64,000 bases of DNA from Arthrobacter hankyongi (lineage in GTDB: Bacteria; Actinomycetota; Actinomycetes; Actinomycetales; Micrococcaceae): positions 1 to 64,000 of the forward strand of contig NZ_JAKLTQ010000009.1 in the NCBI RefSeq assembly GCF_022012395.1, in the 5' to 3' direction. Position 1 is the stretch's first letter; the number at the start of each line of letters is the position of its first letter. This document shows, piece after piece, positions 1 through 64,000 of the stretch. The position numbers and the translations under genes are program-made. Under the pieces are notes generated by a model. The model searched no databases, was not told the origin of the DNA, and saw nothing but the letters and a program-made list of their open reading frames with translations.

Positions 1-60
1 TGCGGTTTTGTCCGGCGCCGTTTTCAATGCTGGGGGCGGGGGCACCGGGGCCGGCAGCGG

Positions 61-103
61 ACGACGGCGGCGCCCGCCGCGCCGGGGCGGGCACCGCCGT
101 CGT
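61..103 (-). terminator. Hairpin downstream of VOC gene
   Basis: A GC-rich inverted repeat: a 10-bp arm (ACGACGGCGG) plus a further 7 bp (GCCCGCC) pairs with the matching right arm. It lies just beyond the stop codon of the minus-strand VOC gene. No T-run follows, so termination is inferred from position and stem only. Confidence 0.45.
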
Positions 104-110
104 GGCAGGC

Positions 111-527
111 CTAGGCCTGGGCGCCGGCGATGTTCACCAGCCAGCTGATGCCGAACTTGTCCACGCACATGCCGAAGATGTCGCCCCACGGCGCCTTCTC
201 CAGCGGCACGGTCACGGAGCCGCCGTCGGAGAGCTTGTCCCAGTAGCCGCGCAATTCCGGTTCGTCGTCGCCGCTGAGGGAGACCGAGATGCTGCTGCCG
301 GGGGTGTAGTCCATGCCGGTCGGGGTGTCGGAGGCCATCAGCACCAGGCCGTTGGGGGAGGTCAGCATCGAGTGCATGATCTTGTCCCGCTCGGCCGGGT
401 CGTCGCTGGCGCCGAATTCGCCAAAGGTGCTGCTGTTCAGGTCGCCGCCGAAGATGGAGTGGTAGAACTCCATGGCCTGCCCGGCGTTGTCACGGAAACT
501 GATGTACGGGTTGAGCTGAATGGTCAT
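111..527 (-). CDS. VOC family protein (PhnB-like)
   Basis: A 138-residue single-domain protein of the vicinal oxygen chelate (glyoxalase/bleomycin-resistance) superfamily, PhnB-like branch. The start is typical of that branch: residues 1-20 read as a beta strand followed by a FYHSIFGG-type motif, and the C-terminus ends in the usual FGISWLVN segment. It is cytosolic with no signal peptide. The ATG at 527 is preceded by AGAAGGA at good spacing and sits where the family normally begins; the frame is open further upstream but shows no similarity there. The substrate cannot be read from sequence. PhnB-like proteins are often of unknown function, so no enzymatic role is claimed. A hairpin follows the gene. 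Confidence 0.88.
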   Translation of the reverse strand: MTIQLNPYISFRDNAGQAMEFYHSIFGGDLNSSTFGEFGASDDPAERDKIMHSMLTSPNGLVLMASDTPTGMDYTPGSSISVSLSGDDEPELRGYWDKLSDGGSVTVPLEKAPWGDIFGMCVDKFGISWLVNIAGAQA

Positions 528-619
528 CTCTGTCCTTCTGGTCGGCATCGTCAACGGTCCGATTATTGACGACCGGCAGGCAATGGGGAAGCCCGGCCGG
601 TCCGTCGCGCCCGGCCCGG

Positions 620-994
620 TTAGGCCGCGCCGGTGAGCCGGGCGACGGCGATCGGCACCACGATGAGCGCCGCGGCGCAGGCGGCGGCAATCCACCAGCC
701 CCGGCTGCGGCGCACCAGTGCGATGCCGGCCAGCACCGGGGCCGCCGCCATCACGGCCAGGGCGGTGACGCCGAACATTCCGATGCCCGGATCCGGCGCG
801 GAGCATTCGATGAAGCAGCCGGTGAAGCCCACGGCGGCGGCCAGCAGGGCCCAGAACATGGGAATGGCGAGCGCGGCCCAGGCCACCACGGTGAGCAGGA
901 TGCCCCACCAGACCGGGCGCCGTGCGGCGTTTCCGGCGATGCCGCCGGCCCCGGACCGGCTATCCGGAGAACGGCGTGAGGACGAGCTTGCCAC
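620..994 (-). CDS. Small hydrophobic membrane protein
   Basis: A 124-residue protein of unknown function. After a basic, Ser-rich N-terminus there are three predicted membrane spans (about residues 28-52, 70-92 and 100-120). The GTG start overlaps the end of the upstream oxidoreductase gene by 35 bp and is preceded by GGAGGG, which suggests translational coupling. A later start just before the first span is possible. Two cysteines (in GCFIECSA) lie on the loop between the first two spans. I do not recognise the family. Confidence 0.6.
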   Translation of the reverse strand: MASSSSRRSPDSRSGAGGIAGNAARRPVWWGILLTVVAWAALAIPMFWALLAAAVGFTGCFIECSAPDPGIGMFGVTALAVMAAAPVLAGIALVRRSRGWWIAAACAAALIVVPIAVARLTGAA

Positions 995-1898
995 CGGTAT
1001 GTCCCTCCATGCCGGCCCGGAACGCCTCCGCGGCCTGCTCCAGCGGATAGGTCCGCTCGACGTCGACGGTGAGCTTGCCGGCGTCGGCCAGGGCGGTCAG
1101 CCGCGCCAGTTCCCGGCCGTCGGGGCGCACCCAGACGTAGCTGCCCCCGTGGTCCCGGACGGACGGGTCGGCGATCGAGGCGTGCCGGCCGCCGCCGCGC
1201 AGCACGGCCAGGGTCTCCGCCAGCACGCCGCCGACGAGGTCCGCCGCGGCGTCCACGCCCTGCGGTGCCAGCCTGCGCACCCGGGAAACCAGGCCCGGTC
1301 CGTATTCCACCGGTTCCGCACCGAGTTCGCGCAGCCGTGCATGGTGGCGGCCGGAGGCGGTGGCGATCACCCGGGCGCCGCGGTCGACGGCGAGCTGGAT
1401 GGCCATCCGCCCGGCCCCGCCGGAACCGTTGTGGATCAGCAGCGTCTGGCCGGACGCCAGCTCGAGCAGGTCCAGCGTCCGCTGGGCGACCATCCCGGTC
1501 AGCGGCAGGCCGCCGGCCTGTTCCCAGCTCAGCGCCGCCGGCTTGCGCGCGACCATGGACACCGGCAGTGCGACCAGTTCGGCAAAGGTGCCGCCGCCCA
1601 CCGAGTCGCGCCGTCCGTAGGCGTACACCTCGTCGCCGGCAGCGAATTCGGGGGTGTCGAACCCTACCGCCTCGACCACGCCGGCCACGTCCCAGCCCGG
1701 AATGACCGGGAAATGCACGTCCAGCAGCCCGTCGAGCTTGCCGCTCATCACCTTCCAGTCCACCGGGTTCACGCCCGCCGCCTTCACCCGGATCAGCACG
1801 GAGCCCGGGGGCAGTTTCGGGGCCGGGACGGTGGCGGCCTCCAGGACTTCCAGGCCGCCGTAGCGGGCATAGGTCATGGCTTTCATGGTCCTGTCCAT
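960..1898 (-). CDS. NAD(P)-dependent quinone-type oxidoreductase (MDR family)
   Basis: A 312-residue zinc-independent medium-chain dehydrogenase/reductase. An N-terminal GroES-like domain (about residues 5-120, with AAGVNPVDWKV and PGWDVAGVV) is followed by a Rossmann domain with the nucleotide-binding motif GSGGAGRMAIQLA at about 158-170. Structural zinc cysteines are absent, as expected for the quinone oxidoreductase branch. It probably reduces quinones or alpha,beta-unsaturated carbonyls; the substrate is unknown. The start is fixed by a TAGGCT hexamer 6 nt before the ATG, which predicts a leaderless mRNA. The small membrane protein gene overlaps its 3' end and probably shares the transcript. 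Confidence 0.9.
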   Translation of the reverse strand: MDRTMKAMTYARYGGLEVLEAATVPAPKLPPGSVLIRVKAAGVNPVDWKVMSGKLDGLLDVHFPVIPGWDVAGVVEAVGFDTPEFAAGDEVYAYGRRDSVGGGTFAELVALPVSMVARKPAALSWEQAGGLPLTGMVAQRTLDLLELASGQTLLIHNGSGGAGRMAIQLAVDRGARVIATASGRHHARLRELGAEPVEYGPGLVSRVRRLAPQGVDAAADLVGGVLAETLAVLRGGGRHASIADPSVRDHGGSYVWVRPDGRELARLTALADAGKLTVDVERTYPLEQAAEAFRAGMEGHTGGKLVLTPFSG

Positions 1899-1904
1899 GG
1901 CCCC

Positions 1905-1910
1905 AGCCTA
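1905..1910 (-). promoter_or_regulatory. Leaderless -10 hexamer (TAGGCT) of oxidoreductase gene
   Basis: TAGGCT read on the minus strand lies 6 nt before the ATG at 1898. No Shine-Dalgarno sequence is present. Spacing fits a transcript starting at the start codon. Confidence 0.6.
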
Positions 1911-1955
1911 CTGGGCGCGTACCGGTCCGGCGCGGTGCCGGCCGGCCCCGGAAGC

Positions 1956-3203
1956 TCAGCCCAGCGCCGCGGCGATCGCGTCGAACGCCTGGATGGTGGA
2001 GAACAGCCGGTACGCATCCTGCGGGTACGGCCAGCTGGAGAGCTTGACCGCAACCAGCTGTGCCGCCTGGTTGATGTAGATCATCTGGCCGTGGATGCCC
2101 AGGCACAGCATCACGTTGCTGCCCGGGTACGGGAACCAGCACTGGTTGCGGTACATGCCGCCAGGCATCACGGCGGCATCCGGGCTGGCCGCGAACGCGG
2201 CCCGCGAGTCGGGGCCGCCGGCGAGGGTGTCGGCGATCCAAGCCGGGGAGACCACCGGCTGGCCGGTGAGGCTGACGCCGTCGCGCAGGAACAGCGAGCC
2301 GAAGCGGGCCAGGTCGCGCAGGCCCGCGTTGATGCCGCCGTCGAACATCCCGGTGCCGACCGGATCGACGCCGATTGTGGCGTCGGCCTGGGCGCCGATC
2401 CGGCTCCAGACCAGCTCCGAGAGGAGCACGGGCATCGGGGTGCCGGCCGCCGCTTCGCAGACCCAGCCCAGCACATCGGTCTCGCAGGAGCGGTAGTTGA
2501 AGGGGCCGCCGTGCGCGGACTTCTGCTGCAGCGTGAGCAGGAAATCGTACATCGTGGCCGGACCGGCCGGATTCCGCCGGGGCGCCCAGCCGATGGCCTC
2601 CTCGAGCAGGCGCACTTCGGCCTGCGGGTCCAGGTAGTCCTCGGAGAACGCGATGCCCGAGCGCATGTCCAGCAGGTGCCGCACCGTTGCCCCGGCATAG
2701 CCGGTTCCGGCCAGGGCCGGGACGTAGGCGGTCACGGCCGTGTCGACGTCGAGGGTGCCGGCGTCGCTGAGCGCGCCGACCACGGCGGCCACCAGGGTCT
2801 TGCTGACGGACATCAGCAGGTGCGAGGTGTCCGCCGTCATCGTGCCGAAGTACTGCTCGGTGACCGTGAGGCCGCGGTGCACCACCATCCAGCCGTCCGT
2901 TTCCGTGGCGGCCATGATCTGGCCGACGGTCCGCGGCCCGCCCAGCGCCGGCAGCGGGACGACGACGGCGTCCAGCGGCGAGGGGGCGGCGGGCAGATCC
3001 GCCACCGGACCGGCGCCGCGGAAAATGCGCGCGGTCGGCAGGAACCCGGCGACATTCTGGAAGGTCCAGTGCTGGTTCGGGGCGGTCTGCCAGTTCGCCA
3101 GGTCGATGCCCGGGGGAAACCCCTGCTGGCCCAGGCCGGGTGCCGCCCCGACCCTGTCCCGGGGACCACCGGGCGGGGGCGGTTGCTCCGTGCCAGAGGT
3201 CAT
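1956..3203 (-). CDS. Serine hydrolase, beta-lactamase/NylB-like fold
   Basis: A 415-residue protein of the serine beta-lactamase/penicillin-binding fold, closest in layout to 6-aminohexanoate-dimer hydrolase (NylB)-like enzymes. The nucleophile motif SVSK is at about residues 132-135, followed by the helix TLVAAVVGALSDAGTLDVD. A candidate second catalytic tyrosine is in FNYRSCETD. The family hydrolyses amides or esters; the natural substrate is unknown. No signal peptide is visible, so it is probably cytosolic. Its ATG overlaps the stop of the upstream ATP-grasp gene as ATGA, which implies translational coupling and a shared role. One reading is that the ligase makes and the hydrolase trims the same amide-bonded molecule; this is inference. 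Confidence 0.87.
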   Translation of the reverse strand: MTSGTEQPPPPGGPRDRVGAAPGLGQQGFPPGIDLANWQTAPNQHWTFQNVAGFLPTARIFRGAGPVADLPAAPSPLDAVVVPLPALGGPRTVGQIMAATETDGWMVVHRGLTVTEQYFGTMTADTSHLLMSVSKTLVAAVVGALSDAGTLDVDTAVTAYVPALAGTGYAGATVRHLLDMRSGIAFSEDYLDPQAEVRLLEEAIGWAPRRNPAGPATMYDFLLTLQQKSAHGGPFNYRSCETDVLGWVCEAAAGTPMPVLLSELVWSRIGAQADATIGVDPVGTGMFDGGINAGLRDLARFGSLFLRDGVSLTGQPVVSPAWIADTLAGGPDSRAAFAASPDAAVMPGGMYRNQCWFPYPGSNVMLCLGIHGQMIYINQAAQLVAVKLSSWPYPQDAYRLFSTIQAFDAIAAALG

Positions 3204-4894
3204 TTGACCCCGTCCGCCGGCAGGTCTTTTGGGGCGTCGGCGTCCGCCAGCGCAACCCCCGCATAGGCGGCCCGCAGCGACTTGATCAGGTGCTGCGCGC
3301 GGATGGTCAGGGCCGTGCCGTTCTGGCCGGCATCGAACTGCAGCCGCCCCTTCGTCACCAGGATGCCCAGGTCGGCGCCCTTCCATCGGTAGTCGCCCGG
3401 GCCGTAGACGCGCAGGAAGAATGCCTCGGATTCGTCCTGCAGCTGGTGCCAGTCCAGGGCGGCGCGGCCGAACACCAGGGCGCCGCTGGCATCGAGATAG
3501 TACTGGCCGGTGCGCGGCGTCGCGGTCAGCTGTTCGACGATCGGCGAGGTTTCCTTGATGATCATCTGGCTCCAGACATCGGCCGAGGCCAGCTCGTCCC
3601 ACCGCTGGTTGATCTCATCGACGTCGAGCTCGAAGTCCACATCCATGAATTCAAGCAGATGGAAGAGGAACAGGGGAACATCGGCGTAGGCGCCGGCCGT
3701 CACGTTGGTGATGGCCGAGGCGCCGCTGATCCGCGGGTTCAGTTCGCCGAGGTAGACCTCGCCGTTGTCGGTATCGACCAGCAGGTCGACTTCGAAGAAG
3801 CCCCGGTAGCCTTCCTTGGCCAGCCGGTCGCCCAGGCGCCGGACCAGTTCCACGGCGCGGGTGCGCTGCCCGCCCTCCAGCACGCACGGGTGCATTTCGT
3901 TGCCGCACCAGCCGCCGCGGTAGGGCGTGAGCTCGGCATAGCCCGTCAGTTCCGTCATGAACGGCCCGACGACGGTACCGCAGCGGGTGAGCACGGCCTC
4001 CACCGCGACCGGGCGGTTGTTGATCCGGCGCATCACCTTGATGTCCTGGCCGATGATCTGGTCCTTGTGCCGGTCCCAGTCCGCTTCCGAGCAGATGAAG
4101 AACGTGGTCTTGCCGGAGTCGCCGTACGGGGTCTGCACCACCAGCTCATCGCCGAGTCCCGCCGCTTGGGCGGCGGCCACGAGCCCGGGCCAGTCCTCGA
4201 CCTTGGTCAGCACGTTCGGCACGCTGGGGGCGTTGGCCTCGTTGCCGAGCCGGGTGGTGACGATCTTGGAGTCCAGATGCTCGCGCAGGCCGGCGGCGGG
4301 CAGGATCAGGTCGTAGCCGAGTTCGGCGCAGATGCCCTCGGTTTCCGCGTCGAAGAACACCATCGCGACCTTCGGCCGGGCTCCGGCCGGCGTGCGCCGG
4401 GACATAAACGCCCTGACTTCGGGATTCCTCAGCAGCCAGTTGTTGATCTGCTCGGCGCTGTTGAACGTCCGTTCGGACTTCTGCGCGGGGGAGAACAGCC
4501 GGGGGTGGGCGCCATCCCAGCCGTCGTAGTAGGAGATGTAGGAGAAGTTCCGGACCCAGCGGTCCAGCCCCAGCAGATTGAACGGAGTGGCGCCGACGAA
4601 GAAAATCGGCACGTCGTTGGTGCGGAAGAAATGCCGGACCTCGGACACGTTCCGCAGCGCATGCCGCACCGGGGCCGGTGCAGCGGGGGCGAACGCGGCG
4701 TCGGTGCCCACGCTGATGTCCTTCGGGCCGGCCGGTGCCGGGGCGGCTGCCGCCGCCAGCTGCGCCTGCTGCTGTTGCTGCTGTTCCAGGACCTGCACCA
4801 GGCTCGGGGCCTGCTCCTGCTGCGGCCGGTGTGCTGCGGTATTCCGGAACAGGCGGCTGAGGCCAGCCTTGGGTTTGGGGCGGTTCAAAGGCAT
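3200..4894 (-). CDS. ATP-grasp domain protein (carboxylate-amine ligase-like)
   Basis: A 564-residue protein. The first 70 residues are low complexity, Pro/Ala/Gln-rich, with a run of six glutamines. From about residue 180 there is an ATP-grasp fold: VVQTPYGDSGKTTFFI resembles the flexible ATP-binding loop, and GFFEVDLLVD and YLGELNPRISG hold the Mg-ATP acidic and Asn residues expected near 385-405. ATP-grasp enzymes join a carboxylate to an amine or thiol through an acyl phosphate; some are annotated as biotin carboxylase-like. Substrate unknown. GGAAGG precedes the ATG at 4894. It ends in a 4-bp ATGA overlap with the serine hydrolase gene, so the two form a coupled operon. Confidence 0.85.
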   Translation of the reverse strand: MPLNRPKPKAGLSRLFRNTAAHRPQQEQAPSLVQVLEQQQQQQAQLAAAAAPAPAGPKDISVGTDAAFAPAAPAPVRHALRNVSEVRHFFRTNDVPIFFVGATPFNLLGLDRWVRNFSYISYYDGWDGAHPRLFSPAQKSERTFNSAEQINNWLLRNPEVRAFMSRRTPAGARPKVAMVFFDAETEGICAELGYDLILPAAGLREHLDSKIVTTRLGNEANAPSVPNVLTKVEDWPGLVAAAQAAGLGDELVVQTPYGDSGKTTFFICSEADWDRHKDQIIGQDIKVMRRINNRPVAVEAVLTRCGTVVGPFMTELTGYAELTPYRGGWCGNEMHPCVLEGGQRTRAVELVRRLGDRLAKEGYRGFFEVDLLVDTDNGEVYLGELNPRISGASAITNVTAGAYADVPLFLFHLLEFMDVDFELDVDEINQRWDELASADVWSQMIIKETSPIVEQLTATPRTGQYYLDASGALVFGRAALDWHQLQDESEAFFLRVYGPGDYRWKGADLGILVTKGRLQFDAGQNGTALTIRAQHLIKSLRAAYAGVALADADAPKDLPADGVK

Positions 4895-5170
4895 GATGAT
4901 GGGCCTTCCGTACGTGGCGGCTGGGAGTGGATGGTGGCTCGAGGCGGGCCCAGCTTAACCAACGTGGGTAGCCGTTTCGTTATATAAGTGCGCTGACTTG
5001 TTACCTGTTGGGAGGCTGGCGGATAAGTTCCCAAGTCAGTGCCGGGGGAGCGGGCAGGGCGCGGCAAGCCCGGCGCATAACGGGTGCGTAACGGTTCGAC
5101 ACAATGTTGTCCGGATTACAAAAACGGCTTGGGTCTCTGCCGCCGGCGCCGGGCGGGGCAGGATCCGGGG
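4895..5170. other. Intergenic region, AT-richer centre
   Basis: About 275 bp with no convincing gene. Positions 4970-5000 are locally AT-rich and contain TTATATAA, a plausible promoter region for the minus-strand ATP-grasp operon, but I could not match a well-spaced -35 element. Short open frames here have no coding character. Confidence 0.4.
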
Positions 5171-5368
5171 TCAGGGGAACTCGGTGTAGGGGGTGTCCGC
5201 CTTCCCGTCCCGGTCCTTGTCGCCGTAGGCTTCCCGCTCGAGTTCCTCGGCCTTGGCCTTGCTGCCGCCGTGGGCCAGGTCCTGCGGGTCCCCCAGTTCC
5301 CTCAGCTCTTCGTCCAGTGCCGCGTTGGCACGTTCGTCCTCGCGGCTGGCAGCGCTGCGCAGCGGCAC
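5171..5368 (-). CDS. Small charged hypothetical protein
   Basis: A 65-residue, strongly charged protein with a GTG start. Its centre (ALDEELRELGDP, then KAKAEELEREAYGDKD) is probably helical. No cysteines, membrane segment or signal peptide. Amino-acid usage looks like a real soluble peptide rather than a frame shadow, but I see no clear ribosome binding site and do not recognise the family. It lies alone between the ATP-grasp operon and pdxK. Confidence 0.5.
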   Translation of the reverse strand: MPLRSAASREDERANAALDEELRELGDPQDLAHGGSKAKAEELEREAYGDKDRDGKADTPYTEFP

Positions 5369-5468
5369 GGACCAGGATGCACGGAACCCCCTGTCGGGAT
5401 TCGGGAGGCTGCCTCCCGGATCCCGCCAAGGGGTTCCTGTACCTACGGATTTCCAGCGGCCGGGACGG

Positions 5469-6284
5469 TTAGCCCGCGCCGCCCTGCCACAGCGCGTCGA
5501 ACGGGGCGTTGGAGGACACCCTGGCCTTGATTCCCGCGGTCACGAAGGCCTTGGCCGTGCGGGCCGCCTCCAGCGGTGCGGCGCCCTTGGCCAGCTCCGC
5601 GGTGATGGCGGCGGCCAGCGAGCAGCCGGCGCCGCTGACGGCGACCTCGCCCACCTTCGGGGCTCTGAGCACCTCAAGGGTCTGCCCGTCGTAGTAGACA
5701 TCCACGGCGTCCGGGCCCTCAAGCCGCACGCCGCCCTTGGCTAGCACCGCCGCGCCCGAGGATTCGTGGATGCGCCGCGCGGCCTCGGTCAAGTCCTCCA
5801 CCGACGTGATCGGCATGCCGGCCAGGGACTCGGCCTCGAAGTGGTTGGGCGTGACGAAGGTGGCCAGCGGCAGCAGCCGGGCCTTGAGCGCCTGGTCGGT
5901 GTCCAGGGCGTGGCCGGGCTCCTGGCCCTTGCAGATCAGCACCGGGTCCAGCACGATGTGCTTCCAGTCCTGGGATTCCAGGGCGGCCGCGACGGTGTCG
6001 ATGGTGGCGGGCGAGCCCATCATGCCCAGCTTCACGGTGTCCAGGGAGCCGGCGTAGCAGCTCTGCACGGCCTCGAGCTGGTCCGCGATGACCTGGGGCT
6101 CCACCGGCACGAATCGGTGGTTCCAGTTCTCCTTCGGATCGAAGGAGACGATGCAGGTCAAGGCCGCGATGCCGTAGGTGCCCAGCTGCTGGAAGGTCTT
6201 CAGGTCGGCCTGCGCGCCGGCACCGCCGGTCGCTTCGGAGCCGGCGATGGCCAGGGTGATCGGGGGAGTGGTCGAAGCAGACAT
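5469..6284 (-). CDS. pdxK: Pyridoxal/hydroxymethylpyrimidine kinase (PdxK, ThiD-like)
   Basis: A 271-residue ribokinase-fold kinase. It is closest to the Bacillus-type PdxK, a ThiD relative that phosphorylates pyridoxal and also accepts hydroxymethylpyrimidine. N-terminal LAIAGSEATGGAGAQADLKTF binds substrate; FDPKENWNHRFVP corresponds to the WNH segment of Bacillus PdxK; LDPVLICKG and VTPNHFEAESLAGM are family blocks; the anion-hole/catalytic Asp motif is altered to VSGAGCSLAAAI near residue 228, as in that subgroup. It would act in vitamin B6 salvage, with thiamine-precursor kinase activity as the alternative. The start at 6284 is chosen because TAGCAT lies exactly 7 nt upstream (leaderless); an ATG two codons earlier lacks support. 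Confidence 0.87.
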   Translation of the reverse strand: MSASTTPPITLAIAGSEATGGAGAQADLKTFQQLGTYGIAALTCIVSFDPKENWNHRFVPVEPQVIADQLEAVQSCYAGSLDTVKLGMMGSPATIDTVAAALESQDWKHIVLDPVLICKGQEPGHALDTDQALKARLLPLATFVTPNHFEAESLAGMPITSVEDLTEAARRIHESSGAAVLAKGGVRLEGPDAVDVYYDGQTLEVLRAPKVGEVAVSGAGCSLAAAITAELAKGAAPLEAARTAKAFVTAGIKARVSSNAPFDALWQGGAG

Positions 6285-6291
6285 GGCCATA

Positions 6292-6297
6292 ATGCTA
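6292..6297 (-). promoter_or_regulatory. Leaderless -10 hexamer (TAGCAT) of pdxK
   Basis: TAGCAT on the minus strand is 7 nt before the ATG at 6284, and no Shine-Dalgarno sequence is present. Confidence 0.5.
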
Positions 6298-6373
6298 TCG
6301 GGCCGACGGCGGCGGCCTGGCACCCGGGCCGGGCAGCGGGCGGGCGGGAACGACGCCGGCATCCGCCGTCGTA

Positions 6374-6868
6374 CTAACCGCGGACGGTGACCATGCGCCA
6401 GACCGAGGCGCGGCCGATCGCCGCGCACAGGCCCACCATCACGGCGAACCAGACGGTCTCCAGCGGATCCCCGCCGTACAGCAGCAGGAAGATCAGCCAG
6501 GCGGCGAGCCCGACGACCACGAAGAAGGCCAGCACATGCAGCCACTGGGCGCGGACCGGCCGCAGCAGCATGCCCAGGGCAAAGGCGATCGGCGCCCCGA
6601 GGACCAGTCCGATCGCGGCCACGTAGAGGAAGACGACCAGGCCCATGAAGACCGTGCTGCTCAGGTGCAGCTCTCCGTAGGGGCTGCCGACCAGGGAGAT
6701 GGCCAGGACCGCCACGGAAAATACCGCCGCGGTGCTCAGGAAGCCCACGGCGAAGGCGCCGGGGCCGAAAATCACCCGGTGCCGCGGGTTGGGGTCCAGG
6801 AAGTCGTCGAATTCCTCGACGTCGAAGCCGTCATCGGGCTCCTGCGGCTCCTGCTCCGGCGCCCTCAT
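6374..6868 (-). CDS. Four-helix membrane protein cotranscribed with TetR regulator
   Basis: A 164-residue protein of unknown family. An acidic N-terminal tail (about 30 residues, FDVEEFDDFLDPNPRHRV) is followed by four predicted membrane helices near residues 35-60, 75-100, 112-135 and 140-160. The ATG at 6868 overlaps the stop of the TetR gene (ATGA), so it is translated with the regulator and is a likely member of its regulon. Its function cannot be read from sequence. Confidence 0.75.
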   Translation of the reverse strand: MRAPEQEPQEPDDGFDVEEFDDFLDPNPRHRVIFGPGAFAVGFLSTAAVFSVAVLAISLVGSPYGELHLSSTVFMGLVVFLYVAAIGLVLGAPIAFALGMLLRPVRAQWLHVLAFFVVVGLAAWLIFLLLYGGDPLETVWFAVMVGLCAAIGRASVWRMVTVRG

Positions 6869-7533
6869 GCCTTCTCCCCACGGATCAGGCCGGCGGTCTC
6901 CTCGATGATCTTGCGGACCACCGGCAGCCGGGCCAGCACCACGAGCTTGGCCACCAGCGGCACCCCGTTGGCGATCAGCCGCCGGGTCCGTTCCTGCCTC
7001 GGGGAGCTGTCGTAGGCCCAGTACAGGGTGATGCCCCGGTGCAGCAGGCTGAGCAGGTCCGGCAGGCTCGCCCGGACGGCCAGCGGCGGCAGCGGACGGG
7101 AGCGCCGCACCGCCTCGCGGAACAGCTCCACCGACGCCTGCCGGGCCGGGGCGCCGGCCGGGACGCTGGTTCCCATCGCGGCGGACACGAAGACGGGGCC
7201 GAAGCCGTGGTAGGGCCCGAGCACGTCCAGCCCGGCGCCCAGGATGGCCCGCAGGTGCTCGCCGAGGCTCTGGCCCTCCCGCAGCAGCGGCAGGCAGCGG
7301 GCCAGATGCTCGGCCTGCAGCTGGCCGTAGAACTCGCGCACGAGCTCGTCCTTGGAGCCGAAATAGTAGTACGCGTTGCCCACGGAGACCCCGGCGGCCA
7401 GGGCGATGGCCCGCATCGTGGTCTTCTCGTAACCGCCGTCGCGGAACAGCCGCATCGCCGTGTCCACCAGCAGCTGCCGGGTCTGCCCGTGCCTGGGCGT
7501 CCGGACGGGAAGGACCGGAGCGGCCGCCGTCAT
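6865..7533 (-). CDS. TetR/AcrR family transcriptional regulator
   Basis: A 222-residue repressor. The N-terminal helix-turn-helix is textbook TetR (MRAIALAAGVSVGNAYYYFGSKDELV, about residues 39-65), followed by an all-helical ligand-binding domain that is not recognisable. Three start codons are in frame; the ATG at 7533 is preferred because AAGGAGG lies 4-5 nt upstream, whereas the ATG at 7536 would nearly abut it. A perfect 16-bp palindrome, TTTGAACGCGTTCAAA, lies 44 bp upstream and is the probable autoregulatory operator. The downstream membrane protein overlaps by 4 bp. Confidence 0.9.
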   Translation of the reverse strand: MTAAAPVLPVRTPRHGQTRQLLVDTAMRLFRDGGYEKTTMRAIALAAGVSVGNAYYYFGSKDELVREFYGQLQAEHLARCLPLLREGQSLGEHLRAILGAGLDVLGPYHGFGPVFVSAAMGTSVPAGAPARQASVELFREAVRRSRPLPPLAVRASLPDLLSLLHRGITLYWAYDSSPRQERTRRLIANGVPLVAKLVVLARLPVVRKIIEETAGLIRGEKA

Positions 7534-7576
7534 CATTCCTCCTTGCCGGTGCGTCCGGATCCGGGCCAACATGGTT

Positions 7577-7592
7577 TTTGAACGCGTTCAAA
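7577..7592. promoter_or_regulatory. TetR-type operator, perfect 16-bp palindrome
   Basis: TTTGAACGCGTTCAAA is a perfect dyad just upstream of the TetR gene. An AT-rich TATATCAT stretch, a possible minus-strand -10, lies next to it at 7593-7600. This is the architecture expected for a self-repressing TetR protein. The divergent yhhQ start is about 210 bp away, so control of that gene is possible but not shown. Confidence 0.7.
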
Positions 7593-7802
7593 TGATATAC
7601 GACCGCGCCGGGGTCCGGACGTGGGACAATGGACGGCGGTCCGGGTGGCAGGCGGGCCCGAGCGGGGTGCGGTCCACCTGCTGTGGCGGCGAAACCGGCA
7701 CCGCGGGAGCACTCCATCCCTCCAGACAGCGGACGCACTTTTGTACCCGGCCCGGGGCGGCAGGCGTCGCGCGAACCACTAGCTACCAAGGTGAACCATC
7801 GG

Positions 7803-8498
7803 ATGACTCAACTGCAGACTGCCCACCGCGCCCGCTTCGCCTCGATCGGCAGCCCCTACTTCGGCATCATGCTGGCCATCATGGCGGTGGTGCTGATCCT
7901 GTCCAACATCGGCGCCTCCAAGGGAGTGCTGATCGGTCCGGTGGTGACCGACGGCGGCTTCTTCCTCTTCCCGCTGGCCTACATCCTCGGCGATGTGATC
8001 AGCGAGGTGTACGGCTTCAAGGTGGCGCGCAAGGCCATCGTCACCACCTTCGCCCTCTCGGTCTTCGCCTCGCTGTGCTACTGGGTGGTCATCGCGCTGC
8101 CCGGCTTCGATGACGACTACGGGCTGGCCAAGCAGGCCGCGCTGGAGAACGCGCTCGGCCCGGTGCCGCTGATCGTGCTGGCCAGCCTGCTCGGCTTCCT
8201 GGCCGGGCAGACCATCAACTCCTGGGTGCTGGTGAAGATGAAGCAGCGCTTCGGCGAGCCGAAGCTGTGGGCCCGGCTGATGGGCTCCTCCGGTGTGGGC
8301 GAGTTCGCCGACACGCTGATCTTCTGCTCCATCGCGGCCTCGGTCATCGGCATTACGGACTTCGGCATGTTCGCCAACTACGTCGTCGTCGGCTTCGTGT
8401 ACAAGACGCTGGTGGAGTTCCTCTTCGTCCCGGTGACGACGGCGGTGATTCGCTGGGTGAAGCGGCGCGAGCCGTCCTACGGCCGGATCGCCGCTTAG
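7803..8498 (+). CDS. yhhQ: Queuosine precursor transporter (YhhQ/DUF165 family)
   Basis: A 231-residue integral membrane protein with about six helices, of the COG1738 family that imports preQ0/preQ1 or queuine. Family signatures visible are ILSNIGASKG near the N-terminus, FPLAYILGDVISEVYGF at about 60-76, GFLAGQTINSWVLVKMK, and the C-terminal YKTLVEFLFVPVTT. The ATG at 7803 is preceded by AAGGTG. tgt lies about 5 kb downstream in the window, consistent with salvage rather than de novo synthesis; no queC, queD, queE or queF gene is seen here. I could not fold a convincing preQ1 riboswitch in the leader. Confidence 0.9.
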   Translation: MTQLQTAHRARFASIGSPYFGIMLAIMAVVLILSNIGASKGVLIGPVVTDGGFFLFPLAYILGDVISEVYGFKVARKAIVTTFALSVFASLCYWVVIALPGFDDDYGLAKQAALENALGPVPLIVLASLLGFLAGQTINSWVLVKMKQRFGEPKLWARLMGSSGVGEFADTLIFCSIAASVIGITDFGMFANYVVVGFVYKTLVEFLFVPVTTAVIRWVKRREPSYGRIAA

Positions 8499-8514
8499 CG
8501 TTCGCCAGCTAGTG

Positions 8515-8588
8515 CCGAGGGACCCGCCGCGAGCGAAGCGAGCAGCGGGAAGGCACGACGCGCTGCCCCGCACGCTCCGCGCACGGGG
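8515..8588 (+). repeat. Dispersed two-module palindromic repeat, copy A
   Basis: Module 1 (CCGAGGG, then GCGAGCGAAGCGAG within a CCCGC/GCGGG frame) is followed by a 23-bp near-palindrome starting CCCCGCACGC and ending GCGCACGGGG. It lies between the convergent yhhQ and GGDEF-EAL genes. Related copies are near 35861, 42507, 45463, 50483, 52524 and 54152. Here module 2 is inverted relative to module 1. Confidence 0.8.
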
Positions 8589-8616
8589 ACCCCGGGCGGG
8601 CTCTCTTGCCGGACCG

Positions 8617-10356
8617 TCAGTTGAGGGAGAACGCCGGGGCGGCCGACAGGTCGGTGACGGTCCGCGGCTTGGCAATGAGGTAGCCTTGGGCCGTGTCGCA
8701 GCCCAGTTCGCGGAGCACCTGAAGCTGCTCCCTGCGCTCCACACCCTCGGCGGTCACCTTCAGCCCCAGCGCGTGGGCGGCCCGGATGAGGCCGCCCACG
8801 AACGAGGCCTCATGGTGCGACCGGTCGATATCGTCGATGAACGATTTGTCGATCTTCACGGTGTTGAGCGGAAGGCTCCGCAGCATCGAAATCGAGGAAT
8901 ATCCGGTGCCGAAGTCGTCCAGGTCGACCCGGATGCCGATGGCCTGGAGCTGCCGAAGCTGCCGGCTGGCTTTGGGCAGGTCCGCGATGGCAGAGCTTTC
9001 GGTGATCTCCACCCGGATCAGGCTGGCGGGTATGGCCTGGGCCTGCAGCGCCGCGGTCAGGTCCGCCACGACGTTGTCCGCGGCAAGCTGGATGGGCGAG
9101 ACGTTGATCGAGATGGTGCGGGGGGTGCCCGCGTCCAGCCAGAGCCGGGCCTGGCCGCAGGCTTCGTTGATCACCCAGCGGCCGATATCGTGGATCAGCC
9201 GGACGCTTTCGGCGATGGGGATGAACTCGGCCGGGGGCACGTCCCCGAGTTCCTCGTCCTGCCAGCGCAGCAGTGCCTCGACGGAGGAACTGTTGCCGGT
9301 GGAGAGTTCCAGCTGGGTCTGGTAGTGCAGCCGGAACGAGCTGTTCTCCACGGCCAGCTGGAGCCGGCGCCGGATGTGCGCGTGCCGGGCGAAACGCGAG
9401 GTTTCGCGGCGCTCCAGCCAGACCACCCGCCCCTTGCCGGAGTTCTTCGCCTCCAGCATGGCCCCGTCGGCCTGGCGCAGCAGCACGTCCAGCTGGCTGA
9501 GCTCCTCGTCCTGGACGATATCGCTGGCCATGGCCAGCCCGATGGACGCCGAAATATGCAGGTTGTGGCCTTCGTGGAAGAAGGGCTCGGCGGCTTCGTC
9601 AAGGATCCTGTTGGCAACCCGGTGTGCCGCGTCGGCGGTGACATCGATCAGCAAGGCCGCAAACTCATCACCGCCCAGCCGCGCCAGGACGTCGGTCGGA
9701 CGGACGCAGCGCCGCAGCCGTTCGGTGAACTCGACCAAAACGTCGTCGCCGGCGCGGTGGCCGAAAGTGTCGTTGACCGTCTTGAAGCTGTCCAGGTCGA
9801 TGAAGAGGATCGCCACCCGGCTGCGGTCGCAGTCGCCGATGAGGTCCAGGCCTTGCTCGTCCAGCAGCCGCCGGTTCGGCAGGCCGGTCAGCCGGTCATG
9901 CAGCGCCTCGTACCGGAACGTATCCGAGATCGCGTGGAAGACCTGCGAGACGGACACGACCCGCGGGCCGTCCTCGCCACGGATCAGGAAGTCCTGGTAG
10001 CGGGTGCGTGCCGGACGCTGCAGGATCAGCTGGGCGGCCGCCAGCAGGGGCAGGCGCGGGTTGAGAGTAAACGTTTCATCAGGGGGCAGGTCGGCCACCT
10101 TGGTCCGGCTGTGCAGGGCCCGGCCGTAACCGAGCCGCCCGCTGAGCTCGAACTCCAGCCGTTCCCGGGTCAGCAGCCAGCAGCTGCCCGGGGTCTCGAC
10201 CACCACGGACCGCAGGGTCCGGTCGGCGCGAAACGAGGCGTCCAGCTCCCTCACCGGGATTTCCGCGGAGACCACGGAAACCTCGTGCCCCAGGCTGCAC
10301 AGCTGCGGGATTCCGTCCTGCCGGGGCATGGCGAAGGGGGCGGCACTGATAGTCAT
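8617..10356 (-). CDS. GGDEF-EAL cyclic-di-GMP protein with CBS-like N-terminal region
   Basis: A 579-residue protein with both cyclic-di-GMP domains. The N-terminal 150 residues end in a segment resembling a CBS pair (LNPRLPLLAAAQLIL and RVVSVSQVFHAIS), a possible ligand sensor. The GGDEF domain (about 165-320) keeps the active motif in RLGGDEFAALL. The EAL domain (about 335-570) keeps the catalytic set: EALLRW, the Asn in SINVSP, the Glu in VEITES, DDFGTGYSS, the Lys in VKIDKSF, AEGVER and AQGYLIAKP. By sequence it could both make and hydrolyse cyclic-di-GMP. There is no membrane segment. The start is uncertain: the ATG at 10356 has TATGCA 6 nt upstream. Confidence 0.9.
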   Translation of the reverse strand: MTISAAPFAMPRQDGIPQLCSLGHEVSVVSAEIPVRELDASFRADRTLRSVVVETPGSCWLLTRERLEFELSGRLGYGRALHSRTKVADLPPDETFTLNPRLPLLAAAQLILQRPARTRYQDFLIRGEDGPRVVSVSQVFHAISDTFRYEALHDRLTGLPNRRLLDEQGLDLIGDCDRSRVAILFIDLDSFKTVNDTFGHRAGDDVLVEFTERLRRCVRPTDVLARLGGDEFAALLIDVTADAAHRVANRILDEAAEPFFHEGHNLHISASIGLAMASDIVQDEELSQLDVLLRQADGAMLEAKNSGKGRVVWLERRETSRFARHAHIRRRLQLAVENSSFRLHYQTQLELSTGNSSSVEALLRWQDEELGDVPPAEFIPIAESVRLIHDIGRWVINEACGQARLWLDAGTPRTISINVSPIQLAADNVVADLTAALQAQAIPASLIRVEITESSAIADLPKASRQLRQLQAIGIRVDLDDFGTGYSSISMLRSLPLNTVKIDKSFIDDIDRSHHEASFVGGLIRAAHALGLKVTAEGVERREQLQVLRELGCDTAQGYLIAKPRTVTDLSAAPAFSLN

Positions 10357-10417
10357 GGCGTATGCATACCACATCCGGATGCATGCTAAGTGAACCGATT
10401 CACCATGGTGGCAGGCG

Positions 10418-10423
10418 TAGCCT
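10418..10423 (+). promoter_or_regulatory. Leaderless -10 hexamer (TAGCCT) of DUF4126 gene
   Basis: TAGCCT lies 6 nt before the ATG at 10430, and no Shine-Dalgarno sequence is present. Confidence 0.6.
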
Positions 10424-10429
10424 TGAGCC

Positions 10430-11011
10430 ATGGAGTTCCTCACGGGTGTGGGCCTCTCGTCGGCCGCCGGGCTCAACGCCTATATCCCGATGCTGATCCT
10501 GGGCCTGCTGGACCGCTATACCGGGCTGGTGCAGCTGCCGCCGGCCTGGGCCTGGCTCTCCAACGGCTGGGTGCTGGCCATCCTTGGCGCCCTGCTGGCG
10601 GTGGAGATCGTGGCGGACAAGGTTCCGGTGCTGGACAGCATCAACGACTGGCTGCAGACCGTGGTGCGCCCGGCCGCCGGCGGGATCGTGTTCAGTTCGG
10701 GTGTGTCCTCGGAGACCGTGAGGGTCGCCGATCCGGACTCGTTCTTCGGCAGCAACCAGTGGATCCCGGTCGCGATCGGGATCGGCATCGCGCTGGCCGT
10801 GCACCTGGTGAAGATGACGATGCGGCCGGTGCTCAACGCCACCACCGCCGGTACGGCGGCACCGGTGGTGAGCACGGCCGAAGACGCGGTCAGCGCGGGG
10901 CTGTCTTTCGTGGCCGTGCTGCTGCCGGTGCTGGTCCTGGTCGGGCTGGCCGCCCTCGGCATGGTCCTGTTCCGGACCTACCGGCGGTTCCGGCGCCGGG
11001 CCGCTGCCTGA
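10430..11011 (+). CDS. DUF4126 family membrane protein
   Basis: A 193-residue membrane protein of the DUF4126 family, with the characteristic N-terminus (SSAAGLNAYIPMLILGLLDR) and the VADKVPVLDSINDWLQTVVRPAAG block at about residues 62-86. About four hydrophobic helices, including 118-135 and 155-180, and a basic C-terminal tail. The function of the family is unknown. The start is supported by the TAGCCT hexamer 6 nt upstream. Confidence 0.88.
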   Translation: MEFLTGVGLSSAAGLNAYIPMLILGLLDRYTGLVQLPPAWAWLSNGWVLAILGALLAVEIVADKVPVLDSINDWLQTVVRPAAGGIVFSSGVSSETVRVADPDSFFGSNQWIPVAIGIGIALAVHLVKMTMRPVLNATTAGTAAPVVSTAEDAVSAGLSFVAVLLPVLVLVGLAALGMVLFRTYRRFRRRAAA

Positions 11012-11231
11012 GCTGCGGCAGGGGAGCGGACGGCTATGGCGGAGCACCAATCGACAGCCGGATCTTATCCCTATCACAGCTGCCTCCTAGGTTCTGCGCC
11101 TAGGCTGGTGGCCCGCAGCCTCACTCCTCACGTTGCCGGGCCGGACGGCAGCACGGACCGCACGGTGGGATGACTGCGGTACCGCAGCTCCTGCCTGAAG
11201 ACGAAGCGTCGGACTTGGGAAGGCGGATCAG

Positions 11232-12638
11232 GTGGACGAAAACCTGGCTCCGGAACCATCGAACAGCCTGCTCGGCGGCAGGTACCGGCTGGGGCCGGTG
11301 ATCGGCCGCGGCGGCATGGGCGCCGTCCACCGCGGCCTGGACCAGGTCCTGGACCGGGAGGTGGCCGTCAAAGTGTTCGGCCCCGACCAGATGGACCCGG
11401 GCCAGCTCCGGTGGCAGCAGCAGGAAATCGCCATGCTGGCGCGACTGAACCACCCGGGGCTGGTTGCGCTCTACGATGCGGGAAGTTCCCCGTGCGACGG
11501 CGGGACACTGTGCTGGCTGGTGATGGAACTCATTCCCGGTGCGGACCTGGGACTATATCTGGAGTTCGGGCCGCTGGACCTGGGAGCGACGGCCCGGATC
11601 GGCGCAGAGCTGGCCGATGCCCTGCACTACATCCACCGGTGCAATGTGGTCCACCGGGACGTGAAGCCGGGCAACATCGTGATGGCCCGGTATTTCGACG
11701 ACGACGGACCCCGGCCCAAACTGGCCGATTTTGGCATCGCCAAGACGATGGACGCGGTCCAGCTGGCCTATGCGGACACGTCGCTGGGCACGGCAGGCTA
11801 TCTCAGCCCGGAGCAGGTCACGGGGGCGGACGTCGGGCCGGCATCGGATGTGTACTCGCTGGGACTGGTGCTGCTGCAGTGCCTCACCGGCAGGGTGGAG
11901 TATCCAGGGCCCGCCATGGAATCGGCGCTGGCCAGGCTGGCACGGCCGCCGGGCATTCCGGCGAGTCTGGACCCGCACATGGCCGGGCTCCTGGAGGCCA
12001 TGACGGCCACCGAGCCCCGGCGGCGCCCGGACTGCCTCGAAGCGGCCCGGACCCTGCGCAGGATCGCCGGCCGTGACGAGGCGCCCGCGGGCCGGGACTG
12101 GCCGGCCGCGGGGTGGGAGGGAGCAGCCGCTGGTTGGGAGGAGCCGGCCGCGGGGTGGGAGGGAGCAGCCGTTGGTTGGGGGGAGCCGGCCGCGGGGTGG
12201 GACAGACCGCCTGCCGGCCGGGACGCTGATACCGCGGTCTACCGTCCGGCACCCACGGCCCGCCTCTTTGCCGAGGAGGCTCCGGACTCCGCCGGGCCGG
12301 CCCCAGCCCCTATCCTGCCGGCGCTGGAGGCCAACCAGCTGACCAACGCCACCCAGGCCTGGCCCTGGCTGCCCCTGTCGGATCTGCCGGCATGGCAGCC
12401 ATTGCCCGACGACGGGTTCACCCGGTCCGGCAGCAGGCCCACCCGCGGACTCCCCGGCCGCCTGCTGCGGCTGGCCCTGGGGGCAGCGGTGGTCCTGATT
12501 TTTGCGTCCGCGGCGCTGGTTTTCGGCGCTGCCCTGCTCGGTCCGGCGTTGTCCGGCCTGGGACCATCGCCGTCGCCCGCCGTGCCTGCCCAGCTGGAGG
12601 ACCACCTGCGGCAACTGGAAGGAAGCCTGACGCCATGA
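11232..12638 (+). CDS. Membrane-anchored Ser/Thr protein kinase
   Basis: A 468-residue Hanks-type kinase with a GTG start. Glycine loop GRGGMG at 25-30, ATP lysine K47 in VAVKVFG, catalytic HRDVKPGN at 141-148, DFG at 166-168 and an SPEQ in place of APE: all catalytic residues are present. The juxtamembrane region (about 290-335) contains 14-residue tandem repeats (PAAGWEG/AAAGWEE type) encoded by 42-bp DNA repeats. One transmembrane helix lies near 410-435, followed by about 30 extracytoplasmic residues; PASTA domains are absent, so it does not look like a cell-wall sensor such as PknB. Its stop overlaps the start of a lipoprotein gene (ATGA), suggesting that the lipoprotein is a partner. 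Confidence 0.93.
   Translation: MDENLAPEPSNSLLGGRYRLGPVIGRGGMGAVHRGLDQVLDREVAVKVFGPDQMDPGQLRWQQQEIAMLARLNHPGLVALYDAGSSPCDGGTLCWLVMELIPGADLGLYLEFGPLDLGATARIGAELADALHYIHRCNVVHRDVKPGNIVMARYFDDDGPRPKLADFGIAKTMDAVQLAYADTSLGTAGYLSPEQVTGADVGPASDVYSLGLVLLQCLTGRVEYPGPAMESALARLARPPGIPASLDPHMAGLLEAMTATEPRRRPDCLEAARTLRRIAGRDEAPAGRDWPAAGWEGAAAGWEEPAAGWEGAAVGWGEPAAGWDRPPAGRDADTAVYRPAPTARLFAEEAPDSAGPAPAPILPALEANQLTNATQAWPWLPLSDLPAWQPLPDDGFTRSGSRPTRGLPGRLLRLALGAAVVLIFASAALVFGAALLGPALSGLGPSPSPAVPAQLEDHLRQLEGSLTP
12102..12203 (+). repeat. 42-bp tandem repeats inside the kinase gene
   Basis: Two 42-bp units (12102-12143 and 12144-12185) differing at two bases, plus an 18-bp third partial unit. They encode Gly-Trp-rich 14-residue repeats in the kinase juxtamembrane linker. 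Near-identity implies recent duplication, and unit number may differ between strains. Confidence 0.85.
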
Positions 12639-13165
12639 CCCGGCCGAGAATCCTTGTCCGTACGCTCCTGCCCGGTATTTTCGCCGCGGCCCTGCTCGGT
12701 GGCTGCAGCCTGCAGACAGCGGAGGTCGCCGGAGCCGCAGCAGACAAGCTGCAGGAACGTGTCCAGACTGTCAGGCAGCTGGTTTCGGAACAGAAGCCTA
12801 CCGCGGCCCTGGACGAGATCAACGCGCTGGCTGACGACCTGGCTGCGGCGGCCGCCAACGGGGAAATCTCGACGGCGCAGCAGCAGCGCGCGGAGACGGC
12901 CCTCGCCGCCGTCCGCACGGATCTGGAGTCGATGGTCCAGGACACCACGGCCCCGGCGGAACCCACCGACGAAAGCAGCGGCGGCCGGGACGGCCGGCAG
13001 GAGGACGGGGACCGCAGCGGCGGCCGGGACGGCCGGCAGGAGGACGGGGACCGCAGCGGCGGCCGGGACGACCACGACAGCTGGAACCACGACGAGGCCC
13101 AGGACGAAGACCAGGACGGTGAGGACCAGGACGACGACTATGGCTGGGACGAGGACGATGACTGA
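12635..13165 (+). CDS. Lipoprotein with acidic repeat tail, coupled to kinase
   Basis: A 176-residue lipoprotein. The signal peptide ends in a lipobox (LLGGC), so the mature protein would be anchored outside the membrane from about Cys24. Residues 30-105 are helical and probably form a coiled coil (KLQERVQTVRQLVSEQ and later segments). The C-terminal 65 residues are strongly acidic, built from 13-residue repeats (SGGRDGRQEDGDR) ending in an Asp/Glu-rich tail. The ATG overlaps the kinase stop codon (ATGA). No enzymatic motif is seen. The acidic tail might bind cations or cell-wall polymer; that is a guess. The partnership with the kinase rests on gene coupling alone. Confidence 0.85.
   Translation: MTRPRILVRTLLPGIFAAALLGGCSLQTAEVAGAAADKLQERVQTVRQLVSEQKPTAALDEINALADDLAAAAANGEISTAQQQRAETALAAVRTDLESMVQDTTAPAEPTDESSGGRDGRQEDGDRSGGRDGRQEDGDRSGGRDDHDSWNHDEAQDEDQDGEDQDDDYGWDEDDD
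12977..13070 (+). repeat. 39-bp tandem repeats inside the lipoprotein gene
   Basis: Two identical 39-bp units (12977-13015 and 13016-13054) and a 16-bp partial third unit, encoding a 13-residue charged repeat. Confidence 0.85.
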
Positions 13166-13186
13166 CACCGCCGCCGGCGGGAGCGC

Positions 13187-14443
<1,257 letters not shown>

Positions 14444-14526
14444 CTATCCATTTTGCCCGACGCCGCCAAATCGGGTCCGGCGGGGCCGGACGGTGACTGG
14501 TTGGTCACAAAAGTGGGCGGCCTAGG

Positions 14527-14544
14527 TAGTTGACCGGTAAACTA
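14527..14544. promoter_or_regulatory. Candidate operator between tgt and FUSC gene
   Basis: TAGTTGACCGGTAAACTA is an 18-bp dyad matching at 16 positions (TAGTT-N-ACCGGT-N-AACTA), in the divergent tgt/FUSC region. The outer TAGTT...AACTA resembles MarR-type sites. The regulator is unknown. Confidence 0.4.
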
Positions 14545-14715
14545 TCTGCGTGGCGGGTGGCCATGGATCCGCGGCGGTCCGCCGCCCGGCCCCCGAAGCC
14601 GCCAGTGCCGCCGGAACTCTCCTGCCGGATCCGGCAGGGCAGGCAGCGCCCCTCGGCGCACCCCGGATTTGCCAGCCGGCCCGGGCCGGCTTCGGCCCGC
14701 CCGCGCCGGACCTGG

Positions 14716-15951
14716 ATGTATTGGCGCAGGAACAACGAAAGGACCCGCAGACAGGCAGTGGCAGGCACACTCAAGCAGCACGTCAAGGAATTCCTCCGGG
14801 TCGGACCGGCCCGGAACGACCACTATGTGGCCACCCGGGTTGCCATCAGCGGCGGCGTACCGCTGCTGGCCCTGCTGGCCATGGGCCGGTACGACCTGAT
14901 GGTCTTCGCGGCCTTCGGCTGCATTGCCGGCATCTTCGGCCGCGGCGAGGAGCACGGCAGCCGGCTGGTCCACCAGGCGCAGGCCGGCGGCCTGCTGATG
15001 CTGATGATGTTCTCCGCGTATCTTGCGTCCCTGCTCGGCGGCGGGGCCTGGCTGACCGTCGCCGGCGTCTCGGCGGCCGCCATGCTGTTTTCGCTGGCGG
15101 TCAACTACTTCGAACTGCGGCCCGGAGGCGTCGTCTTCTTCACCTTCGGCTTCGGCGCGATCGGCTCCGTCCACCACACGGCGCCGCTGTGGCAGGCCAT
15201 GCTCACCGGGTTCCTGACCGTCGTCTTCTCCGTCCTGGTGGGCATCAGCAGCCGGCTGGTTCCGTCCTGGCGGACCTCGCTGGCGCTGCCCCGGCGTGCG
15301 CACTTCGACCGCGCCCGGTGGCGGGAATTTGGCATCGAGGCCGGTGTCAACGGGCTGGCGGTGCTGGCGGCCGGCAGCCTGGCGACGGTGGTGGGGCTGG
15401 GGCACAACTACTGGGCGATGGTTGCCGCGGTGGCGCCGCTGACCGGCCCGTCGCTGGCCCAGCGCGTGCACAAGGGCGTGCACCGGATCCTCGGCACCTT
15501 TGCCGGCGTCGGCACCACGGCCCTGCTGCTGTTCTGGCATCCGCAGCCGTGGGCGATGGTGCTGATGGTGATCTTCATGCAGTTCATGGCGGAGATGCTG
15601 GTCATCAGGCATTACGCTGCGGCGCTGATGTTCATCACCCCGATGGCGCTGATCATGGCCGAACTGGGCAAGCCCTCCGATCCCGGGCCGCTGCTCGCGG
15701 ACCGGGCCTTCCAGACGCTGATCGGCGCCGTCGTCGGGCTAGCGCTGGTGTACGCGATGCACCGGCGGACGCTGCGCAAGCAGGCCGCCGGCCGCCGGCT
15801 GCGGGACCGGGAAACGGCCGGAGGTCAGCCGCCGGCGATCGGGCCCGCCTCGTTGCCGATCACCAGCGGTTCGGAGGACGGGAAGTGCCTGGTCCTCCAG
15901 CCATCCCACTTCGAGCGCAGCTCCGAGAGGGCCTTGGCACCCAGACCGTAG
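14716..15951 (+). CDS. FUSC family membrane protein
   Basis: A protein of about 411 residues of the fusaric acid resistance (FUSC) type. Two sets of hydrophobic helices (about 30-150 and 200-330) are separated by a short cytoplasmic linker, with the second set holding the GHNYWAMVAAVAPLTGPSLAQRVHKG-region signature seen in FUSC/YccS transporters. Members export aromatic acids or similar compounds; the substrate here is unknown. The start is uncertain: an ATG at 14716 and a GTG at 14758 with AAAGGA upstream are both in frame. The last 42 codons overlap, antisense, the end of the convergent SRPBCC gene. Confidence 0.82.
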   Translation: MYWRRNNERTRRQAVAGTLKQHVKEFLRVGPARNDHYVATRVAISGGVPLLALLAMGRYDLMVFAAFGCIAGIFGRGEEHGSRLVHQAQAGGLLMLMMFSAYLASLLGGGAWLTVAGVSAAAMLFSLAVNYFELRPGGVVFFTFGFGAIGSVHHTAPLWQAMLTGFLTVVFSVLVGISSRLVPSWRTSLALPRRAHFDRARWREFGIEAGVNGLAVLAAGSLATVVGLGHNYWAMVAAVAPLTGPSLAQRVHKGVHRILGTFAGVGTTALLLFWHPQPWAMVLMVIFMQFMAEMLVIRHYAAALMFITPMALIMAELGKPSDPGPLLADRAFQTLIGAVVGLALVYAMHRRTLRKQAAGRRLRDRETAGGQPPAIGPASLPITSGSEDGKCLVLQPSHFERSSERALAPRP

Positions 15952-16601
15952 CTGGTGATGAGCACCTGCGTGCCGCCGTCGGGCCGGGTCGGCGTGGCGG
16001 GCAGGTCCGCCACGATCAGCAGTCCGTCCCCGTGCCCGGCGTAGGAGCGCACGGTCAGGCCCACCTGGTGCGCCGACCGGAACCAGACCTTGCCGGCCAG
16101 CGATTCGCCGGTGCCGAGCGTGGCTTCGTAGTCCTCACCCGGTGCCGGCAGCTTGTCCAGGCCGAGGTTGTGGGCGGCGCCGCCGTGCGGGGCCGAATTG
16201 TCCTGGAAGTAGGTGGTCTGGCGCTTGTCGTTTGGATGGCGTTCCAGCGCGAACCGCAGCTGCTGCAGGAAGGACTGCCAGCCCTCGCGGACATCCTCCT
16301 CCGGCGGCTCGTTGGGACCCGGTGCGGCGCCGCTGCGCGCCACGGTGACCTTGGTGCCGTCCCCGACCGGTTCCAGGGTGAACGTATAGCGGCCGCCGAG
16401 GGTCAGGCTCCGGTGGTCGGCACTTTCGACGGCGTCGGAGAAGTAGATCAGCTCGATCTCCTCGTCCAGGCCCTCCGTTTCCCAGCCATGCCATTGGGCC
16501 AGCCGGGACGGTTCGCGCAGCATGACCCACACCTGCCGGGCGTCGGCGTTGATGTGGACGCTCAGCGGCTCGGTCTCGGTATCAACAGTGCTATCCGACA
16601 T
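15825..16601 (-). CDS. SRPBCC domain protein (AHSA1-like)
   Basis: A 258-residue protein of the START/Bet v1 (SRPBCC) superfamily. The N-terminal half (residues 10-130) has the AHSA1-type layout, starting with SVHINADARQVWVMLREP and a WETEG segment; the C-terminal half may be a second, diverged SRPBCC repeat. It would bind a hydrophobic ligand or act as a chaperone cofactor; the ligand is unknown. The start is fixed by TAGAGT 7 nt before the ATG (leaderless). Confidence 0.82.
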   Translation of the reverse strand: MSDSTVDTETEPLSVHINADARQVWVMLREPSRLAQWHGWETEGLDEEIELIYFSDAVESADHRSLTLGGRYTFTLEPVGDGTKVTVARSGAAPGPNEPPEEDVREGWQSFLQQLRFALERHPNDKRQTTYFQDNSAPHGGAAHNLGLDKLPAPGEDYEATLGTGESLAGKVWFRSAHQVGLTVRSYAGHGDGLLIVADLPATPTRPDGGTQVLITSYGLGAKALSELRSKWDGWRTRHFPSSEPLVIGNEAGPIAGG

Positions 16602-16608
16602 GGCGCCG

Positions 16609-16614
16609 ACTCTA
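16609..16614 (-). promoter_or_regulatory. Leaderless -10 hexamer (TAGAGT) of SRPBCC gene
   Basis: TAGAGT on the minus strand lies 7 nt before the ATG at 16601. Confidence 0.6.
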
Positions 16615-16656
16615 CCCCTGACGTGCGGGGGGTGGCCAGAGGCAGGGTGCGTGCCG

Positions 16657-17541
16657 CTAGTTCAGCGCCCGGATGGCAATCAGCTCGTTGCTGATCCGCC
16701 GGTCCAGCTCCAGCGGATCCAGCGTCTCGGAGCCGCCGTGCGTGCGCAGGAACATCAGCACGCCCAGGCGCAGCACCCGCCAGTCCCGCTCGGCGGGCTT
16801 GTCCACCGCCGCCATGGCGCGGTGGATCTCCTTGTCGTACAGGTTCGGCTCGTTCATCTGGCGCTGCCGCACGGTGGCGCTCATCTTGGCCCGGAACGGA
16901 TCGCCGTCGTCGGCGGCGTCGGGGGCGCGCAGCGCCTCGGCGAACCGGTCCGCCGCCGCCAGGTCCCCGGCGTCGTAGCTGATGTAGGCGGCCAGGGCCA
17001 GCGCGGACTCGATCCACTTCCAGCGCCCGAAGTTCCCGTCGTAGGGCAGGTCCGTGATCAGCCGGCAGACGGTCAGGGCGTTGTCCTTGTCGTCCAGGTC
17101 CACGAACAAGGTGTGCGCCAGGTCCCGCACGTCCTGGAGGTTGCTGCCGGACTTGGTGTTCAGGCCGCGGCTGAGCCGGGCGGCGATGCGCTGGATCCTG
17201 GGCCGGTCCGGATGGGCGCGGGCGACGGCCACGATCACCGCCTCCGGGGTGCCCTCCTCGGCCGGAATCAGCTCCAGGTCATCCAGCGCCAGCGCGGTGC
17301 CCTTGATCAGCTTGGGCCGGTTGGAGACCACGCGGATGGTGGAATTGTGGGCGATCCGCACGCTGGTGCCGTCCTCGAGCGTGGCGATGATCAGCGCCGG
17401 GGTGCCGAAGTCGTCGTGTTCGACGGCGGTGGAGACCACCGCCGCCGAGTGCGTGCGGTTGCGGGTCAGGAACCTGTGTCCGCGGGTGACAGCCTCAGCC
17501 TTGACGATATTGATGTATGTCTTCAGCTGAAGCTCTATCAT
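16657..17541 (-). CDS. Conserved-looking hypothetical soluble protein
   Basis: A 294-residue cytosolic protein that I do not recognise. The first 90 residues look like small beta domains (ALIIATLEDGTSVRIAHN and nearby strands). From about residue 100 it is all-helical with short repeats of TPR-like size (FGRWKWIESALALAAYISYDAG, then a DLAAADRFAEALR segment), suggesting a protein-binding scaffold. No signal peptide or cysteine-based motif. The ATG at 17541 is chosen because AAGGG lies 7-8 nt upstream; two upstream in-frame starts lack a ribosome site. No operon partner is evident. Confidence 0.75.
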   Translation of the reverse strand: MIELQLKTYINIVKAEAVTRGHRFLTRNRTHSAAVVSTAVEHDDFGTPALIIATLEDGTSVRIAHNSTIRVVSNRPKLIKGTALALDDLELIPAEEGTPEAVIVAVARAHPDRPRIQRIAARLSRGLNTKSGSNLQDVRDLAHTLFVDLDDKDNALTVCRLITDLPYDGNFGRWKWIESALALAAYISYDAGDLAAADRFAEALRAPDAADDGDPFRAKMSATVRQRQMNEPNLYDKEIHRAMAAVDKPAERDWRVLRLGVLMFLRTHGGSETLDPLELDRRISNELIAIRALN

Positions 17542-17680
17542 CGGTGCACCCTTCATCAACCCGCCTGAACCCGGCCCCCGCCCTAGTATATGGAACCGTT
17601 ACCAAAGCGGCGGCGGAGCCACGCGGAGCCGGCGGCATCCGTCCGGCCGGATACGGCCCGGGCGGGCCGGAGGCAGACAG

Positions 17681-18220
17681 TCAGCGGCACCAGCCGGCAT
17701 GGGCCAGGGCCTGGCGCAGCAGGTTGCCGCGGCCGCCGGTGAACTCGGCCTGCACCTGCGGGCTCAGGGCGTCCTGCGGGGACATCCAGGTCAGCTCGAG
17801 GGCATCCTGCCGGGGATGGCACTCGCCGGTGACCGGGATGAGGTAGGCCATGGCGACGGCGTGCTGCCGGTCGTCGGTGAGGCCGGTTTCCGACGGCGAG
17901 GGGAAGTACTCGGCCACGGTGAAGGGGATGGGGCTGGCCGGCAGCTGCGGCAGGGCCAGCGTCCCGAGGTCCTTCTCCAGGTGCCGGAGCAGGGCGGCGC
18001 GGATGGTCTCGCGGTACATCACCCGGCCGGAGACGAAGCTGCGCACGAACTCGCCGTCGGCGGTGGCCTGCAGCAGCAGGCCCACCTCGGTGATGTAGCC
18101 GAGGGCATCGAGCCGGACCGGGACGGCTTCCACGTAGAGCATGGGCAGCCGCTGCCTGGCTTCGTACAGGTCTTCTTCCGAGAGCCAGCCGGGGTACGGG
18201 TCGGGTGTGCGCACGTTCAT
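17681..18220 (-). CDS. Nudix-like protein (DUF4916 type)
   Basis: A 179-residue protein with a Nudix fold. The Nudix box at about residues 64-86 reads G-x5-E-x7-R but then His-Leu-Glu-Lys-Asp-Leu-Gly instead of the canonical REUXEEXGU, so the metal-binding glutamates are partly lost. C-terminal DALELTWMSPQDAL is typical of the DUF4916 group. Catalytic pyrophosphohydrolase activity is therefore doubtful; a binding role is possible. It is divergent from ydeI-like and shares a 72-bp promoter region with it. Confidence 0.78.
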   Translation of the reverse strand: MNVRTPDPYPGWLSEEDLYEARQRLPMLYVEAVPVRLDALGYITEVGLLLQATADGEFVRSFVSGRVMYRETIRAALLRHLEKDLGTLALPQLPASPIPFTVAEYFPSPSETGLTDDRQHAVAMAYLIPVTGECHPRQDALELTWMSPQDALSPQVQAEFTGGRGNLLRQALAHAGWCR

Positions 18221-18279
18221 ATAGTTGTTCTACCTTACGACCCCGGAACCGTCACATTAGGGAGTGCTCCGGCCGCCAT

Positions 18280-18285
18280 TACACT
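18280..18285 (+). promoter_or_regulatory. Leaderless -10 hexamer (TACACT) of YdeI-family gene
   Basis: TACACT lies 7 nt before the ATG at 18293. No Shine-Dalgarno sequence is present. Confidence 0.6.
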
Positions 18286-18292
18286 GGGCGCC

Positions 18293-18883
18293 ATGGCTGC
18301 CGAACTGCCCGAACTGCTGCTGCCCGACGCCGCCGCCTGGCGCGGCTGGCTGGCGGACAACCACTTAGCGTCGCCCGGGGTCTGGCTGGTGCTGGGCAAG
18401 AAGGGCGGCGACGTCACCGCGCTGACCTACGACGATGCCCTGGACGAGGCGCTGTGCTTCGGCTGGATCGACGGGCAGGTGGCCAAGCGGGATGCCGGCA
18501 GCTACCGGCAGCGGATGACCCGGCGCGGGCCGAAGAGCGCGTGGTCGGCTCGCAACGTGGCGCATGTGGAACGGCTGGAGGCCGAGGGTCGGATGCAGGA
18601 CGGCGGCCGGGCCGCCGTCGACGCCGCGAAGGCGGACGGGCGCTGGGAGACGGCTTACGCGGGCCAGGCCCGGGCCGAGGTGCCGGCGGACCTGCTCGCC
18701 GCGGTGGCCGCGGTACCCGAGGCGCAGGCGATGTTCGAGGTGCTGTCCGCGGTGAACCGCTATGCCCTCTGCTACCGGCTCAACGCGCTGAAGACCCCTG
18801 CCGCCCGGGAACGGAAGATCGCCCAGTTCGTGCAGATGCTGGCCCGGCACGAGGCACCGCACCCGCAGCGGAAGAAGCCGTAG
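18293..18883 (+). CDS. YdeI/OmpD-associated family protein
   Basis: A 196-residue protein of the YdeI family. Typical blocks are WLADNHLASPGVWLVLGKKG near the N-terminus, LTYDDALDEALCFGWIDGQ at about 43-61, then the RMTRRGPKSAWSARN region, and a C-terminal helix pair with RKIAQFVQMLAR. The family is bacteriocin- or stress-linked in some reports, but the biochemical role is unknown. The start is supported by the TACACT hexamer. A hairpin followed by TTTT lies directly after the stop. Confidence 0.88.
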   Translation: MAAELPELLLPDAAAWRGWLADNHLASPGVWLVLGKKGGDVTALTYDDALDEALCFGWIDGQVAKRDAGSYRQRMTRRGPKSAWSARNVAHVERLEAEGRMQDGGRAAVDAAKADGRWETAYAGQARAEVPADLLAAVAAVPEAQAMFEVLSAVNRYALCYRLNALKTPAARERKIAQFVQMLARHEAPHPQRKKP

Positions 18884-18892
18884 GGCGGGGTG

Positions 18893-18927
18893 CCGGGCGG
18901 CGGTTGCGTGCCGCCCCGCCCGGTTTT
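18893..18927 (+). terminator. Intrinsic terminator after YdeI-family gene
   Basis: A GC-rich stem (CCGGGCGG pairing with CCGCCCGG, with a small inner bulge) is followed by TTTT at 18924-18927, 10 nt after the stop codon. Confidence 0.6.
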
Positions 18928-19031
18928 GAGCCGCCGCCCCCTTGTTTACCCTTCAAGCAACGCGCCGGCCTGCGGCGATGCCGGCGGGGGATTTCAATGG
19001 TGGGCGGGGAGGCCCGCCGTGCCGGGCCGGG

Positions 19032-20129
<1,098 letters not shown>

Positions 20130-20162
20130 GGGTGGACGCTTTCGTTTGGGGCGGGGCCGGGC

Positions 20163-21755
20163 TTACTGCCCGGCGGCCTTCTGGGACTGGGTGTAGAGCA
20201 GGTAGGTCATCGGCAGCGAGAGCAGGATCAGGATCAGCGCGTACGGCGCGGCGCCGCTGTAGTCGATCTGCGAACTGAGGATCCAGAACCGCGTGGCCAG
20301 GGTGTTCACGCCGGTGGGCGAGAGCAGCAGCGTGGCGGTCAGTTCGTTGGCGATACCCAGGAAGACCAGCGCCGCGCCGCCGGCGGCCGCCGGGGCGGCC
20401 ATGCGCAGGGTGATCTTGACGAACGTCGCCAGCGGGGAGCGGCCCAGCGACTGCGAGGCTTCCTCCAGTTCCTGCGGGACCTGGGCCAGCCCGGAGCGCA
20501 GGTTGACCAGCGCCCGGGGCAGGAACAGCAGGGCGTAGGCGGCGATGACCAGCGGCACACTCTGGTAGAGCGGGCGGAGGAAGTTGATGGCCACGGTCAC
20601 GAAGGCCAGCGCCACCACAATGCCCGGCAGCGAGGAGGTGATGTAGTTGGTCCCCTCGAGCAGCCGGGTGAACCAGCTGGGGTAGCGTACCGCCAGCCAG
20701 GCCAGCGGGAAGGCCAGCAGCACCGTCACCAGGGCGCCGGCCAGGCCGAAGAACAGGGTCTGCAGCAGCGTGTGGACGATCATCGGCCCGTTCCAGACCT
20801 CGGCGCCGCCGGCGAGGGTCCAGCGCAGCACGTTGCCCAGCGGCACACCCAGGGCCAGCAGCGCCAGCACGGTGACGGCGGCCAGTGCCGGCAGCCGGTA
20901 GCGGCCCAGCGGCAGGGGCTCGGGCCGGCCGGCGACGCCGGAGCCGAGCCGGGCGTAGCGGGCGTTGCCGCGCAGCCGGGATTCGAGCAGCAGCATCAGC
21001 AGGCAGAAGCCCACCAGCACGCTGGCCAGCATGTTGGCGGCGGCGCCGTTGAAGGTGGAGCGGTACTGTTCCATGATCGCCGTGGTGAAGGTGTTGAACC
21101 GGATCATGGAGAAGGCGCCGAATTCGGCCAGCAGGTGCAGGCCCACCAGCAGCGCCCCGCCGGTGATCGGCAGCCACAGCTGCGGCAGGATGACCCGGAA
21201 GAACGTCCGCCAGCGGCCCAGCCCCAGCGAGGCCGCCGCCTGTTCCTGCGCCGGGTCCATCCGGCGCAGCGCCGCGGCGGCCGAGATGTAGACCAGCGGA
21301 TAGTAGGAGAGCACCGAAATCAGGGTGCCGCCGCCGATGCCGCTGAGCGAGGGGATGGTGCTGACCCAGGCGTAGCTGTTCACGAAGGCCGGCACGGCCA
21401 GCGGCGCGGCCAGCACCAGGGCCCAGAACCGGGCGCCGGGCAGCCGGGTGCGTTCCACCAGCCAGGCGGCGCCGATGCCGATCACGATGCACAGCGGCAC
21501 GGTCAGCAGGATCAGCGCCACGGTATTGAACAGCAGCTCGCCGACCCGGGGCCGGAAGATGAGCCTGGCCGCGGTTTCCCCGCCGGTCAGCACGGTCATG
21601 GTGATGACGAAGCCCAGCGGCACCAGCGTGGCCAGCGTGACCGCCACGGCCGCGGCAACCATGCCTGCCGGCGGGCGGGAACGGCCGCGCCGGTTCCGGA
21701 CCCGGCCCCCGGTCTTGTCGCGGTTCGGGCGGGAGACGACCGTAGCCGGGGTCAT
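20163..21755 (-). CDS. fbpB: Iron(III) ABC transporter permease (fused double permease)
   Basis: A 530-residue permease with about 12 membrane helices, built from two homologous BPD-transport domains in one chain as in FbpB/SfuB. Each half has the coupling EAA-type loop (EQAAASLGLGRWRTFFRVILP in the first half, ELEEASQSLGRSPLATF in the second). It sits between fbpA and fbpC in the operon and forms the channel for ferric iron delivered by the binding protein. Confidence 0.92.
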   Translation of the reverse strand: MTPATVVSRPNRDKTGGRVRNRRGRSRPPAGMVAAAVAVTLATLVPLGFVITMTVLTGGETAARLIFRPRVGELLFNTVALILLTVPLCIVIGIGAAWLVERTRLPGARFWALVLAAPLAVPAFVNSYAWVSTIPSLSGIGGGTLISVLSYYPLVYISAAAALRRMDPAQEQAAASLGLGRWRTFFRVILPQLWLPITGGALLVGLHLLAEFGAFSMIRFNTFTTAIMEQYRSTFNGAAANMLASVLVGFCLLMLLLESRLRGNARYARLGSGVAGRPEPLPLGRYRLPALAAVTVLALLALGVPLGNVLRWTLAGGAEVWNGPMIVHTLLQTLFFGLAGALVTVLLAFPLAWLAVRYPSWFTRLLEGTNYITSSLPGIVVALAFVTVAINFLRPLYQSVPLVIAAYALLFLPRALVNLRSGLAQVPQELEEASQSLGRSPLATFVKITLRMAAPAAAGGAALVFLGIANELTATLLLSPTGVNTLATRFWILSSQIDYSGAAPYALILILLSLPMTYLLYTQSQKAAGQ

Positions 21756-21806
21756 CGGACCCCGGCTACCGGCAGAAGATAAAACACCACTTCAGAATAT
21801 CTGGTT

Positions 21807-22856
21807 CTAGAGCAGGCCGGCGTTCGTCATCAGTTCGACCACCTGCTGGCCGTTGAGCTTGGCGGGATCCACCTTGGGGGCCTCCAGCTCCTCGATCGGG
21901 ACCAGGCCCGCGCGCAGGGTGGCATCCTTGCCCACCGGGTACTCGTAGTCAGCGCCGGTGCCCAGCGTCTCCTGGCCCTTCTTGGACGTGATGAACTCCA
22001 CGAACTTCATGGCGTCCTCCTGGTGCTGGGAGGACTTCAGCACGCCGGCGCCGGAGATGCTCAGGAACGCGCCGGGGTCCTGGTTCTTGAAGTAGTGCGT
22101 GGCCACATTCGCGGAGTTTTCCTTGGTCTTGGCCTGGTCCGCGACGTAGTAGTAGTGGTAGATCACCGCGCTGTCGATCTCGCCGGCGTTGACGGCCTTC
22201 ATGGCGGCGCCGTTGCCGGGGTAGACCTTGGCGTTTTCCTTCATGGCCTTCAGCCAGTCCGCGGTGGCCTGCTCGCCCTTGAGTTCCAGCATCGCGGAGA
22301 CAATGGCCTGGAAATCGGCGCCGCCGGGGGCGGCGCCCCACTTGCCGGCCCACTTCGGGTCCGCCAGGTCCATCAGGGACTTGGGCAGGTCCGCCTCCTT
22401 GAGCTTGTCCTTGTTGTAGACGAAGACGGTGGAGCGGGCGGCGACGCCGGTCCACTTGTCCGAGGACGGGCGGAATTCCTCCGGCACGTTGGCCTTGACG
22501 GTGTCCGAAATGTCGGCGAACAGGCCGGCATTCTCCACCTGCGTCATGGCCGGGGAGTTTTCGGTGATGAAGACATCGGCGGGGGAGGCGTCGCCCTCCT
22601 GGATGATCTGGTTGCTCATTTCGGTGTCGTCACCCTGACGCAGGTTGACCTTGATGCCGGTCTCGGCGGTGAACTCGTCCACCCAGGCCTGGGTCATGGT
22701 TTCGTGCTGCGCGTTGTAGACGGTGATCCCGGCGCCGCCGGAGCCGGCTCCCGCGGAGCCTTCGGGGGTGGCGCTGCCGGAGCCGCAGGCGGCCAGCGTC
22801 AAGGCCGCGGCGGCGGCGGTGGCAGCGAAGGACAGCTGCTTGAGTCGGAACTTCAT
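21807..22856 (-). CDS. fbpA: Iron(III)-binding lipoprotein of ABC transporter
   Basis: A 349-residue solute-binding protein. The signal peptide ends in lipobox LAAC, so it is anchored on the outer face of the membrane. The mature part is a class C ferric-binding protein: it starts ITVYNAQHETM, and YHYYYVAD near residue 230 supplies the adjacent iron-ligating tyrosines. GAFLSISGAGVLKSS is a conserved C-domain block. The ATG at 22856 has AAAGG upstream; the open frame extends earlier without family similarity. An imperfect DtxR/IdeR-type iron box lies 32 bp upstream. Confidence 0.93.
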   Translation of the reverse strand: MKFRLKQLSFAATAAAAALTLAACGSGSATPEGSAGAGSGGAGITVYNAQHETMTQAWVDEFTAETGIKVNLRQGDDTEMSNQIIQEGDASPADVFITENSPAMTQVENAGLFADISDTVKANVPEEFRPSSDKWTGVAARSTVFVYNKDKLKEADLPKSLMDLADPKWAGKWGAAPGGADFQAIVSAMLELKGEQATADWLKAMKENAKVYPGNGAAMKAVNAGEIDSAVIYHYYYVADQAKTKENSANVATHYFKNQDPGAFLSISGAGVLKSSQHQEDAMKFVEFITSKKGQETLGTGADYEYPVGKDATLRAGLVPIEELEAPKVDPAKLNGQQVVELMTNAGLL

Positions 22857-22887
22857 CGGAAACCTTTCGGGAACAGGGGCCGGGCAA

Positions 22888-22906
22888 GGGTAGGTATGCC
22901 TTACCC
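22888..22906. promoter_or_regulatory. Iron box (DtxR/IdeR-type) upstream of fbpA
   Basis: GGGTAGGTATGCCTTACCC; its reverse complement aligns with the DtxR consensus TTAGGTTAGGCTAACCTAA across the central GGTnAGGCnnACCTA core. Position just upstream of fbpA fits repression of iron uptake when iron is plentiful. Confidence 0.65.
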
Positions 22907-22962
22907 GGCGGAGCATTCCCCGCTATTGTTCACGACGGTGCGGCTATTTCGCAACATTTACG

Positions 22963-24096
22963 TCACCTAATGACCGCGGCGGCTTCGAGGGTCAGCCAGG
23001 CCTGCAGCTGGGTGGACAGTTCCACGGCCGTCCCGGGCGGGTAGGATTCCTCCGCCGCGACGGCCGCGTCCGCGGAGAAGACCAGCGACTCCCCGGTCCG
23101 GTGGCGCTGGAACCGGCGGCCGTCCCAGAAGGCATCCGCCGTCCGGAGCACCAGCCCGGCGGCCAGCTGCCGCACCCCGGAGGGCAGGCCGCCGGCGGCC
23201 GCCGCGGCGGCGAGGTAGCGGGCGAGGATGCCGGTGAACAGCCCGCCGTCGCCGGACCCGTGGCTGAGCAGCACCGGCCCGCCCGGCAGCTGCCGGGTCA
23301 GCCCGCCGGCCACCCCCTGGACGACCTCCGCCGCGCGGCGCAGGTCCGGCCCGGTACCCAGTTCCAGCAGCGCCCCCAGCACCGGACCCTGGTTGTAGCT
23401 GTAGACCTCGGGCACCAGCGTCTGCCGGCCGCCGGCGGTGCGGATGCCGTCCTGGTACAGCTGCCGCGCCGGGTCGTAGAGCCGCGCGTCCAGCCAGTCC
23501 AGCAGGTCCCGGGCCCGCTGCCGCTGCCCGGTGCGGGCAAAGTACAGGGCAGCCGGGGCGGTTGCCGGGGTGTTCTTGAAATCCCGCGCGATGTTCCAGA
23601 ACAGGCCGCCGCCCAGTTCCGGGGTGTGCGCGGATTCCAGCTGGGGCAGCAGCACCGCCGCGGCGTGCCGGGTGCGCCGCCGGGGCTTGCCGGCCGCGGC
23701 GGCCAGCGCGTCCAGCCGGTGGGCGGCCAGTGCCAGCCAGGCCATGTCGTCGAAATAGGCATTGGCGAAGCGCAGATGGTTGCGCAGCCGGATGGTGCCC
23801 AGCACCCGCGCGGCCAGGGCGCCGGCGCTGGGGCCGTAGCCGCCGTCGTAATGCAGCCCGCGGACCAGCTCCCGGCGGCCGGCGTCCACCAGGGCGTCGA
23901 TGTAGTGCGCCTGCCACCAGTAGTGCCACGGCCGGCCGAGGTAGCACGGCGCCCGCCGCGGGCTGCTCACCGCGCCCAGGTGCGTGCCGGGCAGGCCCAG
24001 CAGGCGGCGGCCGAACTGGCCGACGACGGCGGTGGCGGCCTCGTCCGCCCGGCCCCCGGCCAGGCGTGCGGCCCGTTCGTCTGCTGCGGTCGACAT
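22963..24096 (-). CDS. Glycoside hydrolase family 76-like protein
   Basis: A 377-residue alpha/alpha-barrel type protein. FDDMAWLALAAHRL at about residues 115-128 matches the catalytic Asp-Asp motif of GH76 (endo-alpha-1,6-mannanase family), and WNIARDFKNTPATAPAALYF and EVYSYNQGPVLGALLEL match later family blocks. No signal peptide or lipobox is visible, unusual for a polymer-degrading mannanase, so the substrate may be intracellular or the true role different. TATGCT lies 6 nt before the ATG (leaderless). It is divergent from the SDR gene. Confidence 0.82.
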   Translation of the reverse strand: MSTAADERAARLAGGRADEAATAVVGQFGRRLLGLPGTHLGAVSSPRRAPCYLGRPWHYWWQAHYIDALVDAGRRELVRGLHYDGGYGPSAGALAARVLGTIRLRNHLRFANAYFDDMAWLALAAHRLDALAAAAGKPRRRTRHAAAVLLPQLESAHTPELGGGLFWNIARDFKNTPATAPAALYFARTGQRQRARDLLDWLDARLYDPARQLYQDGIRTAGGRQTLVPEVYSYNQGPVLGALLELGTGPDLRRAAEVVQGVAGGLTRQLPGGPVLLSHGSGDGGLFTGILARYLAAAAAAGGLPSGVRQLAAGLVLRTADAFWDGRRFQRHRTGESLVFSADAAVAAEESYPPGTAVELSTQLQAWLTLEAAAVIR

Positions 24097-24102
24097 GGCC
24101 CC

Positions 24103-24108
24103 AGCATA
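24103..24108 (-). promoter_or_regulatory. Leaderless -10 hexamer (TATGCT) of GH76-like gene
   Basis: TATGCT on the minus strand lies 6 nt before the ATG at 24096. Confidence 0.6.
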
Positions 24109-24193
24109 GGGGCCCGGGCCGGCCGGCAGGGCCGGGTTATGCTGGCGTCGTCAGCGCGCCGGACGGCGCACCGCAGACCGCAGGGAGCAGCCC

Positions 24194-24970
<777 letters not shown>

Positions 24971-25189
24971 CGCACGCCGGCGGCAACGGCGTTCCCGCCG
25001 GCCGGGGCCGGGCAGGCGCCATCGATGCCCGCGGCGCCGGTGAAGCCGGCCTCCTGATTGTTTGCCGGCCCGCCACAAGAATTCATGAACTTTGCCTAGT
25101 ACGGCAGCGGGCTGCGGATTATTGTGTGCTTAACCGATTCATTCGCCCGGACCGGTTGCCACTTGCCACGCACCCTGAGGAGTACTGCT

Positions 25190-26134
25190 GTGTTCAAACG
25201 AGTCCTGACCTGTGCCGCTGCCGCCGGCCTGGCCGCTATCCTGGCGGCAACTGCCGCCGGCCCCGCCTCCGCCGCCGGCCCGAAGGACGCCGACCGGGAC
25301 GGCATCCCGACGAGCTGGGAAATCAAGTACAAGCTCAATCCCCGCAGCGCCAAGGATGCCCGCCTGGACTACGACCGGGACGGGCTGAACAACCTCCAGG
25401 AGTACAAGCACAAGGGCAACCCGCGCGACGAGGACACCGACAACGACGGCCAGGATGACGGGGATGAGCTGGCCACCCGCACGAAGGTCAACCGGGCCGA
25501 CACCGACCGGGATGGCATCCTGGACGGCGACGAGGACCGCGACCGGGACGGCATCGCCAATGAGGACGAGGACGACGCCCGCGAAAAGTGCTCCGCGGAC
25601 GACGACGACGTCGACCGCGACCACGTGGCGGACGAGGACGAGAACGAACTGAAGCTGAAGGTCGGCCGCGCGGATTCGGACCGGGACGGCATCAAGGACG
25701 GCGCCGAGGACGCCGACCGGGACGGCCGGACGAACGAGGACGAGGACGACAACGCCAAGGACCGCTGCCGGCACGACCGGGACCACGACGAGCGGGACGA
25801 CGAAGACGAGGACGACCTGTTCGGCACCATCGTTTCCTACGACCCGGCCACCGGGGCCCTGGTCATTTCCACCGCGGCCGGCCGGTCCGTGACCGTCACG
25901 GTGACCGACCGGACCGAAATCGAGCAGGAAAAGTCGGAGGATTCCGAGGGCCGGGAGCACGAAGATTCCGACGACGAGGATTCGGAGCATTCCCGCGACG
26001 GGGAAGACTCCGGCGATTCCCGTGACGAGGCCGGCGACGACGCCGGCACCGCGGCCTTGACGCCCGGACGCAAGGTCCTGGAACTGGAATTCAGCCGGAA
26101 GTCCGGACAGCTGAAGGAAATCGAGCTCGGCTAA
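25190..26134 (+). CDS. Secreted acidic protein with calcium-type Asp repeats
   Basis: A 314-residue exported protein. Signal peptide of about 28 residues with cleavage near ASA|AGP. Residues 30-200 contain repeated DxDxDG-type loops (ADRDGI, DYDRDGL, DTDNDGQ, DTDRDGI, DSDRDGI and others), the pattern of thrombospondin type 3 or EF-hand-like calcium-binding loops. The region 210-250 is a beta-rich module (GTIVSYDPATGALVIST), then a Ser/Asp/Glu-rich stretch and a short closing strand. It probably binds several Ca2+ ions outside the cell; function unknown. Start GTG at 25190, with GAGGAG upstream. A strong hairpin follows. Confidence 0.85.
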   Translation: MFKRVLTCAAAAGLAAILAATAAGPASAAGPKDADRDGIPTSWEIKYKLNPRSAKDARLDYDRDGLNNLQEYKHKGNPRDEDTDNDGQDDGDELATRTKVNRADTDRDGILDGDEDRDRDGIANEDEDDAREKCSADDDDVDRDHVADEDENELKLKVGRADSDRDGIKDGAEDADRDGRTNEDEDDNAKDRCRHDRDHDERDDEDEDDLFGTIVSYDPATGALVISTAAGRSVTVTVTDRTEIEQEKSEDSEGREHEDSDDEDSEHSRDGEDSGDSRDEAGDDAGTAALTPGRKVLELEFSRKSGQLKEIELG

Positions 26135-26150
26135 GTCCCCTGCCGGGACC

Positions 26151-26189
26151 GGTCCGCGGTCCGCCGTGCCACCGGCGGGACCGCGGACC
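26151..26189. terminator. Bidirectional hairpin between convergent genes
   Basis: A 12-bp stem (GGTCCGCGGTCC pairing with GGACCGCGGACC) plus 4 inner pairs after a bulge, between the acidic repeat protein gene and the convergent DUF1684 gene. No T-run. Confidence 0.55.
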
Positions 26190-26209
26190 GCCGAGGCACC
26201 GCTTCCGGC

Positions 26210-27019
26210 CTAGAGCGTTTTCTCCCCGGCCTCGACGGCCAGCGGGAGCCGGTTGGCCGCGAACGGCTCGGGACAGGATGTATGCGCTGAGAAGGCGAAC
26301 GGGTAGTCCAGCGTGCGGTTGAAGTCCAGGTGCACGGTGCCGTCCGGGGCCGGCGCGGCGGCGTCGAGGTAGCGCCAGGCCGGGGTGGTGCGCCCGTTGG
26401 TCCGGTCCCGGAACGGGATCCGCAGCCCGTCGGCGGAGGCCTCCACCGCCAGCCGGCAGGCGGTGCCGCGGTACCGGAAGCTGACCTCGCCGGCCGCGTG
26501 CAGGGTCAGCTCCACCTTCGGGTGGGCGGTGGGCACCCGTTCCGGGACCGGCGCGGCGAAGGAGGTGTAGTGGCCGCGGAGCACCCAATCCGGCGAGTAG
26601 TCGTAGGTGGGCACGCCGCTGAAATTCTGCTGCTGCACGGACCCTTCCTCGCGGGTGCGCACCAGGTAGCGGTGGTCCCGCCGCAGCAGTTCGACGACGA
26701 CGTCGTGCTGGCCGCCGGTCCACTTCACCCACAGCGCCTGGCCTCGCTCGTCCAGAGCCTTGGTGAGTTCGCCGATGGCGTCCCGGCCGCCGTCGCAGAG
26801 CACGAACTCGTCCTCGTGCCGGGCCACCAGCGCGGCCCCGTGCTCGTCCGCGCTCCAGAGCCCGGGGACCTCGTCCACGGCGTCCGGTTCCGGTCCCAGG
26901 CGCTGGAAGGAGGTCAGGCTCAGCCAGCCGAAGTCCGCGGCCAGGGCGTCCTCGCGTGCCCGGCGCCAGGCGGACCAGTCGGCTTCGGCCGTGGTTACTT
27001 CATTCTCCAGGCTGGTCAT
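26210..27019 (-). CDS. DUF1684 family protein
   Basis: A 269-residue cytosolic protein. The two DUF1684 hallmarks are present: [17 protein letters not shown] at about 193-209, and the C-terminal [18 protein letters not shown] at about 248-265. Most members carry this last motif, and it is thought to be functionally important; the activity is unknown. The ATG at 27019 is preceded by GGGAGGG. It faces ppc head to head across about 205 bp. Confidence 0.88.
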
Positions 27020-27225
27020 GGCCCTCCCTTCCGGTGCCGCCGCCGTCGCCGTCGGCCACGGCAGCCTGCCACAAAGTCTGCTCCTGCCGCCCGAACAGGA
27101 CAAGTCCCGCCGCAACGGTTAGCCTTGCGATTAGCGGCCTGCCGTTCCTCGCCCCGTGCGGAGCGGGAGCCTGGGCCGTTGGACTGCAATGTTGTTGGCA
27201 CCTTCGACGGAAAGTTCCATGGAAT

Positions 27226-30033
27226 ATGCCTGCGGTGACCCCGGCCAAGGACCTTGATGCGCGGCTGCGCGCGGATGTGCGGCGCGTGAGCACCCTGCTG
27301 GGCGAATCGCTGGTGCGCCAGCAGGGACCGGAGCTGCTGTCGCTGGTGGAGCAGGTGCGCCTGCTGACCAAGGAATCCAAGGAAGCGGCCCGCGGCGGCG
27401 GCGAGGCAACCGGCCCCTGGACGGCGCGCGACGTCGCCGAGCAGGTGCGCGAGCTGCTGGCCGGGCTGCCCACCGGCCGGGCCACTGACCTGGTCCGCGC
27501 CTTCGCCTTCTACTTCCACCTGGCCAATGCTGCCGAGCAGGTGCACCGGGTCCGCGGGCTGCGGACCCGGCCGGAGGAGGACGGCTGGCTTGCCCGGGCG
27601 GTGCGGGAGATCGCCGGCCGGGCCGGGCCCCGGGTGCTGCAGGAGGTGGTGGACCGGCTGGATGTCCGCCCGGTCTTCACCGCGCATCCCACCGAGGCGT
27701 CCCGCCGCTCCGTGCTGGACAAGCTGCGCGCCCTCTCCGACGTGCTGGCGGCCGACACCGCCGAGGGCAGCGCGGCCCGGCGCCGGCAGGACCGGCGGCT
27801 GGCCGAGATCATCGACCAGATGTGGCAGACGGACGAACTGCGCCAGGTCCGCCCCACGCCGCTGGACGAGGCCCGCAATGCCGTCTACTACCTGGACAAC
27901 ATCCTCACCGACACTATGCCCGGACTGCTGGCGGAGCTGGCCGAAATCCTCGCCGGGGCCGGTGTCAGCCTGCCCGCAGCGGCGGCCCCGCTGCGGTTCG
28001 GCTCGTGGATCGGCGGGGACCGGGACGGCAACCCGAACGTCACCGCGGAAACCACGCGGGAAATCCTCAAGATCCAGAACCAGAGCGCGATGCGGATCTG
28101 CCTGGCGTGGGTGGACGAGCTGATCTCCATCCTGTCCAACTCCACCGCGCTGGCCGGTGCCAGCGAGGAACTGCTGGCCTCCATCCAGGCCGATGTGCAG
28201 AAGCTGCCCGGACTGGACCCGCGGGTCTTCGAGCTCAATGCCCAGGAGCCATACCGGCTGAAGCTGACCTGCATCAAGGCCAAGCTGATGAACACCTCGC
28301 GCCGGGTCCAGGCCGGCTCCCGGCACGAACCCGGCCGGGACTACGTATCCACCGGCGAGGTGCTGGCCGAGCTGGCGCTGGTGGAGCGCTCGCTGCGCTC
28401 GCACTCGGCGGGGCTGGCCGCCGACGGCGCGCTGGCCCGGGCCAGGCGGACGATTGCCGCCTGCGGCCTGAAGCTGGCCACGCTGGACATGCGCGAGCTG
28501 GCCGAGCGCCACCATGCCGTCCTGGCGGTGCTGATGGACCGGCTGGGCGAGCTGCCCGGGCCCTACCTCGGGCTTGGCCGCGCCGAGCGGTGCAGGGTGC
28601 TCTCCGCGGAGCTCGGGTCGCGGCGCCCGCTGGCGCCGTCGCCCCCGCCGCTGGACGCGGACTCGGAGCGGATCTTCGCGGTGTTCGGGGAAATCCAGCG
28701 GGCCCTGGACACCTACGGCTCCGACGTCGTGGAGTCCTACATCATCTCCATGACCCGCGGTGCCGACGACGTGCTGGCCGCCGCAGTGCTGGCCCGCGAA
28801 GCCGGGCTGCTGCGGCTGCACGGGCCGGAGCCCTACGCCCGGATCGGTTTCGCGCCGCTGCTGGAAACGATCCCGGAACTGCAGGGGGCCGGGGCGCTGC
28901 TGGACGAACTGCTGTCCGATCCGCACTACCGCCGGATCGTCCAGCTGCGCGGGAACCTGCAGGAGGTGATGCTCGGCTACTCGGATTCGAACAAGGAGGC
29001 TGGCGTGGTGACCAGCCTCTGGCAGATCCAGAAGGCCCAGCGCAGCCTGCGCGACACCGCGGCGCGGCACGGCGTGCGGCTGCGGCTGTTCCACGGCCGC
29101 GGCGGGTCCGTCGGCCGCGGCGGCGGGCCCACCTACGAGGCGATCATGGCGCACCCCAACGGGGTGCTCGACGGCGAAATCAAGTTCACCGAACAGGGCG
29201 AGGTGATCTCGGACAAGTACTCGCTGCCGGAGCTGGCGCGGGAGAACCTGGAACTGTCCCTGGCCGCCGTGATGCAGGCGTCGGCGCTGCACCGTACGCC
29301 GCGCTTCTCCGCGGACGAACTGGAGCGCTACGAAGCGGTGATGGACGTGGTCTCGGACGCCGCGTCCGCCAGCTACCGCCGCCTGATGGACCACCCGGAC
29401 CTGCCCGGCTACTTCCTCGCCTCCACCCCGGTGGAGCAGCTCGGGGCGCTGAACATCGGCTCCCGTCCGGCCCACCGCCCGGGCACCGGGGACGGCCTCG
29501 CCGGGCTGCGGGCCATCCCCTGGGTGTTCGGCTGGACCCAGTCCCGGCAGATTGTCCCCGGCTGGTTCGGCGTCGGCTCCGGGCTTCGGGCCGCCCGCGA
29601 GGCCGGGCTGCAGGGTCAGCTGGAGGAGATGATCGGGCGCTGGAACTTCTTCCAGACGGTCGTTTCGAATGTCGAAATGACCCTGGCCAAGACGGATATG
29701 GACATTGCCGCCCATTACGTGGACACCCTGGTGCCACCCGAACTGCGGCACCTGTTCGGCACGATCCGCACCGAGTACGAGCTGACCGTGGCCGAGGTGC
29801 TCAGGCTCACCGGGGAGCAGGAGCTGCTGGAGAACCAGCCGGTGCTCAAACGCTCGCTGGAGGTCCGGGACCAGTACCTGGATCCGATCTCCTACATGCA
29901 GGTGGAACTGCTGCGCCGCTACCGGGCGGGCAAGGAAGCGGGGGATGGGGCCGGGAGCCTGGACGGCAGCCTGCAGCGCGCCATGCTGATCACGATCAAC
30001 GGCGTCGCGGCGGGCCTGCGCAATACCGGCTAG
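27226..30033 (+). CDS. ppc: Phosphoenolpyruvate carboxylase
   Basis: A 935-residue enzyme that carboxylates PEP with bicarbonate to oxaloacetate, replenishing the TCA cycle. Family motifs in order: [12 protein letters not shown] (catalytic His154), [41 protein letters not shown] (catalytic His and the mobile loop), [19 protein letters not shown], and [14 protein letters not shown]. It ends with the usual GLRNTG, so it is full length. The start is uncertain: the ATG at 27226 fits the normal N-terminus, but only a distant GGAAAG lies upstream. The opposing enzyme PckG is encoded 25 kb away in the same window. Confidence 0.95.
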
Positions 30034-30036
30034 CCT
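30031..30036 (+). promoter_or_regulatory. Leaderless -10 hexamer (TAGCCT) after ppc
   Basis: TAGCCT lies 6 nt before the GTG at 30043. Its first three bases are the ppc stop codon. Confidence 0.5.
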
Positions 30037-30042
30037 GTTACC

Positions 30043-30351
30043 GTGCCTTCCTACCGAGCCCAGCTGGGCATTGCCGGCCTGCGTCCGGGACACCGGCCCG
30101 AGCGCGTGATGGAAGCGGCGGTCGACGCGGTCGGCTCCGCCCATGTGGTGGAGGCGAACCAGCTGGACATCGTTGCTGGGACGCCGCGGATTGCGGTCCG
30201 GTTCACCGTCGATCCCACCGCCCGGGACATCGAGGACCGGCAGGCGCTGCAGGCGGCGGCGAACATGCGCCACGCCGTCGGCCAGGTGGCCGTCACCGGG
30301 CAACTGCAGGTGCTGCGGCGGGTGCGCGGGCGCTGGGAGCCGGTCGGCTGA
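30043..30351 (+). CDS. Small hypothetical protein downstream of ppc
   Basis: A 102-residue soluble protein with a GTG start 9 bp after the ppc stop. The pattern of alternating strands and one helix (PERVMEAAVDAV, later DIEDRQALQAAANMRHAV) suggests a small alpha/beta domain. No motif is recognised. It may be read from the ppc transcript and also from its own leaderless hexamer. Confidence 0.7.
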   Translation: MPSYRAQLGIAGLRPGHRPERVMEAAVDAVGSAHVVEANQLDIVAGTPRIAVRFTVDPTARDIEDRQALQAAANMRHAVGQVAVTGQLQVLRRVRGRWEPVG

Positions 30352-30366
30352 GGAAGGTGCGCCGCG

Positions 30367-31188
30367 CTAGGACGCCACCGGGCGGCGGTGGCGCAGGTCC
30401 AGGTGCTCCTGGTGTTCGACATCGGAGCGGCGGGTCAGCCCGCACACCAGCACGAAGAACATGCCGAAGCCGGCTGCGATCGCCACCGGCGGGGACTGCG
30501 GCTCGCCCGCCCACCGGGCCACCATCAGCCAGGCCAGGCCCCAGCAGAGGGAGAGCGCCACGGACAGCCGGCCGCGTCCGGACAGGGCGGTGGCGGCGCC
30601 CGCGGCCGCGGCTGCGGCCACCGCCAGCACGGCCCAGATGGTCCGGTCCCCGAAGCCGATCCGCTGCACGGTCAGCCAGATGGCGGCGTTGGCCGCGGAG
30701 GCGAACAGGATCCAGCCCAGGTACAAACCCATCGGCGCGTCCACGAGCAGGCCGTCCGCCCGGGTTTCGTCCGGGTACCGGTTCAGCACGTGCACCGCGG
30801 CGGCCAGCACGGCCAGCAGCAGCAGGATGACGATCAGGGTCAGCCCGACCTGGCCCGCCTGGGCGGCATAGATCCAGCCGGCGTTGAGCAGCATGGCCGC
30901 CGCCGCCAGCCAGCCCATGCCCCGCTGCCGACGGCTGCGGCGCTGCGCGGGCCACCATTGGTACACGGTGTAGGCCAGCAGCCCCAGATAGATGGGTGCC
31001 CAGATCAGGAAGGCGCCGTATCCCGGCGAGAGCAGGGTGTAACCGGGAGCGAAGGCGCCGCCGGCGGCCTCGGCGATGGGGGCGGCGCCGCTCAGGCTCG
31101 AGCCGCGCACGGCGGTGTAGGCGCAGGCGGCCAGGGACAGGGTCACGGCGAGCTGGCGGGCCACATCGGCGGCCCCGCGCAGGCTCAT
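30367..31188 (-). CDS. Tryptophan-rich membrane protein (TspO-like architecture)
   Basis: A 273-residue protein with about eight hydrophobic helices. Blocks such as SPGYGAFLIWAPIYLGLLAYTVYQ, LNAGWIYAAQAGQ and DAPMGLYLGWILFASAANAAIW have the Trp placement seen in TspO/MBR relatives, but with additional helices. It is probably a membrane-embedded ligand binder or sensor; function unknown. The ATG overlaps the stop of the DedA gene (ATGA), so the pair is coupled. Confidence 0.8.
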   Translation of the reverse strand: MSLRGAADVARQLAVTLSLAACAYTAVRGSSLSGAAPIAEAAGGAFAPGYTLLSPGYGAFLIWAPIYLGLLAYTVYQWWPAQRRSRRQRGMGWLAAAAMLLNAGWIYAAQAGQVGLTLIVILLLLAVLAAAVHVLNRYPDETRADGLLVDAPMGLYLGWILFASAANAAIWLTVQRIGFGDRTIWAVLAVAAAAAAGAATALSGRGRLSVALSLCWGLAWLMVARWAGEPQSPPVAIAAGFGMFFVLVCGLTRRSDVEHQEHLDLRHRRPVAS

Positions 31189-31841
31189 GGCCAGACCTCC
31201 TCCAGATCGGTCTCGTCCCCGTCCTGCACGGGTTCGGTAGTTTTGGCCCGGTGCCGGTGCCGGTGCCGGTGCCGGTGCGCGAGCACGGCGGCAATCAGCG
31301 AACCGGCGGCGAGGCCGATCCCGGTGCCGAGCGCGAGGCTGGCCCAGAAGGGGAAACCGGTGGCCAGCCCTGTGGCCATGCCGAGGCCGACCTGCCAGGT
31401 GGCCCAGAGCGCGGACCCGGCGGCGGACAACGCGATGAACGGGCGGAACGGCACGGCGGCCAGGCCTGCCGCCGCCACGGAGGCGGTCCGGCCGCCGGGC
31501 ACGAAGCGGGCGGCCAGCACGGCCGCGTAGGTGGATGAGGTACCGGCGCGGTGCAGGGCGGCATTGACTCCGCGGTCCAGCGCCCGGCCCCAGCGGAACC
31601 GCCCGAGCCAGGCGCTGATCCGGCGCTGGACGAGCAGGAACAGGATCAGGTCCCCGGCCCAGCTGCCCAGGAACGCGGTACCGTACACCAGGGGCAGGAC
31701 CAACTGCCCGCCGGCCAGCAGCGTACCGCCGCCGATCACCGCGGCTTCGGACGGCGAGGCCGGCATCCCGGCATCGAGGATGACCAGCACGAAGGTCAGC
31801 GGGTAGTAGAACCACTGCCAGGGGCCGTCGGGCATCTCCAC
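31185..31841 (-). CDS. DedA family membrane protein
   Basis: A 218-residue protein of the DedA/SNARE-associated family of lipid-flippase-like proteins. The family signature around FVPGGRTASVAAAGLAAVPF (about 113-132) is present, with the conserved Arg and Gly-rich motif, and about five helices including a reentrant region near 24-45 (DAGMPASPSEAAVIGGG). Residues 187-197 form a His-Arg alternating run encoded by a hexanucleotide repeat. The start is a GTG at 31841 with TAGATT 6 nt upstream (leaderless). Confidence 0.85.
   Translation of the reverse strand: MEMPDGPWQWFYYPLTFVLVILDAGMPASPSEAAVIGGGTLLAGGQLVLPLVYGTAFLGSWAGDLILFLLVQRRISAWLGRFRWGRALDRGVNAALHRAGTSSTYAAVLAARFVPGGRTASVAAAGLAAVPFRPFIALSAAGSALWATWQVGLGMATGLATGFPFWASLALGTGIGLAAGSLIAAVLAHRHRHRHRHRAKTTEPVQDGDETDLEEVWP
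31248..31277. repeat. CCGGTG hexanucleotide tandem repeat
   Basis: Five perfect copies of CCGGTG inside the DedA gene, encoding the His-Arg run of its cytosolic tail. Changes in copy number would keep the reading frame. Confidence 0.85.
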
Positions 31842-31847
31842 TTCTTA

Positions 31848-31853
31848 AATCTA
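31848..31853 (-). promoter_or_regulatory. Leaderless -10 hexamer (TAGATT) of DedA gene
   Basis: TAGATT on the minus strand lies 6 nt before the GTG at 31841. Confidence 0.5.
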
Positions 31854-31888
31854 GTCTCAACCACCGCCCCGTGGCAGACTCCGGTGCC

Positions 31889-32407
31889 ATGGAAATCAGC
31901 ATTCTGCAGGGCGACATCACCGTCCGGCCGGTGGACGCCGTCGTGAATGCCGCAAATTCGCGGCTGCTGGGCGGCGGCGGGGTGGATGGGGCCATCCACG
32001 CCGCGGCCGGGCCGGCGCTGCTGGCCGCCTGCCGGGACCTGCGCCGGACCACGCTGCCCGGCGGCCTGCCGGTGGGGCAGGCCGTGGCCACCGCCGGGTA
32101 CCGGCTCCCGGCCCGGTGGATCATCCACACCGTGGGACCGAACCGCGGCGCCGGGCAGACGGATCCCGGACTGCTGGCCTCGGCGTTCCGGCAGAGCCTG
32201 CTGGTGGCCGAGGACCTCGGGGCCCGGACCGTCGCGTTCCCGGCGATCGGCGCGGGCATTTTCGGCTGGGACGCCGACACCGTGGCGCGCGTGGGGCTGG
32301 GCGAGACGCTGGGGCACGACGGCGGCGTGCAGCTGGTGGAGTTCGTGCTGTTCACGCCGCGGCTGGCCGAGGTGTTCCGGCGGGTCCATGCGGAATTGGC
32401 CCGCTGA
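31889..32407 (+). CDS. Macro-domain ADP-ribose-binding protein
   Basis: A 172-residue single macro domain of the MacroD/YmdB type, which removes acetyl from O-acetyl-ADP-ribose or mono-ADP-ribose from proteins. The signature NAANSRLLGGGGVDGAIHAAAG at about residues 22-43 holds the catalytic Asn and Asp, and FPAIGAGIFGWD is the phosphate-binding loop. The start at 31889 has a weak CAGACT 8 nt upstream. No partner ADP-ribosyltransferase is nearby. A long perfect hairpin follows the gene. Confidence 0.92.
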   Translation: MEISILQGDITVRPVDAVVNAANSRLLGGGGVDGAIHAAAGPALLAACRDLRRTTLPGGLPVGQAVATAGYRLPARWIIHTVGPNRGAGQTDPGLLASAFRQSLLVAEDLGARTVAFPAIGAGIFGWDADTVARVGLGETLGHDGGVQLVEFVLFTPRLAEVFRRVHAELAR

Positions 32408-32425
32408 ACCGCCGGCCTGCACATT

Positions 32426-32479
32426 TTGGGCGGGATAGATGCTGTTTTCACCCGTGAAAACAGCATCTATCCCGCCCAA
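32426..32479. repeat. Perfect 26-bp inverted repeat (hairpin family, copy 1)
   Basis: Left arm 32426-32451 and right arm 32454-32479 are exact reverse complements, separated by CC. The outer arm TTGGGCGGGATAG / CTATCCCGCCCAA is shared with the repeat at 43676-43739; the inner 13 bp (ATGCTGTTTTCAC) is not. Located between the convergent macro-domain and RluA-type genes. No T-run follows on either strand. Confidence 0.93.
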
Positions 32480-32513
32480 GTTTCAGGGTGGGGAGGGGAG
32501 GGGGGTGGGGCGG

Positions 32514-33443
32514 TTACGGTGCGGTGTGGGCAAGGCCTGCGGCGGCCCATTCGGAGAGTTCCAGCTGGCTGCGGTACTCGACCGGCTTACCGGAGAGAGG
32601 GTCGGTGAAGCGGATGCCGCGGGCCAGCAGCTGCAGCGGGCGGCCGAAGTCGTCCGGGGCCTGGTCCAGCAGCACCGGGTAGAACGGATCGTGCAGGATC
32701 CCGATCCCCAGCGACGCCATGTGCACGCGCAGCTGGTGGGTCTTGCCGGTATGCGGCTGCAGCCGGTACCGGCCTAGCCCGCCGCGGGAGTCCAGCAGCT
32801 CGATCCGGGTCTCGGTGTTCGGTTCCCCGGCCACGGTTTCGGCCAGCAGGTAGGTGCGGGACTTGACCATCCGGTTGCGCACCAGCAGCGGGTATTCGTG
32901 CTCCGGGTCCACCGGTGCCACGGCCTCGTAGTCCTTCTGCACCCGGCGCTTCTCGAACAGAACCTGGTACCGGCCCCGGGTCGCCGGATTGGTGGAGAAG
33001 AGCAGCACGCCGGCGGTGAGCCGGTCCAGCCGGTGCATCGGGATCAGGTCCGGGATATCCAGCTGGACGCGCAGCCGCACCAGGGCGGATTCGCTGATGT
33101 AGGTGCCGCCCGGCGTCGTGGGCAGGAAGTGCGGCTTGTCCACCACCAGGATGTTCTCGTCCTGGTGCAGGATGTTGATTTCCACCGGCAGCCGCTGCTC
33201 GGCCGGCAGCGTCCGGTAGTACCAGATGAAGGTGTGCTCGGACAGCGCGGTGCCGCGGTGCAGCCTGACCCCGCCCTGGCCGACGATCTCCCCGCGGTCG
33301 AAGCGCTCGCGGATGCCGTCCGGATCCACATGGCCCCAGCGGTGCAGCATGTAGTCCAGGGCAGTGGCCCACGGCCCGGCGGCGGGCAGGCGCAGCCGGG
33401 TGGCATTGACGCCGTCGCGCACGGGCAGGGGGGATTTCATCAC
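32514..33443 (-). CDS. RluA-family pseudouridine synthase
   Basis: A 309-residue RNA pseudouridine synthase. The catalytic motif HRLDRLTAGVLLFS at about 146-159 holds the active-site Asp, and LQPHTGKTHQLRVHMASLG is the second family block. The N-terminal 90 residues form an S4-like or family-specific extension rather than a clear S4 domain. The RNA target (rRNA or tRNA position) cannot be assigned. The GTG start at 33443 is supported by TACCCT 6 nt upstream. Confidence 0.9.
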   Translation of the reverse strand: MMKSPLPVRDGVNATRLRLPAAGPWATALDYMLHRWGHVDPDGIRERFDRGEIVGQGGVRLHRGTALSEHTFIWYYRTLPAEQRLPVEINILHQDENILVVDKPHFLPTTPGGTYISESALVRLRVQLDIPDLIPMHRLDRLTAGVLLFSTNPATRGRYQVLFEKRRVQKDYEAVAPVDPEHEYPLLVRNRMVKSRTYLLAETVAGEPNTETRIELLDSRGGLGRYRLQPHTGKTHQLRVHMASLGIGILHDPFYPVLLDQAPDDFGRPLQLLARGIRFTDPLSGKPVEYRSQLELSEWAAAGLAHTAP

Positions 33444-33449
33444 CCATCA

Positions 33450-33455
33450 AGGGTA
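33450..33455 (-). promoter_or_regulatory. Leaderless -10 hexamer (TACCCT) of RluA-family gene
   Basis: TACCCT on the minus strand lies 6 nt before the GTG at 33443. Confidence 0.5.
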
Positions 33456-33472
33456 CCCGGCCGTCCCGGCGG

Positions 33473-34228
33473 TCAGGCCCTGGCCGTGACCGACCAGACC
33501 GTCCGGGGCCGCTCCAGCCGCACCCCGTCGACAACCAGGTCCACCCGCTCGTTGAAGAAGCACAGCAGGTCGCGGATCTTGGGGATCTCCGGGATCGGCT
33601 CCGGGTAGCTCCAGGCCGCATCCCGCACGAAGACGTCCCCGGCCCGCAGCGACCAGTAACGGGCCAGCCCCTTGTAGGGACAGGCCGTGACCGTGTCGCT
33701 GGCTTCGAGCAGCTCGGTGCGCACGTCCTCGAACGGCAGGTAGTAGCGGACCGGCAGCCCGGTCTCGAAGAGCAGCAGCGGCCGGACACTGTCCGCGACC
33801 TGCTGCCCGCCGGCGAACACCTGGACCCGGCGGGAGCTGCGCAGGGTGTCCACGCGCTTGTGCGGATCCCGCGCATGCACCTGCACCCGCTCGTCCTCCT
33901 CGTACCACTCCAGCTGCTGCCAGGAAAAGGTGACATGGCCGGCCAGTGCGGCCAGCGGGCCGGTCGGAGCGGGATGCGACCACGCCGCGCCGCGGGCCTG
34001 CCTGCTGCCCGCCTGGACGGTCCAGGTCCGCCCGCCCTGGCGGCCGGCGGCCTCGTCGACGAGGGCCCCGGGGAGGACATCCTCCAGCGGCAGGAAGTAG
34101 GTGGGCAGTCCGTGGGCGTCGTACCGGACCAGCAGCAGCGCCCGGGTGCTGTCGGCAACCAGCCGGCCGTCCAGCCGCACCCGGATGCGCCGCGGCGTCG
34201 GCTCGACGAAGGGAACGGAGGTCTCCAT
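33473..34228 (-). CDS. Tandem DUF427 protein
   Basis: A 251-residue protein holding two copies of the DUF427 domain: roughly residues 15-120 and 125-245. Each begins with RRIRVRLDGRLVADSTRALLL-like or RRVQVFAGGQQVADSVRPLLL-like sequence, and the second contains the diagnostic TACPYKGLARYW and AAWSYPEP. The fold is small and all-beta; function is unknown. The start is set by TAGAGT 7 nt before the ATG. Confidence 0.88.
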   Translation of the reverse strand: METSVPFVEPTPRRIRVRLDGRLVADSTRALLLVRYDAHGLPTYFLPLEDVLPGALVDEAAGRQGGRTWTVQAGSRQARGAAWSHPAPTGPLAALAGHVTFSWQQLEWYEEDERVQVHARDPHKRVDTLRSSRRVQVFAGGQQVADSVRPLLLFETGLPVRYYLPFEDVRTELLEASDTVTACPYKGLARYWSLRAGDVFVRDAAWSYPEPIPEIPKIRDLLCFFNERVDLVVDGVRLERPRTVWSVTARA

Positions 34229-34235
34229 GGCGGAC

Positions 34236-34241
34236 ACTCTA
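34236..34241 (-). promoter_or_regulatory. Leaderless -10 hexamer (TAGAGT) of DUF427 gene
   Basis: TAGAGT on the minus strand lies 7 nt before the ATG at 34228. Confidence 0.6.
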
Positions 34242-34409
34242 CTCCGGCTCACCCCTTCCGGGCCGCGGGTGCAGCCCGGGGGCCGGCAGGGTGCTATGGC
34301 GCAGTTGCGAGCATCTCGGCGATCATCACCGCGGGACATTCGCAGCCGGTCCGGCGGGACATCCCTGGCGGGGGCCGGACGATCGATCCGCTGCTGGCCA
34401 ATCCCTGGA

Positions 34410-34424
34410 GCAACCAATGGTTGC
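34410..34424. promoter_or_regulatory. ArsR operator, copy 1
   Basis: GCAACCAATGGTTGC is a perfect 6-3-6 dyad. A second copy with the same arms lies 45 bp downstream. Its right arm overlaps the proposed -35 element TTGCAC. Confidence 0.7.
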
Positions 34425-34449
34425 ACATAAAGGAGGAATGCCCTACAGT
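34421..34449 (+). promoter_or_regulatory. Promoter of SRPBCC-ArsR operon
   Basis: TTGCAC at 34421-34426 and TACAGT at 34444-34449 are spaced 17 bp and are flanked by the two ArsR-type dyads. A start of transcription near 34456 would place the downstream dyad at the beginning of the mRNA. Confidence 0.5.
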
Positions 34450-34454
34450 CATAT

Positions 34455-34469
34455 GCAACCAAAGGTTGC
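34455..34469. promoter_or_regulatory. ArsR operator, copy 2
   Basis: GCAACCAAAGGTTGC has the same arms as the dyad at 34410-34424. It lies directly downstream of the proposed -10 element, where binding would block transcription start. Confidence 0.7.
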
Positions 34470-34488
34470 GAGAGGGCGGGAGAGTGGA

Positions 34489-34953
34489 ATGGAATACGGC
34501 AGCATCGAGCGGACGATCCACATTGAAGCCGCGCCCGAGGTGGTCTACGAGGTCATCAGCAAGCCCGAACACCTGCGGCAGTGGTGGCCGGACGAAGCAG
34601 AGTTCGAGCCGGTGCCCGGCGCCGCCGGGGTCATCTCGTTCGGCGACCGGACGGCACCGGAGGCGCACGTCGTACCGCTTACGGTGGTGGAGGCCGACCC
34701 GCCGCGGCGGTTCTCCTTCCGGTGGGTGTACGACGAAGGTGAGGCCGCGACCTCGGCCAACTCGCTGCTGGTGACCTTCGAGCTGGTCCCGTCGGGCGCA
34801 GGCACGCTGCTGCGCTTCACCGAGGCGGGGTTCCGGGAGAAGGGCTGGGAGGCGGCCGTGCTCGAGGAGCAGTACCGCGAGCACGTCGCCGGCTGGGACT
34901 ACTTCCTGCCTCGCCTCGTCACGTATGTCGCCGGGCTGGTGTCGACGCCATGA
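34489..34953 (+). CDS. SRPBCC/AHSA1-family protein
   Basis: A 154-residue single START-like domain: TIHIEAAPEVVYEVISKPEHLRQWW at the N-terminus and a C-terminal helix GWDYFLPRLVTYV, typical of activator-of-Hsp90-like proteins paired with ArsR regulators. The ligand is unknown. The ATG at 34489 has GGGAG at proper spacing. Another in-frame ATG at 34438 follows AAAGGAGGA too closely and lies upstream of the likely transcription start. First gene of a three-gene operon. Confidence 0.88.
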   Translation: MEYGSIERTIHIEAAPEVVYEVISKPEHLRQWWPDEAEFEPVPGAAGVISFGDRTAPEAHVVPLTVVEADPPRRFSFRWVYDEGEAATSANSLLVTFELVPSGAGTLLRFTEAGFREKGWEAAVLEEQYREHVAGWDYFLPRLVTYVAGLVSTP

Positions 34954-35288
34954 GCGTCACCATCGACGACGAGCTCTGGTCGGCGGTGGGGGACCCGACC
35001 CGGCGGCGGATGCTCGATCTGCTGTTGGCCGACAGCGGCGGCACGGCGACCACGCTGAGTGAGCAGCTGCCGGTCACACGGCAGGCGGTCGCCAAGCACC
35101 TCGGCGTGCTCGACCGGGTCGGTCTGGTCCACGCCACGCCGTCCGGACGCGAGCGTCTCTACGAGGTGGACGAGGCCCAGTTCGCCCGCGCGGTCGCACA
35201 ACTGTCGTCGGTCGGGGCCGCCTGGGACGCCCGGCTGCACCGCATCAAGCGGATCGCCGAAGAAATCCAGCGCAGTCAGGAAGGCTGA
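34950..35288 (+). CDS. ArsR/SdpR-type transcriptional repressor
   Basis: A 112-residue winged helix-turn-helix regulator of the ArsR family, SdpR-like. The recognition region is TTLSEQLPVTRQAVAKHLGVLDRVGLVHA (about 33-61), and the wing is GRERLYEVD. It has no cysteine metal site, so it is probably not a metal sensor; SRPBCC partners commonly supply the signal in this family. The ATG overlaps the stop of the preceding gene (ATGA). The two GCAACC-N3-GGTTGC dyads upstream of the operon are its likely targets. Confidence 0.9.
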   Translation: MSVTIDDELWSAVGDPTRRRMLDLLLADSGGTATTLSEQLPVTRQAVAKHLGVLDRVGLVHATPSGRERLYEVDEAQFARAVAQLSSVGAAWDARLHRIKRIAEEIQRSQEG

Positions 35289-35392
35289 CGCCCCGCAAAC
35301 GAATGCCGTCACATCCGCGGCGGCGCTGATGAACCGCGCCCGAACGCGGGCGCCTGCACAAGAAACCGGCACAAGAAGAAAGAGGTATCGAG

Positions 35393-35833
35393 ATGGTGGA
35401 CATCCTGCATCGGATCGGAGTCACGTCGTCTCCCGACGACGTCTACGCGGCCTTGACCACGGTCGATGGGCTGGCGGGCTGGTGGACGGAGGACGCGGAG
35501 GGCGACGGCAATGCCGGGGGAACACTTCGGTTCCGCTTCGGGCCCGGCGGGTTCGATATGAAGGTCCTGGAGGTTCGGCCCGCCGAGCTCGTGCTCTGGG
35601 AGGTCGTCGACGGTCCCGAGGAATGGATCGGCACGCAGGTCCGCTTCGAGCTCAAGCAGGAGGACGGCTTCACGATCGTGTTGTTCCGGCACGAAGGCTG
35701 GAAGGATCCGGTGGAATTCATGTACCACTGCAGCACCAAGTGGGCGACCTTCCTGATGAGCCTCAAGAAGCTGCTCGAAACCGGCAAGGGCGAGCCCGCG
35801 CCGCATGACGTCAAGATCAGCAACTGGCACTAG
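35393..35833 (+). CDS. Second SRPBCC/AHSA1-family protein
   Basis: A 146-residue START-like protein (DILHRIGVTSSPDDVYAALTTVDGLAGWW at the N-terminus), distinct from the first SRPBCC protein of the operon. The C-terminal half is FMYHCSTKWATFLMSLKKLLETGKG. AGAGG precedes the ATG. It lies 104 bp after arsR and is probably cotranscribed. The ligand is unknown. Confidence 0.85.
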   Translation: MVDILHRIGVTSSPDDVYAALTTVDGLAGWWTEDAEGDGNAGGTLRFRFGPGGFDMKVLEVRPAELVLWEVVDGPEEWIGTQVRFELKQEDGFTIVLFRHEGWKDPVEFMYHCSTKWATFLMSLKKLLETGKGEPAPHDVKISNWH

Positions 35834-35860
35834 ACCTTGAAGCGGATTTCAGGTTGCGGG

Positions 35861-35923
35861 CCCGGGCGGGCTCCGCGCGTCGGACCTTCCCACCACTCGC
35901 TTCGCTCGCGGCGGGCCCCTCGG
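35861..35923 (-). repeat. Dispersed palindromic repeat, copy C
   Basis: On the minus strand it reads CCGAGGG, then CCCGCCGCGAGCGAAGCGAG, then a diverged second module. It lies between convergent genes; TAG of the adjacent minus-strand stop codon begins just past the CCCTCGG end. Confidence 0.75.
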
Positions 35924-35925
35924 TC

Positions 35926-37917
35926 CTAGCTGCAGCCGGTGATCCGGTACAGCCTCGCGTCCGGGCCCTGCTGGTCCACCAGCTCGAAACCCGCGGACCG
36001 GGTCAGGTGGTCCAGGCCGGCCACCTGGGCCGGCTTGTCCCAGCTCACTGACTGGTCGCCGAAGTCCAGGACGTACTGCACCTTGCGCTCGCGCACGATC
36101 GGGCAGATGGCCGGGTCCGTCTTCATCTCGTCCAGTTTCGCCACCAGCAGCTGGGCATCCGTCATCGGGGCGGTCTCGCCCGAGGGCAGCAGGGTCCGGA
36201 TCCCGGTGTACGCGTAGGACAAGGCGGCGCCGGTGAGCGGATCCCCGATGGTCATCGCGCCGGCGGGCACCCGTTCCGGCAGCCGCTCGATCAGGGCCAG
36301 TTCGTCCGATGACAGCAGCGGCGAGGTCGGGGTGAACCGGTACTTGGCGGCCGCGACCTCCACCCCGCGGGTAACGGCAAAGAACGGCACCACCGCCAGG
36401 CTCACCGCCACCAACAGCGCCGTGGCCGCCGGCCGCAGCCAGGCCTGCGGCGTCCGATCCCGCTTGACCAGCCAGGCGCGGAAGAAGGACCGGGCCGTGC
36501 TGGCCAGCGCGGTGCCGCCGATGGCTGCGGTGAGGAGCCCGGCCGCGGGCAGCAGGCCGGCAATCCGGAAGAAATCGTTGTAGAAGACGCCGGTGACCCA
36601 CCAGCGCAGTTCCGGGGCTTCCTTCCAGTTGCCCACCACAAAGAATGCCGCGGCGATCAGGTAGATGCCCAGCACCCAGCGGTTCCGCCGGGTGTTCAGC
36701 ACAACGGCGGCCCCCACCACGGTGAGCACCGTGGGCAGGACGGCCATCGGCCGGTCGATCGCCCCGTGGGTGAAGACCTCCACCAGCGAGCGCAGCACCT
36801 CGCCGAGGTTGTCCCAGTTCCGGGTGGCGCTGCGGCCCGGGCGGATGAGCACCCAGGCCACCACGACGGCGGCCAGGTAACCGGCCGCCAGCAGGCCGGC
36901 CGTGCGGCGGCGCCGTGCCGCCTCGGGGCCGGACGCCAGCCGCCGGGCGCGGCGCGCGGCGGCGAGGACCATTGGGACGGACAGGGCCAGCAGGGCCATG
37001 ACGGCGGCGGGATGGGACAGCGCCATCCCCGGCAGCACCGCGGCCAACGCCAGCGCGGCCGCCTCCGTGGACAGGGCCGCCGGAAGGCCCAGGCGCAGCA
37101 GTTGGATGACCAGGCCCAGGGCCACCGGCAGGATCGCCATGGAGAGCAGGAACGGGTAGACCACGCCGAATTCCAGCAGCAGGTAGGGGAAGGTGCTGTA
37201 GGCGGTGGCCAGCACCCCGGCCACCAGCAGCGACAGGGTCCGTTCGCCGGTGACCCGGCTGGCCAGGAACAGGCAGCCCAGCGGCCACAGGCAGGTGATG
37301 ACGACCAGGTTCGTCGCGTTGATCGCGGCCGGGATGGAAACACCGGAGGCGAGCTGGACCAGCGAGACCAGATCGTGCCAGCCGGCCGGATAGAAGGCGG
37401 TGCCGCCGGCGGTGCCCAGATAGCCCAGGGTCAGGGACGAGGCCTTGCCGGTGTCGGCAATGTAGCGCAGCGCGTTGAGGTGGAAGATGTTGTCGTGGGA
37501 CTGGGCGATGTTGCCCGGCGAGCCGAAGACGCCCAGCAGCACCACGCCCAGGAATACCGCCGGCACCGCCCACGCCAGCGCGATGGACCGCCAGGGCGCC
37601 GGCGGCGGAGCGGCCCGCGGATCGTGATGCACCCGGTAGCGCCAGCGGTGCAGCAGCAGCCGCCGGGCCAGTGCCAGCACGGCGGCGATGGCGGCGGTGA
37701 CCGCCAGCAGCAGCGGCCAGGACCAGGACCATCCGGTGAACCCGCCCAGTTCGGCGGCGATCACGATGGCCGTGACGCCCAGCGGCCCGGCCACGGCCAG
37801 CAGGGTCAGCCGGCGCAGGCCCAGGATGGCGCCCCAGATGAGGCCGGGACCGTAGAGGAAGAGGACCGCCAGCACCAGGGCAGGAATGGTCGACACCCAG
37901 TCCAGCACCCAGCTCAT
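35926..37917 (-). CDS. Large polytopic membrane protein (DUF6541-like)
   Basis: A 663-residue membrane protein with about 13 hydrophobic helices spread over residues 8-520, followed by a soluble C-terminal domain of about 130 residues. HDNIFHLNALRYIADTGKASSL at about 148-169 and FYPAGWHDLVSL follow the pattern of the first extracellular loop of GT-C-type glycosyltransferases and DUF6541 proteins. It may transfer sugars from lipid carriers for cell-envelope glycans, but no enzymatic proof is visible. GGGGGGA precedes the ATG. Confidence 0.8.
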   Translation of the reverse strand: MSWVLDWVSTIPALVLAVLFLYGPGLIWGAILGLRRLTLLAVAGPLGVTAIVIAAELGGFTGWSWSWPLLLAVTAAIAAVLALARRLLLHRWRYRVHHDPRAAPPPAPWRSIALAWAVPAVFLGVVLLGVFGSPGNIAQSHDNIFHLNALRYIADTGKASSLTLGYLGTAGGTAFYPAGWHDLVSLVQLASGVSIPAAINATNLVVITCLWPLGCLFLASRVTGERTLSLLVAGVLATAYSTFPYLLLEFGVVYPFLLSMAILPVALGLVIQLLRLGLPAALSTEAAALALAAVLPGMALSHPAAVMALLALSVPMVLAAARRARRLASGPEAARRRRTAGLLAAGYLAAVVVAWVLIRPGRSATRNWDNLGEVLRSLVEVFTHGAIDRPMAVLPTVLTVVGAAVVLNTRRNRWVLGIYLIAAAFFVVGNWKEAPELRWWVTGVFYNDFFRIAGLLPAAGLLTAAIGGTALASTARSFFRAWLVKRDRTPQAWLRPAATALLVAVSLAVVPFFAVTRGVEVAAAKYRFTPTSPLLSSDELALIERLPERVPAGAMTIGDPLTGAALSYAYTGIRTLLPSGETAPMTDAQLLVAKLDEMKTDPAICPIVRERKVQYVLDFGDQSVSWDKPAQVAGLDHLTRSAGFELVDQQGPDARLYRITGCS

Positions 37918-37945
37918 TGTCCCCCCTGAGGAATATCAGAGACCA

Positions 37946-38740
37946 TCATACGGTGGGGCCGGGCTGGCAGTGCGGGCAGTAGTACAGATCCCGCTGGTCC
38001 AGGTCGGTATTGCCCAGCAGGGTGTGCACCACCGGTCCGCCGCAGCGCCGGCAGGCCTGCCGGGCCCGCCCGTAGACCCAGTAGCCCCCGCCGCGGGGCA
38101 CCGGGCCGCCGGTGGTGCTGCGCGCGCCGCGGTCCTTGTTCGCCTCCAGCAGCCTCTTCGACAGGCCGACCAGCCACGGCAGGTCCGGCACCTGGCCCAC
38201 CGGGACGAGTGGATGCACCCCGGCCAGGAAACAGACCTCGCAGCGGTAGATGTTGCCGATGCCGGCCAGGTTGCGCTGGTCCAGCAGCGCCAGCCCCACC
38301 GGCCGGGCCGGATCCAGCCGGAGCCGGCGCAGCGCTTCGTCCTCGTCCCAGTCCGGGCCCAGCAGGTCCGGCCCAAGGTGTCCGACGACGTCATCCTCCT
38401 TCTCCCGCGGGACCACGTCCAGCAGCCCCAGCTGGAAGCCGACCGCTGTCGCCGCGGCGTTCTCCAGCACCACGCGGGCCTGGAAGCCGGGTTTGCGCCA
38501 GCGCTCGCCGGGCCGGTAGACCTGCCAGCTGCCCTCCATCTTCAGGTGCGAGTGGATGGTCAGGTCCCCGGTGCGGATCAGCAGGTGCTTGCCGCGGGAG
38601 ACCGCCTCCTCCACGGTCCGGCCGGACAGGTCCAGGGTGGCGTAGCGGGGCACCCGGAAGTCGGTGCGCAGCAGTTGGCTGCCGGCCAGGGCCGCGTGCA
38701 GCCGCCGGGCGGTGCGCCAGACGGTATCGCCCTCAGGCAC
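37946..38740 (-). CDS. Fpg/Nei-family DNA glycosylase (Nei2-like)
   Basis: A 264-residue base-excision repair enzyme. The mature N-terminus PEGDTVWRTARRL supplies the catalytic proline and glutamate; GDTV is typical of the actinobacterial Nei1/Nei2 branch that removes oxidised pyrimidines. The helix-two-turn-helix is near NLAGIGNIYRCEVCF, and the C-terminal zinc finger is CRRCGG to CPHC. GTG start at 38740, overlapping the end of lhr by 8 bp, so both DNA-repair genes share an mRNA. Fpg-like 8-oxoguanine activity is the less likely alternative. Confidence 0.9.
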   Translation of the reverse strand: MPEGDTVWRTARRLHAALAGSQLLRTDFRVPRYATLDLSGRTVEEAVSRGKHLLIRTGDLTIHSHLKMEGSWQVYRPGERWRKPGFQARVVLENAAATAVGFQLGLLDVVPREKEDDVVGHLGPDLLGPDWDEDEALRRLRLDPARPVGLALLDQRNLAGIGNIYRCEVCFLAGVHPLVPVGQVPDLPWLVGLSKRLLEANKDRGARSTTGGPVPRGGGYWVYGRARQACRRCGGPVVHTLLGNTDLDQRDLYYCPHCQPGPTV

Positions 38741-41700
38741 GGAACCGCAGCCCGCGCGGAGTGCCGTAGAAGCCGGCTCCGGCCAGCGCCCGGGCCAGCT
38801 CGGTGTCCAGCACCGGGGCGCCGTTGACCTTCTCCACCGCCATCTTGTCCGCGGCGCCGCGCCGGATCACCGCGACCAGCGCCTGCGCACACCGGGCCAG
38901 CACGTCGGGGTCCTCGGTGAAGGTCAGCAGCGTCTTGCCGCCGCGCTCCACGTACAGGGCCAGCTCCCCGTCCACCAGGATGACCAGGGCGCCGGCCTTG
39001 CGCCCGGGCCGGTGCCCGCCGTCGACGGCGGGCCAGGCCAGCGCGGCGCCGTACGGGTTGGCCGGGTCCGTGGCGGCCAGCGCGACGGCGGCCGGCGGGT
39101 TGGCCGCCTCCGGCTGCAGCTGGGGATCCTTGACGAACGAGCGCAGCCGGTCCACGGTGGCGGGCACGGCGAACTGGGCGGCGCCCAGATGCTCGATGAA
39201 GTAGCCTCGCCGGCAGCGGCCCATCTCTTCCAGCCGTGCCAGCACCTTGTACATCAGGGCGAAGCCGCCGGGCACGCCCTCGGCCCCGACCGCCCCGCGG
39301 GTCACCACGCCGTAGCGGTCCAGCAGCAGCTCCGCGGCGGCGTGGGCGCGGACGGTCGCGTCGGCCTCCGCCGCCGGCAGCAGGGACCAGCGCCCGCCGG
39401 CCAGCGGCGGGGCGCCGCGCGCGGGTGCCGCGCCGCCGCCGTCGTCGTGCCGCAGCCCCGCGCCGGAGGCAGCGCCGAGCCCGCGCAGCCGGCCTGCCCG
39501 GCGGAACCCGGCGGTCCGGGCCCGCGGGGTGGCCGGACGCTGCCGGTGCGCCGTGGTGCCGCCGGCGAGCAAGGCCCGGACCGGGGCGAAGGTGTCGTTG
39601 CCGATCCGACCGGCCCAGACCAGTTCCCAGAGCGCGGTGACCACCTCGGCATCAGGCGCCGGTGACCCGGCGGCGGCCAGCGCGTCGGCCAGTTGGCGGA
39701 AGAAATAGGCGCCGCCGGGCTGTCCCGTCGAGCCGCCGAGCGCGTTGAGCAGCTCGTACTGCAGCACGCTGGGCTCGAAGTCCGGCTGCGGGTTCAGTGT
39801 CAGGTCCGCCGTGTCGGCCAGGTGCAGGCTGATCCAGCCGTCGTTGCCCGGCAGCGAGCCGGCACCGGACCAGAGGACCTCGCCGGTGGCCATCAGCTCG
39901 TCCAGCATGGCCGGGCTGTAGTTGTCCACCCGCGAGGCCAGCACCAGCGGTTCCCAGGCCGAGGCCGGGATCGGCACGCCGGAGAGCTGGTCCACCACGG
40001 TGGCGATGCCGTCCAGCCCGCGCAGCCCGGCCCCGACATTCTGCCAGGCGGGCAGGAAGCGCCCGTAGGCCGCCGGCTCGACCGGCTCGACTTCCTTGCG
40101 CAGCGCGGCCAGCGACCGCCGCCGGATCCGGCGCAGCACCTCGACGTCGCACCACTCGTTCCCACCCGTCCCGGCTCCGGCGGGCCGGAATTCGCCTTCG
40201 ACCACGCGGCCGTCGCGCTGCAGCCGCTCCAGTGCGACGGCGACGACGGCGGGGCCCAGGCCCAGCCGTGCGGCGCACTCGGCGGCGGTGAAGGGCCCGT
40301 GGGTGCGGGCATAGCGGCCGACCAGGTCCCCAAGCGGGTCCGCGACCGGTTCGATGAAGGCCAGCGGCACACCCACCGGCAGCGGGACGCCGAGGGCATC
40401 GCGCAGCCGGGCGGCGTCCTCCACCGCGGCCCAGCGCGGGCTGCCGGCGATGTGGACCTGCAGTGCGCGGTTGGCGTGGACAAGTTCGGCCAACAGCGGC
40501 TCGACGTCGGCCTCGGTGACGGGACCGGCCTCCGGTGCCTGCACCCGCTCGGCGACCTCCACCGTCGTCAGCGGCCCGAGCAGGCGCAGCAGGTCCGCGA
40601 TGCCCTCGATCCCGCGCACTCTGCGGTCCTCGGTGAGCCGCTGCAGCTCGCGCTCGGTCTGCGCGATGACGCCCTCGTCCAGCAGTTCGCGCAGCTCGGC
40701 GCGGCCGAGCAGGTCGTTCAGCAGCGCCGGGTCCAGCGACAGCGCCGCCGCCCGGCGCTCGGCCAGCGGGGAATCGCCCTCGTAGAGGAAGGAGGCGACA
40801 TAGCCGAAGAGCAGGGAGCGGGCGAAGGGCGAGGGCTGCGGCGTCGTCGTTTCCACCATCCGCAGCTCGCGGCGCTCGATCCGCCCGGCAATGTCCTTCA
40901 GCGCCGGCAGGTCGTAGACATCCTGCAGGCACTCGCGCACGGTTTCGAGCACGATCGGGAAGGTGGGGTACTTGCGTGCGACGTCCAGTAGCTGGGCCGA
41001 GCGCTGGCGCTGCTGCCACAGCGGGGTGCGTTTGGCCGGGTTCTGCCGCGGCAGCAGCAGCGCACGGGCGGCGCATTCGCGGAAGCGCGAGGCGAACAGC
41101 GCCGAGCCGCCCACCTCGGCGGTGACGATCGTGTCCAGTTCCTCCGGGTCGAACAGGAACAAATCCGCCCCGGGCGGCTCGTCCTCCATCATCGGCACCC
41201 GCAGCACGATGCCGTCGTCGGCCGCCATCGCCGAGCCGTCCAGCCCGTAGCGCTGCTGCAGCCGGGCGCCCACGGCCAGCGCCCAGGGGGCATGCACGGG
41301 CAGGCCGAACGGGCTGTGCAGCACCACGCGCCAGTCGCCGAGTTCGTCGTGGAAACGTTCGACGACGAGGGCCCGGTCGCTGGGGATCACGTCGGTGGCC
41401 TGGCGCTGCTCGGCCAGGTAGGCCAGCAGGTTCCCCGCGGCCCAGTCGTCCAGCCCGCTGCCCGCCAGCCGGTCCCGGGCCGTGTCCTCGGCCAGGCCGG
41501 AGACTTCCCGGACGAAGCTGCCCAGCGCCCGGCCCAGTTCCACCGGCCGGCCCAGCGAGTCCCCCTTCCAGAAGGGCAGCTTGCCGGGCTGGCCGAAGGC
41601 GGGGGAGACCAGCACCCGGTCATGGGTGATGTCCTCGATCCGCCAGCTGGTGGCGCCGAGCGCGAAGACGTCGCCGACCCGGGACTCGTAGACCATCTCC

Positions 41701-43655
41701 TCGTCCAGCTCGCCGACCCGGCGGCCGCCTTTGTTTTTCGCATCGTCGGAACCGACCAGGTAGACGCCGAAGAGCCCGCGGTCCGGGATGGTGCCGCCGG
41801 AGGTGACGGCCAGCCGCTGGGCACCGGGCCGGCCGGTCAGGGTGCCGGCGATCCGGTCCCAGACGATCCGCGGGCGCAGTTCGGCGAACTCGTCCGAGGG
41901 GTAGCGTCCGGCCAGCAGGTCCAGGGTGGCCTCGAAGGCCGAGCGCGGCAGCGTGGCGAAGGGCGCCGAGCGGCGGACGACGTCGAACCATTCCTCCACG
42001 TCGATGCTGCCCAGCGCGGTGGCGGCCACGGTCTGCTGGGCCAGGATGTCCAGCGGGTTGGCCGGGATGGACAGCGGCTCGATCCGCCCGGAGAGCATCC
42101 GTTCCACGGTGACGGCGGTGTTGACCAGGTCCTGGCGGTGCTTGGGGAACAGCACGCCGCGGGAGACCTCGCCCACCTGGTGCCCGGCCCGGCCCACCCG
42201 CTGCAGCCCGCTGGCCACCGACTGCGGGGATTCGACCTGGACCACCAGGTCCACGGCGCCCATGTCGATGCCCAGCTCCAGGCTGGAGGTGGCCACGACG
42301 CAGCGCAGCCGCCCGGTCTTCAGGTCGTCCTCGATCAGGGCCCGCTGGTCCTTGCTGACCGAGCCATGGTGGGCGCGGGCCAGCACGGGCTCGGCTCCTG
42401 CGCTGGAGCCGGCCTGGGCCATGATCTGGGCCGGTGGTCTGGCGGCCTTTGGTATGGCCGCCTTGGGGACGCCGGATCGGCCCTCGGCCGGCGGCAACGA
42501 ACGTTCCTCGACTCCCAAAGCTCGCAAGCTCGCTTCGGGTCCCTCGTCGAGTCTCTTAGCGGCCGCGGACGGCCTTGCATTATTAAAGCCGCCTTCCCCG
42601 AGGTCCGGTCCGGTTTGCCAGGCGTCACCTGCCGCCGCCTGCCGTTCGGCCCAGATTTCGTTGAAGCGGGCGGTCAGCCGTTCGGCGAGCCGGCGGGAGT
42701 TGGCAAAGACGATGGTGGAGCGGTTCTCCGCGATCAGGTCCACGATCCGCTCCTCCACATGGGGCCAGATCGACGCCGGCTGCGGGTTCGGATCCAGTTC
42801 GTCCGCCGGCGGCGGGACCAGGGCGGTCATATCCTCCACCGGCACGGCCACGGTCAGGTCCCAGCTCTTGGCCGCCGGCGGCGCCACGATTTCCACCGGC
42901 GAGTTCCCGCCGAGGAACCGGGCCACGGTGTCCAGCGGTTCCACCGTGGCGGACAGCCCGATGCGCTGGGCGGGCCGGACCAGCAGCGCGTCCAGACGCT
43001 CCAGCGAGACGGCCAGGTGCGCCCCGCGCTTGGTCCCGGCCACGGCATGGACCTCGTCCAGGATCACCGTGTCCACGGCCGCCAAGGTCTCGCGCGCCTT
43101 GGAGGTCAGCATCAGGAACAGTGACTCCGGCGTCGTAATCAGGATGTCCGGCGGGTGGCTGAGCAGCTTCCGCCGCTCGGCGGCGGGGGTGTCCCCGGAG
43201 CGCACGCCCACGGTGACCGGCGGCGCGGGCAGTCCGAGGCGCTTGGCGGTCTGGGTGATGCCGATCAGCGGGGCGCGCAGGTTGCGTTCAACGTCGACCC
43301 CGAGGGCCTTCAGCGGGGAAATATAGAGCACCCGGGTCCCGCGCGATCCCTGCTTCGGCCGGGCCGGCAGTTCTTCGATGGGCAGTTCCGGGGCCTCGCC
43401 GGCGGCCTGCAGGAAGCCGTCCAGCGCCCACAGGAAGGCCGCCAGCGTCTTGCCGGAGCCGGTGGGGGCGACCACCAGGGCATGGGAGCCGTGCGAGATC
43501 GCCGTCCAGGCGCCGGCCTGGGCGGGGGTGGGCGCGCTGAAGGCACCGGCGAACCACTGCCGGGTGGCCGGGGAAAACCTCTCCAGGACGGCCAGGTCTG
43601 CTGCCTGCTGCGCGTTTGTTCCGATGTATCCGAGACTATCGCCCGCTGCCGACAA
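38733..43655 (-). CDS. lhr: Lhr-type ATP-dependent helicase
   Basis: A protein of about 1640 residues, full-length Lhr-Extended: a superfamily 2 helicase core followed by winged-helix, Lhr-core and C-terminal domains. Walker A APTGSGKTLAAFL near residue 65, DEVH in VILDEVHAVAGTKRG, AHHGSVSKDQ, and SSLELGIDMGAVDLVVQV and QRVGRAGHQVG for motifs V and VI. It unwinds DNA 3' to 5' and acts in DNA-damage tolerance. Two low-complexity insertions stand out: one at 42440-42610 (between the RecA lobes), holding a repeat-derived palindrome, and one near 39430-39560. The start is uncertain; the TTG at 43655 is a guess, since no ATG or GTG with a ribosome site was found. Overlaps nei. Confidence 0.9.
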   Translation of the reverse strand: MSAAGDSLGYIGTNAQQAADLAVLERFSPATRQWFAGAFSAPTPAQAGAWTAISHGSHALVVAPTGSGKTLAAFLWALDGFLQAAGEAPELPIEELPARPKQGSRGTRVLYISPLKALGVDVERNLRAPLIGITQTAKRLGLPAPPVTVGVRSGDTPAAERRKLLSHPPDILITTPESLFLMLTSKARETLAAVDTVILDEVHAVAGTKRGAHLAVSLERLDALLVRPAQRIGLSATVEPLDTVARFLGGNSPVEIVAPPAAKSWDLTVAVPVEDMTALVPPPADELDPNPQPASIWPHVEERIVDLIAENRSTIVFANSRRLAERLTARFNEIWAERQAAAGDAWQTGPDLGEGGFNNARPSAAAKRLDEGPEASLRALGVEERSLPPAEGRSGVPKAAIPKAARPPAQIMAQAGSSAGAEPVLARAHHGSVSKDQRALIEDDLKTGRLRCVVATSSLELGIDMGAVDLVVQVESPQSVASGLQRVGRAGHQVGEVSRGVLFPKHRQDLVNTAVTVERMLSGRIEPLSIPANPLDILAQQTVAATALGSIDVEEWFDVVRRSAPFATLPRSAFEATLDLLAGRYPSDEFAELRPRIVWDRIAGTLTGRPGAQRLAVTSGGTIPDRGLFGVYLVGSDDAKNKGGRRVGELDEEMVYESRVGDVFALGATSWRIEDITHDRVLVSPAFGQPGKLPFWKGDSLGRPVELGRALGSFVREVSGLAEDTARDRLAGSGLDDWAAGNLLAYLAEQRQATDVIPSDRALVVERFHDELGDWRVVLHSPFGLPVHAPWALAVGARLQQRYGLDGSAMAADDGIVLRVPMMEDEPPGADLFLFDPEELDTIVTAEVGGSALFASRFRECAARALLLPRQNPAKRTPLWQQRQRSAQLLDVARKYPTFPIVLETVRECLQDVYDLPALKDIAGRIERRELRMVETTTPQPSPFARSLLFGYVASFLYEGDSPLAERRAAALSLDPALLNDLLGRAELRELLDEGVIAQTERELQRLTEDRRVRGIEGIADLLRLLGPLTTVEVAERVQAPEAGPVTEADVEPLLAELVHANRALQVHIAGSPRWAAVEDAARLRDALGVPLPVGVPLAFIEPVADPLGDLVGRYARTHGPFTAAECAARLGLGPAVVAVALERLQRDGRVVEGEFRPAGAGTGGNEWCDVEVLRRIRRRSLAALRKEVEPVEPAAYGRFLPAWQNVGAGLRGLDGIATVVDQLSGVPIPASAWEPLVLASRVDNYSPAMLDELMATGEVLWSGAGSLPGNDGWISLHLADTADLTLNPQPDFEPSVLQYELLNALGGSTGQPGGAYFFRQLADALAAAGSPAPDAEVVTALWELVWAGRIGNDTFAPVRALLAGGTTAHRQRPATPRARTAGFRRAGRLRGLGAASGAGLRHDDGGGAAPARGAPPLAGGRWSLLPAAEADATVRAHAAAELLLDRYGVVTRGAVGAEGVPGGFALMYKVLARLEEMGRCRRGYFIEHLGAAQFAVPATVDRLRSFVKDPQLQPEAANPPAAVALAATDPANPYGAALAWPAVDGGHRPGRKAGALVILVDGELALYVERGGKTLLTFTEDPDVLARCAQALVAVIRRGAADKMAVEKVNGAPVLDTELARALAGAGFYGTPRGLRFRA
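42507..42551 (-). repeat. Repeat-derived palindrome inside lhr
   Basis: Bounded by CTCGAC and GTCGAG. The minus strand reads CGAGGGACCC followed by GCGAGC elements as in module 1 of the dispersed repeat. It is translated in frame as part of the linker between the Lhr RecA lobes (residues like RLDEGPEASLRALGVEERS). Confidence 0.6.
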
Positions 43656-43675
43656 GCCGCACCGGCACCTCTTCC

Positions 43676-43739
43676 CAAACTTGGGCGGGATAGTTGTGGT
43701 TATCCCGCTGGATAACCACAACTATCCCGCCCAAGTTTG
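43676..43739. repeat. Perfect 30-bp inverted repeat (hairpin family, copy 2)
   Basis: Left arm 43676-43705 and right arm 43710-43739 are exact reverse complements with loop CGCT. The outer arms contain TTGGGCGGGATAG / CTATCCCGCCCAAGTTT as in the repeat at 32426-32479. The inner 12 bp (TTGTGGTTATCC) is unrelated. It lies between the DUF4232 lipoprotein gene and the start of lhr, both on the minus strand. Confidence 0.93.
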
Positions 43740-43761
43740 TGATGGGAGGGAAAACCGGGCC

Positions 43762-44412
43762 CTACGGGGCCTGGAAGGTGCCCACGGTCATCAGGACGAT
43801 CTTCTCGTTCGCGCAGCCGAGCGTGGACTGCGGCGCCACCAGCGAGGCCGTGTCGTTCGGCGGGTAGACCCGGACGCCGGCGACCTCGGTCGGCTGGCAC
43901 TCCGTGCCGTAGTTCTGCGCATTGGTCTGCTGCACCTCGGCGACGGCGCTGCCGCCGGGGGCCACCGTCACCGCCGTCACCGCAGCGTCCGGATTGCGGT
44001 CGGCCGGTGCGCCTACCTGCTTGCCGGCGGCATCCACGTAGGACAGCCCCGGGTAACCGCGCAGCGTGCACGCGGTGGTGCCGGTGTTCGCCAGGACCAC
44101 ATTGCGGTAGACGCTGCCGGCAGCCCCGCCGCCGGGCTGGGTGACGATGCTGGCCTTGAGTTGGGCGGCTTTGCAGTCGCCGCCGGTACCCATGGCTCCG
44201 CCGGTGGCCGGGGCCGATGCGGTGGCGGCCGGGGTCGACGCAGCGGTGGTCGGCGTGCCTGAGGCGGTGGCCGCCGCGGAGGCGGACGCGGGGCTGCTGG
44301 CCGCATTGGAGCCCGTGGGGACCAGGCTCTGGGGCTGCCCGCAGCCGGTCAGGCAGAGGACCGCTCCCGCCGACGCTGCTGCCATTGCCGTCCACCAACG
44401 GTTGCGTTTCAT
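43762..44412 (-). CDS. DUF4232 lipoprotein
   Basis: A 216-residue secreted lipoprotein. Signal peptide with lipobox LTGC (Cys24), then a Ser/Ala/Thr-rich linker of about 50 residues and a DUF4232 domain (about 78-216) starting DCKAAQLKAS, with NVVLANTGTTACTLRGYPGLSYVD as the family core. Four cysteines probably form two disulfides. It has no known enzymatic role. GGAGGAATC precedes the ATG. Confidence 0.88.
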   Translation of the reverse strand: MKRNRWWTAMAAASAGAVLCLTGCGQPQSLVPTGSNAASSPASASAAATASGTPTTAASTPAATASAPATGGAMGTGGDCKAAQLKASIVTQPGGGAAGSVYRNVVLANTGTTACTLRGYPGLSYVDAAGKQVGAPADRNPDAAVTAVTVAPGGSAVAEVQQTNAQNYGTECQPTEVAGVRVYPPNDTASLVAPQSTLGCANEKIVLMTVGTFQAP

Positions 44413-44552
44413 GATTCCTCCGTCGCCCCGAACACTGCGTTACCACCCCATTATGCGTGCGCCGGGGCCGGCGGGCGCCCAGCCGGGCTGCCGTTTCCCC
44501 AAGTCACCGGCAATTTATTTGGCCGGCCTGCCGGGCGCGGGCAGCTTCGCGG

Positions 44553-44582
44553 GCCGTGGCCCCGGAAATCCGGGGCCACGGC
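44553..44582 (-). terminator. Hairpin downstream of ycnI
   Basis: A perfect 13-bp stem (GCCGTGGCCCCGG with its complement) and AAAT loop, about 65 bp past the ycnI stop codon. No clear T-run on the minus strand. Confidence 0.5.
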
Positions 44583-44647
44583 GTGCGGCGGTGTTCGCTG
44601 TGGTGCGCGATGGTGCCGGTGCCTGCTGCGAAGCGGCGGGGTCCGGA

Positions 44648-45370
44648 CTAGTTCTTCTGCTTGCGGGTGCGCAGCAGCGCGGCGCCGCCGGCCACCAGTC
44701 CGAGCAGGCCGGCGACCAGACCGGTCCAGCCCGCGGCGGCCGAGCCGCCGTCGCTGCTGGTCGCGGAGGCGGGTTCGGCCGCCACCTCGTGGGCCGCCGC
44801 TGCGCCGTGGCCGTCCCCGTCCGCGGATGCCGCGGTGACGGTGAAGGTGGGAGCCGGGGATTCCAGGTCGTGGTCGTCCTGGCCGGCGGCCGGGACCTGT
44901 GCCCAGTCCGTCTTGCCCTTCTCACAGGTCTGCAGCACCGGGAAGGCCAGGGTCTTGCCCTCGGCGGCCGGCACCTTCACCTGCACCTGCAGGGTGTCGC
45001 GGATGCCGTCGGGCAGCGGGGTCTTGGCGGTGTAGACGATCTTGCTGGTCCGCTCGGTGATGGTGGTCCCGGACTCCAGTTTCTTCGGGGCGTCCAGCTT
45101 TTCGGTCACCTTTTTGACCTCCCAGCCCGGGTGGGCCGTGGGGGTGGCGTCATCCAGTTCGGCCGGCAGGGAGATGGCGATGCCGGTGGTCGGGGAGCCG
45201 TCGCAGCCGTGCGCGAAGGAGAAGGTCAGCACCGAGGTGGACCCGGCCGCGGTGCTGTCCGGGGTCACATGCACGTGGGCCGAGGCGGCGGAGGCCCCGG
45301 CGGCGAGCAGGCCGGCGGTGGCGGCGGCGGTCAGGGCGGTCTTCAGGGTACGGCGGGAGGAGGTGTTCAT
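44648..45370 (-). CDS. ycnI: YcnI-family (DUF1775) copper-related exported protein
   Basis: A 240-residue exported, membrane-anchored protein. The signal peptide is predicted to be cut in ASA|HVHVTPDS, leaving an N-terminal His that in Bacillus YcnI binds Cu(II) as part of a monohistidine brace. The YcnI domain spans about 30-180 (HPGWEVKKVTEKLD, LQVQVKVPAAEGKTLAFPVLQTCEKG), and a C-terminal helix (GWTGLVAGLLGLVAGGAALL) before RTRKQKN anchors it. GAAAGG precedes the ATG. It follows the small membrane protein gene; no copC or ycnJ is adjacent. Confidence 0.9.
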   Translation of the reverse strand: MNTSSRRTLKTALTAAATAGLLAAGASAASAHVHVTPDSTAAGSTSVLTFSFAHGCDGSPTTGIAISLPAELDDATPTAHPGWEVKKVTEKLDAPKKLESGTTITERTSKIVYTAKTPLPDGIRDTLQVQVKVPAAEGKTLAFPVLQTCEKGKTDWAQVPAAGQDDHDLESPAPTFTVTAASADGDGHGAAAAHEVAAEPASATSSDGGSAAAGWTGLVAGLLGLVAGGAALLRTRKQKN

Positions 45371-45462
45371 GGCAGTGCCTTTCAATGGCGCGCGGGCGCG
45401 CGCAGGAACAGTAAGAGGGAAAGTACGGCCGGAGCCGGAAACTGTTGAGCGTGCGCAGCCCG

Positions 45463-45500
45463 CCCCGCACGCTTTGCGCACGGGGACCCCTGGCTGCTCG
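45463..45500 (-). repeat. Dispersed palindromic repeat, partial copy D
   Basis: The second module (near-palindrome CCCCGCACGC...GCGCACGGGG) is complete; module 1 is reduced to a degenerate GCTCGCTT. It sits in the gap between the small membrane protein gene and ycnI. Confidence 0.7.
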
Positions 45501-45501
45501 C

Positions 45502-46107
45502 TTAGGCGACTGCCGGAGGCCCGCGCCGCGGATCCAGCCGGTGGTGGATAAGGGTCCGGGGCAGCGGGAGTGCCGCCGGTGCCTCCGCCCGCGTTCCGGC
45601 CGGCGGAAGCACGACGGCGGCGGGCAGGTGGACGAGCGGGCGCAGCCAGGCCAGCAGGGTCCAGAGGGCCTGCTCGCCCTTGAGCAGCATCAGGCCGGCC
45701 AGCACGCTGGCCAGGATGTGGGCGGCGGTCATCGCCGCGCTGCCGGAGTGGTCCAGGCCGGACGCGGCGGCGCAGTCCAGGGCGGCAACGTCCCCGGGGA
45801 AGGTGTGCCAGGCGTGCAGCGTGCCGGCCGCTCCGCCGGGGGTGCAGGAGGCGGTCACGCCCAGGGCCGTGAAGGCCTGGTGCAGCACCCACTGGCCGCC
45901 GCCGAGCAGCCCGGCCAGCGACGCCGCGCCGAGCCTGCGCCCGGCCAGCACGGTGGCCGGCAGCATGGTCAGCGCCGCCAGCGCGGCCAGGATGCCGGGG
46001 GCCGGCAGCGTTCCGCCGCCGGCGACGTGGGCGGCCGCGGACAGGGACAGCACCACCGAGGCGACGGCGGCCGAGCGCAGCAGCCGCCATAAGGCGCCGG
46101 TCTGCAT
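45502..46107 (-). CDS. Hydrophobic membrane protein upstream of ycnI
   Basis: A 201-residue protein with four or five membrane helices (about 8-30, 35-58, 62-85, 120-145 and 150-165). HSGSAAMTAAHILASVLAGLMLLKGEQALW near residues 118-147 contains paired histidines and is the kind of helix found in membrane proteins accompanying ycnI, which suggests a metal-related role; this is inference from position. GAAGGGGG precedes the ATG. Confidence 0.72.
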   Translation of the reverse strand: MQTGALWRLLRSAAVASVVLSLSAAAHVAGGGTLPAPGILAALAALTMLPATVLAGRRLGAASLAGLLGGGQWVLHQAFTALGVTASCTPGGAAGTLHAWHTFPGDVAALDCAAASGLDHSGSAAMTAAHILASVLAGLMLLKGEQALWTLLAWLRPLVHLPAAVVLPPAGTRAEAPAALPLPRTLIHHRLDPRRGPPAVA

Positions 46108-46209
46108 GCTGCCCCCTTCCCCGGAATGTCTTCTACGCACCGTCGAATAGTTGTTGGAGTTTACCGCGTCACCGGGCCACCGGCCGATTCCTGCGGCCCG
46201 GCGCCGGTA

Positions 46210-46677
46210 TTAGACGTGATGGTACGGACGCCCGCCTGCGATTTCCTGAGACCGGTAGAGCTGCTCGACCAGGATCAGCCGGACCAGCTGGTGCGGGAAG
46301 ACCAGCTTGGACAGCGACCAGACGAAGTCCGCCCGCTGGTGGACGGCCGCGTCCACCCCGTAGGCGCCGCCGATGATCAGGGTGACATTGCGGGCCGCAT
46401 CCAGCGGCTGCTGCAGGGTGCGCGCCAGCGTGGGGGAGTCGATGTTTTTCCCGCGCTCGTCCAGCAGGATGACGAAGTCCCCGGCATGCTTGCCGCCCAG
46501 CCGGGCCAGCAGCGCCTCGGACTCCTCCCGGCGCGCCGCATCGTTCTCCCGGGCGGAGTGCGGGATGGTCAGCCAGACGGTGTCGAAGGGCTTCTTCAGC
46601 CGCTTCTCGTAGCGGGCGATGCCTTCGGCCACCCAGGGCTCGTGCTTGCGTCCGACGGCGAGGATGCGCAGCGCCAC
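46210..46677 (-). CDS. rlmH: 23S rRNA pseudouridine-1915 N3-methyltransferase
   Basis: A 155-residue SPOUT-class methyltransferase that methylates pseudouridine 1915 of 23S rRNA. Family blocks: ILAVGRKHEPWVAEGIARYEKRL, FVILLDERGKNIDSPTLA, LIIGGAYGVD, and the C-terminal FPHQLVRLILVEQLYRSQEIAGGRPYHHV forming the SAM knot. Length matches the family. GTG start 2 bp after the stop of the thioesterase gene, so the two are cotranscribed. Confidence 0.95.
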   Translation of the reverse strand: MALRILAVGRKHEPWVAEGIARYEKRLKKPFDTVWLTIPHSARENDAARREESEALLARLGGKHAGDFVILLDERGKNIDSPTLARTLQQPLDAARNVTLIIGGAYGVDAAVHQRADFVWSLSKLVFPHQLVRLILVEQLYRSQEIAGGRPYHHV

Positions 46678-46679
46678 AA

Positions 46680-47522
46680 TCAGGCCCCGGTGCCGGGGAA
46701 CTTGCGGACCGTGAGGCTCTGGGCGGCGCGGCCGAGCAGGCCCTGTTCGTCATACAGTCCGGACTCGGTCAGCCCCACCCCGCCGGCGCCGAAATGCACC
46801 GTCGTATCCAGGCCGGTCCAGCCGTCCTCGGGCTGGCGGAAGAGGTGGACGGTCAGTTCCACATTCGGGAACATGTATTCGCGCGGGCTCTGCCGGACGG
46901 CGATGCCGTTGGCGGTATCCACCAGGCCCAGGAAGCGGGCGACCGGCTCGGTCGGCTCGCCGTCGACGATCGCCAGCGGGGTCCGGACCCAGGCCGCACC
47001 GCGGCCGGGGCCGCCGTCGTACGCCGAACGGCACTCGATGGATGCGATGTAGCCGCCGGGCCAGGCGGTCTCGATTCCATGCGGCGGGCATTCGGCCGGC
47101 GGCCGGAGCCGGCCGCCGGGGCCGCCGGCGACGTCGCTGGTGTCCCCGGCCAGCAGCCGCCAGATGAACGCGCGGATGGCGGGGCGGCCGTTGCCGGCCA
47201 GCGTGGCCTCGATCAGTTCGATGGTCCGGCCCGGACGGACCACCTCGGTGCGCACCTCGATTTCGCCGCCCGGGATCACCCCGAGGATTTCGAAAGTCAC
47301 CTGGCTGATCACCATCTCCGGGCGCGGATGGCTGCGCAGCACCTCGTGGACCAGCAGGCCGGAGGCCGGGGCCATGTGCTGTTCGTGGTCGTTCCAGGCG
47401 CCCTGCGAGTGCAGTGTGGAATGGAAGCGGGGCCCGTCCAGCCGCACATAGTAGGCGTCGGGAACGGGGCCGCCGCCGGCACCAAGGTGCTCGCGGGCGG
47501 AAGTCGTCAGGGAATCGGCCAT
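46680..47522 (-). CDS. Acyl-CoA thioesterase-like double hotdog protein
   Basis: A 280-residue protein with two hotdog domains (about 15-140 and 155-275), TesB-like in arrangement. The first contains ARLE-like MVISQVTFEILGVIPGGEIEVRTEVVRPG, and the second ends in FRQPEDGWTGLDTTVHFGAGG with GLTESGLYDEQGLLGRAAQSL. It probably hydrolyses an acyl-CoA, chain length unknown. TAGACT lies 6 nt before the ATG (leaderless). Divergent from the channel gene, which also looks leaderless. Confidence 0.85.
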   Translation of the reverse strand: MADSLTTSAREHLGAGGGPVPDAYYVRLDGPRFHSTLHSQGAWNDHEQHMAPASGLLVHEVLRSHPRPEMVISQVTFEILGVIPGGEIEVRTEVVRPGRTIELIEATLAGNGRPAIRAFIWRLLAGDTSDVAGGPGGRLRPPAECPPHGIETAWPGGYIASIECRSAYDGGPGRGAAWVRTPLAIVDGEPTEPVARFLGLVDTANGIAVRQSPREYMFPNVELTVHLFRQPEDGWTGLDTTVHFGAGGVGLTESGLYDEQGLLGRAAQSLTVRKFPGTGA

Positions 47523-47528
47523 AAAGCC

Positions 47529-47534
47529 AGTCTA
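47529..47534 (-). promoter_or_regulatory. Leaderless -10 hexamer (TAGACT) of thioesterase gene
   Basis: TAGACT on the minus strand lies 6 nt before the ATG at 47522. Confidence 0.6.
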
Positions 47535-47563
47535 GTGAAGCCGCCGCCGCGGCCGGTCCCGGC

Positions 47564-47569
47564 TAGAGT
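47564..47569 (+). promoter_or_regulatory. Leaderless -10 hexamer (TAGAGT) of channel gene
   Basis: TAGAGT lies 6 nt before the ATG at 47576, back to back with the minus-strand TAGACT 30 bp away. Confidence 0.6.
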
Positions 47570-47575
47570 CTGCCC

Positions 47576-48442
47576 ATGGCGTGGTTCTACACGGTCCTGG
47601 GCGCGGTCCTCATCGCCGCAGGGCTGGTGGATGTCTTCCAGACCCTGCTCCATCCCGGCGGCCGGGGCAAGCTCAGCCGGCTGGTGACGCGGGCCGTGTG
47701 GGCGGCCGGCAGGATCGCCGGCGGCCCGGTCCGGTCGATCGTCGGCCCGCTCGCCATCGGCGCGGTGGTCACCATGTGGGTGGTGCTGGAGGTGCTGGGC
47801 TGGGCCCTGATTTGCCTTCCCTACGTCCCGGATGGTTTCTCGTATTCTCCGGGGCTGGAACCGACGGCGTATCCGGATGCCGCCGAAGCGCTCTACATCT
47901 CGCTGGTGACGATCTCGACGCTGGGTTTTGGCGACGTCGTCGCCACCGACGGCGGGCTGCGCCTGCTCCTGCCGCTGGAGTCGCTGACCGGCTTCGCCCT
48001 GCTGACCGCGGCGGTGTCCTGGTTCCTGCAGATCTATCCGGCCCTGGCCCGCCGGCATGTCCTGGCGATCCGGCTGGCCATGCTGGAGCGGACCGAGTAC
48101 GCCCGCATCCTCGACAGTGCCGACGACACCAGCAGCAGCCGGATGCTGGAGATCCTGGCCCGGGACTTCATCCAGCTGCGGGTGGACCTGATGCAGAACC
48201 CGGAGACCTACTATTTCCACGAACCCGCTGCGGAGATCCTGCTGCCGGCCCCGCTGGTGCACGCGTACGAGCTGGGCCGCCGCGCGCGGCAGTCCCGTCG
48301 GCACGACCTCCGCCTGGCCGGGGAACTGCTGACTGCGGCGCTGGACGACCTGGCGTTCTTCCTGCGGAGCGAATTCGGCGGGCCGGGAGAATCCCCGGTG
48401 GAGATATTCCGCTCGCTGGGCGTCAGCCGGGGGGAGGACTGA
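47576..48442 (+). CDS. Two-TM potassium-channel family protein
   Basis: A 288-residue membrane protein. Three N-terminal hydrophobic segments (about 4-20, 50-75 and 122-145) surround a pore loop with the selectivity filter TLGFGD at about 117-122 (YISLVTISTLGFGDVV), the actinobacterial form of TVGYGD. The C-terminal 130 residues are cytosolic and helical; there is no RCK domain. It probably conducts K+; gating is unknown. A perfect 19-bp hairpin follows the gene. Confidence 0.88.
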   Translation: MAWFYTVLGAVLIAAGLVDVFQTLLHPGGRGKLSRLVTRAVWAAGRIAGGPVRSIVGPLAIGAVVTMWVVLEVLGWALICLPYVPDGFSYSPGLEPTAYPDAAEALYISLVTISTLGFGDVVATDGGLRLLLPLESLTGFALLTAAVSWFLQIYPALARRHVLAIRLAMLERTEYARILDSADDTSSSRMLEILARDFIQLRVDLMQNPETYYFHEPAAEILLPAPLVHAYELGRRARQSRRHDLRLAGELLTAALDDLAFFLRSEFGGPGESPVEIFRSLGVSRGED

Positions 48443-48474
48443 GGGCCCGGCGGCAAATGCGGACCGGACAAAGC

Positions 48475-48516
48475 GGAAGGGCCGGTTTCCTGCGATGGCA
48501 GGAAACCGGCCCTTCC
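48475..48516. terminator. Bidirectional 19-bp hairpin
   Basis: GGAAGGGCCGGTTTCCTGC pairs perfectly with its complement around loop GATG, between the channel gene (+) and tRNA-Ser (-). There is GCTTTG on the tRNA side but no long T-run. Confidence 0.75.
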
Positions 48517-48520
48517 GGGT

Positions 48521-48610
48521 TGGCGGTGACGGAGGGATTTGAACCCTCGTTGGCTTTTACACCAAACATCATTTCGAGTGATGCACCTTCGGCCGCTCGG
48601 ACACGTCACC
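48521..48610 (-). tRNA. tRNA-Ser (CGA)
   Basis: A 90-nt class II tRNA with encoded CCA. The acceptor arms GGTGACG and CGTCACC pair; the anticodon loop CTCGAAA gives anticodon CGA in stem CATCA/TGATG; it has a long variable arm, and the T arm is GAGGGTTCAAATCCCTC. It reads UCG codons. The hairpin at 48475-48516 lies just past its 3' end. Confidence 0.95.
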
Positions 48611-48762
48611 AACGCCATAACTTTACCCGGTGTTCGGCTGCGGTCCCAAACCGGGGCTGCCGCCGGGCGGATTGGCCGGGATTTGCGCGGCCCGGGGTGG
48701 CGCCGGCGGGCGGCCGCTGGCATGCTCTGAGCGGCAGCACCGCCCGGACGAGGAGGACAGGT

Positions 48763-49935
48763 ATGGACCGCAGGCACATTGCCATGGTCGGGATTCCGGC
48801 CCCGGGGCATGTGAACCCGGGCCTGGAAGTCATCCGGGAACTGGCCGCCCGCGGCCACCGGGTCAGTTACGCCAACGATCCGTCCTTCCGCGGCATCATC
48901 GAGGCCACCGGCGCCGGGTTCGTGCCGTACCGGTCCACCCTGCCCCGGCTCGGCGGAGACGGGAAACCGGACGGGGGCCCGGAATCCGGCGGGGCTTCCT
49001 GGGACGGCGACGTGATCGACCAGCTCTCGATCTTCCAGCGGGACTACGAAGCCATGCTGCCGCAGCTGCGTGCCGCCTTCGACGCGGACCGGCCGGACCT
49101 CTTCCTGTACGACATCGCCGCCGGACCGGCCCGCATCCTGGCCATGCAGTGGGAGCTGCCGGCCATCCAGCTCTCGCCCACCTACGTGGCCTGGGAGGGC
49201 TACGAAGAGGACATGCGCGGGTTCACCGACGGGCTGAAGGCGGATCCGCGCGGCCGGGCCTACTTTGACTGGCAGGCCGCGTTCCTGGCCGGGGAGGGCA
49301 TCGGCATGGACCCGGCCGAATTCTTCGGCCGCCCGCCGCGCGCCGTCGTGCTGATCCCGGAAGTCCTGCAGCCGAACGCCGACAGGGTCAACCGTGAGGT
49401 CTACACGTTCACCGGCCCGGCCCTGGCCGCCGCCACCGGGCAGTGGCAGCGGCCGGCCGCGGCCGAACACGTGCTGCTGGTCTCGCTCGGCTCGGCCTTC
49501 ACCGACCGGCCGGAGTTCTACCGCAGCTGCATCGAGGCCTACGGGAACCTGCCGGGCTGGCACGTGGTGCTGCAGATCGGCCGGTACGTGGATCCGGCGG
49601 TGCTGGGGCCGGTGCCGGCGAACATCGAAATCCACCCGTGGGTGCCCCAGCTGCGGATCCTCGAGCAGGCGGACGCCTTCCTGACCCACGCCGGTATGGG
49701 CGGGGCCAGCGAGGGCCTGTTCACCGGCACGCCGATGATCGCCGCGCCGCAGGCGGTGGACCAGTTCGACAACGCGGACGCGCTGGTGGCCGCCGGCGTC
49801 GCGGTGCGGATCGAAAGCGCGGCGGCGGATGCGGACCTGCTGCGCCGGGCCCTGGCCGAGGTGCGCTCACCCCAGGTCGTGGCGCGCTGCGCCGGGCTTG
49901 CCGCCCGGCTGCGGGCGGCCGGACGGGCCGCCTAG
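48763..49935 (+). CDS. Macrolide-type UDP-glycosyltransferase
   Basis: A 390-residue GT-B glycosyltransferase of family 1, MGT branch (OleD/macrolide glycosyltransferase-like). The N-terminal acceptor domain starts [23 protein letters not shown] with the catalytic-type His in GHVNP. The C-terminal donor-binding block is [35 protein letters not shown]. Such enzymes glucosylate macrolides or flavonoid-like small molecules for detoxification; the acceptor is unknown. GAGGAGG precedes the ATG. Its TAG stop shares CTAG with the stop of the convergent tadA gene. Confidence 0.92.
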
Positions 49936-50414
49936 CGGTGCCCGGCGAAGAAATCGCGCAGCAGCGCCCCGCATTCGTCCTCGCGGACCCCGGGGTAGAC
50001 CTCGACCCAGTGGTTCAGCCGGCGCTCGCGCAGGATGTCGAAGACGCTGCCGGAGGCGCCGGCCTTCTCGTCCCAGGCGCCGAAGACCACCCGCGGTATC
50101 CGCGCCAGCACAATGGCTCCGGCGCACATGGCGCAGGGTTCCAGCGTGACCACCAGGGTGCAGCCGTCCAGCCGCCAGGAGCCCAGCGCCCGGGCGGCCT
50201 GGCGGATGGCCACCATTTCGGCATGCGCGGTCGGGTCCTGATGGGCCTCGCGCTCGTTGCGTCCGGTGCCGACCACGGACCCGTCCGGACCGACGACGAC
50301 GGCGCCGATCGGCACGTCCGCGCTGGCCAGCGCCAGGCGCGCTTCGGCCAGCGCCAGGCCCATCCAGCGGCCGTGGCTGCCGGAATCAAGGCGGGGGGTG
50401 GTGGAGTCCGTCAT
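49932..50414 (-). CDS. tadA: tRNA adenosine-34 deaminase
   Basis: A 160-residue zinc deaminase converting A34 to inosine in tRNA-Arg(ACG). The catalytic motif is [11 protein letters not shown] at about 62-72 with His and Glu, and [14 protein letters not shown] supplies the two zinc cysteines. The substrate tRNA is encoded at 54883 in this window. The ATG at 50414 has GGGAAG upstream. It is divergent from upp. Confidence 0.93.
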
Positions 50415-50482
50415 GGGCCCAATTCTTCCCGCCCCGGCGTCCGGGTCCAAGCCGCGGGGAGGCGGCGATCGCTACCGTCCAG

Positions 50483-50523
50483 CCGCCTCCCGCTCCTCGC
50501 TTCGCTCGGGGCGGGACCCTCGG
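50483..50523 (-). repeat. Dispersed palindromic repeat, single-module copy E
   Basis: On the minus strand: CCGAGGG, then CGAGCGAAGCGAGGAGCGGG. Only module 1 is present. Its CCCTCGG end lies exactly 4 bp before the TAGACT hexamer of upp, the same geometry as at sixA. Confidence 0.75.
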
Positions 50524-50527
50524 CGTC

Positions 50528-50533
50528 TAGACT
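50528..50533 (+). promoter_or_regulatory. Leaderless -10 hexamer (TAGACT) of upp
   Basis: TAGACT lies 7 nt before the ATG at 50541, 4 bp after the end of a dispersed repeat. Confidence 0.65.
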
Positions 50534-50540
50534 GGGTGCC

Positions 50541-51176
50541 ATGCGCGTTCTCGAGGTCGACCACCCCCTAGTTGCCCACAAGCTGACGGTCCTTCGCGAC
50601 CGCAACACCCCGTCCCCGGTGTTCCGGCAGCTGACCGAGGAACTGGTCACGCTGCTGGCCTACGAAGCCACCCGGGAGGTGCGCACGGAGCCGGTGGAAA
50701 TCGAGACCCCGGTGACCCGGACCGTGGGCACGGCCTTCACCAAGCCGACGCCGCTGGTGGTGCCGATCCTGCGTGCCGGCCTGGGCATGCTCGAAGGCAT
50801 GACCAAGCTGGTCCCCACCGCCGAGGTGGGTTTCCTGGGCATGGCCCGCAACGAGGAGACGCTCGAGGCCATCACCTACGCCGAGCGGCTGCCGGCGGAC
50901 CTGACCGGCCGCCAGGTGTTCGTGCTGGACCCGATGCTGGCCACCGGCGGCACGCTGCGCGAGGCGGTCAAGTTCCTCTTCGCACGCGGGGCCTCGGACG
51001 TGACCTGCATCTGCCTGCTGGCCGCGCCCGAAGGGCTGCAGGCCCTCCAGTCGGAGCTGGCCGAGGCCAATGTCACCATCGTGGTGGCCTCCATCGACGA
51101 ACGGCTGAACGAGAAGGCCTACATCGTGCCCGGTCTGGGCGACGCCGGGGACCGCCTCTACGGCGTGGCCGGCTAG
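50541..51176 (+). CDS. upp: Uracil phosphoribosyltransferase
   Basis: A 211-residue enzyme converting uracil and PRPP to UMP in pyrimidine salvage. [14 protein letters not shown] holds the uracil-side loop, [18 protein letters not shown] is the PRPP motif, and the C-terminal [15 protein letters not shown] binds uracil. Length is normal for the family. The mRNA is predicted to be leaderless. Confidence 0.96.
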
Positions 51177-51248
51177 CAGCCGGTCCGGAGAGCGGGCACC
51201 GCCCGCCGGGCCTGCCGTTACTTCGCGGTCGGCCGCAGTTCACCTTTT

Positions 51249-51442
51249 GTCCAAATAGTGGACGTTTTGCCAAAACGCCGCAGTTCTGCTTCGTGTGCCG
51301 CGTGGGCGTATGCCCTGTGAATAGGGCAAAAACTGCGCATTTGCAGTGGAAAGCATGCTTTCTTTCGGTCGCCGGAACCTGTTTGGACTGTGAGCTGCGC
51401 CACAAATAGCCGGAAAATCTCATTATGTGAGACGATTCGGCT
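51249..51442 (+). other. Dyad-rich AT-richer region, candidate ncRNA or leader
   Basis: Between upp and the winged-helix gene, about 520 bp have lower GC than their surroundings and no credible gene. Within 200 bp lie successive dyads: GTCCA-N5-TGGAC (51249-51263), CGTTTTGCCAAAACG (51263-51277), GCCCT-N6-AGGGC (51312-51327), ACTGC-N6-GCAGT (51332-51347), the 14-bp GAAAGCATGCTTTC (51349-51362), and a CRP-like site (51389-51404), then a terminator-like hairpin. This could be a structured small RNA ending at the hairpin or a regulatory region with many binding sites. Confidence 0.35.
51389..51404. promoter_or_regulatory. CRP/GlxR-like site upstream of winged-helix gene
   Basis: TGTGAGCTGCGCCACA matches TGTGA-N6-TCACA at 9 of 10 specified positions. 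It lies 62 bp before the proposed -35 of the winged-helix gene. Confidence 0.5.
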
Positions 51443-51452
51443 TTTATTACTT
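51408..51452 (+). terminator. Terminator-like hairpin with T-rich tail
   Basis: AGCCG pairs with CGGCT, and TCTCA with TGAGA, around TTATG, 11 of 15 possible pairs, followed by TTTATTACTT. It would terminate a transcript coming from upp or from the dyad-rich region. Confidence 0.5.
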
Positions 51453-51479
51453 GCACGTACCCTTTGTTACGACCAATAT
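51451..51479 (+). promoter_or_regulatory. Promoter of winged-helix gene
   Basis: TTGCAC (51451-51456) and CAATAT (51474-51479) are spaced 17 bp. A start near 51486 leaves a leader of about 210 nt before the ATG at 51696. Confidence 0.4.
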
Positions 51480-51695
51480 CTATGGCGTGAACAACATTGC
51501 AACAGCATCTGCAGCCGCAGCGACCCGGATCGGAACGTCCCCCGGGAGACGATGCTGTTGTCGAATGCAGGCCTAGCTCGGCATCCCAGAGTTATCCAGG
51601 CAATTCCTTCTGTCCAATGGCGGGCAACTTCATCCCGTGCGGGCACACAATGCATTCGCGCCGCGGTGACGGCCATTCACACTATGAGGTAAGAA

Positions 51696-52520
51696 ATGTC
51701 AGTTTCATCCGGATACGTCCACATCTCAGTCCGCAACGCCCAGAACCGTGCCGCGGCGGCACAGCGCCAGGGCGGTGCCCGGCTGCTGGACCAGCAGGGC
51801 CACCGCGTGCTGCGCCCGGTCCCGGGCCAGGCGGTCCCCGACCAGGCACATCCCACCACCGCGCCAACCCCGGTTGTTGTCCCCAACGGAACCCCCGGTC
51901 CGCAGGCAGTCAGCAATGACACTGTGGCTCGAGGGTTCGTTTTGTATGTGGGCCTTGACGAGGCAGCCGCCGCCGCGGCCGGCACCTCGCTGACCCGGCT
52001 CGCTTCGCAGGTCCGCGCCTACGTGCAGAGCCTGGCCCCCGCCGCGCAGAGCCATGCGGCCGTGGCGCTGGCCCCGTCCGATGCCCCCGGCGAGAACATC
52101 GACGTCGTCCGCCAGGCGCTGGGGGACCCGACGGCCGGCCGCCGCCCGCGCACCGAGGCCCAGCACGCCCCGCAGCCGGCGGCGCAGAGTAGCCGCCCCA
52201 GCGGTGTGCTGATCGACCTTTCGCGCCGCGAGGTGCATCTGGACGGCGAGACCCTGAACCTGACGTTCAAGGAGTTCGAGCTGCTGAACTACCTGGTGGA
52301 GAACGCCACCCGCACGGTGGGGCGCGAAGAGCTGCTCTCGGGCCTGTGGAAGAACGCGGAAGAGGTGCCCAACGAGCGCACCATCGACGTGCACATCCGC
52401 CGGCTGCGCTCCAAGCTGGGCCGGCTGGCCAACACCGTGCGTACCGTGCGGGGCCAGGGCTACCGGTTCTACGAGCATCCCGAGGTTGTTGTCTGGGCCG
52501 CCCCGGAGTACTCGATCTAA
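51696..52520 (+). CDS. Orphan OmpR-type winged-helix DNA-binding protein
   Basis: A 274-residue protein. The C-terminal 95 residues (about 170-265) form a complete OmpR/PhoB effector domain: VHLDGETLNLTFKEFELLNYL, REELLSGLW, RTIDVHIRRLRSKLG and VRTVRGQGYRF. There is no receiver domain. The N-terminal half is Ala/Gln/Pro-rich and includes a compact segment (GFVLYVGLDEAAAAAAGTSLTRLASQVRAYVQSL, about 82-115) that may be its own sensor or dimerisation module. No partner histidine kinase is adjacent. GAGG lies 7 nt before the ATG. A dispersed repeat begins 4 bp after the stop. Confidence 0.9.
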   Translation: MSVSSGYVHISVRNAQNRAAAAQRQGGARLLDQQGHRVLRPVPGQAVPDQAHPTTAPTPVVVPNGTPGPQAVSNDTVARGFVLYVGLDEAAAAAAGTSLTRLASQVRAYVQSLAPAAQSHAAVALAPSDAPGENIDVVRQALGDPTAGRRPRTEAQHAPQPAAQSSRPSGVLIDLSRREVHLDGETLNLTFKEFELLNYLVENATRTVGREELLSGLWKNAEEVPNERTIDVHIRRLRSKLGRLANTVRTVRGQGYRFYEHPEVVVWAAPEYSI

Positions 52521-52523
52521 CGG

Positions 52524-52593
52524 CCGAGGGACCCGCCGCGAGCGAAGCGAGCCAGAGAGAGGTCAGGGGTCCCCGTGCGCGAAGCGTGCGGGG
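52524..52593 (+). repeat. Dispersed two-module palindromic repeat, copy F
   Basis: Module 1 (CCGAGGG, CCCGCCGCGAGCGAAGCGAG) is followed by a 23-bp second module at 52571-52593 that begins CCCCGTGCGC and ends GCGTGCGGGG around a GAA loop. As RNA from this strand the second stem has ten pairs, two of them G-U. Confidence 0.85.
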
Positions 52594-52640
52594 CAGGCCT
52601 CGAACGGGGAGGACGGTAGATCGCTAGCTGACGCCCCGCG

Positions 52641-54077
52641 TCAGAGCCCGTATTTCTCCAGCAGCCGCAGCCAGACTTCGCTGATGGTGGGGTAGCTGGG
52701 GACGGCATGCCAGAGCCGGTCCACCGGCACCTGCCCGACGACGGCGATGGTGGCCGCGTGCAGCAGTTCGGCCACGTCCGGGCCGGCGAAGGTCATCCCC
52801 ACCACCACCCTGCGGTCCTCGTCCACCACCATCTGCGCCCAGCCGGCGTACCCGTCGGCGTGCAGCGAGGAGCCGGCCACGGAGATCGGCAGCTCGGTGG
52901 TGCAGACGTCCAGGCCTCGTTCCCGCGCCATGTCCGCGGTCAGCCCCACCATCGCCACCTCGGGGTCGCTGAAGACCACCGAGGGTACCGCCGCCTCGTC
53001 CGCCGTGGCCGCCCACGGGCTCCAGGCCGCCGGCTCGCCGTCGAGCTCTCCGGCCGCGCGGGCCGCGATGGCGTCCCCCGCGGCGCGCCCCTGGTACTTG
53101 CCCTGGTGGGTCAGCTGCGCCTTGCCGGCGGCGTCCCCGGCTGCGTACAGCCAGCCGCCGTCGACGCCGCGGACCTGGCCGCTCGGATCCACGCGCAGCC
53201 GCTCCGGCTCCAGTCCCAGTTCCTCCAGGCCCAGGCCGGCCAGCGCCGGTTTCCGGCCGGTGGCCACCAGCAGCCGGGCGCCGCCAACCTGCTCCGGAGC
53301 GCCGCCGTCGGGGGCCAGCTCCAGCCGGTAGCCGTCCGCGTCTCGGCCTGCCGTGCGGATAGCCGTGTTCAGCCGCAGATCCACCCCGTCCGCGCGCAGG
53401 CCCTTTTCCACCAGCCGACGGGCCGGCTCGGGGTAGCGGCCCAGCAGGTCCCGGCGGGCCACCAGCGTCACCCGGGCGCCGAGCCGGGCGTAGGCCTGGG
53501 CCAGCTCGGTTCCGGACACCCCGCCGCCGAGCACCAGCAGGCTCTGCGGGACCTCGGCGGCGGCCGTCGCCTCGCGGGTGCCCCAGAAATCCAGCGCGTC
53601 CAGTCCGTCCACCGGCGGGACCGTGGGGGTGGAGCCGGTGGCCAGCACGACGGCGCAGCGGGCCTCAATGCTACTGTGCCCACCATCTGCCCCGGCCACG
53701 GATACCTGCCGGACGCCCGCCAGCCGGGCGGTGCCGCGCAGCAGGCGGATGCCGGCGTCGTGCACCCACCGGACCTGGCCGGCGTCGTCCCAGTGCGAGG
53801 TAAAGCCGTCGCGGCGCCGCAGCACGGCCGCGGCGTCCAGCTGGCCGGTGACGGCCTGCCGGGCGCCCTGGACGCTGCGGGCGGCCTGCAGCGCCGCGCC
53901 CGAGCGCAGCAGCGCCTTGGACGGCATGCAGGCCCAGTAGGAGCATTCGCCGCCGACCAGGTCGCGCTCCACCAGAAGGGTCTCGAGCCCGGCGCGAGCG
54001 GTGCGCTCGGCCACGTTTTCGCCCACCGCGCCGGCACCGATGACGACGACGTCCACGGTCAGGGTCTGCTCCGTCAT
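52641..54077 (-). CDS. Pyridine nucleotide-disulfide oxidoreductase-like flavoprotein
   Basis: A 478-residue flavoprotein of the dihydrolipoamide dehydrogenase/mercuric reductase superfamily. FAD motif VIGAGAVGENVAERTARAG near residue 12; redox pair CSYWAC in GGECSYWACMPSKALLR; NAD(P) motif VLGGGVSGTELAQAYARLG; second FAD motif YAAGDAAG. The C-terminal interface domain is complete but the usual HxHPTxSE ending reads HAVPSYPTISE, lacking the catalytic His of disulfide reductases. It may transfer electrons to a substrate other than a disulfide. GGAAGG precedes the ATG. Confidence 0.9.
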   Translation of the reverse strand: MTEQTLTVDVVVIGAGAVGENVAERTARAGLETLLVERDLVGGECSYWACMPSKALLRSGAALQAARSVQGARQAVTGQLDAAAVLRRRDGFTSHWDDAGQVRWVHDAGIRLLRGTARLAGVRQVSVAGADGGHSSIEARCAVVLATGSTPTVPPVDGLDALDFWGTREATAAAEVPQSLLVLGGGVSGTELAQAYARLGARVTLVARRDLLGRYPEPARRLVEKGLRADGVDLRLNTAIRTAGRDADGYRLELAPDGGAPEQVGGARLLVATGRKPALAGLGLEELGLEPERLRVDPSGQVRGVDGGWLYAAGDAAGKAQLTHQGKYQGRAAGDAIAARAAGELDGEPAAWSPWAATADEAAVPSVVFSDPEVAMVGLTADMARERGLDVCTTELPISVAGSSLHADGYAGWAQMVVDEDRRVVVGMTFAGPDVAELLHAATIAVVGQVPVDRLWHAVPSYPTISEVWLRLLEKYGL

Positions 54078-54151
54078 GGTCCGAGCCTTCCACCGGCGCC
54101 ACCGGAGGGCAAGGGCCGGTAGCGTCTGCCGGCCTCCCCGATCGAGGCCTG

Positions 54152-54219
54152 CCCCGTACGCTTCGCGCACGGGGCCTCTGGCCTCCCGCGGCCCGCTTCG
54201 CTCGCCGCGGGGCCCTCGG
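54152..54219 (-). repeat. Dispersed two-module palindromic repeat, copy G
   Basis: On the minus strand: CCGAGGG, GCGAGCGAAGCGGG inside a CCCGCGG/CCGCGGG stem, then a second module (CCCCGTGCGC GAA GCGTACGGGG). Its end lies 4 bp before the TAGACT of sixA. Confidence 0.8.
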
Positions 54220-54223
54220 CCAG

Positions 54224-54229
54224 TAGACT
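54224..54229 (+). promoter_or_regulatory. Leaderless -10 hexamer (TAGACT) of sixA-like gene
   Basis: TAGACT lies 7 nt before the ATG at 54237; position and hexamer are identical to those at upp. Confidence 0.65.
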
Positions 54230-54236
54230 GCGTCGC

Positions 54237-54758
54237 ATGAGCGGACATCATGTGAAGCGGCTGATGATCATGCGCCATGCCAAATCCGCATGGCCCGACG
54301 ATGTGGCGGACCATGAGCGTCCGCTGGCCAAGCGCGGCCACCACGAGGCGCCGATGGTGGGCCGCTGGATGGTCGAGAACGGCTCCCTGCCGGACTTCAT
54401 CCTGTGCTCCTCGGCGCTGCGGACCCGGCAGACCTGCACCTGGGTCTGCAGCGAGCTGGGGGAGAAGGCCCCCACTCCGCTGCTCTCGGACGAGGTCTAT
54501 GCGGCCTCCGGGGACCGGATCCTGCACGAAATCAACCACCTGCCCGGCGGCATCACCAATCTGCTGGTCATCGGCCACATGCCCGGCGTGCAGGAACTGG
54601 CGATGCGGCTGGCTTCGGTCGAATCCGACGAGGAGGCGGTGATGAACATGGCCTCGCACTATCCGACCTCCGGGCTGACCGTCCTGGAGCATGCCAAGGA
54701 GTGGGCCGAACTGGACGGGCGGGACGCGAAGGTCACGAATTTCGTGGTGCTCCGGTAG
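54237..54758 (+). CDS. SixA-like histidine phosphatase
   Basis: A 173-residue phosphatase of the histidine phosphatase superfamily, SixA branch. RLMIMRHAKSAWP at about 8-20 contains the phospho-accepting His in RHAKS; CSSALRTRQT holds the second Arg; VIGHMPGVQELAMRL holds the catalytic distal His. SixA-type enzymes dephosphorylate phosphohistidine in signalling proteins; the target is unknown here. The start is set by TAGACT 7 nt upstream. Confidence 0.9.
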   Translation: MSGHHVKRLMIMRHAKSAWPDDVADHERPLAKRGHHEAPMVGRWMVENGSLPDFILCSSALRTRQTCTWVCSELGEKAPTPLLSDEVYAASGDRILHEINHLPGGITNLLVIGHMPGVQELAMRLASVESDEEAVMNMASHYPTSGLTVLEHAKEWAELDGRDAKVTNFVVLR

Positions 54759-54844
54759 GCAGCTGCTGCGGCCGGGCCGGAAGCCGTCCCCGGGCCCCTG
54801 GACCGCCGTCGGGCTGTCCCACGCGGGCCGCCGGCCCAGGAAAC

Positions 54845-54876
54845 GCAAAAGCCCCCGCCGAAGCGGGGGCTTTTGC
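54845..54876. terminator. Intrinsic terminator, both directions
   Basis: A perfect 14-bp stem (GCAAAAGCCCCCGC with its complement, loop CGAA). T-rich ends on both strands (TTTTGC) make it usable for the sixA gene (+) and tRNA-Arg (-). Confidence 0.85.
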
Positions 54877-54882
54877 ATTCTA

Positions 54883-54959
<77 letters not shown>

Positions 54960-55136
54960 TTGGCCTCGCGGCCGGAAATAACTCTAGCGCGCTCTGGCCG
55001 AGTTTCCAAATCGGCGGGTTTTGCGCCCGTTTCCCCGGAATTCCGCGGCTGTTCCCGGCCCGGCAACTGTCCAAAACCGGAAAACGGCCGAAACCGAGCT
55101 GAAGATGTGTCGAAGGCCGCGGGCGATTCATCTGAA

Positions 55137-55149
55137 CTAGACCGGTCTA
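55137..55149. promoter_or_regulatory. Shared palindrome upstream of pckG
   Basis: CTAGACCGGTCTA; its central 12 bp are a perfect palindrome. An identical copy lies at 61328-61340 upstream of the dikinase-like gene. It abuts the CRP/GlxR site on its right. The regulator is unknown; the shape suits a TetR-type repressor. Confidence 0.55.
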
Positions 55150-55165
55150 TGTGACCTTTATCACA
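55150..55165. promoter_or_regulatory. CRP/GlxR binding site upstream of pckG
   Basis: TGTGACCTTTATCACA matches the consensus TGTGA-N6-TCACA at every specified position. It is 172 bp before the pckG start codon, suggesting cAMP-dependent control of gluconeogenesis. Confidence 0.75.
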
Positions 55166-55336
55166 AAATTTGGCTGTCGATTTTTGAAAATAATGCTGAA
55201 TACCGCGGAAATTCGGGAAATTCGCGATACGAACACCGCGAATCGGTCCTTTGGAGGGAAAATCGGAGATGATCCGGTCTACCTGCCAGCCCCTACCATC
55301 GTTAGACACCACTGACCTAGCGAAGGGGAGAGAGTC

Positions 55337-57178
55337 ATGGGCGATACTGCGCGTCAAACCGTCCTTGAGGGGGCACTTATGGAAGCACCGACCACTCACG
55401 AGAAGCTGCGTTCCTGGGTTTCCGAGGTTGCCGAACTCACCCAGCCCGATTCCGTCTATTGGGTCGACGGGTCGGAAGAGGAATACGCGCGGCTCACCGG
55501 CGAGCTGGTGGAGGCCGGCACGCTGCGCCGCCTGAACCCGGAACTGTTCCCCAACTCCTTCGCCGGTTTCTCCGACCCCAAGGACGTGGCCCGGGTCGAG
55601 GACCGCACGTTCATCTGCTCCGAATCCAGGCGCGACGCCGGCTTCACCAATAACTGGATGGATCCGGGCGAGATGAAGGCGATCCTCAAGGACCGTTTCA
55701 ACGGCAGCATGCGCGGGCGCACCATGTACGTGATCCCGTTCGTGATGGGTCACCTGGATGCCGAGGACCCGAAGTTCGGCGTCGAAATCACCGACAGCGC
55801 CTACGTGGTCGCCTCGATGCGCATCATGGCGCGCATCGGCACGGACGTGCTGCGCAAGATCGAGCAGACGGATGCGTTCTTCGTCCCGGCGCTGCACTCC
55901 GTGGGCGCCCCGCTCGAGCCGGGCCAGGCCGATGTGCCGTGGCCGTGCAGCGACGAGAAGTGGATCGTGCACTTCCCCGAGGAGCGCTCCATCTACTCCT
56001 ACGGCTCCGGCTACGGCGGCAACGCACTGCTGGGCAAGAAGTGCTACTCGCTGCGCATCGCCTCGGTGATGGCCCGCGACGAGGGCTGGCTGGCCGAGCA
56101 CATGCTCATCCTCAAGCTCACCAGTCCGGAGCAGAAGGTCTACCACATCGCTGCCGCCTTCCCTTCGGCCTGCGGCAAGACCAACCTCGCGCTGCTGGAC
56201 CCGACCATCGACGGCTGGAAGGCCGAGACGCTGGGCGACGACATCAACTGGATGCGCTTCGGCAAGGACGGTGAACTGCGCGGGGTCAACCCGGAGTTCG
56301 GCCTGTTCGGCGTGGCGCCGGGCACCGGCTGGGGCACCAACCCCAACGCCATGCAGGCGATCGCCAAGGGCAACTCCATCTTCACCAACGTGGCGCTGAC
56401 CGACGACGGCGGCGTGTGGTGGGAAGGCATGACCGAGGAGGTCCCGGCGCACCTGACCGACTGGCAGGGCAATGACTGGACCCCGGAGTCCGGCCGTCCC
56501 GCCGCGCACCCGAACTCGCGCTTCTGCACGCCGATCAGCCAAGTCGACATGCTCGCCGCCGAGTACAACGACCCGGAGGGCGTGGAGATCAACGCGATCC
56601 TCTTCGGCGGCCGGCGCAAGACCACGATCCCGCTGGTCACCGAGGCCCGCGACTGGACCAACGGCATCTTCATGGGCTCCACGCTGTCCTCGGAGACCAC
56701 TGCCGCGGCCACCGGTGCGGTGGGCGTGGTCCGCCGCGACCCGATGGCGATGCTGCCGTTCATCGGTTACGACGCCGGCGACTACCTCAAGCACTGGATC
56801 ACGCTCTCCGGCGAGGGCAACCAGGCCCGGCTGCCGAAGATCTTCCTGGTCAACTGGTTCCGCCGCACGGCCGACGGCGGTTTCGCCTGGCCGGGCTTCG
56901 GGGACAACTCGCGCGTGCTCAAATGGGCCATCGAGCGGATCGAAGGCAAGGCGGACGCGGTGGAGACCCCGATCGGCTTCATCCCGACCGGCGACTCGAT
57001 CGACCTGACCGGCCTGGACATGACCCCGGCCAACGTCGAGGAAGCCGTGAAGGTGGATCCGGCCGAGTGGGTGGAGGAACTCAAGGGCATCGAGGAGTGG
57101 TACGCCCGCTTCGGCGGCTCGCTGCCGCAGGAGCTGGCCGACCAGCTCGAGGAGCTGAAGAAGCGCTTCGCCGCCTAG
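55337..57178 (+). CDS. pckG: Phosphoenolpyruvate carboxykinase (GTP)
   Basis: A 613-residue GTP-type PEPCK, forming PEP from oxaloacetate at the start of gluconeogenesis. P-loop FPSACGKTN at 275-283, metal-binding and substrate residues in the [19 protein letters not shown] block (221-240), PHPNSRFC-like [11 protein letters not shown], and [10 protein letters not shown]. Length is the family norm. GAAGGGGAG precedes the ATG at 55337; a second in-frame ATG at 55379, also with a good ribosome site, would remove 14 residues. A CRP/GlxR site lies upstream and a 20-bp hairpin terminator downstream. Confidence 0.96.
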
Positions 57179-57194
57179 CAGCAAAGAGCTACCA

Positions 57195-57236
57195 ACGGGG
57201 AGGGGTCCCGGCCGCACGGCCGGGGCCCCTCCCCGT
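57195..57236 (+). terminator. Terminator hairpin of pckG
   Basis: A 20-bp stem with one mismatch (ACGGGGAGGGG...CCCCTCCCCGT outer arms, loop CA), 16 bp after the pckG stop. No extended T-run. Confidence 0.7.
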
Positions 57237-57385
57237 CTCCGTCCGGTCCATAGCTCACGGCAGAACTGGTGGCTGAGGCTGTGTGGGATCCGGCGGCAGC
57301 GCTGTCCATCCGCTCCGGTTGCGCCGGCCTTGCTCCGGCGGTAGCAGCTTCTGCCGCCGGAAGTCGGTCGTGAGAGACTCGGTGC

Positions 57386-58162
57386 ATGGCAAATTCCCCC
57401 ACGGGTGATTCGGTCATCACCCGGGTGGTGCGCCTGATGAGCGCCTTCGACCGGGACCTGCCGTCGATGACCTTGTCCGGCCTGGCCCGCCGCGCGGACC
57501 TGCCGCTGACCACCGCCCACCGGCTGGTCGAGGAGCTGGTCAGGCACGGGCTGATCGACCGGCTGCCTGGAGGGGAGCTGCGCCCGGGCATGCGCATGTG
57601 GGAGCTGGCCGCCCGCGGCTCGCAGGCGCTCACGCTGCGCGAGATAGCTCTGCCCTTTATGGAGGACGTCCAGGCGGCCGTGCACCAGCACGCCACCCTG
57701 GCGGTCCTTGACCATGGCAGCGTGCTGTATGTGGAACGCCTATCGTCTCCCGATTCCCCCTTGGACGCAGCGCATATAGCCCAGCGGATGCCGCTGCATG
57801 CCGCCTCCTCGGGGCTGGTCCTGCTGGCCTACTCCTCGCCGGAATTCCAGCGCGAAGTCCTCGCCGGGCCGCTGGAAAAGGTGACGCCTGAAACCCTGAC
57901 TGATCCGCAGTTGATCCGGAAGTATCTGGCCGAGATCCGGCAGCGCGGCTATGTGGCGCTGCCGGGCATCGGGGTCACCGAGTGGACCGGCATTGCGGTA
58001 CCGGTTCTGGGACCCGGCAACGGGATTGCCGCGGCCCTGAATGCCATTGTGCCGCGGGCAGAAGCCAACGTCCCCTTTGTCGTTCCGGCGCTGCTCACGG
58101 CGGCCCACGGCATTTCCCGCGCACTCGGCGCAGAAAGCCGGCATCCGGCCAGACGGCCCTAG
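57386..58162 (+). CDS. IclR-family transcriptional regulator
   Basis: A 258-residue regulator. N-terminal winged helix (SVITRVVRLMSAF to LARRADLPLTTAHRLVEELVRHG, about 8-52), then an IclR effector domain with RMPLHAASSGLVLLAY (about 131-146), YVALPGIGVTEWTGIAVPV and VPALLTAAHGISRAL. These proteins sense small aromatic or carboxylic ligands. It lies 200 bp upstream of the P450 gene in the same direction and is the likely local regulator of that cluster. GAGACT 6 nt before the ATG is a weak leaderless hexamer. Confidence 0.9.
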   Translation: MANSPTGDSVITRVVRLMSAFDRDLPSMTLSGLARRADLPLTTAHRLVEELVRHGLIDRLPGGELRPGMRMWELAARGSQALTLREIALPFMEDVQAAVHQHATLAVLDHGSVLYVERLSSPDSPLDAAHIAQRMPLHAASSGLVLLAYSSPEFQREVLAGPLEKVTPETLTDPQLIRKYLAEIRQRGYVALPGIGVTEWTGIAVPVLGPGNGIAAALNAIVPRAEANVPFVVPALLTAAHGISRALGAESRHPARRP

Positions 58163-58362
58163 CCACCCCACTTCTTCCGTTCAACGGAAGCGTGCTGGGG
58201 CTGCGGGCAAACTGCCAGCATGCTTAAACGAGACGTGGATCACGTCATCGCGGGGCCGGCCGAGCCGGTACCCGTTTCCGCACAGACTCACCCATTCCTC
58301 CCTCAGGGCTGCCCTGCGCCTACTTCGGCGCGGCTGGGAACAGCCTGGAAAGCAGGACAACG

Positions 58363-59646
58363 ATGTCTCTTACCACTACCGAACGCAGCGCGGTACAAGG
58401 GCTTTCCCGCCCCGGTCTGGACCGCGGCCTGCCCCCGTACTCCCATGAGTTGGCCTGGCCCGAGGGTCTGGAGCCCTTCAAGGTCGTCGACGACGGAAGC
58501 CAAGGCGATCCGTACGCGCACTATGCCTGGATGCGGGAGAACGCCCCGGTGCTCCGGGCCCACTCTCCGGTCTCCGATGTTTGGTTCCTCTCCCGCTTCG
58601 ACGACGTGCGCAAGGCCATGCGTGCCCCGAAGGTCTTCTCCTCGCAGGTCGTTGATCCGGTGCCGCTGACCTTTTTGACGCTCTTCGACGCACCGAACCA
58701 TACCCGGCTGCGCCAGGTAGTCGCCCAGGCCTTCACTCCCAAGGCCATCGCCAGGTTCGAGGACCGGATCCGCGACAACGCCAACCTCTACCTGGACCGG
58801 ATGATCGCCCGGGGCGGCGGCGACGCGGTGGACGATTACGCGATCCCGCTGAGCATGTCCACGATCAGCGCCCTGCTCGATGTTCCCGCCGCGGACTTCG
58901 AGAAGATGAAGTTCTGGTCGGACGAGACCTTCAGCTACTTCGGCCGGCTGGCCCGCAACGCCCCGGGCACCGGGACGGATGAGCAGAGCACCTTCGAGTT
59001 CTTCGCCTATCTGCAGGACACCATGGAGCGGCTCTACGCCGAGGCGAACGAGTCGGTGGGGGGCCACATCGCCCGGATGTGGAAGGAGGGCCTGCTCAGT
59101 GAGAAGGAAGCGAAGGAACTGTGCGCCTTCGTCTTCGTTGCCGGCCACGACACCACCACGATCCTGCTGGCCAATGCCTTCCGCATGTACAGCGAGCAGC
59201 CGGACCTGCTGGCCAGGATCCGGCAGAGCCCTGAGGATGCCAACCTGTTCGTCGAAGAACTGGCCCGGTACCGTGGTACCGTCCAGCGCGTCAGCCGGAT
59301 CACCACCGAGGAAGTCGAGGTAGCGGGCGTCACGATCCCGAAGGGCGCGATCGTGCGCCTGCTGCCGGCCGCAGCGAACCGGGACAGTGCCAAGTACCCC
59401 GATGGCGAGCAGTTCGACATCGACCGCGACACCAGCGGCCACCTGGGTTTCGGCCATGGCGTACATGCCTGCCTCGGCGCCCCGCTGGCCCGGCTGGAAA
59501 CCCGCGTGACGGTGGAACTGCTCGCCGCCAGGCTGGGATCGCTCGCCCTGGACCCGCACCAGTCAATCGAGTACGTGCGTGGCAATAACCTGACCAATTC
59601 CGGACCGGAACACCTGCACGTCGTACTGGAGAAGTCCAATGGTTGA
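58363..59646 (+). CDS. Cytochrome P450 (class I, bacterial)
   Basis: A 427-residue soluble P450. I-helix oxygen motif FVFVAGHDTTT near 262, the EXXR in EELARYR, and heme loop GFGHGVHACLG with the thiolate Cys370. The substrate is unknown. It is encoded with a reductase (8-bp overlap) and a ferredoxin, so the whole electron-transfer chain is in one operon. GCAGGA precedes the ATG. Confidence 0.94.
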   Translation: MSLTTTERSAVQGLSRPGLDRGLPPYSHELAWPEGLEPFKVVDDGSQGDPYAHYAWMRENAPVLRAHSPVSDVWFLSRFDDVRKAMRAPKVFSSQVVDPVPLTFLTLFDAPNHTRLRQVVAQAFTPKAIARFEDRIRDNANLYLDRMIARGGGDAVDDYAIPLSMSTISALLDVPAADFEKMKFWSDETFSYFGRLARNAPGTGTDEQSTFEFFAYLQDTMERLYAEANESVGGHIARMWKEGLLSEKEAKELCAFVFVAGHDTTTILLANAFRMYSEQPDLLARIRQSPEDANLFVEELARYRGTVQRVSRITTEEVEVAGVTIPKGAIVRLLPAAANRDSAKYPDGEQFDIDRDTSGHLGFGHGVHACLGAPLARLETRVTVELLAARLGSLALDPHQSIEYVRGNNLTNSGPEHLHVVLEKSNG

Positions 59647-60889
59647 GCCCGGCATCACCGAACCCGTCGTCATCGTCGGAGCCGGCCACGCCGGCGTCGC
59701 CGTCGCTGCCGCCCTGCGCACCCGCGGCTGGAACGGAAGGATCCTGTTGATCGAGGCCGAAAAGGAAATTCCCTACGAGCGTCCGCCGCTTTCGAAGGAC
59801 CTGCTCAAGCCCGGTGCGCCGGAACAAGCCAGCCCGCTGCGCACCGAGAAGTTCTACGTGGACAAGGGCATCGAGCGGCTCGCCGGGCTCAGCGTCGATT
59901 CGATCGACCGGGAGGGCCGGGCCATCCTGCTCGCCGACGGCAGCCGGCAGGGCTACTACCGGCTCGTCATCGCCACCGGCTCCCGGGCCCGGCCGCTGTC
60001 TGTTCCCGGCGCCCAGCTGCCCGGTGTCCTGGCCCTGCGCACGCACGACGACGCCGTGGAACTCAAGCGGTCCCTCATGCCGGGCACCCGGGTGGCCATC
60101 ATCGGCGCGGGCTACATCGGTCTGGAGGTCGCTGCCGCGGCCGCGAAGATCGGCTGCGACACCACCGTGCTGGAGTTTCAGGACCGGGTGATGAGCCGGG
60201 TGACCTCCGCGCCGGTTTCGCGCTTCTTCGAGCGGCTGCACCAGGGCAACGGCGTGCGCTTCGTCTTCGGCGCCGCTGTCACCGCGGTGGAGGGATCCGG
60301 GCGGGTCGAGCGCCTGCTCACCGCTGACGGCAGCTCCTACCGGGCCGACGTCGTCATCGCCGGCATCGGGGTGCTGCCGGCCCAGGACCTGGCCGAAGCT
60401 GCCGGACTGGAATGCCGCGACGGGATTCTGGTCGACGACGCCTGCCGCACCTCCGATCCGCTGATCTACGCGGCCGGGGACGTCACCCGTTTCACCGGCA
60501 GCTTTGACGGCACCAGCCAGCGGCTGGAATGCATCCAGAACGCGCTGGCCCAGGCCGAGCGGGTGGCCGAGGATATCACCGGCAGCCCGGCCCGGAGCCC
60601 GGAAGTGCCTTGGTTCTGGACCGTCCAGCACGGAGTCCGGCTGCAGACCGCCGGTGTCCGCCATCCTGAGGATGAGGTGATCGTCAGGGGCACCCCGGCC
60701 GAGGGAAAGTTCTCCGTTGTCTACCTCCGGGACGGACGGCTGGCGGCCGTGGATACCATCGCCGGGCTGGCGGACTTCCGTCCAGCCAAGAAAATCATTG
60801 CATCCGGGGCCCAGATCGATCCGGCAGCCGCCGCCGATCCTGCCATACCGTTGGCCGACGCCGTCCGGGCCCCCATACCTGTCCGTTGA
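59639..60889 (+). CDS. FAD-dependent ferredoxin reductase of P450 system
   Basis: A 416-residue oxygenase-coupled NADH:ferredoxin reductase (putidaredoxin reductase type). FAD motif VVIVGAGHAGVAVAAALRTRG, ERPPLSKDLL, NADH motif VAIIGAGYIGLEVAAAAAKIG, and the second FAD motif YAAGDV. The C-terminal domain WFWTVQHGVRLQTAG is typical. The ATG overlaps the P450 stop by 8 bp. It passes electrons from NAD(P)H to the ferredoxin encoded immediately downstream. Confidence 0.93.
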   Translation: MVEPGITEPVVIVGAGHAGVAVAAALRTRGWNGRILLIEAEKEIPYERPPLSKDLLKPGAPEQASPLRTEKFYVDKGIERLAGLSVDSIDREGRAILLADGSRQGYYRLVIATGSRARPLSVPGAQLPGVLALRTHDDAVELKRSLMPGTRVAIIGAGYIGLEVAAAAAKIGCDTTVLEFQDRVMSRVTSAPVSRFFERLHQGNGVRFVFGAAVTAVEGSGRVERLLTADGSSYRADVVIAGIGVLPAQDLAEAAGLECRDGILVDDACRTSDPLIYAAGDVTRFTGSFDGTSQRLECIQNALAQAERVAEDITGSPARSPEVPWFWTVQHGVRLQTAGVRHPEDEVIVRGTPAEGKFSVVYLRDGRLAAVDTIAGLADFRPAKKIIASGAQIDPAAAADPAIPLADAVRAPIPVR

Positions 60890-60900
60890 AAGGAACTGCC

Positions 60901-61224
60901 ATGAGCAAGAACGAAGTCACCGTCATTGACCGCGAGGGTTCCGCACAGACCATCGCGTGGGAACCGGAACAGACGCTGATGGAAGCGCTGCGGGACAACG
61001 ACCTGCCGGTCCTGGCATCCTGCGGCGGGACCGCCTCCTGCGCCACCTGCCACGTCTTCGTGGAGAAGGAGGTCTTCGACAGCCTGGGCGAGCGCAGCGA
61101 GGACGAACTGGAACTGCTGGTTGAAGCCGAAGGTTACCGTGAGTGCGGTTCCAGGCTCTCCTGCCAGATCGGGTTCGACTCCGGGCTCAGCGGGGTGACC
61201 GTCACCCTGGCTCCCGAAGACTAG
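60901..61224 (+). CDS. 2Fe-2S ferredoxin (putidaredoxin/adrenodoxin type)
   Basis: A 107-residue ferredoxin. Cluster ligands C41, C47, C50 and C88 follow the pattern Cys-x5-Cys-x2-Cys...Cys (CGGTASCATC and RLSC), the vertebrate-type spacing used by P450 partners. AAAGGA precedes the ATG. Third gene of the P450 operon. Confidence 0.95.
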   Translation: MSKNEVTVIDREGSAQTIAWEPEQTLMEALRDNDLPVLASCGGTASCATCHVFVEKEVFDSLGERSEDELELLVEAEGYRECGSRLSCQIGFDSGLSGVTVTLAPED

Positions 61225-61290
61225 GAACCGCCGGCCCCGGCGCAGAATCCGGCCGGCCGGCGCCTTGGCCGGGGTGCACGAAACGGCACT

Positions 61291-61322
61291 CCGGCCGCGG
61301 ATACTGATCAATCCGCGGCCGG
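61291..61322. terminator. 12-bp hairpin after P450 operon
   Basis: CCGGCCGCGGAT pairs perfectly with ATCCGCGGCCGG around an 8-nt loop containing TGATCA. It could end the P450 operon or act in the leader of the next gene. No T-run. Confidence 0.5.
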
Positions 61323-61327
61323 AAAGC

Positions 61328-61340
61328 CTAGACCGGTCTA
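61328..61340. promoter_or_regulatory. Shared palindrome upstream of dikinase-like gene
   Basis: CTAGACCGGTCTA is identical to the sequence at 55137-55149 upstream of pckG. It lies 82 bp before the start codon of the dikinase-like gene. Confidence 0.55.
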
Positions 61341-61422
61341 CTCCGAACCGTGCCTTGGCTCGCAGCCCGCCGGGGCATAGCGTGGAGGCAGCCGTGCACG
61401 CTCCGAGCCGCCGGGAGGCCAG

Positions 61423-63849
61423 ATGTCGATGCAGAAGATCACCGGGAGGCTGGCGGAGTTCGGCGCCTCCGACCTGGCCCGGGCAGGCGGCAAGGGCGCC
61501 AACCTCGGCGAGCTGGTTCGCCGGGACTTCCCGGTGCCGGAGGGCTTCGTGGTCACGACGGATGCCTACCGGGCGCTGCTGGCGGGCACACCGCTGGGCC
61601 GGCAGCTGGAACAGGCGCTGGAGGCCGGGGCGGACGGGGAGCGGATCCGCCGGCTGTTCGCCGCAACCGCCATGCCGGTCCCGGTCCGGGACCAGATCAA
61701 GGCCGGCTACGCGGAGCTGGGCGGCGGGCCGGTGGCGGTCCGTTCCAGCGCCACCGTCGAGGACCTGCCCGGTGCCGCCTTCGCCGGCCAGCAGGACACC
61801 TTCCTGAATATCGACGGCGAGGACGCGCTGCTGCGCGCCGTCGCGGACTGCTGGGCATCGCTGTGGACGGACCGGGCCATCGCCTACCGGAAGCGGCAGG
61901 GCGTCGGCGAGCACGGGCTCGCCCTCGCCGTCGTCGTGCAGCGGATGGTGCCGGCGGACGCCGCCGGCGTCATGTTCAGCGCCAATCCGGTCACCGGGGC
62001 ACGGGACGAAACGGTGATCGACGCAGCTGCCGGACTGGGCGAGGCGGTGGTGTCCGGGTCCGTGACGCCGCAGCATTACGTGCTCGACGGCGCGGGGCGG
62101 CTGCGCGCGGCGCCGGACGGGCCGGCCCTGCTCCCGCCGGCCCAGCTGCGCACCCTGGCTGCGCTGGCCCGCCGCGCGCAGGAGCATTTCGGCCGGCCGC
62201 AGGATCTGGAGTGGGCCCGCGCCGGCGGGCGCCTCTACCTGCTCCAGGCGCGGCCGATGACGGCGCTGCCGCCGGCGCCGCTGCGGCTGCACCGGATCCA
62301 GCGGCTGGTCGGGCCGTTCCTGGCCGAGATGTTCCAGCAGCGGCCGTATCCGCTGGATGTCAGCGGCTGGCTGGAACATGGCATCGGAGCGATGCTGCGG
62401 CGGATGGCGGGCAGCGTGGGGGTGCGCTTCCCGCCCATGGCCCAGCTGCTGCCGGAGGAGGACGGCGTGGTGGTCCGGCTGGTGCTGCCGGTGCCGCGTC
62501 CGACGCTGCGGGTGCTGGGGGCGCCGGCGGCCGTGGCCCGCCGGGCGCGGCGGTACGACCCGGCCCGCTGGCGGCAGGACCCGCGCTTCGCCGCCTTCGA
62601 GGACGCGGTGCGCCGGCTGCGGAGCGCCGACGTCGCGGCCCTGTCCTGGTCCGGGCTGCTGGCCCAGGCCCAGGACTGTTTCGCGGCCATGGCCCTGATT
62701 TCCGGGCTGCGGGTGAGCTATCTGCCCGGCAGCTTCGTCCCGCAGCTGAAGCTGCGCCTGCTGTTGCTGCTGCTCGGGCTGCGGCGGCTGGCTCCGGCGT
62801 TGATTGCCGGGGCCGAAACCCGCACCAGCCAGGCCAACCGGGCGCTCGCGGAGCTGGCCGCGCTGGCCGGCCGCGATCCGGTGCTGCGCCGCGCCGTCGA
62901 ATCCCTCGAGCCGGCAGAGCTGCTGCTGCGCCTCGAGGCCACACCCCGCTTTGCCGGTTTCAACGCCCGGTTCCGGGACTTCCTGGCCGAATACGGGCAC
63001 CGTGAGACGGTCAGCGTGGTGCTCTCCAGCGCGCCGACCTGGTCCGATGCGCCCGAGGTGGTGCTGGGGCTGGTCAAGGCCCTGCTGCACGGTCCGCCGC
63101 CGGCGGAGGAGCAGACGGGCACGGCTCTGCGGCAGCTGGGCGCGCATCCGGCACTGCGCTGGGGCTGGCTGCGGCGGCAGGTGCTCGACGCCGCCGGCCG
63201 ATCGAAGACCGGGATGGGCTTCCGCGAGGACACCCATTTCCATGCCACCGCGGTGCTGCCGCCGCTGCGCCACGCGTATCTGGAGATGGGCGCGCGGCTG
63301 CACGCGGCCGGGGTCCTGGACGCGCCCGGCGAGGTGTTCCACCTGAGGCTGGGGGAGCTGGCCGGGGTGCGCCCGGACGGCGTCGGGAGATTGCCCGCTG
63401 CCGAGGTGGAGCGGCTGCGGACGGCGGTGCGGGCGCGGGCCGTCCGGCGGCGGGAACTGGCGGGCGTGCCGCTGCTGGATATCGCCGCTCTGACGGCCGG
63501 GCAGGATGCGGCGCCGCACGCGCTGGTGGCCGGCCGGGGCGCCAGCCGCGGTACCGCGTCCGGGCCGGTGCGCGTGGTCCTCGGGCCGCAGGAATTCGGG
63601 CTGCTGCAGCCTGGGGAGGTGCTGGTCTGCCCGTACACCAACCCGTCCTGGACGCCCTTGTTCCAGCGTGCCGCCGCCGTCGTGGTGGATACCGGCGGGA
63701 TCGGCTCGCATGCGGCCATCGTGGCGCGCGAGTACGGGATTCCGGCGGTGATGGGCACCGGGGGCGGGACCACACTGCTGACCGATGGCCAACGCATCAT
63801 CGTCGATGGGACGCGCGGGCTGGTGTTCAAGGCCGGCGGCGAGCGGTAG
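61423..63849 (+). CDS. Dikinase-like phosphotransferase (rifampin phosphotransferase architecture)
   Basis: An 808-residue enzyme. The N-terminal ATP-binding domain (about 1-290) resembles pyruvate phosphate dikinase: GGKGANLGELVRRDFPVPEGFVV, AVRSSATVEDLPGAAFAGQQDT and the RMVPADAAGVMFSANP block. The phosphohistidine domain is at the C-terminus, with His763 in GGIGSHAAIVAREYG. The PEP/pyruvate TIM barrel of PpsA and PPDK is missing; the middle 400 residues are helical and variable. This order matches rifampin phosphotransferase rather than PEP synthase, so it may phosphorylate a small molecule with ATP. No rifamycin-associated element was seen upstream. Start at 61423 (ATGTCG). Confidence 0.87.
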   Translation: MSMQKITGRLAEFGASDLARAGGKGANLGELVRRDFPVPEGFVVTTDAYRALLAGTPLGRQLEQALEAGADGERIRRLFAATAMPVPVRDQIKAGYAELGGGPVAVRSSATVEDLPGAAFAGQQDTFLNIDGEDALLRAVADCWASLWTDRAIAYRKRQGVGEHGLALAVVVQRMVPADAAGVMFSANPVTGARDETVIDAAAGLGEAVVSGSVTPQHYVLDGAGRLRAAPDGPALLPPAQLRTLAALARRAQEHFGRPQDLEWARAGGRLYLLQARPMTALPPAPLRLHRIQRLVGPFLAEMFQQRPYPLDVSGWLEHGIGAMLRRMAGSVGVRFPPMAQLLPEEDGVVVRLVLPVPRPTLRVLGAPAAVARRARRYDPARWRQDPRFAAFEDAVRRLRSADVAALSWSGLLAQAQDCFAAMALISGLRVSYLPGSFVPQLKLRLLLLLLGLRRLAPALIAGAETRTSQANRALAELAALAGRDPVLRRAVESLEPAELLLRLEATPRFAGFNARFRDFLAEYGHRETVSVVLSSAPTWSDAPEVVLGLVKALLHGPPPAEEQTGTALRQLGAHPALRWGWLRRQVLDAAGRSKTGMGFREDTHFHATAVLPPLRHAYLEMGARLHAAGVLDAPGEVFHLRLGELAGVRPDGVGRLPAAEVERLRTAVRARAVRRRELAGVPLLDIAALTAGQDAAPHALVAGRGASRGTASGPVRVVLGPQEFGLLQPGEVLVCPYTNPSWTPLFQRAAAVVVDTGGIGSHAAIVAREYGIPAVMGTGGGTTLLTDGQRIIVDGTRGLVFKAGGER

Positions 63850-64000
63850 GGGACCGGCGTTTGATTCGGGTCTCCACGCGGCGCTGGCGCGTCTTGGCCG
63901 GCCGCCGAAGGGCCTTGGGCCACGAAGCGTTTTTCGGCGCCGCACGGACAAGGCAGGCCCGTGGAAGGCATGAGGGCTTTGACTTATGTCAAGTAAATTG
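63850..64000. other. Terminal intergenic stretch
   Basis: About 150 bp with no gene. A short open frame starting near 63971 stops after 8 codons. I see no clear terminator or promoter. Confidence 0.6.

Follow-up and report, generated by a model that had tools for sequence, protein, structure and literature searches.

The window analysed here (the whole 64,000-nucleotide stretch of Arthrobacter hankyongi DNA) contains two long, perfect hairpins in intergenic DNA, which belong to one family of 62-bp palindromic repeats. The features at and around them are:

31871..32407, + strand: macro-domain gene (Pfam PF01661), ending 14 bp before copy 1
32422..32483, no strand assigned: copy 1 of the 62-bp palindromic repeat, with perfect arms at 32426–32451 and 32454–32479
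32514..33443, − strand: RNA pseudouridine synthase gene (Pfam PF00849), whose stop faces copy 1 from 30 bp away
38733..43619, − strand: Lhr-type helicase gene (Pfam Lhr domains), downstream of copy 2 and in the same direction as the DUF4232 gene; start approximate
43677..43738, no strand assigned: copy 2 of the repeat; its perfect pairing reaches 43676 and 43739
43762..44412, − strand: DUF4232 gene (Pfam PF14016), ending 23 bp from copy 2; upstream member of the tandem pair

Relatives of the Lhr stretch align from about residue 10, and the best match of the protein is at 76% identity in an Arthrobacter sp. As the first-pass annotation of this DNA had stated, both hairpins are exact inverted repeats. 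Copy 1 has 26-bp arms around a 2-nt loop and copy 2 has 30-bp arms (43676–43705 and 43710–43739) around a 4-nt loop, and the outer arms that the annotation quoted are common to both. It had also noted the lack of a T-run, and a terminator consensus scan of 32300–44000 indeed returned four terminator-like sites, none of them at either hairpin. The predicted RNA folds of the two copies, on both strands, lie far below those of shuffled sequences (z −8.5, −9.3, −12.2 and −11.9). Another long hairpin of unrelated sequence is found in the window at 48469–48522, with 25-bp arms that are 92% complementary and a 4-nt loop.

When the genome, 5.19 Mb in 67 contigs, was searched with the 13-bp outer arms, a check that the annotation had proposed, further copies came to light, bringing the total to 25. 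The 13-nt outer arm occurs at 50 sites, 25 forward and 25 reverse, and all 50 fall into inverted pairs with a start-to-start distance of 41 nt; the reversed control gave no match. Allowing one mismatch added three unpaired sites, against five matches of the control. Because 25 of 25 pairs have the one spacing and the reversed control has none, chance is excluded for the outer arm. Aligned, each copy is 62 bp long and gap-free. The unit consists of NAACTTGGGCGGGATAG, inner arms that are variable in part and then CTATCCCGCCCAAGTTN; the alignment opens with N-AAC-TTGGGCGGGATAG, runs on through an inner arm close to ATGCTGTTWTC into a centre of six bases and closes with the mirror image of the first half, so that the unit ends are NAAC and GTTN. 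Variation is very unevenly distributed over the 25 copies: none of the 650 cells at outer positions 5–17 and 46–58 is changed, compared with 86 of 550 at inner positions 18–28 and 35–45, 68 of 150 in the centre and 36 of 200 at the tips (1–4 and 59–62). Within the inner part, T19-G20 and its mirror never vary. At the outermost pair, 1/62, the two bases are complementary in 15 of the 25 copies, where 9.0 are expected, and pairs beyond it are near expectation; despite this excess, the base at pair 1/62 differs between copies that are otherwise identical.

Read on either strand, the flanking DNA is C-rich before the element and G-rich after it, an asymmetry that fades within about 40 bp. The pooled 20-nt upstream flank is 56% C and 14% G; next to 11 further long hairpins in the same genome the figures are 36% C and 31% G. 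These flanks could be a target preference, an extended stem or a feature for Rho loading. No proper Rfam match was obtained at the 11 loci scanned, three of which carry elements of this genome (L048, L072 and L170); over the elements only microRNA models matched, far below their gathering scores.

Pairing of the inner arms is less regular than the two window copies suggest. Inner pairs 18–28 are all matched in seven copies, both window copies among them, and the remaining 18 have one to six mispairs. The unrelated and perfectly complementary inner stems described by the annotation are thus real in the window but atypical, since only 7 of 25 copies pair fully and the inner arms follow one consensus, ATGCTGTTWTC. 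The annotation had staked its proposal on further copies and on inner arms that pair; the copies exist, and pairing is incomplete in 18 of them, so that the outcome it had named as refuting its proposal has come about in part. Changes that affect both arms of a pair amount to 27 cells, compared with 14.8 ± 2.6 after shuffling, a value reached by 0 of 500 shuffles. The number of pairs with such changes, six, is not unusual (5.1 shuffled; reached in 173 of 500). The inner arms of this genome are therefore coupled only in part: they co-vary beyond shuffles, as had been suspected, but full pairing is not always kept.

Outside A. hankyongi, the exact outer-arm pattern is absent from all 58 relatives and from a genome-contig database from which its own genome may have been omitted. 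A covariance model built from the 25 copies reached further. At E ≤ 0.01 it matched at least two of ten genomes of the genus (A. hankyongi and, with a weaker relative of the element, the congener G001), and at E ≤ 1e-4 at least 75 of 395 Micrococcaceae genomes in at least 12 of 32 genera, its own included; among the matches listed for the family, most are 62 nt long. The candidates scored for each genome were capped at 150 within the genus and at 13 within the family, a limit that weaker copies escape, so the numbers of genomes are minimum values. Pairing even by itself earns a score in a hairpin model; the kinship between the A. hankyongi elements and those of a second genus, g9, is drawn from their equal length and from the g9 arm, CAACTRGGTMGCAGYAGATGTCGTTTTGAG, which agrees with the A. 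hankyongi arm at about 23 of 28 positions (counted by eye). With no more than one mismatch allowed, six g9 genomes have 7 to 39 half-sites per strand, of which some look like chance matches by eye, and no control matches; many g9 elements contain GTAG inside the arm, not at the end of the element. On named replicons, g9-type elements occur at 28 places in four records of Arthrobacter and Paenarthrobacter. The carriers include Arthrobacter sp. StoSoilB13 and Paenarthrobacter ureafaciens pADNL1, in which the element lies between aceA and aceB, about 10 bp behind aceA.

In the congener G001, none of six corresponding regions holds an element of the A. hankyongi family. Three of them carry some other hairpin downstream of the same gene (one of 20 bp, one of 16 bp followed by TTT, and a weak one of 12 bp with one mismatch), and the other three have no hairpin with arms of at least 9–10 bp. 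The correspondences for C12, C25 and C6:106135 are less certain, since one flank aligned for C12 and C25 and both flanks only at a distance for C6:106135.

Unrelated hairpins with 18–24 bp arms occur elsewhere in the A. hankyongi genome, 11 of them within 400 kb of contig C1, and also in G001. A second, more degenerate palindromic family of the A. hankyongi genome (G000), ATCGACTTGACGGATAAYGCCCTTTTC and its mirror, has 20 half-sites at up to three mismatches, around locus position 1501 of loci L165, L167 and L169–L186. The long terminator-like hairpins of L199 and L212 (G000) and of L243 and L251 (G001) have the common ends ACGACGGCGG...CCGCCGTCGT. Near-identical palindromes, GGACGGGAGGCGCGGTGCCAGCTGGCACCGCGCCTCCCGTCC, stand beside two lhr loci of Curtobacterium (L104 82–129 and L106 2110–2151), which suggests another repeat family.

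Coupling of the arms is also seen in g9, the best-represented genus, down to a single orthologous site. Among 51 g9 elements, 17 of the 28 pairs show two-sided changes, in 131 cells compared with 43.2 ± 8.1 after shuffling. Kinship alone can lift sequences above shuffles without any structure, and slid controls preserve kinship; against these controls the covariation score is 0.275, compared with at most 0.085. One orthologous g9 site was sought in 198 g9 genomes, and a clear element is present in 16 of the 30 loci obtained, which overlap in part with the set of 51; the count excludes L328, whose copy is damaged, and 13 loci that hold remnants, a different hairpin or nothing at all. At these 16 loci, two-sided changes affect 10 of 28 pairs (30 cells compared with 10.6 ± 3.2 shuffled; covariation score 0.201, slid controls at most 0.070), and no mispaired intermediate is seen in the switches of pairs 18/45 and 21/42. 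Such paired change in place fits either compensatory selection or template switching. The annotation had argued that the inner arms must be copied from one another or held by selection for a stem. The coupling that it presupposed is real in both data sets (27 compared with 14.8 cells in A. hankyongi, 131 compared with 43.2 in g9), but the stems are not freely swapped perfect modules. Around the orthologous site, two of the 30 loci (L320 and L334) have repeats of AGTTGAAGACC at the gene end to the right of the element, L338 retains only CAACTAGTTG as a collapsed or empty site, and a ZMP/ZTP riboswitch above its gathering score lies nearby at L260 2460–2545.

In the direction of the transcript there is no excess of G-U over A-C mispairs, with 18 against 14 at 33 tandem sites; convergent sites have 21 against 16, and a further 98 mispairs of other kinds occur over these 66 convergent and tandem sites, classed by the uncorrected gene caller. 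Since A-C mispairs are about as frequent as G-U, selection on the RNA strand is not shown.

Genes around the copies were called with a simple GC-frame caller and six sites were corrected by reading of open reading frames and by Pfam, the correction at the C10 site resting on a translation read by eye. All 25 copies are intergenic once one gene call was corrected. After correction, nine lie between convergent genes, 14 between tandem and two between divergent genes, as raw counts; before correction the caller had given nine convergent, 12 tandem and two divergent sites, with one copy inside an open reading frame and one undecided. Both called stop codons are within 50 bp of the element at all nine convergent sites, one of these genes being a 62-codon open reading frame without other support. 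The divergent copies (L055 13361–13422 and L060 2826–2887, on contigs C1 and C6) separate the pairs TP_methylase/PMT and paaA-like/S9 peptidase, and promoter effects are conceivable there. In g9, the uncorrected caller places 24 elements in convergent spacers, 21 in tandem and 3 in divergent ones, with 1 inside an open reading frame and 2 undecided (n = 51), and a called stop codon lies inside the element in 12 of the 51.

One copy on contig C20 and one on C56, oppositely oriented and in unrelated flanks, agree at every position of a 54-bp stretch. Two C1 copies separated by 1.1 kb have in common an inner variant that is rare and mispaired, and they differ from each other at two positions. The fixed length of 62 bp, the 26 invariant outer columns and the 54-bp identity in unrelated flanks together indicate the copying of a unit. 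Direct repeats of 2–9 bp at offsets 0–7 gave no consistent target-site duplication, with at most three of the 25 copies at any of the 64 combinations; the largest excess, for 4-bp repeats at offset 3, was two of the 25 copies where 0.16 were expected. Insertion into existing hairpins was rejected, as flanks pair no better with their own partner at five of six widths (p 0.42 to 0.94), the exception being width 12 with a p of 0.017 uncorrected for six tests. A linked RAYT gene, which the annotation had suggested looking for, was not found: the Y1 model PF01797 matched neither the A. hankyongi genome nor any of 13 others, 12 of them g9 carriers, and it did match in 5 of 14 control genomes. Between close copies no transposase was apparent in translations read by eye; the genes there appear to encode an MFS transporter, a ROK-type regulator and GAPDH, and a 310-aa protein has no Pfam match at E 1e-5. 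As to a parent element, every one of the 50 outer arms in this draft genome sits in a 62-bp pair. A phage origin was rejected since no phage matched the consensus or a g9 element, four viral-contig matches to a one-arm pattern being non-palindromic, and so was a plasmid origin, plasmid matches to copy 1 and its flanks being at chance level.

Taken together, we find it fairly probable that these elements are a REP-like, lineage-specific palindromic repeat of 62 bp that has spread as a unit, and whose hairpin, read from either side, provides a terminator or a stable 3′ end. What we observe directly speaks for this: 25 copies of one fixed length and pair spacing, constant outer arms, identical or nearly identical units in different flanks, a bias toward gene ends with most copies behind stop codons, strong folds of the window copies, arms coupled through paired changes, and similar elements of 62 nt in other Micrococcaceae. 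The other hairpins behind the same gene in three of six G001 regions and the structured transcript ends without U in Streptomyces clavuligerus (PMC8269248) also speak for it. Some enzyme or process would have spread the copies by reading the arms, whose invariant blocks, interrupted by variable positions, look like protein recognition. Transcribed, the hairpin may act as a terminator that needs no U-tract and works in both directions, or alternatively it could be the stable 3′ end that remains after Rho-dependent termination and trimming, and complementarity of the arms would be kept by selection on the hairpin, perhaps also by template switching between the arms during replication. Counted against this reading are the missing G-U excess, the three of six G001 regions with no hairpin, the failure to find a mobiliser, or an empty site with clear boundaries for the A. 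hankyongi family, and, for the terminator role, the two copies between divergent genes, where no terminator is expected.

Those two copies and the missing G-U bias leave room for a role at the level of DNA. The elements might be sites for a dimeric chromosome-organising or regulatory protein, with gene ends simply the places that tolerate such sites and the RNA hairpin incidental, an explanation that we consider unlikely though worth serious attention: invariant outer blocks and T19-G20, interrupted by variable positions, have the appearance of protein recognition, and mispairs are symmetric between the strands. Sitting poorly with it are the nine convergent sites with both called stops within 50 bp, the hairpins of other sequence at three of six corresponding G001 regions and the g9 arms, whose sequence changes in pairs, which is unexpected for a single fixed protein site. 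Location behind stop codons, and the unrelated hairpins with 18–24 bp arms in A. hankyongi and G001, would suit ordinary terminators made alike by convergence or local conversion, with no mobile unit involved; the fixed length, 26 outer columns that never vary among the 25 copies and a 54-bp identity between two copies in unrelated flanks make this improbable. Slightly more improbable still, in our judgement, are classical RAYT-mobilised REP elements whose transposase was lost or missed. Dispersed extragenic palindromes mainly in convergent and tandem spacers are what REPs look like (in the accessible part of PMC3733652), but this family has no terminal GTAG or CGTC tag, and the Y1 transposase is absent from A. 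hankyongi and 13 other genomes while 5 of 14 control genomes match.

The favoured reading, of a repeat spread as a unit and acting at transcript ends, has a bolder extension that we regard as possible but doubtful, in which 62-bp palindromes mobile throughout the Micrococcaceae would be moved by a non-Y1, arm-reading enzyme, template switching would rewrite both arms, and arm types would be replaced at fixed gene-end positions. The results add a palindromic repeat family, widespread in the Micrococcaceae, that in the genomes checked comes without the transposase known to move REPs elsewhere. Orthologous copies with joint arm changes make compensatory selection and template switching directly testable against each other for long hairpins. 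If the 3′-end role is true, a spreading repeat supplies part of the transcript ends of these bacteria, and a mobiliser outside the known ones, if it exists, would be new.

Among known systems, MITEs are short non-autonomous repeats with inverted ends. The present family shares these traits but differs from MITEs in having no consistent target-site duplication and no parent element that we could find. It departs from canonical intrinsic terminators in that its hairpins have no U-tract, and it has the strong fold near stop codons of hairpins at U-tract-less or bidirectional 3′ ends, with two of the 25 copies, the divergent ones, excepted. In Streptomyces clavuligerus, according to the available part of PMC8269248, 353 structured transcript ends have no U-tract and 182 are U-rich, the U-rich ones reduce read-through more, and bidirectional transcript ends are described. 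The U-tract-less ends there (I-shaped or Rho-dependent and trimmed) resemble ours in the strong hairpin behind stop codons and the absence of a T-run, but as reported there they involve no dispersed sequence family of fixed length. Maintenance of hairpins by template switching, as outlined in the accessible text of PMC8794818, likewise involves changes in two arms that keep the stem matched; it is a mutation mechanism and not an element family, and our data are consistent with it.

There is also a likeness to REPs, which the accessible part of PMC3733652 describes as dispersed extragenic palindromes, mainly in convergent and tandem spacers and with several families per genome, the CGTC REPs having no dedicated transposase. 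Dispersal, extragenic position, palindromic form, convergent or tandem placement and more than one family in a genome all agree with that description. Our repeat differs in its length (62 bp compared with 20–40 bp), in being near-symmetric and in the absence of a GTAG or CGTC end tag, and from GTAG REPs also in that the RAYT (Y1 tyrosine transposase) is absent from 14 of 14 tested genomes. As far as its accessible main text goes, PMC3733652 makes no mention of Arthrobacter, Actinobacteria or Streptomyces; the accessible text of the stem-loop survey PMC2267715 does not name Arthrobacter, and RepRanger (PMC12306157), in the part available, has a table row for Arthrobacter livingstonensis without describing this repeat. 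The annotation had called the hairpins an undescribed repeat class. To the extent that no description was found in the open-licence papers searched and no proper Rfam match at 11 loci, this was justified, but as a category it is too strong, because REP or terminator-type palindromic repeats are placed and dispersed in a similar way. The 62-bp family, itself without a description in the open-licence literature searched, is a palindromic repeat of a known general type.
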